Assembly: GCA_944322375.1 (NCBI GenBank) | Contig: CALUOX010000020.1 | Coordinates: 1-34,919 of the forward strand | Direction: 5' to 3' | Length of the DNA: 34,919 bases | Source of the DNA: an uncultured Alistipes sp. | GTDB lineage: Bacteria > Bacteroidota > Bacteroidia > Bacteroidales > Rikenellaceae | Shown: one piece after another, positions 1-34,919 of the stretch | How the letters are laid out: the number at the start of each line of letters is the position of its first letter | Numbering within the stretch: position 1 is the first letter of the stretch | Translations under genes and position numbers: made by a program | The notes under the pieces: generated by a model | The model's database searches: none | Seen by the model: only the letters and a program-made list of their open reading frames with translations | Told to the model about the DNA's origin: nothing

Positions 1-514
1 GGTCCTCACAGATCTCCACACCGCACCGCGCACCGTTGAGATCGAAGAGCTGCATCGCACCGAACGGCACCCGCTGTCCGCAGAGATCGATCTCCGTTGT
101 CGGACGCCCCTCGCCCGAAGCGAACCAGCGCGATTCGTAAAATTCGCCGTATGACGGGATCTTGCTCTTGGGCACGACACCCAATATCTCGCCGGCAGCC
201 GCTACTACGGCACAGTTGTAGAGCGCATCGTCCACCGCAACGGGAAGACCGGCGATCCATGCCGTATTGAGATCCGCCGTGCGGCGCAGCACGTCGCCCA
301 ATGCCGCCTCGGCCGCCCCCAACAGGGTCGGTTGCAGGAAAAGGTCGCCGCACGTATAACCCGTCACCGAGAGTTCGGGGAAGACAACGACCTCGACTCC
401 GCGCCCGGCAGTCCGTTCGACCAGCGAGACGATCCGATCACCGTTCCACGCCGGATCGGCGACCCGAACCGTCGGGATGGCCGCCGCGACCTTCAGAAAT
501 CCGTAACGATCCAT
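1..514 (-). CDS. nadE: Glutamine-dependent NAD+ synthetase, N-terminal part (partial)
   Basis: The gene begins at the ATG read from 514 down and runs off the left edge, so only about 171 residues are visible. They form the start of a nitrilase-fold glutaminase domain: FPELSVTGYTCGDL carries the catalytic Glu of the nitrilase family, a Lys in VPKSKIPSYGEF fits the catalytic Lys, and the visible part ends with GVEICED, which is the nitrilase segment leading to the catalytic Cys (C is in place). In this family the domain releases ammonia from glutamine for a C-terminal synthetase domain, which amidates deamido-NAD to NAD in the last step of NAD synthesis. Only 9 bases separate it from the upstream pepT stop, so the two are probably co-transcribed. 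The synthetase domain itself lies outside the window. nadC, another NAD gene, lies 23 kb away. A stand-alone nitrilase-family amidase is the alternative. Confidence 0.88.
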   Translation of the reverse strand, partial: MDRYGFLKVAAAIPTVRVADPAWNGDRIVSLVERTAGRGVEVVVFPELSVTGYTCGDLFLQPTLLGAAEAALGDVLRRTADLNTAWIAGLPVAVDDALYNCAVVAAAGEILGVVPKSKIPSYGEFYESRWFASGEGRPTTEIDLCGQRVPFGAMQLFDLNGARCGVEICED

Positions 515-523
515 CCGAACAAG

Positions 524-1741
524 CTATTCGGCCCACAGCTGGGCCAGATTCAGAATCACCTGCATCGCCCGCTGCATGGTCGTAAGCGAGCAGTATTCGA
601 ATTTGCCGTGGAAATTCATGCCGCCCGTAAAGAGGTTCGGACACGGCAGTCCCATGAACGACAGCCGGGCACCGTCCGTACCGCCGCGGATCGGACGCAC
701 CAGCGGCTTCACGCCGGCACGGCGCATCGCCTCCAGCGCACGGTCGATCACCTGCGGATGCGGTTCAACCATCTTGCGCATGTTGAAATACTGGTCCTTG
801 AGCGTCAGCGTCAGCACGTCGTCGCCGTAACGCTTCTTGAGCAGATCGACGGCGCTCCACAGATAGACCTTCTTCTGCTCGAACTTTGCGGCATCGTGGT
901 CGCGGATGATGTAGCTGATCTCGGCCTTCTCGACCGTACCCGTGAATCCCACGCAGTGATAAAACCCTTCGTATCCGTCGGTATGCTCCGGACGCTCCGC
1001 AGGGGGCAGCAGCGCATTCAGTTCGCAGGCCACCTCGATGGCGTTGATCATCTTGTTCTTGGCGTAACCGGGGTGGACGTTGCGGCCCTGCACGCTGATC
1101 TTGGCGCTTGCGGCATTGAAGTTCTCGTACTCCAGCTCGCCCTCCATTCCGCCATCGACCGTATAGGCAAAATCGGCTCCGAAGGCCGCCACATCGAAAT
1201 AATCGACGCCACGACCCACCTCTTCGTCGGGCGTGAAGCCGATGCGGATCTTTCCGTGCCGTACCTCCGGATGGTTCATCAGGTATTCGGCCGCCGTCAT
1301 GATCTCGGCAACGCCCGCCTTGTCGTCGGCACCGAGCAGTGTCGTGCCGTCCGTATGGATCAGCGTATGGCCCTTGAAGAAGGCAAGTTCCGGAAAATCG
1401 GCCACACGCATCGTCAGTTCGCCGTTGAGCGCGATGTCGCCGCCGTCATACTCCTCGATGACACGCGGACGCACATCCTTGCCGCTCATGTCGGGCGACG
1501 TATCGACATGCGAGATGAAACCGATAACCGGCGCCGTCTCACAACCGGGCGTCGCGGGAATCGTACCCATCACGTAACCGTGAGCATCCATCGTAACCTC
1601 CGTCATGCCCAACGTCTTCATCTCTTCGGCCAGATCGCGCAGCAGCACAAGCTGTTTTTCGGTCGAAGGGAAGGTCTCGCTCTCCTCCGACGACTGCGTG
1701 TCGTAGGAGACATATTTCAGAAATCGTTCCTTGAGTTCCAT
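524..1741 (-). CDS. pepT: Peptidase T (tripeptide aminopeptidase)
   Basis: This 405-residue protein matches the length and motif order of peptidase T, a cytoplasmic zinc aminopeptidase of the M20 family that removes the N-terminal residue from tripeptides. Visible metal-site motifs are FISHVDTSPD (H78, D80), LGADDKAG (D139/D140) and TPDEEVG (E173 and E174, the general base being the first), with the C-terminal NFHGKFEY segment supplying a late His. I chose the start MELKERFLKYVSYDTQS because it aligns with the family N terminus; the reading frame stays open upstream to 1981, but those extra residues are not protein-like. The gene precedes nadE on the same strand with a 9-base gap. A peptide transporter of the OPT family is encoded just upstream on the same strand, so uptake and breakdown of short peptides are neighbours here, although the 361-base gap suggests separate transcription. 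Confidence 0.95.
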   Translation of the reverse strand: MELKERFLKYVSYDTQSSEESETFPSTEKQLVLLRDLAEEMKTLGMTEVTMDAHGYVMGTIPATPGCETAPVIGFISHVDTSPDMSGKDVRPRVIEEYDGGDIALNGELTMRVADFPELAFFKGHTLIHTDGTTLLGADDKAGVAEIMTAAEYLMNHPEVRHGKIRIGFTPDEEVGRGVDYFDVAAFGADFAYTVDGGMEGELEYENFNAASAKISVQGRNVHPGYAKNKMINAIEVACELNALLPPAERPEHTDGYEGFYHCVGFTGTVEKAEISYIIRDHDAAKFEQKKVYLWSAVDLLKKRYGDDVLTLTLKDQYFNMRKMVEPHPQVIDRALEAMRRAGVKPLVRPIRGGTDGARLSFMGLPCPNLFTGGMNFHGKFEYCSLTTMQRAMQVILNLAQLWAE

Positions 1742-2102
1742 AGTCTGTTTATCTTTTCTTGAACTGTTTTCATTGAATGTTTCGGGACGGGGTATTCGCC
1801 CGTTCCCGGTGCCGCAGGCGAGTACTGCCGAAGGGAAGGGGTATTGGTCACAAGGCAAGTTTCTCCACTGCCCCGACTTGGCCGCCATGAGTCCGATCCA
1901 CACACCATCCATCCAAGGATATTGCGGAACTGCGGACCCGGTCTCAAATGCCGATCGCCGCGCCGTCCGTCCGAACCACAACCCGCTTCGGCCGATTTCC
2001 GACCTGCAACGTCCGACCCTTCCTCACAAGGTCCCAACCGTCCGCCGGCAGCGACACGGCCGCCACATGGAGAATCGGACGTCCATCCCCCGCTGTGACC
2101 GG
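1742..2102. other. Intergenic spacer between OPT transporter and pepT
   Basis: No convincing gene is present. Read on the minus strand, about 45 bases upstream of pepT there is a G+C-rich inverted repeat (1783-1807, CGGGAACGGG against CCCCGTCCCG with small bulges) which could be a leader hairpin or a weak terminator without a T run. I see no good TAnnTTTG box before pepT. The rest is G+C-rich without strong repeats; an open frame covering part of it on the minus strand is merely the upstream extension of pepT. Confidence 0.5.
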
Positions 2103-4043
2103 TTACTCCTCCTTCTTTGCCCGCATCGTATGCAGGGTCATGTAGCCGATCAGCACGACATACATCACCAGCCCGAGCCACTCGGCGCCGTTCGATGCAG
2201 CCCATTCACCCAGATACCAGTCGGCACCGGCGAACTTCAATACGGCCGAAACGACACCCATCAGCGCACCGCCGGCAATGAACCCCGAAGCGATGAGCGT
2301 TCCGCGATCGAGCCGCGCCTTGTTGAGCGCCGCATCCTTCGACCGTGTCGAGACGTACCACGCCACCAGACCGCCGACCACCAGCGGGGCATTCAGCTCC
2401 ATCGGGATGAACATACCCAGCGAGAAGGCCAGCGCCGGAACACCGATCGCCGTCAACACCAGCGCCAGCACGGCGCCGATGAAATAGAGCACCCAGGGGG
2501 TCGTACCGCCCTCCATCAGAGGCTGGATGACGGCCGCCATCGCATTGGCCTGCGGAGCGACGAGCGCACCCTCGCCGACAAAGCCGTAGGTGCGGTTCAG
2601 AACGAGCATCACGCCCGCCACCGTCACGGCCGAGACGACCGTTCCGAGGAACTTCCACCCCTCCTGCCTGGCCGGAGTCGTACCGATCCAGTAACCGATC
2701 TTCAGGTCGGTGATGAAGCCGCCGGCCATCGAGAGCGCCGTGCAGACCACACCGCCGATGATCAGCGCCGCCGTCATGCCGCTCTTGCCGTTCAGACCGA
2801 TCGAGACAAGCACCAGCGACGAGAGGATCAGCGTCATGAGCGTCATGCCCGAAACGGGATTCGTACCCACGATGGCGATGGCGTTTGCGGCCACCGTCGT
2901 GAAGAGGAACGCGATAATGAAGACGATCAGCAGGGCGACGATCGTCTGTGTCCAGTTGCCCAGCACGCCGAACTGGAAGAAGACCAGCAGCGCCGCCAGC
3001 GTGGCAATCACCACCGTCAGAATCAACCGCATCGACAGATCGCGCTGCGTGCGCACGGTGGTTGCTTCCGCCGTTTTCTTGCCGCCCAGCTCCTTCACGG
3101 CCAGTCCCAGCGCCTGCCGGATGATGCCGGCCTGCCGCACGATGCCGATCAAGCCGGCCATTGCAATACCGCCGATACCGATCGGCCGTCCGAAATCGGC
3201 GAAGATGCTCTCCGGCGAGACACTCGCGGCGTCGGGCAGCACCGAACCGACCAGCGGCACGACAAGAAACCACACCAGGCACGAACCGGCCGCAATGATC
3301 GTGGCATACTTCAACCCCACGATATAACCCAGGCCGAGCACCGCAGCACCCGTATTGAGACCGAAGACCACCTTGAACTTGTCGGCACACATCGCACCGA
3401 AATCACAGATGCGCGTCGAGACCGCCTCGGTCCAGGCGCCGAAGGTCGAGACAACGAAGTCGTAGAGTCCGCCCACGAGGCCGGCAATGGCCAGCAGTTT
3501 GGCCTGCGCTCCGCCCTTTTCGCCCGAAACAAGCACCTCGGTCGTAGCCGTTGCCTCCGGGAAGGGGTACTTGCCGTGCATCTCCTTGACGAAATATTTG
3601 CGGAACGGGATCAGCAGAACGATACCCAGCAGGCCGCCGAAGAGCGACGAGAGGAAGATCTGATAAAACGCCGCATCGAGCCCCAGAATGTAGAGCGCCG
3701 GCAACGTGAAGATCGCACCGGCGACGATCACACCCGACGAGGCGCCTATCGACTGGATGATGACATTCTGTCCCAACATGTTGCGTTTCCCCAGCACGCT
3801 GCCCATGCCGACGGCGATGATGGCGATGGGAATGGCCGCTTCAAAGACCTGACCGATCTTGAGCCCCAGATAGGCTGCGGCGGCCGAAAAGATGATCGCC
3901 ATCAGTATGCCCATTCCCACCGAGTAGGGCGTCACCTCGGCAGGTGTCGAGGCGGCCGGCAGCATCGGCGTGTACTCCTCTCCCGGTGCCAGCTCACGAT
4001 AGGCATTCTCCGGCAGCGAGGTCAATTGTTTCTCCTGTTCCAT
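2103..4043 (-). CDS. OPT family oligopeptide transporter
   Basis: The 646-residue protein is almost wholly hydrophobic after a polar N terminus of about 40 residues. It reads as a polytopic inner-membrane transporter with roughly 14-16 spans. Segments such as YLGLKIGQVFEAAIPIA and FPEATATTEVLVSGE are typical of the bacterial branch of the OPT family, which imports short peptides (and, in other branches, metal chelates) by proton coupling. The C terminus ends with a short charged tail (HTMRAKKEE). The start at 4043 (MEQEKQ) is preferred over the ATG at 4079, because a -7 box at 4077-4084 would overlap the longer version. The gene follows murF on the same strand after a 196-base gap with its own promoter. 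The exact substrate cannot be told from sequence; a nearby peptidase T is consistent with peptides. Confidence 0.9.
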   Translation of the reverse strand: MEQEKQLTSLPENAYRELAPGEEYTPMLPAASTPAEVTPYSVGMGILMAIIFSAAAAYLGLKIGQVFEAAIPIAIIAVGMGSVLGKRNMLGQNVIIQSIGASSGVIVAGAIFTLPALYILGLDAAFYQIFLSSLFGGLLGIVLLIPFRKYFVKEMHGKYPFPEATATTEVLVSGEKGGAQAKLLAIAGLVGGLYDFVVSTFGAWTEAVSTRICDFGAMCADKFKVVFGLNTGAAVLGLGYIVGLKYATIIAAGSCLVWFLVVPLVGSVLPDAASVSPESIFADFGRPIGIGGIAMAGLIGIVRQAGIIRQALGLAVKELGGKKTAEATTVRTQRDLSMRLILTVVIATLAALLVFFQFGVLGNWTQTIVALLIVFIIAFLFTTVAANAIAIVGTNPVSGMTLMTLILSSLVLVSIGLNGKSGMTAALIIGGVVCTALSMAGGFITDLKIGYWIGTTPARQEGWKFLGTVVSAVTVAGVMLVLNRTYGFVGEGALVAPQANAMAAVIQPLMEGGTTPWVLYFIGAVLALVLTAIGVPALAFSLGMFIPMELNAPLVVGGLVAWYVSTRSKDAALNKARLDRGTLIASGFIAGGALMGVVSAVLKFAGADWYLGEWAASNGAEWLGLVMYVVLIGYMTLHTMRAKKEE

Positions 4044-4076
4044 ATTGCTTTCAAGTTTGAATTTTCGTCCAAATGC

Positions 4077-4084
4077 CAAAGTTA
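4077..4084 (-). promoter_or_regulatory. Promoter -7 box for OPT transporter gene
   Basis: On the minus strand this reads TAACTTTG, a perfect match to the Bacteroidota -7 consensus TAnnTTTG, 33 bases before the chosen start codon. No clear TTTG -33 element is seen at the expected 19-21 base distance, so the call rests on the -7 box and its position. Confidence 0.6.
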
Positions 4085-4239
4085 CGAATTTTTCCGCAAA
4101 CGACCGGCAGAAATTCCGGCCCTTGCGGCCCTTGCAGCTCCTTCCACGAAGGGTCCGTCGATTTCACCCCCCCCTCTCCGGCTCCGTGCCGGCCATGCGG
4201 CATGAAAAAGAATGCGCAGGCGGGGCTGTCTCAACGAGC

Positions 4240-5511
4240 CTAAAGCAGCCCGATCAACCGTTCCAGCCCGATTCCGCGCGACCCCTTGATGAGGATCAAC
4301 GCCCCATCGACCGGCTTTGTCCGCAACGTCGCGGCAACATCTTCGCACGAGTCGAACAACCCGACCCGTCCGTCACTGCCCTCCATGCCGTGCCAGGCCG
4401 CCGCAAAGTGTTTCCCGACCAGCCACAACCGGCCCACATTGCCGGCCAGCGCCTGTTCGATTACCCGCCGGTGCTCCGCATCACTCCATGCACCCAATTC
4501 AAGCATGTCGCCCAGAATCGCCAGTTTGGTCTTCGAAGACTCCTCCGAAAGGAAATTGCCCAACGACACCTGCATGCTCGAAGGATTGGCGTTGTAGCAA
4601 TCCACGATCAACGTATTGTGCTTTGTTTCAAGGCGCTGTGAGCGGTTGTTCGAAGGGACGTAAGTGGCTATGGCATGCCGGAGACGCTCCTCCGGGACTC
4701 CGAAATACCGTCCGACAGCCATCGCTGCGGCGACATTCAACCGGTTGAATGCCCCCTCCAACCGGTGTTCCACGCCATCGGCTATCGACACGTCGTAAAA
4801 CTCCACGGCCAGATTGCCCCGTGCGGCCGCCATCGTCACCAACGTCCGGTCGTCCCGCCGCACAAAGGCCCGTCCGCCATTCCGGGCCAGGAAATCATAC
4901 AGCTCACCCTTGCCGCGTCGGACACCCTCCTCGCCGCCGAAACCTTCAAGATGCGCACGTCCGACATTCGTGATGAGTCCGTAATTCGGTTCGGCGATCG
5001 ATGCCAGCCGTGCAATCTCGCCGCAGGCGCTTGCACCCATCTCCACGATTCCCATCTCCGTATCACGCGTCATCGAGAGCAGGGTCAGCGGAACTCCGAT
5101 GTGGTTGTTCAGATTGCCCTCCGTGGCCCGGACGACATAACGTTCGGCGAGCACCCGCGTCACGAGCTCCTTGGTTGTCGTCTTGCCGTTGCTGCCCGTT
5201 ATGGCCAGGATCGGGATTCCCAACCGGCGGCGATGTTCACGGGCCAGCGCCTGCAGGGTCTCCAACACATCCTTCACGACAAAAAGTCGGTCCGCATGCG
5301 CCGCATCGGCCTGCGCCGCCACCGCCGGATCGTCGATGACCGCATACGCCGCGCCTGCATCCAGCGCCCCGACGGCAAAGCGGTTCCCGTCGAACCGCTC
5401 CCCCCGCAGGGCAAAGAAAATCGTCCGGACATCCACCCTCCGTGAATCCGTCGATACGTTCGGAAACTCTTCGAAAAGAGCGTATAAACGTTCCAAATCC
5501 GTCTGTTCCAC
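4240..5511 (-). CDS. murF: UDP-N-acetylmuramoyl-tripeptide--D-alanyl-D-alanine ligase
   Basis: This 423-residue protein is a Mur ligase of the MurF type, which adds the D-Ala-D-Ala dipeptide to UDP-MurNAc-tripeptide in the cytoplasm, the last soluble step of peptidoglycan precursor synthesis. The N-terminal UDP-substrate domain shows STDSRRV (residues 20-26) and FFALRGERFDGN. The central ATP-binding domain carries the P-loop GSNGKTTTK (106-114), followed by EGNLNNHIGVPLTLL and the Mur-typical VEMGASACGEI. The C-terminal domain includes DCYNANPSSM and LGDMLELG. Length is a little short of the usual 430-460 but complete. It starts 21 bases after the stop of the upstream mannose-1-phosphate guanylyltransferase gene, so the two likely share a transcript. 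It sits apart from any mur/fts cell-wall cluster in this window. Confidence 0.95.
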   Translation of the reverse strand: MEQTDLERLYALFEEFPNVSTDSRRVDVRTIFFALRGERFDGNRFAVGALDAGAAYAVIDDPAVAAQADAAHADRLFVVKDVLETLQALAREHRRRLGIPILAITGSNGKTTTKELVTRVLAERYVVRATEGNLNNHIGVPLTLLSMTRDTEMGIVEMGASACGEIARLASIAEPNYGLITNVGRAHLEGFGGEEGVRRGKGELYDFLARNGGRAFVRRDDRTLVTMAAARGNLAVEFYDVSIADGVEHRLEGAFNRLNVAAAMAVGRYFGVPEERLRHAIATYVPSNNRSQRLETKHNTLIVDCYNANPSSMQVSLGNFLSEESSKTKLAILGDMLELGAWSDAEHRRVIEQALAGNVGRLWLVGKHFAAAWHGMEGSDGRVGLFDSCEDVAATLRTKPVDGALILIKGSRGIGLERLIGLL

Positions 5512-5532
5512 CTCTTTGCCTTATCCGACAGG

Positions 5533-6606
5533 TCAGATATACTCCTCCCCCTTGTTGAACTTCACTTCGTCGATGTATTTTTTGATGTTCTGCTCCTCGC
5601 TGCGCGGACAGATCAGCAGGACATCTTCCGTATCGACAACGATATACTCCTTCAGGCCGCTTACCACAGCCAACTTCTCCGGAGGCAGCGAAATGATACA
5701 GCTGCGCGTGTCGTACGTATAGCACTTACCGGAAGACTTGGCATTGGCATACCGGTCCTTGCGCGTAAGTTGGTAAAGCGAGCCCCAGGTTCCCACATCG
5801 CTCCAGCCCACATCGGCATTGGCCCGCACATAGACATTGTCGGCCTTCTCCATGATCCCGTAGTCGATTGAGATGGGATGGCTGCACGAAAAGACCCGTT
5901 CGACGGCCTCCGCCTCGCGATCCGTACCGAAAGCCGATTCAGCGGAGCTGAACAGGGCATGATGTTCGGGCAGATATTTTGCGAAGGCGGCGATGATCTC
6001 CTCCACCCGCCAGATGAAGATTCCGGAGTTCCAGAAGAACTCGCCGCACTGGACAAACGTCCGCGCCAGTTCAAGATTCGGCTTCTCCGTAAAGCACTTC
6101 ACGGGCGAGATGGTCGCATCGTCCGAGACCTGAATGTAACCGTAACCCGTTTCGGGACGTGTGGCACGGATACCGACCGTCATCAGGGCCGGATGTGTCG
6201 AAACAAAATCAAGACACTCCTCAATGATCGATCGGAAGGCCGGTTCATCGACGACCCAGTGGTCGGCCGGTGTCACGATCATCTCGGCTTCGGGGTCGCG
6301 GCTGCGCAGCCAGTAAGCAGCGTAGGCGATTGCCGGAGCCGTGTTGCGGCCGATCGGCTCACAGAGGATCTGCCCGGCCTTTATCTCCGGTATGTTATCG
6401 AGAATCAGGTCCTTGTATCTGCGATTGGTCACCACGATGAAGTTTTCATCCGGGACCAGCGGTGCAAAGCGTTCGTAGGTATGGCGGAGGAATGATTTGC
6501 CGGTACCCATGATATCGAGGAACTGCTTGGGCTTGTTCTGACGACTCAACGGCCAAAACCGCGTACCCACGCCTCCGGCCATAATCACACAATAGCGATT
6601 GCTCAT
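5533..6606 (-). CDS. Mannose-1-phosphate guanylyltransferase
   Basis: The 357-residue protein has the nucleotidyltransferase signature near its N terminus (IMAGGVGTRFWPLSR then KPKQFLD), the VTPADHWV motif and the later FTEKP motif of GDP-mannose pyrophosphorylases. It makes GDP-mannose from mannose-1-phosphate and GTP in the cytoplasm, a precursor for surface glycans. It is the short, single-activity form: no C-terminal cupin phosphomannose-isomerase domain is present. The start MSNRYCVIMAGG is chosen because it puts the signature at the usual place and lies just downstream of a -7 promoter box; the frame is open further upstream to 6762 but that part is not family-like. murF follows 21 bases after its stop. 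GDP-glucose or other sugar nucleotidyltransferase activity is less likely given the motif set. Confidence 0.93.
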   Translation of the reverse strand: MSNRYCVIMAGGVGTRFWPLSRQNKPKQFLDIMGTGKSFLRHTYERFAPLVPDENFIVVTNRRYKDLILDNIPEIKAGQILCEPIGRNTAPAIAYAAYWLRSRDPEAEMIVTPADHWVVDEPAFRSIIEECLDFVSTHPALMTVGIRATRPETGYGYIQVSDDATISPVKCFTEKPNLELARTFVQCGEFFWNSGIFIWRVEEIIAAFAKYLPEHHALFSSAESAFGTDREAEAVERVFSCSHPISIDYGIMEKADNVYVRANADVGWSDVGTWGSLYQLTRKDRYANAKSSGKCYTYDTRSCIISLPPEKLAVVSGLKEYIVVDTEDVLLICPRSEEQNIKKYIDEVKFNKGEEYI

Positions 6607-6640
6607 GACGATTTCTTTTACAAAATACCCTAAATTCAGA

Positions 6641-6648
6641 CAAAGATA
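6641..6648 (-). promoter_or_regulatory. Promoter -7 box for guanylyltransferase-murF operon
   Basis: The minus strand reads TATCTTTG, a perfect TAnnTTTG box, 34 bases upstream of the start codon at 6606. A good -33 TTTG is not evident. Being upstream of the chosen start, it also argues against the longer open frame that begins at 6762. Confidence 0.6.
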
Positions 6649-6790
6649 AATAATTATCCGGAAACGCGCCATCCCCGGAGGAGAAAAAACGACGTCGCGA
6701 CACGAAGACAACTCAGTCGAACAGCACTGCACATATTGTACAAATCTCGCACAATCCGGCAAAATAATATTGTTTTACCGCCACCGTGTT

Positions 6791-6850
6791 CCACCGACAA
6801 CCGCAGACAGCTGCAGACAACCGCAGATAACCGCAGATAACCGCAGACAA
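6791..6850. repeat. 10-bp tandem repeat (CCGCAGAYAA)
   Basis: Six consecutive 10-base units with no gaps: CCACCGACAA, CCGCAGACAG, CTGCAGACAA, CCGCAGATAA, CCGCAGATAA, CCGCAGACAA. The first unit is the most divergent and the partial unit after 6850 quickly decays. The period is close to one turn of B-DNA, so any bound factor or bend would recur on the same face of the helix. Confidence 0.85.
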
Positions 6851-7000
6851 CCTACAACCCGCTGCAGCTTGACAGACCGTCGAGCGGGCAAAACCGCAAA
6901 TATTGTGAAGAAGCGCGAAATGCGTCTTCATGACAAGACTCCTTTTTTTCAATTTTCAATGTACTTTTTCCCGGCATTTCCAGGCCTGTGTCCGATCTGC

Positions 7001-7054
7001 ATTCGCCTTGAATTCGCCTCGATTCCACCTCGATTCCGCCTCGATTCCGCCTCG
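7001..7054. repeat. 10-11-bp tandem repeat (ATTCCGCCTCG)
   Basis: Five units are visible: ATTCGCCTTGA, ATTCGCCTCG, ATTCCACCTCG and two identical copies of ATTCCGCCTCG. The array lies between the two divergent promoters, about 130 bases upstream of the pssA promoter. Units nearest pssA are the most alike. Confidence 0.8.
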
Positions 7055-7162
7055 ACCGACATCCGACTGCGCTCATCCTTCTACCGACTCATACTCCGAT
7101 TTTCTCCCTCCCGGAACGACTTTTGCAATCCGTTCTGCAAGAACCTTCTGCAGCCGAAATGG

Positions 7163-7191
7163 TTGAAATCAAAAAATATTTCGTAACTTTG
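7163..7191 (+). promoter_or_regulatory. Promoter of pssA operon
   Basis: TTG at 7163-7165, an 18-base spacer and TAACTTTG at 7184-7191 match the Bacteroidota TTTG / TAnnTTTG promoter pattern. The -7 box ends 31 bases before the pssA start codon. Confidence 0.65.
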
Positions 7192-7222
7192 CCCGCCAAT
7201 ACGGTTTTATCGTGAGCGCAAT

Positions 7223-7951
7223 ATGAAGATCAGATTTTTTACCATTCCCAACCTGCTCACCCTCGCAAACCTGCTCTGCGGAACCGGAGCAGCTGCGGCA
7301 GTGCTCGCATACGGGGATCTGCGACTCGCATTCTGGCTGCTCGTCGCCGCAGCCCTCTTCGATTTCTTCGACGGGTTCGTCGCCCGACTGCTCGGACAAT
7401 CCGCACCCATCGGCATCCAGCTCGACTCGCTGGCCGACATGGTCTCGTCGGGTGTGACTCCCGCCTTCATCATGCTTACGCTTGCACGGCAAAGCCACCC
7501 GACACTGCTGCCGATCGGAAATCCCGACATCTGGGCCTGGATCGTCCTCGCTCTCACGGCCTGCTCGGCACTGAGACTTGCCAAGTTCAACATCGACGAC
7601 ACGCAGCATGCCGAATTCTGCGGCCTGCCAACTCCCGCCGCCGGACTCTTCTGCGCCTCGCTGGGACTCCTCCATGCCGACGGAGTCTTCTCTCCCGGCT
7701 ACGAGGCCATCCTTCTCGTTTCACTCGTAACGGCCGGTCTGCTTATCAGCCCCGTCAGGATGTTCTCGCTCAAATTCCACGGGTTCGGATGGTCCGGAAA
7801 CCAGCTGCGGTACATCTTTCTGACCCTCTCGCTTCTGTTGATTATTCTTCTCGGCGCATACGCTATCGCGCCAATTGTCGTTCTATATGTCGTAATTTCG
7901 TTTGTTCGATGGCTGTTGCTGCGGCGACAACCCGCGGCAAACGGACGATAA
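7223..7951 (+). CDS. pssA: CDP-diacylglycerol--serine O-phosphatidyltransferase
   Basis: This 242-residue integral membrane enzyme makes phosphatidylserine, the precursor of phosphatidylethanolamine, from CDP-diacylglycerol and serine at the inner membrane. The CDP-alcohol phosphotransferase signature D-x2-DG-x2-AR-x8-G-x3-D-x3-D is complete: D47, D50, G51, A54, R55, G64, D68 and D72. The N terminus FFTIPNLLTLANLLCG is typical of the PssA branch. About six to seven hydrophobic segments follow, ending in a positively charged tail (RWLLLRRQ). The porin gene begins 10 bases after its stop, so they are probably one operon. Phosphatidylglycerophosphate synthase belongs to the same superfamily, but the N-terminal and loop motifs favour PssA. 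Confidence 0.93.
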   Translation: MKIRFFTIPNLLTLANLLCGTGAAAAVLAYGDLRLAFWLLVAAALFDFFDGFVARLLGQSAPIGIQLDSLADMVSSGVTPAFIMLTLARQSHPTLLPIGNPDIWAWIVLALTACSALRLAKFNIDDTQHAEFCGLPTPAAGLFCASLGLLHADGVFSPGYEAILLVSLVTAGLLISPVRMFSLKFHGFGWSGNQLRYIFLTLSLLLIILLGAYAIAPIVVLYVVISFVRWLLLRRQPAANGR

Positions 7952-7961
7952 TCTCCCGTAG

Positions 7962-10118
7962 ATGATCAAACGCCTCGGTACATACGGATTCGCGATCGTG
8001 CTGCTCGTCGCAGCACTCCTCCCCGATCGTGCCCAGGCGCAGCTTGACGCGCGCGCGCTCATGCAGGCGCAACAGCGCGGCGAGAATACGAACCTCTTCG
8101 GCGGAAATCCCTACGACCAGCCCGGCGACGAAGAGGACCAACAACAGCAGCCGGTCGATTCGACCAAGGAAAAACGGATCAGGAAGCCGCTTGAATCCTA
8201 CTTCTTCAGCGACTCCATCCGCGCGCTGCCCAACTTCAAGTGGCATATCTCGAAGGATTACAACCGGGTGGAGATCGAGCCGGTCGATACGACCCTCATG
8301 GACTGGCGCATCGACTACCCCTTCTATCGCAAGGGTGTCGGAGATGCTCCGTTGGGGGCACTGGGACAGGGCTCCATCCCGCTCAACTACTTCGATCGGC
8401 CGCAATGGCAGGACTTCACCTTTGCCGTACCGTTCCACTCCTACATCTACGACATGGAGAATGCCCCGTTCTACAACGGCAAACGGCCCTTCCTGCAGAT
8501 GACCTATCTCGAATCGGGACAGAAACGTTATCGGGAGACCAACTTCGAGATCCGCCACGCACAGAACATTTCGCCTTCGACGAGTTTCAACATCGACTAC
8601 AAGTCACGCGGCACGCGAGGACTGTACGAGTGGTCGCGGACCAAGAATCAGAACATCGCCGTGACGTTCGCCCATACGGGCAAACGCTACTCCGTGCATG
8701 CGGGCTACGTCAACAACCACATCGAGACCCAGGAAAACGGCGGTGTCGTGGGGGAGTGGGCCATCCGCGACACGACGTTCGAGATGCCGTCGGGCGTACC
8801 GATGAAGCTGACCAATTCACAGGCGGCCAACATCTACCGCAACCACGCCTTTTTCCTCACGCAGTCCTACGCCTTGCCCCTGCAGCGCGTGACGGAGAAC
8901 GATTTTTCGCTGGCCGATCTCTCGACCGTCTATATCGGGCACTCGATCGAATACAACGTCTGGAGCAAGTGCTATACGGACATTCCGGGCGACTACACCG
9001 ACGAACGGGCCGAAAAGGATGAAAACAACGTCTTCATCCCCCGGACATCGGTCTATTACAACAACTGGTACATCAACCCCTACGCCTCGCGCGACTCCCT
9101 GTGCGAGCGGCGCCTTTCGAACCGCATCTTCGTACAGGCGCAGCCGTGGGACCGCAACGGAGTCATCGGCACGATCGACGGCGGTGTAGGGATCGACATG
9201 TACACCTATTCCCAGTTCTCACTCGGGGACTATCTTTCCGGCAAAAACCGCCGCGACAAACGGACAAGCTATTTCGCCTACGGTGCCATCGCCGGAAAGA
9301 TCAAGAAATACGTCGACTGGGGAGCCGACATGAAGGTTTACCCGTCGGGGTACAGAGGCGGAGACATGTCGCTGGGCGGCCATCTGACGCTCAGCGGTTA
9401 CATCCGCGGTCACGCCCTGATTCTCGAAGGGCGTTTCTCGACCGAGAAACGCTCGCCGTCCTACTGGCAGGAGAATCTCTTCTCGAACCACTACGTTTGG
9501 TCCAACTCCTTGGCAAAGGAGAATGAAACCCGTATCGAGGCTGCATTCCGCGTACCGGACTACGCATTGGAGCTGGCGGCCTGGCAGGGAGTCGTAACCA
9601 ACAAGATCTATTACGGCCCTACCGGTCCCGGTATCTCCGACGTCGGTGTTCTGCAACACGGCGGCAGTGTCAGCCTGACGAGTTTGTATGCCCGCAAGGA
9701 TTTCCGCATCGGCGGACTCCATCTGGACAACAGGGTATTGTTGCAGTGGAGTACAAATCAGGAAGTCATACCCGTTCCGCTTGTGAGCGCCTACCTGTCG
9801 TATTACTACGAATTCTGGGCGGTGCGCGACGTGCTGCGTCTCCAGATCGGTCTGGACGGCCGCTACAACACGACCTATTACGCTCCGGGCTATAATCCGG
9901 CCCTCTCGGCGTTTTACAACCAACGGGACATCGAAGTGGGGAACTATCCCTATACCGACGTCTTCGTCACGGCCAAGTGGAAACGAATGCGCATATTCCT
10001 GAAATACCAGCATGTGAACATGGGACTCTTCGGAAATGGCGATTACTTCTCCATCGCCCACTATCCGCTCAATCCCGGGATGTTCAAGATGGGTATTTCG
10101 TGGGGGTTCTATGACTGA
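7962..10118 (+). CDS. Putative outer-membrane porin (Porin_10 type)
   Basis: The 718-residue protein starts with a clear signal peptide (basic MIKR, hydrophobic core to about residue 24, AQAQ cleavage region). A glutamine- and acid-rich linker follows around residues 33-70, then a long stretch of alternating, aromatic-rich beta-type segments such as YEWSRTKNQNIAVTFAHTG and LSGYIRGHALILEGRFS. The C terminus MFKMGISWGFYD ends in an aromatic residue as expected for an outer-membrane beta-barrel. This pattern and length agree with the Bacteroidota putative porin family Porin_10, of unknown substrate. It is 10 bases downstream of pssA. Absence of a plug and of a TonB box argues against a TonB-dependent receptor. 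The family call is from recall, not a search. Confidence 0.8.
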   Translation: MIKRLGTYGFAIVLLVAALLPDRAQAQLDARALMQAQQRGENTNLFGGNPYDQPGDEEDQQQQPVDSTKEKRIRKPLESYFFSDSIRALPNFKWHISKDYNRVEIEPVDTTLMDWRIDYPFYRKGVGDAPLGALGQGSIPLNYFDRPQWQDFTFAVPFHSYIYDMENAPFYNGKRPFLQMTYLESGQKRYRETNFEIRHAQNISPSTSFNIDYKSRGTRGLYEWSRTKNQNIAVTFAHTGKRYSVHAGYVNNHIETQENGGVVGEWAIRDTTFEMPSGVPMKLTNSQAANIYRNHAFFLTQSYALPLQRVTENDFSLADLSTVYIGHSIEYNVWSKCYTDIPGDYTDERAEKDENNVFIPRTSVYYNNWYINPYASRDSLCERRLSNRIFVQAQPWDRNGVIGTIDGGVGIDMYTYSQFSLGDYLSGKNRRDKRTSYFAYGAIAGKIKKYVDWGADMKVYPSGYRGGDMSLGGHLTLSGYIRGHALILEGRFSTEKRSPSYWQENLFSNHYVWSNSLAKENETRIEAAFRVPDYALELAAWQGVVTNKIYYGPTGPGISDVGVLQHGGSVSLTSLYARKDFRIGGLHLDNRVLLQWSTNQEVIPVPLVSAYLSYYYEFWAVRDVLRLQIGLDGRYNTTYYAPGYNPALSAFYNQRDIEVGNYPYTDVFVTAKWKRMRIFLKYQHVNMGLFGNGDYFSIAHYPLNPGMFKMGISWGFYD

Positions 10119-10172
10119 TCGGATCGGTGTACGCTACGGCACGCGAACGAACTGCCCGCAAAGCAAAACTTT

Positions 10173-10862
10173 ATGCTGAAGAAAACGTTCTTGACATTTG
10201 TGTTCTTAACCTTATTGACGACCTTTTACGGCATGAACGCCACATTCGGGCTGCACGGCAGCCGTTCGGACATCGAGCGGATGCACGTTTCGGACAGTCC
10301 GATCGAATCCGCCTCCTACACCATTTCGATCTACGACGATCTGATTCGCACGGTCAGTGAGGAAGAGGGGTTCGACTGGCGGCTCATGAGCGCCATCGCC
10401 TATCACGAATCGCGGTTCACACCCGATATTGTCTCGAAACAGGGTGCGGCAGGGCTGATGCAGATCATGCCGCATGTGGCACGGCAGTTCAACGTGTCGG
10501 GGGATCGGATTTTCGATCCCGAAACCAACGTCCGTCTGGCCACACAGGTGCTTGGCCGCATTTCAAGTTCGCTTCGTTTTGCACCGGGGACCTCCGAAGA
10601 AGACCGCATGAGCATCATTCTGGCCTCATACAACGGCGGCATCGGACATGTCAACGATGCACGGCGTCTGGCCCGCAATCACGGAGAGAATCCCGATTCA
10701 TGGGAGACCGTCGCGCGTTATCTCACGCTGAAGGCGCAACCCGAATACTATGAACAGCAAGGGGTAAATTGCGGACGTTTTACGGGAGGCCGACAAACGA
10801 CGGCCTATGTCCGGGACGTAATGAGCCGATACGACCGCTATTGCCGGATGACGGCACGTTAG
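10173..10862 (+). CDS. Lytic transglycosylase, SLT domain
   Basis: A 229-residue exported protein: an N-terminal hydrophobic segment (residues 4-20) acts as signal peptide or anchor, followed by an SLT-type muramidase domain. Key motifs are in order: AYHESRF with catalytic Glu79, GLMQIMP (94-100) and ASYNGG (151-156). Such enzymes cleave MurNAc-GlcNAc bonds with formation of 1,6-anhydromuramic acid during wall turnover. The domain resembles the C-terminal half of MltF; the N-terminal substrate-binding-protein-like domain of MltF is absent, so this is a minimal form. It lies 54 bases after the porin stop without a recognisable promoter and is followed by a strong terminator, so it may end the pssA transcript. 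Confidence 0.92.
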   Translation: MLKKTFLTFVFLTLLTTFYGMNATFGLHGSRSDIERMHVSDSPIESASYTISIYDDLIRTVSEEEGFDWRLMSAIAYHESRFTPDIVSKQGAAGLMQIMPHVARQFNVSGDRIFDPETNVRLATQVLGRISSSLRFAPGTSEEDRMSIILASYNGGIGHVNDARRLARNHGENPDSWETVARYLTLKAQPEYYEQQGVNCGRFTGGRQTTAYVRDVMSRYDRYCRMTAR

Positions 10863-10892
10863 GAACATTCCGACTAAGAATTATTCTCAAAC

Positions 10893-10923
10893 AATAGGGG
10901 ACTCTCATCCCCTATTATTTTTT
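10893..10923 (+). terminator. Rho-independent terminator after lytic transglycosylase
   Basis: A perfect 8-bp stem, AATAGGGG (10893-10900) and CCCCTATT (10909-10916), with an 8-base loop, followed by ATTTTTT. It begins about 30 bases after the stop codon and only works on the plus strand, since no T run exists on the other side. Confidence 0.9.
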
Positions 10924-10946
10924 ATGCCGTCTCCGCATGACGGCAT
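10924..10946. repeat. Inverted repeat directly after the terminator
   Basis: ATGCCGTC (10924-10931) pairs perfectly with GACGGCAT (10939-10946) around a 7-base loop. It abuts the preceding terminator and faces the convergent minus-strand gene that ends at 11092. It lacks a T run on either side; it may be a second, back-to-back stop signal or a transcript 3' end protector. Confidence 0.55.
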
Positions 10947-11091
10947 GTTCGGAGAGCGTCATTGGCCGCAGATCGCCAAGATCGGAAAGGACTCGCCGCC
11001 GCACGCCCATAATTGCCACAGGCGCCTTAAACGGATATATCCGCGCGACAAACAGGAACGAGTTGCAACAAGTGTCTCCGGAGAGGCCGCA

Positions 11092-11757
11092 TCACAACAG
11101 CAGCACGGCCAGCGTCGCGACGACAAAGCCGCCGGCATACCCCGCTGCAACCTGACAGATGTTGTGACAACCCAGCCACAGCCGGGCCGAAGCAAGTGCT
11201 CCGGCGCACAGGATCGACAGTGCGAAAGCCCCCGTAAGATTGCCGACACTGCCGAAAGTCACCAGCAGCAGGAAGGCGGCAACGGCTCCCTGCGCCGTCA
11301 GATGCAGACTGATTTTCCAATAGCAGGTCACGGCAAGGCAGAACAGCTCGCAACAGGCGCCCGCCACGAGAAACTTGCGGACAAGCATCGCCGAGGGGAT
11401 ACGGGCCACCGTCACGGCGCACAAGACATAACAGACGATTCCGATTGCCAGCGGCAGAATGCGTTCCCTGCGCCGGTCGACCGCCATCGACGAAATACGC
11501 CCCAGCGAACGCAGCAATCCCGCCGCAAGCAGCGGGATGACGGCCGTATATAACGCTGTCACCCAAAAGAGATAGAATTTTACCGATACAGGGTAATAAG
11601 AGAGTTGCGTCGGTCCCAACAGCACCAGCAATAAAACGTACGTCGGCACAAAAAGCGGATGCAGCACGACCGACAACGTTTGGGAGAGGCGTGTCGGCAC
11701 GCTCCGGTCGCTACGCCGCAGTGCGGGTGTAAGGTCGGGGGTTCGTAATTCGTCCAT
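11092..11757 (-). CDS. PAP2-like integral membrane protein
   Basis: The 221-residue protein has six hydrophobic segments after a polar N terminus. Three places recall the PAP2 phosphatase pattern: DRRRERILPL, WKISLHLTA and RLWLGCHNICQVAAG, the last keeping the R, G, H and a following G of the third PAP2 motif. The usual second-motif PSGH is replaced by SLHLTA and the Asp after the last His is Gln, so activity on phosphorylated lipids is uncertain. The start codon overlaps the rpoN stop codon by one base (ATGA read on the minus strand), so it is translationally coupled to the sigma factor. A role in envelope lipid or undecaprenyl phosphate handling is plausible, but inferred only from the fold. 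Confidence 0.6.
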   Translation of the reverse strand: MDELRTPDLTPALRRSDRSVPTRLSQTLSVVLHPLFVPTYVLLLVLLGPTQLSYYPVSVKFYLFWVTALYTAVIPLLAAGLLRSLGRISSMAVDRRRERILPLAIGIVCYVLCAVTVARIPSAMLVRKFLVAGACCELFCLAVTCYWKISLHLTAQGAVAAFLLLVTFGSVGNLTGAFALSILCAGALASARLWLGCHNICQVAAGYAGGFVVATLAVLLL

Positions 11758-13181
11758 CAGATCTGTTTTCGCAGGCGTGCAACCGGAATACCGAGCATCT
11801 CCCGATATTTGGCAACCGTGCGGCGCGCTATGCAGTAACCTTTGTCGTTAAGTATATCCATCAGCGTCTCGTCGGTCAACGGCCGGCGCTTGTCTTCGTT
11901 GTCGATGCAGCCCCGCAGGATGTTCTTGATCTCGTAGCTCGAGACCTCTTCGCCCGAAGAGGTCTGCATCGCCTCCGAGAAGAGCGACTTGAGCAGGATG
12001 ATCCCGAACTGCGTCTGCACGTACTTGCTGTTCACCACACGCGAGATCGTCGAGACGTCGAGTCCCGTGCGGTCGGCGATATCCTTCAGAATCATCGGCC
12101 GCAGCTTGCTCTGGTCGCCCGTCTTGAAGTACTCCTGCTGAAAATTGAGGATCTCCTGCATCGTCCGCATCAGCGTGTCACGCCGCTGCTTGATCGCCGA
12201 GATGAACCATTTGGCCGAGTCGATCTTGCTCTTGACGAACTGAACCGCCTCGCGGTTCTCCTCCTGCACGCGGCCGTCGGCCGAGACCATGTCGCGCATC
12301 ATCTCCACGTAGCGATGGCTGATGCGCACGTCGGGAACATTGTACGAATTGAGCGACAGATCGAAACGTCCGTCATGGTAGTCGAGGATGAAATCGGGGA
12401 CGATATAGGGCGCCGCATCCGAACTGCCGTCCGAATAACCGTTGGCCGGTTTGGGGGAAAGATGGCGGATCTCGGCGATCGCATCGCGGAACTCCTCCTC
12501 GGAGACCTGCAACCGGGAGATCAGTTTTTCGTAATGCTTCTTGGCAAACTCCTCGAAGTACGACGAGAGGATCTTGCGTGCCAGGCGCCGCGCACGAGTA
12601 TTCATCGGCAGCTGATCCAACTGCAGGAGCAGGCACTCCCGCAGATTGCGGGCGCCGATACCGGCCGGTTCGAGATCCTGGATCACCTTGAGAAGCTCCT
12701 CCAGCCTGGCCGGTGTGACCTCCACCCCCAACGTAAAGGCGATATCGTCGGCAATGGACTCCAGATCCCGCCGCAGGTAACCGTCCTCGTCGAGGCTTCC
12801 GACCAGATAGACCGCAAGACGCATGTCCTCCTCCGAAAGATTGCGATAGCCAAGCTGTTCGGTCAGGTACTCCTGCAACGACCTGCCGCCCGACAAGGGG
12901 GCCTGACGCGGCTTGTCATCCTTCGAGAAGTTGTTCGCCCGCAGCTTGTACGACGGCGTTTCATCCTCCTTCAGGTACTCCTCCACCGAGATCTGCTGCG
13001 GAGTCTCCTCTTCATTCTCCTTCTGAGGTTCGACCTCCTCGAGCACGATATTGTTCTCGATCTCCTCCTTGATGCGCTGCTCAAGCTGCACGGTCGGCAG
13101 TTCGAGCAACTTGATCATCTGAATCTGCTGCGGAGAGAGTTTCTGCTGAAGCGACAGCACCTGTTTCTGATGAATAGCCAT
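11757..13181 (-). CDS. rpoN: RNA polymerase sigma-54 factor
   Basis: This 474-residue protein has the full sigma-54 layout. Region I at the N terminus is glutamine- and leucine-rich (QKQVLSLQQKLSPQQIQMIK) and contacts activators; an acidic region II follows (EEVEPQKENEEE, residues about 48-75). The core-binding and helix-turn-helix parts follow, and the C-terminal RpoN box ARRTVAKYRE, which reads the -24 element, is intact. It directs transcription that depends on AAA+ enhancer-binding activators; none is encoded in this window and I saw no convincing -24/-12 site. It is followed by, and coupled to, the PAP2-like gene. A weak -7 box TAACATTG lies 8 bases before the start codon, rather close for a normal leader. 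Confidence 0.96.
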   Translation of the reverse strand: MAIHQKQVLSLQQKLSPQQIQMIKLLELPTVQLEQRIKEEIENNIVLEEVEPQKENEEETPQQISVEEYLKEDETPSYKLRANNFSKDDKPRQAPLSGGRSLQEYLTEQLGYRNLSEEDMRLAVYLVGSLDEDGYLRRDLESIADDIAFTLGVEVTPARLEELLKVIQDLEPAGIGARNLRECLLLQLDQLPMNTRARRLARKILSSYFEEFAKKHYEKLISRLQVSEEEFRDAIAEIRHLSPKPANGYSDGSSDAAPYIVPDFILDYHDGRFDLSLNSYNVPDVRISHRYVEMMRDMVSADGRVQEENREAVQFVKSKIDSAKWFISAIKQRRDTLMRTMQEILNFQQEYFKTGDQSKLRPMILKDIADRTGLDVSTISRVVNSKYVQTQFGIILLKSLFSEAMQTSSGEEVSSYEIKNILRGCIDNEDKRRPLTDETLMDILNDKGYCIARRTVAKYREMLGIPVARLRKQI

Positions 13182-13304
13182 AATGGGTCAATGTTAAAAA
13201 ATCAACTCTGCACACGGGAGCATGTCGGCATGCAATCCTGCCCGCATTGTCTGCAATCGCTTCGCACTCCGCACCTTGGATTCCGACGCGAAGAATCCGT
13301 GTCG

Positions 13305-14690
13305 TCAGAACTCGGCGTGCTGCGGCGTACGCGGGAAGGGTATTACGTCGCGGATATTGCTCATACCCGTCACGAAGAGCAGCAGACGTTCGAAGCCCAG
13401 GCCGAAACCGGAGTGCGGCGCCGAACCCCACCGGCGCGTATCGAGATACCACCACAGTTCGCGTTCGTTCATGCCCAACTCCTTCACACGCGCACAAAGC
13501 TTGCCATAATCGGCTTCACGCTCCGAGCCGCCGATGATTTCGCCGATTTTCGGGAACAATACGTCCATTGCGCGTACCGTGCGTCCGTCGTCGTTCTGTT
13601 TCATGTAGAAGGCCTTGATCTCCTTCGGATAGTTGATCAGGATCACCGGGCGCTTGAAATGCTCCTCCACCAGATAGCGCTCGTGCTCCGACTGCAGGTC
13701 GCAGCCCCAGTCGCACGGGAACTCGAACTTCCGGCCCGAAGCCTTCAGGATTTCGATGCCTTCGGTATAATCCAGACGCTTGAACTCGTTGTGTGCGACG
13801 AACTCCAGGCGCGTGATCAACTCCGGATCCCACATCTTGTTCATGAACTCCAGATCTTCGCGGCAATTTTCGAGTGCATAGTTGATCAGATACTTCAGGA
13901 ACTCTTCAGCCAGTTCCATGTTGTCCTCCAGATCGTAGAACGCCATCTCCGGTTCGATCATCCAGAACTCGGCAAGGTGACGCGGCGTATTGGAGTTTTC
14001 GGCGCGGAACGTCGGGCCGAACGTATAGATCTGTCCGAGCGACAGGGCTCCCAGTTCGCCTTCCAGCTGTCCCGACACGGTCAGGTTGCACGGTTTGCCG
14101 AAGAAGTCCTGCGTATAATCGACGCGCCCCTCTTCGGTATGCGGCAGGTTGTTCAGATCGAGCGTCGTCACCTGGAACATCGCGCCGGCGCCCTCGCAGT
14201 CCGACGCCGTGATCAGCGGGGAGTGCCAGTAATAGAATCCCTTGTCGTTGAAGAATTTGTGAATGGCGTAGGCCATCGCATGGCGGATCCGCAATATGGC
14301 GCCGAAGGTATTGGTTCGCGGACGCAGATAGGCGATGTCGCGCAGGAATTCGAGCGAATGGCCCTTTTTCTGCAACGGATAGGTTGCAGGATCGGCCGTA
14401 CCGTAGATCTCGATGGCTGCAGCCTGCACCTCCACGCCCTGACCTTGTCCCGGCGACTGTACGAGCTGTCCGTCCACACGGATACAGGCTCCGGTGGTAA
14501 TCTGACGCAACAACTCGTCGTCGAACTTCGACAGATCGACGACAACCTGCAGGTTGGAGACGCACGAACCGTCATTCAGTGCGATGAACGCCACGTTCTT
14601 GTTTCCACGCTTGGTGCGCACCCAGCCCTTGACCGTCACATCGGCACCGGCCGTCGAACGAAGCAACTGTGCAATTCGAAGAGTTTTCAT
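13305..14690 (-). CDS. asnS: Asparagine--tRNA ligase
   Basis: A 461-residue class IIb aminoacyl-tRNA synthetase that charges tRNA-Asn in the cytoplasm. The N-terminal OB fold ([19 protein letters not shown]) binds the anticodon. Motif 2 is seen in [18 protein letters not shown] and motif 3 in [12 protein letters not shown]. The asparagine-type segments [16 protein letters not shown] and [12 protein letters not shown] separate it from AspS. The start [10 protein letters not shown] is preferred: the frame is open to 14831, but those residues lie over and upstream of the promoter and are not family-like. rpoN follows on the same strand after 123 bases. Confidence 0.96.
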
Positions 14691-14809
14691 ATGATTTGAT
14701 TCTTGATCTTTTCTTGACTCCGTCGTCTGTTTGTCTTCGATACGTCGCCGCGACATCATCAAGCGGTCGTTTGCCTCAGCATCCGGCTCCCGTATCTTTT
14801 CTGAAAATA

Positions 14810-14817
14810 CAAAAGTA
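14810..14817 (-). promoter_or_regulatory. Promoter -7 box for asnS
   Basis: The minus strand reads TACTTTTG, matching TAnnTTTG, inside an AT-rich stretch about 120 bases before the start codon. A TTG lies about 15 bases upstream, which is shorter than the usual spacing. The implied leader is roughly 110 bases long. Confidence 0.5.
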
Positions 14818-15065
14818 CAAAAAATTCGCATACAATCGTATTCGGTGACAATTTATTCTCCTCGACGACCCTTTTGGAGCCCTCTCCTCCGACAGGCCCG
14901 AATCTCCGTTCGGACCCGTCACGTCCTTCTCTCTTTTTTCTTAATTATCCTCAACTTATCCTCAATGTCTTGTTATCTTCAACGTTCCGGATACCTTTGG
15001 TTTTATCCTCAATCTTCCGCCATCCCTGGTTCCGGTCCGGAGCCGCTGTCCCGCCGCCCGAAAGT

Positions 15066-15439
15066 CCGATTTCATTTGGCCCTGCCCTTAACCTTTCATA
15101 TTCGGGCTCCCACCTGAGACCTCCCCTCCGTCCCGGCAGAAGCAACTCGACGTCTGCTTCTGCGCCCGACCTTTCATACTTTGACTCCGACTTGGACACT
15201 CCGTCCCGGCATAGCCAAACTGAAAGCTCCATTTTCATTTGCCGGTGCGTCCGACTTTTCGCACTTTGGCTCCGCCCCGGATACTCCGTCCCGACATAGC
15301 CAAACTGAAAATTCCATTTTCATTTGCCGCTGCGCCCGACTTTTCGTACTTTGGCTCCGCCTCGGATACTCCGTCCCGGCACAGCCAAACTGAAAACTCC
15401 GTTTTCATTTGCCGCTGCGCCCGACTTTTCGTATCTTTG
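15066..15439 (+). repeat. Repeat array 1: five 85-bp promoter-like units
   Basis: Five tandem units end in a promoter. Anchored on the -7-like box, the copies fall at 15099, 15177, 15262, 15347 and 15432, so the last four are exactly 85 bases apart. Boxes read in order TATTCGGG, TACTTTG, CACTTTG, TACTTTG and finally TATCTTTG. Each unit runs roughly GAAAA-TCC-TTTTCATTTGCC, then GCGCCCGACTTTTCG, the box, GGCTCCGCC, GGATACTCCGTCCCGGCA and AGCCAAA. TTTGGCT after the box and AGCCAAA at the unit end form an inverted repeat. Similarity decreases with distance from the downstream gene. There are no unique spacers, so it is not a CRISPR. Confidence 0.9.
15408..15439 (+). promoter_or_regulatory. Promoter at the end of array 1 (GH2-like gene)
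   Basis: TTTG at 15408-15411, exactly 20 bases of spacer, then TATCTTTG at 15432-15439 give a perfect Bacteroidota promoter. The box ends 22 bases before the start codon at 15462. Confidence 0.8.
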
Positions 15440-15461
15440 TCCACAAAACCGTTCATCCGAA

Positions 15462-16802
15462 ATGAAACGACTGATTACACTTTGCACTTCCCTGTTCGTA
15501 CTCACGGGACTTCATGCCCAGACGGCCGAAGTTTTCCGTTCGGAGTTCGTACCTTTCGATACGCGCGACGATGCGACCGAACTTCTTCGCGGCAACATCG
15601 CCCACTACGAGGAGTACAAACCGCAGCTCATCCAACGGGAGGGTGCCGTCACGACCGTCGGACAGGTCGTCGAGATACCGCTGGCGCTTACCGACCGCGA
15701 CGTCTATCTGCATCTGGAGAACGTCGGATCGGCCTACACGCTGCTGGTCAACGACGCCGTCGTCGCCGAGGTGGAGGACGACCGCACCCCCCGGGAATTT
15801 CTCATTTCACCCCATGTCAAACCGGGCCGCAATGCCGTGATGCTTGATCTGCGGCCTTCGAAGACACCGCAGCTGCAGGCCGACAAGCCCGTCGCCCGTC
15901 CGCAATACGCCAACAGCTACCTCATCTTTCAACACCGTCTCCACATCGACGACTACACCATAGCCCTGGTGCCTGATTCGACGGGCAATTTTGCATGGCT
16001 GAACCTCGACGTCGTGGTTTCGAACTCCTACAACGGCACGGAGTCGATCTCCGCAGGCTACGACATCTACGACCCCAAGGGCAAACTGCTCGATTACGGA
16101 CTCCGGGAGGTGACGGTACCGGGCGGTTCGCGCGACACGCTTCACTTCAAACGTCCCATATATGGCGCCGCGTCCAACCAGTGGGACGAGGCGAAGCAGC
16201 CGCTCTACAAGGTGACGCTCTACACCAAACGCAACGGGATTCTGTGGGAGTACATCCCGCTCCAGATCGGGTACGGACGCACGGAATTCCGCGACGGCCG
16301 GTTCTACCGTTTCGGCCTGGAGCTGCTGCTGCGGCCGAAACGCTACAATGCCGCAGCCGACGAGAAAACCACTGCCGCAGAGATGAAAAAGCTCAAGGCG
16401 GCAAATATCAACACGCTGCTGCCCGAATACCCGCAGCCGCACTGGTTCTACACGCTCTGCGACCGCATGGGATTCTATGTCATCGACTGTGCGGCAATCG
16501 ACGCTCCGACGGCCCGCGACGACCGGAGTGTCGGCGGCACGCCCTCGAATGATCCGCAACTTGTCGGGGAGTACGTCAGTCGGGTAAAGGCCATGTACTA
16601 CCGTTCGCGCAACCACACCTCGATCATCGCCTTCATGCTGGGCTACGAATCGGGAAACGGCTACAACATGTACAAGGCCTACGAATGGCTCAAATCGGTC
16701 GAACACGAGAAACCGGTCATCTATTTCGACGCCGACGGAGAGTGGAATTCGGATATTGCCGACGAAGACGCACTCCAGCCGGTCAGGATCTCCCGCTATT
16801 AA
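15462..16802 (+). CDS. Exported GH2 beta-galactosidase-like protein, catalytic region incomplete
   Basis: This 446-residue protein has a signal peptide (residues 1-20, LHAQ cleavage region). A sugar-binding-like jelly roll (about 21-180), an Ig-like domain (about 181-300) and the beginning of a TIM barrel follow. The barrel part keeps GH2 landmarks: MKKLKAANINTLL, HWFYTLCDRMGFYVID and IIAFMLGYESGNG, where Glu396 aligns with the acid/base Glu of LacZ, although the preceding Asn is Tyr. The protein stops 50 residues later, before the place where the second catalytic Glu (nucleophile) would lie, and no such motif appears in the 83 bases that follow. It is probably a non-catalytic or altered relative rather than an active galactosidase; recent truncation is the alternative. 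It has its own strong promoter at the end of array 1. Confidence 0.75.
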   Translation: MKRLITLCTSLFVLTGLHAQTAEVFRSEFVPFDTRDDATELLRGNIAHYEEYKPQLIQREGAVTTVGQVVEIPLALTDRDVYLHLENVGSAYTLLVNDAVVAEVEDDRTPREFLISPHVKPGRNAVMLDLRPSKTPQLQADKPVARPQYANSYLIFQHRLHIDDYTIALVPDSTGNFAWLNLDVVVSNSYNGTESISAGYDIYDPKGKLLDYGLREVTVPGGSRDTLHFKRPIYGAASNQWDEAKQPLYKVTLYTKRNGILWEYIPLQIGYGRTEFRDGRFYRFGLELLLRPKRYNAAADEKTTAAEMKKLKAANINTLLPEYPQPHWFYTLCDRMGFYVIDCAAIDAPTARDDRSVGGTPSNDPQLVGEYVSRVKAMYYRSRNHTSIIAFMLGYESGNGYNMYKAYEWLKSVEHEKPVIYFDADGEWNSDIADEDALQPVRISRY

Positions 16803-16885
16803 ACGTCCGATCCGGCATGGAACGGAACCGTCAAATGGGAACAACCGACTGAAGAGGGTATGGAACAGCGTTTGAATCCGAACCG

Positions 16886-17359
16886 ATGAATATCGAACTG
16901 ATCGTCGTGGGGAAGACCGACTCAAAGGAGGTCGAATCGCTGGTGGCGCTTTACGCCCGCCGGATCAATCACTACTGTCGTTTTGCCGTGACGGCACTGC
17001 CCGACGTGCGCAACACCCGTTCGCTGTCACAAAACCAGCAGCGCACGGCCGAAGGTGAAGCGATCCTGCGTCAGCTGACCGAAAGCGACTGCGTCATTCT
17101 GCTCGACGAGCACGGCACGGAGATGCGGTCGATCGAATTCGCGCAGTGGCTCCAGAAACGCATGGCAAGCGGCATCCGCCGGCTGGTACTGCTTATCGGC
17201 GGCCCCTACGGTTTTTCGGAGGCCGTACATGCACGGGCCAACGGCAAGATCTCGCTCTCGCGCATGACCTTCTCGCACCAGATCGTCCGGGCGATTCTCG
17301 CCGAACAGATCTACCGGGCCTTCACGATCCTCAACCATGAACCCTATCACCACGAATAA
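16886..17359 (+). CDS. rlmH: 23S rRNA (pseudouridine1915-N3)-methyltransferase
   Basis: The 157-residue protein is full length for RlmH, a SPOUT-class enzyme that methylates pseudouridine 1915 in helix 69 of 23S rRNA on assembled 70S ribosomes, using S-adenosylmethionine. Family motifs are LDEHGTEM, LIGGPYGFSE (the knotted SAM site) and the C-terminal SLSRMTFSHQIVR with EQIYRAF and NHEPYHHE. It begins 83 bases after the GH2-like gene and is followed after one base by the start of the regulator gene, so the three may be co-transcribed. Confidence 0.96.
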   Translation: MNIELIVVGKTDSKEVESLVALYARRINHYCRFAVTALPDVRNTRSLSQNQQRTAEGEAILRQLTESDCVILLDEHGTEMRSIEFAQWLQKRMASGIRRLVLLIGGPYGFSEAVHARANGKISLSRMTFSHQIVRAILAEQIYRAFTILNHEPYHHE

Positions 17360-17360
17360 C

Positions 17361-18029
17361 ATGCAAGCATCCCGTCCAGCCATTGCCGTCATCACCCCCT
17401 CGATCCTCACCGGTCTGGGGCTGCGGAGCATCCTGCAACGGATCATCCCGATGGCCGACGTGGAGGTCTTCGACCGTTTCGACCGCTTTGCGGCAGAACG
17501 TCCCGACCGCTTTTTCCACTATTTCGTCGCTTCGCAGACCTTCGTCGAACACAACGCCTTCTTCCTCGCACGGCGGCACAAAAGCATTCTGCTGACCGAA
17601 GGGGCACCGCAATCGCAACTGCGGGAGCTGCACTGTCTCGACATCCTGCGCAACGAAGAGGCGCTCGTCCGCGACATCCTGCGGCTGCATCAGTTTGCGC
17701 ACCGCAGCGGATACCCTGCCGCGATGCCGCCGATGCCGGCCGGCGACCCGCATGAGGAGCCATACGGAGGGTACGGCTCCGCTCAATCGGAGGGGCTGCC
17801 TCGGCCGCAGCAGGAGCCGCTGACACCCCGCGAAATAGAGGTGCTGACCCTCATCGTCCGGGGATTTCTCAACAAACAGATCGCCCAGCAGCTGCATGTC
17901 GCCCTGACGACGGTCATCTCCCACCGGCGGAATCTGATCCGCAAACTCGGCATCCGGTCGGTGGCGGGGCTGACGATCTATGCCGTCACGAAAGGCTATG
18001 TCGATGCCGAGCAGCTGTGCGACAGCTGA
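17361..18029 (+). CDS. LuxR-type helix-turn-helix regulator without phospho-acceptor
   Basis: A 222-residue protein with a C-terminal LuxR/NarL-type DNA-binding domain (LTPREIEVLTLIVRG, then TTVISHRRNLIRKLG). The N-terminal half (AIAVITPSILTGLGLRSIL) has the outline of a response-regulator receiver, but the usual acidic pocket and phospho-acceptor Asp after strand 3 are not seen. A Pro/Gly-rich linker (about residues 120-155) joins the halves. It therefore probably does not respond to a histidine kinase in the standard way. I chose the ATG one base after the rlmH stop; an ATG at 17337 inside rlmH would add eight residues. No partner kinase is present. Confidence 0.8.
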   Translation: MQASRPAIAVITPSILTGLGLRSILQRIIPMADVEVFDRFDRFAAERPDRFFHYFVASQTFVEHNAFFLARRHKSILLTEGAPQSQLRELHCLDILRNEEALVRDILRLHQFAHRSGYPAAMPPMPAGDPHEEPYGGYGSAQSEGLPRPQQEPLTPREIEVLTLIVRGFLNKQIAQQLHVALTTVISHRRNLIRKLGIRSVAGLTIYAVTKGYVDAEQLCDS

Positions 18030-18114
18030 CCCGTCCGGCCGCCGAAGCCAAAAACCTGCAACCGACAATACAATCTCAACCCGCACAGCAACCCATTCCT
18101 TATAACGATCACCC

Positions 18115-19251
18115 ATGACAGAGACCTCCGCCGCCGCATTTTCCGACACGAAACCCCACTACGCCCTGCTCGACGGACTGCGCGGCGTAGCAGCCCTGAC
18201 CGTCGTCTGCTTCCACCTCTTCGAAGCCTACGCAACGAGTCACCTCGACCAGCGGATCAACCACGGCTATCTGGCCGTCGATTTCTTCTTTCTGCTGTCG
18301 GGTTTCGTCATCGGCTATGCCTACGACGACCGCTGGCGAACGATGACACCGGCGGAGTTTCTCAAACGCCGGCTCATCCGGCTGCAGCCGATGGTCGTCA
18401 TCGGCGCCCTCATCGGCGCCGCAATGTTCTACACGCAGGGCTGTCCGGTCTGGGATGTTTCGAAGATCTCCGTTGCGGCGCTGCTCTTCGCCACGCTGCT
18501 CAACCTCTTCATGATTCCGGCCACGCCCGGCCACGAAATTCGGGGCGTCGGCGAGATGTATCCCCTCAACGGTCCTACATGGTCGCTGCTGTTCGAATAT
18601 ATCGGCAATCTTCTCTATGTCCTTCTGATCCGGCGGCTCTCCACAACGGCGCTCGCCGTACTTGTCGCGCTTGCCGGCTGCGGACTGGCGGCATTCGCCA
18701 TAGCCGGGCCGCTGGGCGATCTCTGCGTCGGTTTCGCCCTGACCGACGAAAACATTGTCGGGGGATCGCTGCGCCTGCTCTTCGCCTTCCCGGCCGGACT
18801 GCTCCTGTCGCGGATCTTCAAGCCCGTTACCGTCAGAGGCGCCTTCTGGATCTGCGCCGTTGCGATCGTCGCGCTCTCGGCCGTACCGCGTATCGGCGGG
18901 GCCGAACACCTCTGGATGAACGGTCTCTATGATGCCTTCTGCGCCATTGTCATCTTCCCGCTGCTTGTCTTCCTCGGAGCGTCGGGCCGGACAACAGACC
19001 GGGTCACCACCCGCATCTGCCGGTTCCTCGGCGACATCTCCTATCCGCTCTACATGGTGCACTACCCATTCATCTACCTCTATTATGCGTGGGTGAAGAA
19101 CCGCCAGCTGACCTTCACGGAGTCGCTGCCCGGTGCGGCGGCGCTTGTCGTCGGCTCCGTCATTCTGGCGTGGCTCTGTCTGAAATTTTATGACGAACCG
19201 GTACGGAGATTCCTCGTCAAACGGTTCCTGCCGGCGAAAAGACAGGCCTGA
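18115..19251 (+). CDS. Acyltransferase family 3 membrane protein
   Basis: The 378-residue protein has about ten hydrophobic segments and the acyltransferase-3 signatures: LDGLRGVAALTVVCFH near the N terminus with the active-site His, AVDFFFLLSGFVI, and FLKRRLIRLQP. Late in the protein, ISYPLYMVHYPF and a C-terminal FYDEPVRRFL are also typical. Members transfer acetyl or other acyl groups to surface polysaccharides or lipids across the inner membrane. The substrate cannot be told. It starts 85 bases after the LuxR-type gene with no clear promoter between them. Confidence 0.9.
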   Translation: MTETSAAAFSDTKPHYALLDGLRGVAALTVVCFHLFEAYATSHLDQRINHGYLAVDFFFLLSGFVIGYAYDDRWRTMTPAEFLKRRLIRLQPMVVIGALIGAAMFYTQGCPVWDVSKISVAALLFATLLNLFMIPATPGHEIRGVGEMYPLNGPTWSLLFEYIGNLLYVLLIRRLSTTALAVLVALAGCGLAAFAIAGPLGDLCVGFALTDENIVGGSLRLLFAFPAGLLLSRIFKPVTVRGAFWICAVAIVALSAVPRIGGAEHLWMNGLYDAFCAIVIFPLLVFLGASGRTTDRVTTRICRFLGDISYPLYMVHYPFIYLYYAWVKNRQLTFTESLPGAAALVVGSVILAWLCLKFYDEPVRRFLVKRFLPAKRQA

Positions 19252-19368
19252 GTACACATCTGCATTCAAAGTCTCCCGCTCGGAGGATTGGAATACCCAA
19301 GCCCTCAACAGACTCTCCAGCCCGACACCGGCATGACATTGAATCCGCCGCCTCCTTATAAATGAGGA

Positions 19369-19399
19369 TTGCGCAACCGCAAAGAAAAGCGTTACTTTG
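19369..19399 (+). promoter_or_regulatory. Promoter of TonB receptor gene
   Basis: TTG at 19369-19371, a 20-base spacer and TTACTTTG at 19392-19399 (one mismatch to TAnnTTTG) form a likely promoter. It fixes the start codon at 19417, because the longer open frame would begin within the promoter. Confidence 0.6.
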
Positions 19400-19416
19400 C
19401 ATGCGGATTCAACACT

Positions 19417-21870
19417 ATGGGTGCAAGCGGGATTTTGCGTTTTTCAAGGAGGTTCGCACGGTTTTTCGCAACCGTCGCCGTTGCCGTTGCCGCAACTGAG
19501 GTTCCAGCACGGCCGGCCGGCCCGTATCCGTCGGTGAGCTCCTCCGCGACAACGGACGAAAAACCCGATCCGTCCTCCGTGCAGACGGCCTCCCCGACCC
19601 GTATCGCTGAAACCCACCCATACAGGAGGACATCCGCGACGGAAGGAGCAGGAGTTCTGTCGGACGATAAAAACGACAAACCGGAGATCATCGACACCGT
19701 CATCTCGGTTGACGGCGTGCAGGTGACGGCCATCAAGCAGGGGCTTTCGCTGCGCAACCGTCCCGTCGCCGCATCGGTGGTGGGGCGCCGGACGATCGAA
19801 CGGCAACATATCACGGCCGTCAAGGAGCTGTCGCGGCTGGTCCCCAACTTCTACATTCCCGATTACGGTTCGCGCATGACGTCGTCGATCTATGTGCGCG
19901 GGCTGGGGGCACGCATCGACCAGCCCGTCATGGGACTCAATGTCGATAACGTTCCCTACCTCTCGAAGGACGACTACGATTTCGATCTGACGGAGATCGA
20001 ACGCATCGAGGTGCTGCGCGGCCCGCAGAGCACGCTCTACGGCCGCAATACAATGGGCGGTGTGATAAACATCTATACCCTTTCGCCGCTCGCATATCAG
20101 GGTACGCGGCTGGGGGCCGAATACGCATCGGGCAATACGCTGCGGCTGCGGGCCTCGACCTACCTGCGGCCGTCGGAACGCACGGGGATCTCGGTGGCGG
20201 CGCGCTACCTCCGCAGCGACGGACTCTTCACCAACGACTTTACGGGCGAGAAGTGCGACACGGAAGAGTCGGGAGGGGTGCGCCTCCGTCTGCAGTTCCG
20301 GCCCGACGACCGATGGAGCGTGGACAACACCTTCTCGATCGGGCTTCTCGATCAGGGCGGCTACCCCTACGCATCGGTCGCTACGGGACGCATCGCCTAC
20401 AACGATCCGGCCGGTTACCGCCGCACGTCGCTCAACGACGGGCTGACGGTGCGTTATGCCGCCGAGCGGTGGGAGATCGCCTCGATCACCAGCTACCAGT
20501 TCAGCGACGACCGCATGACGCTCGATCAGGATTTCCTGCCCGAATCCTACTTCACGCTCACGCAGGCGAAGCAGGATCACGCCGTCACGGAGGATCTGGT
20601 CCTGCGGTCACGCGGCACGGGACGCTACCAGTGGCTTGTCGGCGCCTTCGGCTTCTACCGCCACCGCACGATGCAAGCGCCCGTACTTTTCAAACGCACC
20701 GGCATCGATCGGCTCATCCTCGACAACGCCAATACGGACGACAACCTCGTCTATTCGATGGATGCCGATGAACTGCTGCTGTCGTCCGAATTTCGGAATC
20801 CGGTCTATGGCGCGGCGCTCTACCACGAATCCCGTCTGCGGGCCGGACACTGGCTCTTCACGGCCGGCATACGCGCCGACTACGAGCATACGCGGCTTCG
20901 CTACCGCAGCCGGGCCGACATGGCCTATGCCGTAAGCATCAACGGCGCCGCACCCCTGCCGGCCGAGATTCATATCGACGAAACGAACCGCATCGCCCAC
21001 TCCTATGTGGAGCTTCTGCCTTCGCTCTCGGCGACATGGGAATTCAATACCCGGAGCAATCTCTACCTCTCGATCGCACGCGGATACAAGGCCGGCGGGT
21101 TCAACACGCAGATGTTTTCCGACATTCTACAGGAGAAGATCAAATGGCAGATGGTGTCGGGACTGGCCTATGACGAGCCCGACCTGATGTCGTACGAACC
21201 GGAATACAGCTGGAACTATGAGATCGGCGGTCATTTCACCACTGCTGAGGGGACGCTGCGCGGCGATTTCGCACTCTTCTGGATCGACTGCCGCAACCAG
21301 CAGCTCACGGTCTTCCCCGAAGGACAGACCACCGGCCGCATGATGACGAATGCCGGCCGCACCTGGAGCCGCGGCGTGGAGCTGTCGCTGCAGCTCCATC
21401 CCCACCGTTCGCTGGAGTTCGATCTGGCATATGGCTTCACCGACGCCCGGTTCCGGCGTTACGACACGACGGTCGAGGCCGAAGACGGGACGCCGCAACG
21501 CATCAGCTACAAGGGCAACTACCTCCCCTATGTTCCGCAGCATACGCTTTCCGGAACGGCAACGTGGAGCCGTCCGACAGGGGTGAAATGGCTTGGCGAC
21601 CTCGTGCTGCAGATCGGTGTCAACGCCGCAGGTCCGATCCGCTGGAACGAAGAGAACTCCCGCAAACAACCGTTTTACGCCCTTGCCGACGCCACGCTGC
21701 GCTTCGAACACGACCGCTACACCGTCTCGCTCTGGGGCCGCAATCTTACCGGTACCCGTTACGAAGTCTTCTACTTCAAGTCCATCGGCAACGAATTCGT
21801 TCAGTACGGTCGTCCCCGCACCTTCGGCATTTCACTCGATATCAACATAAGAAACGATAAAAAACGATGA
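19417..21870 (+). CDS. TonB-dependent outer-membrane receptor
   Basis: An 817-residue receptor. An Arg-rich signal region is followed by a hydrophobic core (residues about 14-26), then about 70 residues rich in Ser, Thr, Pro and Asp before the plug. The plug shows SLRNRPVAASVVGRRTIE, IYVRGLGAR, IERIEVLRGPQSTLYGRN and MGGVINIYT, the standard TonB-receptor signature. A 22-strand-type barrel follows and ends with FGISLDINI-type strands. The N-terminal carboxypeptidase-like domain of SusC proteins is absent, so this is a conventional iron- or vitamin-type receptor rather than a glycan SusC. It overlaps the start of the lipoprotein gene by four bases (ATGA), so the two form a coupled pair. The ligand is unknown. 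Confidence 0.92.
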   Translation: MGASGILRFSRRFARFFATVAVAVAATEVPARPAGPYPSVSSSATTDEKPDPSSVQTASPTRIAETHPYRRTSATEGAGVLSDDKNDKPEIIDTVISVDGVQVTAIKQGLSLRNRPVAASVVGRRTIERQHITAVKELSRLVPNFYIPDYGSRMTSSIYVRGLGARIDQPVMGLNVDNVPYLSKDDYDFDLTEIERIEVLRGPQSTLYGRNTMGGVINIYTLSPLAYQGTRLGAEYASGNTLRLRASTYLRPSERTGISVAARYLRSDGLFTNDFTGEKCDTEESGGVRLRLQFRPDDRWSVDNTFSIGLLDQGGYPYASVATGRIAYNDPAGYRRTSLNDGLTVRYAAERWEIASITSYQFSDDRMTLDQDFLPESYFTLTQAKQDHAVTEDLVLRSRGTGRYQWLVGAFGFYRHRTMQAPVLFKRTGIDRLILDNANTDDNLVYSMDADELLLSSEFRNPVYGAALYHESRLRAGHWLFTAGIRADYEHTRLRYRSRADMAYAVSINGAAPLPAEIHIDETNRIAHSYVELLPSLSATWEFNTRSNLYLSIARGYKAGGFNTQMFSDILQEKIKWQMVSGLAYDEPDLMSYEPEYSWNYEIGGHFTTAEGTLRGDFALFWIDCRNQQLTVFPEGQTTGRMMTNAGRTWSRGVELSLQLHPHRSLEFDLAYGFTDARFRRYDTTVEAEDGTPQRISYKGNYLPYVPQHTLSGTATWSRPTGVKWLGDLVLQIGVNAAGPIRWNEENSRKQPFYALADATLRFEHDRYTVSLWGRNLTGTRYEVFYFKSIGNEFVQYGRPRTFGISLDINIRNDKKR

Positions 21871-22415
21871 AAAAGATCCTCCTGATGCTTGCACTTGTGG
21901 CCTGCGCCGCCTGCAGCAACGATGAAGAAGAGACGACAGGAACCCGCTATGCGACACGCAACGACGCCATTGTTGACGGACGTCTGACCGGTGCCGCCAT
22001 GCACTTTCTGGGACGTTCGACCGTCACCGACAGCAAGGGTGCCACCTACACCGACGAGAATGCCCGTTTTGAATTTGCCGCCGCAGCATCCGACGGCAGC
22101 CGGCAGCTCATTGTCTATATGCACCAGACACGATTTGCCGCCGAGATGCCGGCCGTCGAGATGCGCATTCCGGCCATCGGCTATACGGGCGAGGGCAATG
22201 CCGTCTCCTTCTCGGTCGAGAGCATCGTACCCGAAGCCCTGATTGCCGCTGCAGGATCGTATCAGCCCATGGAGCGCTACCGCCTCACCGGGGTCAATGG
22301 AACCATCGACGGGATTATCTGCCGCGTACGCTTTGTCTGCGCCGGTGAATACAGGGTCGATTACGAAGGGGCGCTGCTCATAAACGAAATGACCGGGGAA
22401 AACGGCACAGAATAA
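21867..22415 (+). CDS. Putative surface lipoprotein coupled to the receptor
   Basis: The 182-residue protein opens with a lipoprotein signal (MKKILLMLALVACAACSNDEEE). The modified Cys is either C13 (LVAC) or C16. The Ser/Asn/Asp/Glu run right after C16 resembles the Bacteroidota lipoprotein export signal that sends lipoproteins to the cell surface. The remainder is beta-rich and about 160 residues long. It may be a calycin-like beta-barrel, but I do not recognise the family with certainty. Its ATG overlaps the receptor stop codon, so it likely acts with that receptor, for example by presenting ligand at the surface; this role is an inference from position. Confidence 0.75.
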   Translation: MKKILLMLALVACAACSNDEEETTGTRYATRNDAIVDGRLTGAAMHFLGRSTVTDSKGATYTDENARFEFAAAASDGSRQLIVYMHQTRFAAEMPAVEMRIPAIGYTGEGNAVSFSVESIVPEALIAAAGSYQPMERYRLTGVNGTIDGIICRVRFVCAGEYRVDYEGALLINEMTGENGTE

Positions 22416-22822
22416 TCCCGACTGACAGGATTCCGATGCATCGGACGCCTATGTGCAAGGGAGGTCCGGCCGTTCATGGCCGCACCCGCCTTGAGTGCTC
22501 CACCGGCAGTTATTAAAGGATCCCCGTCTCCACGTCCGATTTTTCGGACCTTGGCTCCGCCTTGGGTGCTCCGTTCCAAAAGGATCAAACCGGCATCCGA
22601 ACCTGCACTCGGTTTTTCCTGTTTTTGGCGGCGCCCTGAATACGCCGTCCCGGCAGCACCATAGCGAAAACCGTGGCCGCATTTATCTCTGCCCCGGACT
22701 TTTCCCTCTTTGACTAAATCGAAGATCCGCCATCCCGGCAGAGCCTATTTGAAAACAAAGTTTTCATTTCTCTCTGCGCCAGACTTTTTGTACTTTGGCT
22801 GCGCCCTGGATACTCCGTCCCG

Positions 22823-22862
22823 GCAGAGCCAAATTGAAAACAAAGTTTTCATTTGGCTCTGC
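22823..22862. repeat. Long hairpin inside array 2 unit
   Basis: GCAGAGCCAAA (22823-22833) pairs with TTTGGCTCTGC (22852-22862), and GAAAAC (22836-22841) pairs with GTTTTC (22845-22850), giving a 17-bp stem with one bulge and an AAA loop. The right arm contains the TTTG that acts as -33 element in the unit, so the hairpin or its DNA cruciform would mask it. Confidence 0.75.
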
Positions 22863-23009
22863 GCCCGACTTTTCGTACTTTGGCTTCGCCTTGGATACTC
22901 CGTCTCGGCATAGCCAAATTGAAGTTTGCTTCTGCGCCCGACTTTTCGTACTTTGGCTCCGCCTTAGATACTCCGTCTCGGCACAGCCAAATCGAAAACA
23001 GAGTTTTCA

Positions 23010-23041
23010 TTTGTCTCTGCGCTCGACTTTTCGTATCTTTG
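23010..23041 (+). promoter_or_regulatory. Promoter at the end of array 2 (nadC)
   Basis: TTTG at 23010-23013, a spacer of exactly 20 bases, and TATCTTTG at 23034-23041 form a perfect promoter. The nadC start codon is 84 bases further on. Confidence 0.8.
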
Positions 23042-23125
23042 CCCGAAATCTGGCGCACGGGCCCCTGCGGCTGATTCGAATGAATCAAAAGAGGACAAAA
23101 CGCCCCGCCAAAACAAACCTTACAG

Positions 23126-23980
23126 ATGAAAGCTGAATACAAACCCTATGTCGATGCGCTGATCGACCTCGCCATACGCGAAGATATCGGCGACGGCGAC
23201 CATACGTCGCTCTGCTGCATCCCGGCCGAAGAACGGGGCCGCATGCGTCTGCTCTGCAAACAGGAGGGAATCATCGCCGGTATCGAGATTGCCCGCATCG
23301 TCTTCCAACGGCTCGACCCGACGGTCGAGTTCGACCAACGCATCGAAGACGGCACGCGCGTCAAGCCCGGAGACGTAGCCTTTTACGTGAGCGGCACGTT
23401 GCGTTCACTGCTGCAGGCCGAGCGCATCGTCCTCAATATCATGCAGCGCATGAGCGGCGTGGCAACCCAGACATCCGTCTATGTTGCACGCCTCGAAGGC
23501 CTCCACACGAAGGTCCTCGATACGCGCAAGACGACGCCCGGCATGCGTGTGCTGGACAAGATGGCCGTCAAGTTGGGCGGCGGCGAGAACCACCGCATGG
23601 GGCTCTTCGACATGATTCTGCTCAAGGACAACCACATCGACTTCGCCGGCGGCATCATACCCGCCATCCGGGGAGCCAAAGCCTACCTCAAGGAGCATCA
23701 CAAGGAGATTCCGATCGAATGCGAGGTCCGCACGCTGGAGGATATCGATCTGGTATTCGAGGCGGGAGGCGTCGATCGCATCATGTTCGACAACTTCACG
23801 CCCGAGGCGACACGCCGCGCCGTCGAGAAGGTTGCCGGACGCTGCGAAACGGAGTCGAGCGGCGGCATCACGCTCGATACGCTGCGCACCTATGCCGAAA
23901 CAGGCGTGGATTTCATCTCCGTCGGGGCGCTGACACACCAGATCCGCTCGCTCGACATGTCGCTCAAGGCTTGTGAATAA
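23126..23980 (+). CDS. nadC: Nicotinate-nucleotide pyrophosphorylase (carboxylating)
   Basis: This 284-residue protein is full length for quinolinate phosphoribosyltransferase, which turns quinolinate and PRPP into nicotinate mononucleotide in de novo NAD synthesis. Typical segments are REDIGDGDHTS at the N terminus, ERIVLNIMQRMSGVAT, VLDTRKTTPGMR with the catalytic Lys and Arg, KLGGGENHRMGLFDMILLKDNHI, and the C-terminal VDFISVGALTH. It is transcribed from the promoter at the end of array 2. No nadA or nadB is nearby; nadE is at the left end of the window. Confidence 0.97.
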   Translation: MKAEYKPYVDALIDLAIREDIGDGDHTSLCCIPAEERGRMRLLCKQEGIIAGIEIARIVFQRLDPTVEFDQRIEDGTRVKPGDVAFYVSGTLRSLLQAERIVLNIMQRMSGVATQTSVYVARLEGLHTKVLDTRKTTPGMRVLDKMAVKLGGGENHRMGLFDMILLKDNHIDFAGGIIPAIRGAKAYLKEHHKEIPIECEVRTLEDIDLVFEAGGVDRIMFDNFTPEATRRAVEKVAGRCETESSGGITLDTLRTYAETGVDFISVGALTHQIRSLDMSLKACE

Positions 23981-24010
23981 CCGATCGGGAGAAGAGCAAA
24001 AGAGATGCCT

Positions 24011-24038
24011 GTTCCGGACGTAAACGGTTGTCCGGAAC
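24011..24038 (+). terminator. Stem-loop after nadC
   Basis: GTTCCGGAC (24011-24019) and GTCCGGAAC (24030-24038) form a perfect 9-bp stem with a 10-base loop, 31 bases after the nadC stop. No T run follows, so it may be a weak terminator or an mRNA-protecting hairpin. Confidence 0.5.
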
Positions 24039-24149
24039 CCGACTCATGACAATCAGACGTTGCTCCACACGAACAGAACGAAAAAATCCCGCTGCGAATC
24101 ACGACAAAGATGCTGCGGAAGACCGTCGCTCCGGAAAACCCTGCTGCGC

Positions 24150-26102
24150 ATGAAAAGATTCTTCAAGAGCCATGTCGCTCTGCTCGTATGGCGGCTGGCA
24201 CTGCTCTATGCGGTGCTGGCGGTGTGCCGTCTGCTCTTCTGGCGCTACAATTACGCGACGATCGGAGCTCTCTCGACGCAAGAACTGCCGGCCCTGATTG
24301 CCGGAGCATGGAAATTCGATACCGTTTCGATCCTCTACGCCAATGCCGTCCTCGTCCTGCTGTCGCTCATACCGCTGCACCTGCGCGAACGCCGCTGGTG
24401 GCAGCGAATACTCTATTTCTACTATGTAATCGTCAACGCGCTGCTGGTCGTGGCAGTCAATCTGGCCGATGCCGTCTATTTCCGCTACACGCAGAAGCGA
24501 TTCACTGCCGAAGAGATCTTCTTTGCCGAGAACGACAACTCGCTGCAACTCGTCGGGAAATTCCTCGGCGAGAACATTCCGCTGCTGCTGGCCGGCATTG
24601 TGCTGATCGCCCTGCTGGCATGGGCCGGAGGCCGCAAAGCACGCCCCGAACCGCTCTGCCGCACGGCAATCGGATATTACGGCGGCGGGCTGACGCTGCT
24701 GGTACTTGCTGCTCTTCTCTCCGTTGCAGGCATGCGCGGCGGCATGACCCGCATGACCCGCCCCATCACCCTCTCGAACGCCACACTCTACGCCTCGGAC
24801 AACGACCGCGCCAATCTGATTCTGTCGAATCCCTTCTGCATTCTGCGGACCATCGGTCAGGGCAAAGGCGTGACGTATCAGCATTATTATACGCCCGAAG
24901 AGCTCGAAAGCATCTACTCGCCCGTCCATCGGCCCGACTCCATCGGCAAGGCTCCGTTAGCCGGTTACAACATCGTCCTCTTCGTCATGGAGAGCATGTC
25001 GGCCGAGCACTCCGCGCACCTCTCGCCCGATCTCTACGCCAACCTGCCGGACAAAGGATTTACGCCGTTTCTGGATTCGCTCATGCAGCAGGGATACTGC
25101 TTTACCCGCATGTATGCCAACGGTTCACGGTCGATTCAGGCTCTGCCCGCCGTACTGGGGTCGATTCCTTCGTTCAAGACCCCCTTCGTACTGATGCCGC
25201 AGGCGCTGGCTCCGACCCGCCAGCTGCCCCGCATCCTGCGCGACAAAGGATATGAAACGGCTTTCTTCTGCGGATCGTCGGCCGGATCGATGGGATTCGG
25301 CGCCTATGCCCGGTCGGCCGGCATCGAACGTCTGTACAGCCGTGAAGAGTACGAAGAAAAACATGGTACGGGAGATTTCGACGGCTATTGGGGCATCTGG
25401 GATGAACCCTTCCTGCAGTTTCTGGGCGAAGAGTTGAGCGGGGGGGGGTTGCAAGAGCCCTTTTTCGCATCGCTCTTCACGCTTTCGTCGCACCACCCCT
25501 TCGTCGTACCCGACGCCTGGCGCGACCGCCTGCCCGACGGACTTACCCGCAACCACAAATGCGTAGCCTATACCGACAACGCTTTCCGCGCATTTTTCAA
25601 CCGTTTCCGGAATGAAGAGTGGTTCCGACGCACGGTTTTTGTATTCGTTGCCGATCATGTATCGAGTGAGAAATTCGCCGACGTCACACGAACATTTCCA
25701 GGCAACCACCACATCATCGGATTTCTCTATACACCCGACGGATCATTACGCGGAGAGTACCGTGAAGCGGTCTCGCAGATCGACCTCATGCCGACACTGC
25801 TCGGGCTCACGGGTTGCGACGAAGAACCCTACTTTGCCTTCGGCCGCGACCTCTTCCGGGAACCGGCACCCGATGGCGGCAGTTTCGCGCTATGCTACGA
25901 CAACGAATTCGAGGCGGTTACCGACAATCGGATTCTCTTCTTCGACGAACGGCGCGTCACGGGACTCTACGACCTCAACGACATCCAACGGAGCCGGCCA
26001 CTCGCACCAACCGTCGAGACCGAAGCATTGGAACGTCAGACACGAGCCTTCATCCAACAGTATTACACGCATATTGAACACAAAAAATTTACTGTCGAAT
26101 AA
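24150..26102 (+). CDS. LTA synthase family sulfatase-fold membrane enzyme
   Basis: The 650-residue protein has about five N-terminal membrane spans (within residues 10-195) and then an extracytoplasmic sulfatase/alkaline-phosphatase-type domain from about residue 270. Metal- and substrate-site landmarks are VLFVMESMSAEH (Glu281), YANGSRSIQALPAVL, VADHVSSEKF (Asp502, His503) and PGNHHIIGF. In relatives the nucleophile is a Thr in an NGTR-type segment; here that place reads NGSR (Ser326), so the nucleophile may be Ser. Family members transfer glycerophosphate or phosphoethanolamine from phospholipids to envelope glycans or lipids. The CDS contains a run of nine G (25440-25448) encoding three Gly. 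The start MKRFFKSHV is chosen because upstream residues are not protein-like. The next gene begins 7 bases after the stop. Confidence 0.88.
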   Translation: MKRFFKSHVALLVWRLALLYAVLAVCRLLFWRYNYATIGALSTQELPALIAGAWKFDTVSILYANAVLVLLSLIPLHLRERRWWQRILYFYYVIVNALLVVAVNLADAVYFRYTQKRFTAEEIFFAENDNSLQLVGKFLGENIPLLLAGIVLIALLAWAGGRKARPEPLCRTAIGYYGGGLTLLVLAALLSVAGMRGGMTRMTRPITLSNATLYASDNDRANLILSNPFCILRTIGQGKGVTYQHYYTPEELESIYSPVHRPDSIGKAPLAGYNIVLFVMESMSAEHSAHLSPDLYANLPDKGFTPFLDSLMQQGYCFTRMYANGSRSIQALPAVLGSIPSFKTPFVLMPQALAPTRQLPRILRDKGYETAFFCGSSAGSMGFGAYARSAGIERLYSREEYEEKHGTGDFDGYWGIWDEPFLQFLGEELSGGGLQEPFFASLFTLSSHHPFVVPDAWRDRLPDGLTRNHKCVAYTDNAFRAFFNRFRNEEWFRRTVFVFVADHVSSEKFADVTRTFPGNHHIIGFLYTPDGSLRGEYREAVSQIDLMPTLLGLTGCDEEPYFAFGRDLFREPAPDGGSFALCYDNEFEAVTDNRILFFDERRVTGLYDLNDIQRSRPLAPTVETEALERQTRAFIQQYYTHIEHKKFTVE

Positions 26103-26109
26103 CCTTTTT

Positions 26110-27477
26110 ATGGAATTTCATCCCGTGCGGCTCGAAGACAAGGCCGCCATCGAAAAATACACCCGTCCGTCGGGCATCTGCAACTGTGATCTGGCCTTTG
26201 CCAACATGTATTGCTGGGAGGGAACCTACCGCAGCGCCTGGTGCATCGAGGATGGATTTCTGCTCATCCGTTTCTATATCGACGGAAGTCACCACATCGG
26301 GTACATGCAGCCGCTCGGAGCGGGCGATTTCACCCACCTCATCCCGCGGCTCGAGGCCGATGCCCGGCAGTTCGGGCAACCGCTGCGGCTTTCGGGACTG
26401 ACACGTGAAGGGGCCGAAGCGGTGCGGCGCGCCCATCCGGAGTTCGGCATCTGGCGCAACCGCGACTATGAGGACTATGTCTATAACGCCGTTGACCTGC
26501 GAACCCTCGCCGGACGCAAATACCAGCCCAAGCGGAACCATATCAACCGTTTCGAGGCGATGTACGAATACCGGTACGAGCCATTGACTCCGGCGCTGAT
26601 ACCCGAATGCATGCGGCTCGAACGCGAGTGGCGGTCCCAGCACGAAGGACACCGCACGGAACTGACGGCCGAACAACGCGCCATGCAGCGGGCCTTCGAC
26701 CATTTCGAGGAGCTGGAGCTGCAAGGCGGGGCGCTGTATGTCGGAGAGACGCTTGTAGCGTTCACCTTCGGCTCGGCCATCAACGACCACGCCTTCTGCG
26801 TGCACGTCGAAAAGGCCGACACGCATTACGACGGAGCCTTCACGATGATCAACCAGCTCTTCGTACAGCACCTGCCCGAGACCTACACGCTCATCGACCG
26901 CGAGGAGGATCTCGGACTCGACGGTCTGCGCCAGTCGAAACTCTCCTACCATCCGGCCTTTCTCCAGCCGAAACTCACGGCCCAGCGACTCAACGAGGAA
27001 CAGTTGCAGATCCGAGCCCTGTGGCGGGAGTGCTTCGACGACACCGACGACGACATCGAACAGTTCCTGCTGACCCGTTATGATCCGGCACGCCTCCTGG
27101 CCGTCCGGCACGAGGGGAAGATCGTCTCCATGCTGCATGTGATTCCCTTCGGCGATACGGCCTACATCTATGCCGTTGCCACCTCACCGGAATGCCGCAG
27201 GCAAGGGCTGGCGGGTGGATTGCTGCATCGGGCGCTCGACGCATGCCGCAACGAAGGGTTCCGCCGGGCAGCCCTTATTCCGGGCAGCGAATCGCTGCGC
27301 CGATGGTATGCCGGCTTCGGGTTCTCGGGCGACATACCCGTACGTTTCCACACGCGGGACGATTTCGATTTCGGAACGGGCGACACCTCGGCCGACCGCG
27401 CCATGATCCTGCCGCTCGGCAGCGAGCCCTTCACGGCCGAAACACTCGAGCTGAGCGACACGGTACAAGACGCATAA
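26110..27477 (+). CDS. DUF2156 (phosphatidylglycerol lysyltransferase-like) fused to GNAT acetyltransferase
   Basis: A 455-residue cytoplasmic protein with two acyl-transfer folds in tandem. Residues 1 to about 290 match the DUF2156 family, related to the catalytic part of MprF-type lysyltransferases (PSGICNCDLAFANMYCW, KRNHINRFEAMYEY, INQLFVQHLP and a late DREEDLGLDGLRQSKLSY). Residues about 300-435 are a GNAT acetyltransferase with the acetyl-CoA loop CRRQGLAGG (362-370). No membrane spans are present, unlike MprF. It follows the LTA-synthase-like gene by 7 bases, so the pair probably works together on an envelope lipid or glycan; the exact acceptor is unknown. A terminator follows. Confidence 0.85.
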   Translation: MEFHPVRLEDKAAIEKYTRPSGICNCDLAFANMYCWEGTYRSAWCIEDGFLLIRFYIDGSHHIGYMQPLGAGDFTHLIPRLEADARQFGQPLRLSGLTREGAEAVRRAHPEFGIWRNRDYEDYVYNAVDLRTLAGRKYQPKRNHINRFEAMYEYRYEPLTPALIPECMRLEREWRSQHEGHRTELTAEQRAMQRAFDHFEELELQGGALYVGETLVAFTFGSAINDHAFCVHVEKADTHYDGAFTMINQLFVQHLPETYTLIDREEDLGLDGLRQSKLSYHPAFLQPKLTAQRLNEEQLQIRALWRECFDDTDDDIEQFLLTRYDPARLLAVRHEGKIVSMLHVIPFGDTAYIYAVATSPECRRQGLAGGLLHRALDACRNEGFRRAALIPGSESLRRWYAGFGFSGDIPVRFHTRDDFDFGTGDTSADRAMILPLGSEPFTAETLELSDTVQDA

Positions 27478-27488
27478 ACCGTCCGAAC

Positions 27489-27519
27489 CCGCAACGGAGA
27501 AACAGCCGTTGCGGATTTT
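27489..27519 (+). terminator. Rho-independent terminator after DUF2156-GNAT gene
   Basis: CCGCAACGG (27489-27497) and CCGTTGCGG (27506-27514) form a perfect 9-bp stem with an 8-base loop, followed by ATTTT. It begins 12 bases after the stop codon. Confidence 0.75.
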
Positions 27520-27543
27520 CCGCGAACCCTCCGATTGAAACCC

Positions 27544-27579
27544 GCCCCGTCCCCCGGCAGACGAGAAGACGGGAGGGGC
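27544..27579 (-). terminator. Possible terminator of the minus-strand GNAT gene
   Basis: A G+C-rich inverted repeat (GCCCC-TCCC against GGGAGGGGC with a bulge) lies about 10 bases after the GNAT stop codon on the minus strand. It lacks a T run. Confidence 0.4.
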
Positions 27580-27587
27580 ATACGCCG

Positions 27588-28019
27588 TCAAAATTCGTAG
27601 CGGAAGACGTCGGTGTCATAACGGACGAAGCCGACCCGTTCATAGAGACGGTGAGCGGCTTGCCGTGCGGCATTCGAGGTCAGCAGAACCTTTACGGCAC
27701 CTTCGCGGCGTGCGAGCGTCAACGCTTCCCGCACCAGCCGCTCTCCGACACCGGCGCCGCGTGCGGCAGCATCCACCACGACATCTTCGATCCAGGCCTT
27801 GCGGCCCGACGGCACGTCGTAAAGTGCCACGCTCAACATCCCGACAATCCGGCCGTCGGCAGTTTCCGCGAGCAGCAGATGTGCATCGGGGGTCGCAACG
27901 ATCCGGCCCAATCGCTCTTCGTCGAAGGGCGGCAATGTCGCGGCAAGCTGTCGCAGCAGCCGATCCACACCCGTCACCACACGCCGGGATTTTTCCGTTG
28001 TTTCGTATATCCGTATCAT
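27588..28019 (-). CDS. GNAT family N-acetyltransferase
   Basis: The 143-residue protein is a single GNAT domain. The core strand DAHLLLAETADGRIVGMLS leads to IEDVVVDAAARGAGVGERL, whose RGAGVG is the acetyl-CoA pyrophosphate loop. The late ARQAAHRLYERVGF is the usual C-terminal signature. It transfers acetyl from acetyl-CoA to an amine of unknown identity. The start MIRIYETTEK is preferred over an ATG eight codons upstream, because that one lies inside a probable promoter box. It is convergent with the DUF2156-GNAT gene and divergent from the antiporter. Confidence 0.88.
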   Translation of the reverse strand: MIRIYETTEKSRRVVTGVDRLLRQLAATLPPFDEERLGRIVATPDAHLLLAETADGRIVGMLSVALYDVPSGRKAWIEDVVVDAAARGAGVGERLVREALTLARREGAVKVLLTSNAARQAAHRLYERVGFVRYDTDVFRYEF

Positions 28020-28040
28020 CTCTTTTCGATTTCGGGAGTT

Positions 28041-28047
28041 CAAGGTA
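28041..28047 (-). promoter_or_regulatory. Weak promoter box of the GNAT gene
   Basis: The minus strand reads TTTTTCGTACCTTG. TACCTTG is close to the repeat-type box TACTTTG and one base from the -7 consensus. It lies 22 bases before the chosen start codon, the same distance as in the GH2-like gene. Confidence 0.4.
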
Positions 28048-28197
28048 CGAAAAACGGAGGAATGTCATAGCCTCCCCCGTAAAGTTTATTCCGACAGAGG
28101 CTCCGGAGCAACCCGTTGACAGGTCGGCAACGGGATCGGTTCTACCGGCGTGGATGGTTCACAGATCCGATGTTTGACAATCCGAAGAGCATCCGTC

Positions 28198-28499
28198 CCC
28201 GTTGATTCGGTCCGGCATCCAACCTTTGACTCCACTCGGACGCTCCGTTCCGACAGATTCAAATCGCCCTCCGGTGCTGTCCCGACTTTTGAAACATTTG
28301 GCTTCATCCCGAATATTCCATCCCCGTGGATTCGGTCCGGCATCCGACCTTGGCCGTTCCCAAGACGCTCCGTTCCGACAGATTCCAGCCGTCCTCCGGT
28401 GCTGTCCCGACTTTATGTATCTTTGGCAGCACCTTGCACGCTCCGTCCCGTCAGAATCAAACTGACGCTTGCTTCTGCGCCCGACTTTTCGTATCTTTG
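28198..28499 (+). repeat. Repeat array 3: diverged promoter-like units with a larger duplication
   Basis: The last two boxes are at 28418 (TATCTTTG, followed by GG) and 28492 (TATCTTTG), 74 bases apart. Further left lies a 105-125-base direct duplication: 28198-28321 and 28322-28426 share GATTCGGTCCGGCATCC, GACGCTCCGTTCCGACAGATTC and CTCCGGTGCTGTCCCGACTT. The terminal unit has GCTTCTGCGCCCGACTTTTCG exactly as in arrays 1 and 2, so it is the same family, but inner units are more decayed. Confidence 0.8.
28468..28499 (+). promoter_or_regulatory. Promoter at the end of array 3 (antiporter)
   Basis: CTTG at 28468-28471, exactly 20 bases of spacer and TATCTTTG at 28492-28499. The box ends 26 bases before the start codon. 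Confidence 0.75.
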
Positions 28500-28525
28500 C
28501 CCAAAATCGAACAGTTAAGACTGAC

Positions 28526-29479
28526 ATGGAATTTCTTTGGCTTCTCGTCGGACTGGTATTGATCCTTGCCGGCGCCAACTACCTCACCGACGGATCGGTC
28601 GCCCTTGCCGCACGCTTCCACGTCCCGGGGTTTCTCATCGGACTGACCATCGTGGCCGTCGGAACCTCAACTCCCGAACTCGTCGTCAGCTTCCTCTCGG
28701 CTCTCGAAGGACAGGGCGACATGGCCGTCGGCAATGTCGTGGGCTCGAACCTCTTCAACGCCTTCTTCATTCTGGGTATCTGCGCCCTCATACGTCCCCT
28801 GCCGCTGACGGCAGGCAACATCCGTCGCGACCTGCCCATAGGCGTGGCCGCCTCGCTGATCCTCTGCATCACCCTCGCCGACGGAATCTTCGGCGCCACG
28901 CCACGCATCGGTCGAATCGAAGGAATCATCATGCTGGCGCTCTATGTCCTGACCGTCTGGCTCTCCGCGCGTGCCGTGCGGCGTGAAGGGGCCGATTCGC
29001 AGGAGGACTCCCAGACCGCACCCCGAACAACCAACGGATGGATCATGGCGCTCATGATCGTCGGCGGACTCGCGGCACTGATCGCCGGCGGCGAGATGTT
29101 CCTCCAGAACGCCGTGACGATCGCCCGCAAACTCGGCATCAGCGAGTCCGTCATCGCCATCACGCTTGTTGCCGGCGGCACCTCTCTGCCCGAACTCGCC
29201 TCATCGGTCGTCTCCGTCTGCAAGGGACGGACCGACATCGCTCTGGGAAACGTCGTAGGATCGAACATTGCCAACATTCTGCTGATCCTCGGTCTCAGCG
29301 CCACGGCCATGCCGCTCACTCCGGGCGGAATCGACGCCGTTACCCTGGGAGCCGTCGTCCTCAGCTCGCTGCTGCTCTTCGTCACGGCCTTCACCTTCCG
29401 CCGGCGGCTTCTCGACCGTTGGGAAGGGGCCATCTTCCTGCTCATCTACGGCGGCTACCTTGCCTGGCTACTCCGATAA
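28526..29479 (+). CDS. Calcium/sodium antiporter
   Basis: A 317-residue inner-membrane protein of the Na/Ca exchanger superfamily (YrbG-like). It consists of two homologous halves of about five spans each. The ion-binding alpha repeats are clear: VGTSTPELVVSF with GNVVGSNLFNA in the first half and GGTSLPELASSV with GNVVGSNIANI in the second, with the Glu of PEL and the GSN motif in both. The halves are joined by a charged loop (RREGADSQEDSQ). It has its own promoter at the end of array 3, and uvrC begins 24 bases after its stop, so uvrC may be read from the same transcript. Confidence 0.93.
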   Translation: MEFLWLLVGLVLILAGANYLTDGSVALAARFHVPGFLIGLTIVAVGTSTPELVVSFLSALEGQGDMAVGNVVGSNLFNAFFILGICALIRPLPLTAGNIRRDLPIGVAASLILCITLADGIFGATPRIGRIEGIIMLALYVLTVWLSARAVRREGADSQEDSQTAPRTTNGWIMALMIVGGLAALIAGGEMFLQNAVTIARKLGISESVIAITLVAGGTSLPELASSVVSVCKGRTDIALGNVVGSNIANILLILGLSATAMPLTPGGIDAVTLGAVVLSSLLLFVTAFTFRRRLLDRWEGAIFLLIYGGYLAWLLR

Positions 29480-29503
29480 CGTCCGATCTGAAAGCACACC
29501 GCC

Positions 29504-31330
29504 ATGGAACAAACCGATCGTCTGCCGCTCAAGGAACAGGTGGCTCTGCTGCCGCTCAAGCCCGGCGTCTATCAATTCCTCGACCGTACGGGGACGATCA
29601 TCTATGTCGGCAAGGCCAAGAGCCTCCGCAAACGCGTCTCCTCGTATTTCATACAGAACAAGGACCATGCACCCAAGGTGCGCGTCATGGTGCGGCAGAT
29701 CGTCGAGATCCGACACATCGTCGTTGACAGCGAAGCCGACGCCCTGCTGCTGGAAAATTCGCTCATCAAAGAGCTCCAACCCCGCTACAACATCCTCCTC
29801 AAGGATGACAAGACCTATCCCTGGATCGTCGTGCGCCGCGAAAATTTTCCGCGCATACAATCCACGCGGCAGCTGCAGCGCGACGGCTCGCTCTACTTCG
29901 GGCCCTACTCGTCGGTCGCGATGCAGCACAGCATTCTGGAGTTCATCCGCGAGGTGATACCGCTGCGCAGCTGCTCGCTCAACCTCGCGCCCGAAGCCAT
30001 CGCCCGCGGGCGGTACAGCGTCTGTCTGCAATACCACCTGGGCAACTGCAAGGGACCCTGCATCGGAGCACAAAGCGCCGAGGAGTACCAACAGCTGCTC
30101 GACATGGCCATTGCCGTCCTCAAGGGCGATCTGCGACCCGTGCGCACCTACCTCGAGGGCGAAATGCAGCGTGCCGCCGAAGCGTTGCAGTTCGAGGCGG
30201 CGCAACGCTTCAAATCGCGGCTCGAAGCGCTGGAGAACTACTCGGCGCGATCGGTCATCGTCAGCGCCCGCATCGTCGATGTCGATGTCTTCTCGCTCAT
30301 CGAGGAGGAGGATGCCTCGGCGGCCTTCTGTAATTTTCTGCGCATCCGCAACGGTTCGATCACGGCCGTTTCGACCATCCGGCTCACGCCGGGCATCGAC
30401 ACCGACCGCGCACAGATGCTGTCGCTGGCGATCCAGCACTTTGCCGAAACATTCGCCGGCGGAAAGCTCGCCCGCGAGGTAATCGTACCCTTTATGCCGG
30501 CGGCCGCACAACTCTTCGACGGCGTAACCTTTACCATACCCAAACGGGGCGAGAAGGCCGATCTGCTGGCCTTCTCGGAGCGCAGCGCCCGCATCTACCG
30601 GGCCGAACAGCTCAAAAACCTCGAGATCAAGAATCCCGAACGCCATACCGAACGGCTGATGGCAGCGATGCAGAAAGAGCTGCGGCTGCCACGTCCGCCG
30701 CGCCACATCGAGTGTTTCGACAATTCCAACCTGCAAGGGACCAATCCGGTTGCTTCGTGCGTCGTCTTCCGCGACGGCCGGCCGTCACGCAAGGAGTACC
30801 GTCACTTCAACATCAAGACGGTCGTCGGGGCCGACGACTTCGCCTCGATGCGCGAGATCGTCTTCCGGCGCTACACGCGCCTCATGGCCGAAGGCGCCGA
30901 GTTGCCCGACCTGGTGATCGTCGATGGCGGAAAGGGACAGTTGTCGAACGCCTACGCAGTCCTGTGCGAGCTGGGGATCGAGAAGCAGGTTCCGATCGTC
31001 GGACTTGCCAAACGGCTCGAAGAGATCTATTATCCGGGGGATTCGATGCCCTACTACCTGAGTCGCACGGGTGAACCGCTCAAGGTCGTCTGCCACATCC
31101 GTGATGAAGCACACCGCTTCGGCATCACCTTCCACCGGCAGAAACGAAGCAAGAACTTTCTGAAGAGCGAGTTGGAAGGGATCACAGGGATCGGCCCGCG
31201 AACCATCGAGACACTGCTGTCACATTTCCGGACCGTTGCCCGCATCCGCGAGGCCTCGGACGAAGAGTTGACCCGATTGATCGGAGCCGCCAAAACGCAC
31301 CGTCTGCGCGAACACTTTGCTCAGATGTGA
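29504..31330 (+). CDS. uvrC: Excinuclease ABC subunit C
   Basis: This 608-residue protein is full length for UvrC, which makes both incisions in nucleotide excision repair with UvrAB. The N-terminal GIY-YIG nuclease is seen in GVYQFLDRTGTIIYVGKAKS (from residue 21). A Cys cluster (RSCSLNL, YSVCLQYH, NCKGPC) fits the known iron-sulfur site. A UVR helix (AAEALQFEAAQRFKSRLEAL) binds UvrB. The C-terminal RNase H-like nuclease shows IECFDNSNLQGTNPVAS and LPDLVIVDGGKGQ, and the helix-hairpin-helix ends the protein (LEGITGIGPRTIETLLSHF). Confidence 0.97.
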   Translation: MEQTDRLPLKEQVALLPLKPGVYQFLDRTGTIIYVGKAKSLRKRVSSYFIQNKDHAPKVRVMVRQIVEIRHIVVDSEADALLLENSLIKELQPRYNILLKDDKTYPWIVVRRENFPRIQSTRQLQRDGSLYFGPYSSVAMQHSILEFIREVIPLRSCSLNLAPEAIARGRYSVCLQYHLGNCKGPCIGAQSAEEYQQLLDMAIAVLKGDLRPVRTYLEGEMQRAAEALQFEAAQRFKSRLEALENYSARSVIVSARIVDVDVFSLIEEEDASAAFCNFLRIRNGSITAVSTIRLTPGIDTDRAQMLSLAIQHFAETFAGGKLAREVIVPFMPAAAQLFDGVTFTIPKRGEKADLLAFSERSARIYRAEQLKNLEIKNPERHTERLMAAMQKELRLPRPPRHIECFDNSNLQGTNPVASCVVFRDGRPSRKEYRHFNIKTVVGADDFASMREIVFRRYTRLMAEGAELPDLVIVDGGKGQLSNAYAVLCELGIEKQVPIVGLAKRLEEIYYPGDSMPYYLSRTGEPLKVVCHIRDEAHRFGITFHRQKRSKNFLKSELEGITGIGPRTIETLLSHFRTVARIREASDEELTRLIGAAKTHRLREHFAQM

Positions 31331-31846
31331 TTGCCGTCTCCGGCCGTCACCGCACTTGGAGAGATCTTCAAACGCAAGTCGTACCGGACAGGAACCATTC
31401 CGGACGGAACGGACCTGTTCGCAACGTATCCGGCATCGCCACGATACGCAATCGGAAACTCGGGCTGGAATGATACATTCCCAAGAGAAGTCTGAATTCA
31501 AACACATCTTTTATTACGGGCTTTTCACAGGCCCGAACAGAGGGGCGGAGCGCCTCGATCGCCCGCTCAAGGCCAGTCCGGGAATCGAGTTCCATCCGGG
31601 AATGGAGCGACCGGAAACGGGCTGCGGCAAGAGTATGGAAACGCCCGAGATGGCTTGCAAAGAACCAGTTGAATCGGGGTGAAAAGACCACGGACGGAGA
31701 AGGCTTCAACAAAATACAGCGAGAATCTTCCGACGGGCCGAACGGTTGAAAATACCTTGAGGCAATGAATTTTCTTTCTGGAGAGTTTGCAATTTGCGAA
31801 TTAATCCGTACATTTGTGCTCCCGATCCCACGAAGGAATCCAGGAG
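31331..31846. other. Long spacer between uvrC and tRNA-Leu
   Basis: I see no supportable gene in these 516 bases. Open frames on both strands (about 121 and 171 codons) overlap each other, lack family features and extend into uvrC or over the tRNA. A small hairpin CGGGC/GCCCG lies at 31517-31535. The last 60 bases hold the tRNA promoter. A small RNA cannot be excluded. Confidence 0.5.
31786..31816 (+). promoter_or_regulatory. Promoter of tRNA-Leu
   Basis: TTTG at 31786-31789, a 19-base spacer and TACATTTG at 31809-31816 match the Bacteroidota promoter consensus fully. The box ends 30 bases before the tRNA. Confidence 0.8.
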
Positions 31847-31933
31847 GCCCAGATGGCGGAATCGGTAGACGCGTTGGTCTCAAACACCAATGATAGCAAT
31901 ATCGTGCCGGTTCGACCCCGGCTCTGGGTACCA
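31847..31933 (+). tRNA. tRNA-Leu (anticodon CAA)
   Basis: The 87-base sequence folds as a class II tRNA. The acceptor GCCCAGA pairs with TCTGGGT (one G-T pair); discriminator A and the CCA end are encoded (31931-31933). The anticodon stem TTGGT/ACCAA holds the loop CTCAAAC with anticodon CAA, which reads the Leu codon UUG. The long variable arm GATA-GCAA-TATC is typical for Leu, and the T arm is GCCGG-TTCGACC-CCGGC. The AT-rich segment beginning just downstream suggests that this tRNA end serves as an integration point. Confidence 0.95.
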
Positions 31934-31935
31934 GT

Positions 31936-31980
31936 AAAATCGCTTAATCTGTTGATATATACGGATTAAGCGATTTTTAT
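31936..31980 (+). terminator. Terminator of tRNA-Leu
   Basis: AAAATCGCTTAATC (31936-31949) and GATTAAGCGATTTT (31964-31977) form a perfect 14-bp stem with a 14-base loop, followed by TATTTT. It starts three bases after the encoded CCA. Confidence 0.88.
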
Positions 31981-32065
31981 TTTCTGGATTTTCCCCACAT
32001 TTTCCCCACACGTGCTGTGAATGATGTTTGACTTGGCTGTTAGCAGGGTGATTTTTGTCGGAAAA
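31960..32065 (-). pseudogene. Possible integrase C-terminal remnant
   Basis: On the minus strand a short frame, open only from about 32065, encodes a basic tail that includes STCGENVGKIQKIKIA and stops inside the tRNA terminator stem. The underlying DNA is a direct repeat TTTTCCCCACA at 31990-32011. From memory, CGENVGK-like tails occur at the C terminus of tyrosine integrases of Bacteroidota elements that insert at tRNA genes. No catalytic part is present, so at most a scar of such a gene remains. This is a tentative reading. Confidence 0.25.
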
Positions 32066-32133
32066 TTATCCTGCTAAATTAGATCTAGAAAGCAAATCTA
32101 AACCTCGGATGAAATAAATTCCGGTATTTTCAC

Positions 32134-32141
32134 TATTTTTG
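32134..32141 (+). promoter_or_regulatory. Promoter -7 box of PIN-like gene
   Basis: TATTTTTG matches TAnnTTTG and ends 46 bases before the start codon. No clear -33 TTTG is seen at normal spacing, and the region is AT-rich, so chance matches are easier here. Confidence 0.45.
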
Positions 32142-32187
32142 TTATATACATCTGATTCTTTATCGCTGCTTTCTTAATTGGTAGATT

Positions 32188-34065
32188 ATGAAAACCTTAA
32201 ATGATACATTGGCAAATTATTGTTTCCTTGCTGCCTTGACAGAAAATCAGAATGATTTATATAATCATGTATATGTACCTATCTGCAAAAGAGCATTGAG
32301 TTTATATAGCTTAAGAGGTGCTTCTCAAGGGACAGTCCAAGATATTCAAGAAATTATAAAACAAGAATATGGAATTGATGTTCCTGTTCTTATTGTTCGA
32401 AAATTAATAGAGTCTGTCTTTTCTTCTTTATCACGACGCAAGAAAACTGAATTAGGAGCGCAATGTTTTGAACACGGTAATTCGTTCCAATTAACTCAAT
32501 ATTCTTTTACAGAGTTAGAGGCAAAATATAAAAAAGGCTTACGGAATGCATCAAAACTTGAATTGGCTTTTAATACATATCTTGCAACTGAACAGATTGA
32601 TTCGTCAAAACTTCCATCGTTAACGGATTTCTTGGATAGGAACAAATGTCAAATTGCTTCTTTTTTTAGAGGCAATGGCGTGATTAAAAGGGATGATATT
32701 GAACATTCCTTCATTTATCATGTCCAATTCTTAGAATACTTAAATACATCTGATGATGAGTTGTTTCAAATTGCAGAGCAATTGTATTTAGGTACCATAG
32801 TAGCAGGTTTTTTGGAATCAGGAATCAATGTTGAAACTAATTTTGCTTCTAATGAAGTTTACTACATTGATACACCTCTTATTTTGCGAGCTTTAGATTT
32901 ACAAAAAGAAGAGGAGACAAAACCAGCATTGGAATTATTAGATTTAATCAGAAATACAGGTGGTACGATTAAAGTTTTATCTGTCACTTTAAATGAACTC
33001 AGTGAAGTAATTTCTAATGCGGTTGACAGCTATAATAATAAACAACCTATTACGACTATAAATGATGCATGCTTAAGGTTAGGTAGAAATAAGGCATGGT
33101 TAATTAATATTGGCGCTAGAATTGAAGATTATGTTTGTCAAACGCTTAAAGTTTCGAAAGAAAATATAGGAACACCTTTATTGGAGAAATTTGAGAAAAG
33201 TCCTGATGTAAAAGCATTGAAAGATACCCGTAAAAAGAAGGGTAATGCTTTTCATGATGTTGCTGCATATTTATTTGTTAGGGAACAGCGTGGAGCTGTA
33301 ATAAGTAGTTTCCAAAAAGGTAAATACTGGTTTGTTACAACAAACTATGATCTTCTTCTGTTTAATAAAGAACATGCATCCGTAAAAGGTGTAACTGAAA
33401 TTGTTTTGCCGGATGTTCTTACTAGTATGCTATGGTTGAAAGATCCTGCAAAGTTAACATCCCAAGTTCGAAAGATTGGATTGCGAGAATTGATGGCCAC
33501 AACGTTGAACGAAGAAATAGCAAGTAAAGAGTTAATTGGAGAATTTGAAGCTGCAATTTCATCGTTGGATAGTGTATCTGACGAAGATTATCGCATTCTT
33601 TTGGAATCAGTTGCTTGTCAATCAGCTAAAAAAATTGCACATTTCAATGAATTGGTTGTACAAGATAAGAATTTAGCAAAACAGCAGGCTATTAGTATTG
33701 TAGAGAAGGAAAAAACTCGTAAGGTCAAACAAGCACAAAAGATTAAAGAGGCATTGGATGCCCAAAAACAAGAGGCCGATAATAATGCTCTATTAAGCCA
33801 GCGGATAAAAGCATTGGAAGATAAGCATATTCAATTCAGAACAGAAATTGAGAAACTATCTTTACAGATTACAAATCATAAGAGGATTATGCTAAAGGCT
33901 GTAATAGGATTGATAATAGCCATAATTCTGATGTATTTTGCTATTCAGGGATTCAAGAATTTCTCAACAATATTATCTCGAATTATCGCTGTAATACTTT
34001 CAGGTGGTGGATTATGGGGTTTCTGTTCATTTTTAATCAATTTATATAAGGTAATTTGCAAATAG
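32188..34065 (+). CDS. Membrane-anchored PIN-like nuclease with N-terminal helical region (candidate defence gene)
   Basis: The 625-residue protein is not one I recognise as a named family. Residues 1-210 are mainly helical; 48-80 could be a helix-turn-helix-like segment (GTVQDIQEIIKQEYG). Residues about 222-415 have the layout of a PIN-type RNase: YYIDTPLIL with Asp228, LSVTLNELSEVI with Glu270, AFHDVAAYLF with Asp357, and WFVTTNYDLLLF with Asp388. Residues about 490-565 are charged, heptad-like and Ala/Gln/Lys-rich, likely a coiled coil. Two hydrophobic spans follow (568-586 and 595-620), placing the nuclease on the cytoplasmic side. Codons are strongly AT-ending, unlike every other gene in the window, and it stands alone beside a tRNA gene, which indicates horizontal transfer. 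A role in abortive anti-phage defence by RNA cleavage is an inference; a stand-alone toxin or housekeeping RNase is possible. Confidence 0.7.
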   Translation: MKTLNDTLANYCFLAALTENQNDLYNHVYVPICKRALSLYSLRGASQGTVQDIQEIIKQEYGIDVPVLIVRKLIESVFSSLSRRKKTELGAQCFEHGNSFQLTQYSFTELEAKYKKGLRNASKLELAFNTYLATEQIDSSKLPSLTDFLDRNKCQIASFFRGNGVIKRDDIEHSFIYHVQFLEYLNTSDDELFQIAEQLYLGTIVAGFLESGINVETNFASNEVYYIDTPLILRALDLQKEEETKPALELLDLIRNTGGTIKVLSVTLNELSEVISNAVDSYNNKQPITTINDACLRLGRNKAWLINIGARIEDYVCQTLKVSKENIGTPLLEKFEKSPDVKALKDTRKKKGNAFHDVAAYLFVREQRGAVISSFQKGKYWFVTTNYDLLLFNKEHASVKGVTEIVLPDVLTSMLWLKDPAKLTSQVRKIGLRELMATTLNEEIASKELIGEFEAAISSLDSVSDEDYRILLESVACQSAKKIAHFNELVVQDKNLAKQQAISIVEKEKTRKVKQAQKIKEALDAQKQEADNNALLSQRIKALEDKHIQFRTEIEKLSLQITNHKRIMLKAVIGLIIAIILMYFAIQGFKNFSTILSRIIAVILSGGGLWGFCSFLINLYKVICK

Positions 34066-34376
34066 TTTACTGGGCGGTTTTTAGTTGTCATTCTTCCCGT
34101 TTAGTAGCGACAAGCCGAGGTCATAGGATGGATTGTATGCAAGATTATTGGCCGGATTTCGTCATGATTTTGTGACTTGTTTTTGTGGTAGAAAGGAATG
34201 GATATTGTTTTGTCGTCTTTGAGCTACGATACCTTCAGATTTGCTCTATCCGTTCACTCTCACACATTGTATCACCTTCGGAGAGAATGTGGAGAACATT
34301 TTGAGGACCAGCCTCAAAAAAGCAAGGTCTTTTTATGAGGTAATAATTACGAGTATAGCAATTGTGTGCTTTTGGG
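34066..34376. other. AT-rich spacer at the right end of the insert
   Basis: No supportable gene. An open frame on the plus strand from a TTG at 34241 runs antisense into the next gene and is probably spurious. Base composition moves from AT-rich to host-like between about 34340 and 34440. Two competing hairpins at 34301-34340 are listed separately. Confidence 0.55.
34301..34340. terminator. Overlapping alternative hairpins downstream of the last gene
   Basis: CCTCA+AAAAAG (34312-34322) pairs with CTTTTT+TGAGG (34329-34340) with one bulged base, forming an 11-bp stem. The same CCTCAA (34312-34317) also pairs with TTGAGG (34301-34306), so the two folds exclude each other. The site lies 37 bases beyond the stop codon of the minus-strand gene and 250 bases after the PIN-like gene, so it may end either transcript. 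Confidence 0.4.
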
Positions 34377-34919
34377 TTATGATCTTTCGGGCAGTGTCAG
34401 CGGAATATCTGGATAGAGTGTTTCGTAGGGTTGCATTGGCTCCAGAGTTTGCGGACGGCTGGCCGTGCGGAGGAAATTCCAGAAATCTGCGGGAAAGTGC
34501 ACGACTTGTCCCACATGGGAGCGAAGTGTGGTCAACACCACACGGCCATCGCTCAGCCTTCCGATGTGTTCGAGTTTTTCGCTGCCGAACATCCCGGGAC
34601 GGATGCGCAGCACCTCGCCGGTCGTGCGGTTCCAGAGCCGGGCGAAATCCAGCCGCATCGAGTCGCACGCTCCTTTGATCAGCACCCAGTCGTCACCAAA
34701 CGGGAGAAGATTCGACCAGGGATCTACATTCTGCATCCGGGTAGTCCGGCAGCGACGCGTATCGACGTCGAGTTCCAATAGTCGGGCGACCAACTCCCGG
34801 TCCGAGAAACCGCACATTACCAGACGGCCGGTTCCGGGGACGGGGATGGAGCCGTTGAACCCGTCGCCGCTCAATATGTGGAAGCCCAGCGGTGAGAGCG
34901 AGCCGTTTTCGAAACAATA
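34377..34919 (-). CDS. Unknown protein, C-terminal part, beta-propeller-like (partial)
   Basis: The frame is open to the right edge, so the start lies outside; 180 C-terminal residues are visible. They contain alternating short strands with recurring patterns such as GFHILSGDGFNG, RLVMCGFSDRELVARL, DDWVLIKGACDSM, RLWNRTTGEVLRI and GRVVLTTLRSHVG, as in blades of a beta-propeller. I do not recognise the family. Base and codon use are G+C-rich like the core genes to the left and unlike the PIN-like gene, so the chromosomal backbone resumes here. A TTG at 34874 could be read as a start, but the clear coding pattern continues upstream of it. Confidence 0.6.
   Translation of the reverse strand, partial: YCFENGSLSPLGFHILSGDGFNGSIPVPGTGRLVMCGFSDRELVARLLELDVDTRRCRTTRMQNVDPWSNLLPFGDDWVLIKGACDSMRLDFARLWNRTTGEVLRIRPGMFGSEKLEHIGRLSDGRVVLTTLRSHVGQVVHFPADFWNFLRTASRPQTLEPMQPYETLYPDIPLTLPERS

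What the first reader, a model, noticed from the sequence alone, without database searches (positions are those of the whole stretch)
32188..34065. Lone AT-rich gene: PIN-like nuclease, coiled coil and two C-terminal membrane spans
The order helical N terminus, PIN-like core with four well-spaced acids (D228, E270, D357, D388), coiled coil and two spans is not one I can assign to a described system. Its composition differs strongly from all neighbours, it has no partner gene, and it stands in the spacer after a tRNA gene, a usual place for defence cargo. A membrane-tethered RNase that is released or clustered on infection would be a new single-gene defence type.
Basis: partly seen in the sequence, partly recalled or inferred. 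Interest (0 to 1): 0.82.

Follow-up and report, generated by a model that had tools for sequence, protein, structure and literature searches.

The report
Membrane-anchored PIN-like defence nuclease candidate
A lone, foreign-looking bacterial gene encodes a probable membrane-anchored nuclease whose scattered relatives often sit inside or beside anti-virus gene clusters, so it is probably an undescribed antiviral defence protein, though nothing has been tested in the laboratory.

Summary
The ORF at 32188-34065 (625 aa, 33% GC) stands alone after tRNA-Leu(caa) in DNA of 53-64% GC. It belongs to a full-length family for which the libraries searched hold no model. The first half of the core matches PIN_3 (86.7%; shuffles up to 0.52%); the second half does not. 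No structure could be predicted. The family is rare, spans seven phyla and is absent from 36 other genomes of the genus. The locus is an insertion of about 2.35 kb at a variable tRNA site. At 8 of 32 related loci it lies in or beside type I restriction-modification genes; six more have other defence-like neighbours, and two E. coli copies lie in P2-like prophages. Best reading: a membrane-tethered PIN-like defence effector.

The parts
31847..31933 (+). tRNA-Leu (anticodon caa), the insertion landmark
   Evidence: ARAGORN; Rfam RF00005; the same tRNA follows uvrC in the 9 relatives of the genus that were fetched for this
31989..32010 (+). two tandem copies of TTTTCCCCACA in the tRNA 3' flank, part of a flank shared to 32021 with L092 and to 32015 with L087; possibly an integrase-related end (inference)
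   Evidence: exact copies at 31989 and 32000; local alignments to L092 and L087
32022..34375 (.). inserted DNA of about 2.35 kb holding only this gene; in relative L085 the downstream gene follows the tRNA after about 90 bases
   Evidence: homology to L092 ends at 32021; homology to L085 resumes at 34376
32134..32141 (+). candidate Bacteroidota-type -7 element TATTTTTG, 46 bases before the ATG (consensus TAnnTTTG recalled)
   Evidence: 16 matches in the window, mean 7.05 in shuffles (3 of 100 shuffles reach 16), so weak
32188..34065 (+). the gene, 625 aa: N-terminal region, PIN-like core, coiled coil, two membrane spans
32188..32487 (+). N-terminal region, residues 1-100, winged-helix-like pattern (inference from the alignment)
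   Evidence: read by eye
32842..33471 (+). PIN-like core, residues 219-428
   Evidence: alignment A14; hhalign to PIN_3; Pfam PIN_3 in 2 and PIN in 2 of 24 members
32869..32871 (+). D228 codon, invariant first acid (YxDT motif)
   Evidence: 24 of 24
32995..32997 (+). E270 codon, second acid
   Evidence: 22 of 24, Q in 2
33256..33258 (+). D357 codon, invariant third acid
   Evidence: 24 of 24
33289..33291 (+). R368 codon, invariant
   Evidence: 24 of 24
33343..33345 (+).
   Evidence: N or D in 21 of 24; N in all 8 rows of A15
33670..33885 (+). coiled coil, about residues 495-566
   Evidence: charged helical stretch; coiled-coil type hits in this stretch
33886..33942 (+). first hydrophobic span, residues 567-585
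   Evidence: Kyte-Doolittle 2.58
33982..34038 (+). second hydrophobic span, residues 599-617
   Evidence: Kyte-Doolittle 2.07

Best explanation
The gene is a horizontally acquired antiviral effector: a cytoplasmic PIN-like metal-dependent nuclease, probably a ribonuclease, tethered to the inner membrane by a C-terminal two-helix hairpin and gathered by its coiled coil. The N-terminal winged-helix-like region is the likely sensor or regulator. It stays silent in healthy cells; infection, or a phage attack on a neighbouring restriction system, would free the nuclease, which would cut RNA and stop growth (abortive infection). Shown: the family, its conserved residues, spans by hydropathy, patchy distribution, the insertion site, defence neighbourhoods of relatives. 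Inferred: the complete PIN fold, the winged helix, topology, RNA as target, sensing and release.
For: D228, D357 and R368 invariant, E270 in 22 of 24, N/D at 386 in 21 of 24; all five sites kept in five further members. hhalign of the core to PIN_3: 86.7%, E 4.4e-6, 30 column shuffles up to 0.52%. C-terminal hydrophobic segments in 23 of 24 members: two separate ones in 21, one in L032 and L041, none in L043, an ORF of only 517 aa. Rare: 7 of 393 order genomes after one false hit was dropped, 7 of 395 in the phylum sample, one a split copy and one the window's own, 0 of 36 other genus genomes, 2 of 5426 E. coli genomes by DNA search. Near-empty site in L085; other occupants of the site include two integrases, a KAP NTPase and an HSDR_N protein. 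HsdM and HsdS homologues at 8 of 32 loci; 4 of 13 phylum genomes have HsdM_N within 10 kb of the member, 0.15 expected, P 1.8e-5 (test chosen after the pattern was seen). The RM label needs 7 changes on the tree, 6 forced. Six further loci with defence-like neighbours. Gene GC below that of flanks more than 3 kb away at 16 of 16 loci measured.
Against: No structure; the second half of the core does not match PIN_3 on its own (0.7%, shuffles up to 1.15%). VapC- and PIN_8-type profiles match weakly (2.9% each), whereas PIN_3 against VapC, the yardstick, gives 97.5%. PDB profile searches hit no PIN protein. Controls for hhalign were shuffles and one reversal, not other real folds. The window genome has no HsdM_N hit; the other genes of the window were not scanned for defence families. 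18 of 32 related loci showed no defence neighbour that I recognised, partly because stretches are short (L028, L040 under 4 kb) or neighbours were not searched. No activity data. Rarity fits any accessory gene. No match in 50,697 phage records.
Confidence: 0.55

Rival explanations
1. SNIPE-like: the membrane-held nuclease cuts phage DNA as it enters through the inner membrane; the tether gives self/non-self discrimination, and no suicide is involved.
For: Same general plan: membrane anchor plus cytoplasmic nuclease in one protein; SNIPE lacking its anchor was toxic (PMC13190303, passages). Some PIN-superfamily nucleases cut DNA (recalled).
Against: Different nuclease (GIY-YIG against PIN-like), spans at the other end, no DUF4041 match in the window protein. 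The PIN defence proteins DS-3 and DS-5 are described as RNases (PMC13092281, passages).
Confidence: 0.15
2. Back-up effector of a restriction system (PrrC-like): the RM complex keeps the nuclease silent, and a phage anti-restriction protein releases it.
For: Hsd genes with the member at 8 of 32 loci, with ORFs overlapping hsdS by 17-20 bases at L026, L030 and L035 (stop codons not counted, first possible starts). PrrC is silenced by a linked type I RM enzyme (start of the abstract of PMC2610378); PIN RNases are described among back-up effectors in BREX loci (PMC12839542, passages).
Against: The window genome has no HsdM_N hit; 24 of 32 loci show no type I RM within the stretch fetched; the label is scattered on the tree, so RM is not obligatory. 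PrrC is not a PIN protein (recalled).
Confidence: 0.15
3. Plasmid or island maintenance toxin of the VapC kind with an unseen antidote.
For: PIN-like core; members on plasmids of Enterococcus, Sporosarcina, Hymenobacter, Pantoea, Klebsiella and Arthrobacter.
Against: The window insertion holds one convincing gene; the protein is four to five times the size of VapC (recalled size), with a coiled coil and spans; core to VapC profile only 2.9%. A shared small partner gene among relatives was not looked for systematically.
Confidence: 0.08
4. An accessory membrane protein with no antiviral role; the acidic motif is for something other than nuclease action.
For: No assay; PIN evidence covers half of the core.
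Against: Acids and arginine kept across seven phyla; RM neighbourhoods above expectation.
Confidence: 0.07

Closest known systems
PIN_3 / VapC-type PIN domains (PF13470, PF01850)
   Same: D-T motif at the end of strand 1 and the following 58 columns align to PIN_3; 2 of 24 members hit PIN_3 (best E 5.9e-4) and 2 hit PIN (best E 0.05)
   Different: 625 aa; about 85 residues between E270 and D357; second half not matched by profile; VapC profile only 2.9%; N-terminal region, coiled coil and spans added
DS-3 (DefensePredictor, PMC13092281; passages read)
   Same: single protein with a PIN nuclease and no antidote; catalytic residues needed for defence
   Different: its PIN domain is split between the N and C termini, ours is one central stretch; the DS-3 sequence was not compared
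SNIPE (PMC13190303; abstract and passages read)
   Same: one-gene membrane-bound nuclease
   Different: GIY-YIG nuclease, DUF4041, anchor near the N terminus
PrrC / RloC (starts of abstracts of PMC2610378 and PMC3874168)
   Same: nuclease gene linked to type I RM in some hosts
   Different: PrrC and RloC are ABC-ATPase anticodon nucleases (partly recalled); no such domain found in the window protein
TgvAB, type I RM-embedded defence (PMC11411939; passages read)
   Same: extra defence genes inside an hsd operon
   Different: GmrSD-like type IV restriction, two proteins

Membership tests
PIN domain superfamily | strand-D-T start and acid after strand 2 | tested here: met
   hhalign 86.7% to PIN_3, 30 shuffles up to 0.52%; D228 24 of 24, E270 22 of 24; against VapC only 2.9%
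PIN domain superfamily | third and fourth acidic sites in the second half of the fold | tested here: inconclusive
   D357 24 of 24, N/D at 386 in 21 of 24, but the second half alone does not match PIN_3 (0.7%), VapC (0.2%) or PIN_8 (0.5%) above shuffles
PIN domain superfamily | alpha/beta PIN fold with clustered acids | not testable with these tools
   structure prediction switched off
VapBC toxin-antitoxin | small PIN toxin with an adjacent antitoxin gene | tested here: not met
   625 aa; only convincing gene in the insertion; neighbours of relatives not compared systematically for a small partner
SNIPE | GIY-YIG nuclease and DUF4041 | tested here: not met
   no such Pfam match for the window protein up to E 10, nor among the 25 of 38 families listed for the 24 members
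PrrC / RloC anticodon nucleases | ABC-ATPase domain with C-terminal nuclease | tested here: not met
   no ABC or AAA match in the window protein up to E 10; two other members hit AAA_11 at E 0.13 at best
Known anti-phage systems in PADLOC-DB 2.0.0 | match to a system model | tested here: not met
   0 for P0001 up to E 10; two lone weak hits among 24 members, PD-Lambda-5_A E 0.0028 and LeoA E 0.0031
Type I RM-embedded gene | lies in or beside an hsd cluster | tested here: inconclusive
   8 of 32 related loci yes; the window copy no; window genome without HsdM_N
DS-3 | sequence relation | not tested
   sequence not at hand
Anti-phage defence | protects against phage | not testable with these tools
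   needs an experiment

The most novel reading that the evidence does not exclude
A new, widespread one-protein defence family: a PIN-like RNase parked on the inner membrane by a C-terminal hairpin, which works alone in some hosts and has been recruited repeatedly into type I RM operons as a membrane-tethered second line that fires when restriction is beaten or when phage DNA crosses the membrane.
Probability: 0.3. Interest if true: 0.82.

Novelty: new variant of a known kind. Interest (0 to 1): 0.6.

Why it matters
If it is a defence protein, it adds a family with a layout (winged-helix-like region, PIN-like nuclease, coiled coil, membrane hairpin) that the libraries searched here do not model, yet that occurs in Bacteroidota, Bacillota, Actinomycetota, Pseudomonadota, Desulfobacterota, Planctomycetota and Chloroflexota. 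It would link two open questions: how one-gene nucleases stay silent without an antidote, and why extra nucleases are built into restriction operons. Open-frame members from E. coli prophages, and a type I RM-embedded set, make both testable in ordinary laboratory strains.

Tried and rejected
Profile searches of PDB with the whole family and with the core gave no PIN protein. hhalign of the core to VapC-type PIN (23 of 25 fetched loci used; two gave no ORF by my rule) and to PIN_8 (three loci; the ORF taken from L110 is probably not the PIN_8 protein) was weak, 2.9% each, above the 12 shuffles of each (up to 0.54% and 0.29%) but far below the PIN_3-VapC yardstick of 97.5%. L009 (viral contig) was dropped: the match is a tail-fibre-like ORF by eye. 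L007/L037 (G313) was dropped: coiled coil only. L036 (G409) is a copy split between two ORFs and L049 (Listeria plasmid) a fragment; both were left out of the alignments. dN/dS against the closest relative gave dN 0.30 and no usable dS. The first placing of the E. coli members in the family alignment seemed to lack D357 and R368; a new alignment shows both present, so that reading was dropped. A direct repeat of the tRNA 3' end at the right border was not found. A rule-of-thumb secondary-structure plot was too crude to use. The window's own genome holds one copy only. Ten paper searches listed no paper that I could see describes this layout; I read outlines, passages or one section of five or six of the listed papers, not the rest. 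A preprint and a prophage paper that may mention related genes (10.1101/2024.01.29.577857; 10.1016/j.chom.2025.04.021) are not held, so prior description cannot be excluded.

Full report
The observation. Window 32188-34065 (+) is an open frame of 625 codons with an ATG start. Its GC is 0.33; the 1-kb windows up to 32000 run from 0.53 to 0.64. It follows uvrC (29504-31330, named by eye from the protein) and a tRNA-Leu(caa) at 31847-31933. Between the tRNA and the next gene on the other strand (34377-34919 and beyond) it is the only convincing gene. A possible Bacteroidota-type -7 element, TATTTTTG, lies at 32134-32141, but the pattern occurs 16 times in the window with a shuffle mean of 7, so it is weak evidence; the consensus is recalled. 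No call names the organism; I take it to be of the Bacteroidota from recall of its proteins.

It is a real family. A single-sequence search of 393 genomes of the order listed 8; one, G313, matches by its coiled coil alone and was dropped, leaving 7 including the window's own genome; this search missed G020, also of the order, which a profile found later, so the count is a lower bound. A profile search found 7 of 395 genomes of the phylum sample, counting the window's own and one with the gene split in two, and 4 of 61 close relatives including the own genome, with 0 of the 36 other genomes of the genus. Plasmid records gave 7 with the window protein, 12 with the Paenibacillus member, 2 Hymenobacter records with a member of a second branch and 11 with an E. 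coli member, with overlap. One scan of genome contigs gave six loci: Paenibacillus, Chloroflexi, Humidesulfovibrio, Planctomycetota, Hymenobacter and an unassigned MAG. Six scans of viral contigs gave two true members, L038 and L045; one hit was false and three scans gave none. A DNA search found a member in 2 of 5426 E. coli genomes. Four protein searches of 50,697 phage records found nothing.

No library searched models it. The window protein has no significant match in Pfam, PADLOC, NCBIfam, PHROGs or PDB. Scanning the 24 aligned members one by one gave, in Pfam, PIN_3 in two (best E 5.9e-4), PIN in two (best 0.05), DUF2207_C in four, MCU in three and scattered single hits (25 of 38 families shown); in PADLOC two lone weak hits; in NCBIfam TIGR04211 (SH3_and_anchor) in three members (best E 2.6e-5), which in the window protein matches the coiled coil and first span far below its cut-off, and one stray hit.

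Anatomy. In the 24-row alignment D228, D357 and R368 are invariant, E270 is in 22 (Q in two), 229 is T or S throughout, 386 is N in 14, D in 7 and T in 3, and D388 is in 5. Five further members, both E. coli ones among them, keep D228, E270, D357, R368 and N386. The core (residues 219-428) was compared with a PIN_3 alignment of 8 sequences taken from 11 fetched loci: 86.7%, E 4.4e-6, over 58 columns from strand 1 past E270; 30 column shuffles reached 0.52% at most and the reversed alignment 0.55%. The second half alone did not match (0.7%, shuffles up to 1.15%). With the insert columns left out the score rose to 93.7% (shuffles up to 0.71%), although the second half in that alignment is out of the expected register. 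VapC-type and PIN_8 profiles matched weakly, 2.9% each, while PIN_3 against VapC gives 97.5%. No other real fold was used as a decoy. I hold the PIN assignment as likely, not proven. Hydrophobic C-terminal segments were found in 23 of 24 members: two separate ones in 21, one in L032 and in L041; L043, an ORF of 517 aa that stops early, has none. The N-terminal 100 residues read, by eye, like a winged helix (conserved F-G-L-D-x-P, then a G-Y-L-x-K wing); this is inference.

How it got there. The uvrC-tRNA-Leu(caa) site was searched in 61 genomes of the genus and fetched from nine in which both lay close together; others with both on one contig, such as G792, G813, G819 and G821, were not fetched. 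In L085 the gene that lies downstream in the window follows the tRNA after about 90 bases (84% identity), so that genome shows a near-empty site. Homology to L092 runs to 32021 and homology to L085 resumes at 34376: about 2.35 kb with one convincing gene. In the others the site is followed by tyrosine integrases (L088, L089), a KAP NTPase (L090) or an HSDR_N protein (L091); L084, L086 and L087 were not searched, and L092 ends at a contig border. The tandem TTTTCCCCACA copies at 31989-32010 are also in L092 and nearly so in L087. No integrase was recognised in the window insertion.

Neighbourhoods of the relatives. HsdM and HsdS homologues (phmmer, E up to 1e-8) were found at 8 of 32 loci (L026, L030, L031, L033, L035, L039, L041, L043) and HsdR at 7 of them, not L035 (Pfam names). 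The 32 include three near-copies from E. faecium plasmids, the split copy L036 and the fragment L049. In L030 the order is hsdM, member, hsdS, hsdR on one strand, with a gap of about 30 bases and a 17-base overlap of ORFs; in L026 and L035 the ORFs of member and hsdS overlap by 20 bases (stop codons not counted, first possible starts). In L033 the member lies between an OLD-like ATPase and a Schlafen/AlbA protein inside the hsd cluster. As a control, HsdM_N was counted in 13 genomes of the window's phylum that hold a member: 28 hits, fragments included, give 0.15 expected within 10 kb of the 13 members, against 4 seen (G103, G540, G594, G641), P 1.8e-5; rounded genome sizes were used and the test was chosen after the pattern was seen. 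The RM loci need 7 changes on the 29-row tree (6 forced by well-supported branches; shuffled mean 7.1), so the association is not one inherited event; the tree has several long branches. Flanking stretches are up to about 10 kb a side and often shorter; L028 and L040 are contigs of under 4 kb. Other defence-like neighbours: a CBASS-like set in Sporosarcina (nucleotidyltransferase, ThiF, Mov34, SAVED), a helicase and DNA methyltransferase with CHAT proteins in Hymenobacter, TIR, SIR2 and Piwi proteins in H. qilianensis, qatC and qatD in H. monticola, an integrase, ResIII and DNA methylase in a planctomycete, and an AAA_15/AAA_21 ATPase beside L025. That makes 14 of 32; the other 18 showed none that I recognised, and not all of their neighbours were searched. 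In E. coli, one member lies in a P2-like prophage between the tail sheath and tail-fibre-assembly genes, on the other strand, the place of the P2 Z/fun accessory locus (recalled); the other lies in a P2-like prophage remnant by an Ogr-like gene. The P2 hotspot studied in PMC9122126 (section 10 read) is a different one, between genes A and Q. Enterococcus and Klebsiella plasmid copies sit among transposases. At 16 of 16 loci measured so, the gene is poorer in GC than the flanks more than 3 kb away.

Mechanism. I commit to a membrane-tethered PIN-like defence effector, most likely an RNase acting by growth arrest (0.55). The tether and coiled coil would hold and cluster it; the N-terminal region would sense or regulate. 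The rivals are a SNIPE-like DNA nuclease at the entry site (0.15), a PrrC-like back-up of restriction (0.15), a maintenance toxin (0.08) and a non-defence protein (0.07). The window genome (98% complete) lacks an HsdM_N hit, with HsdS-type domains only in one 1261-aa frame on another contig, so this copy probably does not depend on a resident type I system of the usual kind.

What is known. DS-3 is a validated single protein whose PIN domain is split between the termini and DS-5 a validated two-gene PIN system (PMC13092281, passages); that paper says a PIN domain had also been validated elsewhere, citing sources of which two could not be opened here. SNIPE is a membrane-bound GIY-YIG nuclease that cuts phage DNA at entry (PMC13190303, abstract and passages). 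TgvAB is a defence pair inside a type I RM operon (PMC11411939, passages). PIN RNases are described among back-up effectors in BREX loci (PMC12839542, passages). The kinds are therefore known; this family and layout I did not find in ten searches of the library held. I rate it a new variant of a known kind, interest 0.6.

Noticed in passing
window 15160-15439 and 22680-23041: Two arrays of a related 85-base tandem repeat (3.3 and 4.4 copies). The 16-mer GACTTTTCGTACTTTG from it occurs exactly 17 times in the genome, on 11 contigs; the backwards control 0.
   Followed up: partly
L050:6603-7247 and L051:6713-7207: In both Hymenobacter plasmids a P63C-domain protein gene lies just upstream of the family member on the same strand; a possible partner in that branch.
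   Followed up: no
L088, about 1190-1420 on the reversed strand: The tRNA-Leu 3' end and its terminator are repeated directly about 150 bases downstream, before an integrase gene: a likely attachment-site repeat at the same hotspot (seen by eye; integrase).
   Followed up: no
L036:9817-11812 (G409): A family member split between two overlapping ORFs, so probably broken or mis-sequenced.
   Followed up: no
L043:9130-9903: A YgjP-like metallopeptidase gene lies between hsdR and the family member in Hymenobacter telluris.
   Followed up: no
window 6796-6852 and 7004-7055: Short tandem repeats of 10 and 11 bases (GACAACCGCA, CGCCTCGATTC) close together.
   Followed up: no
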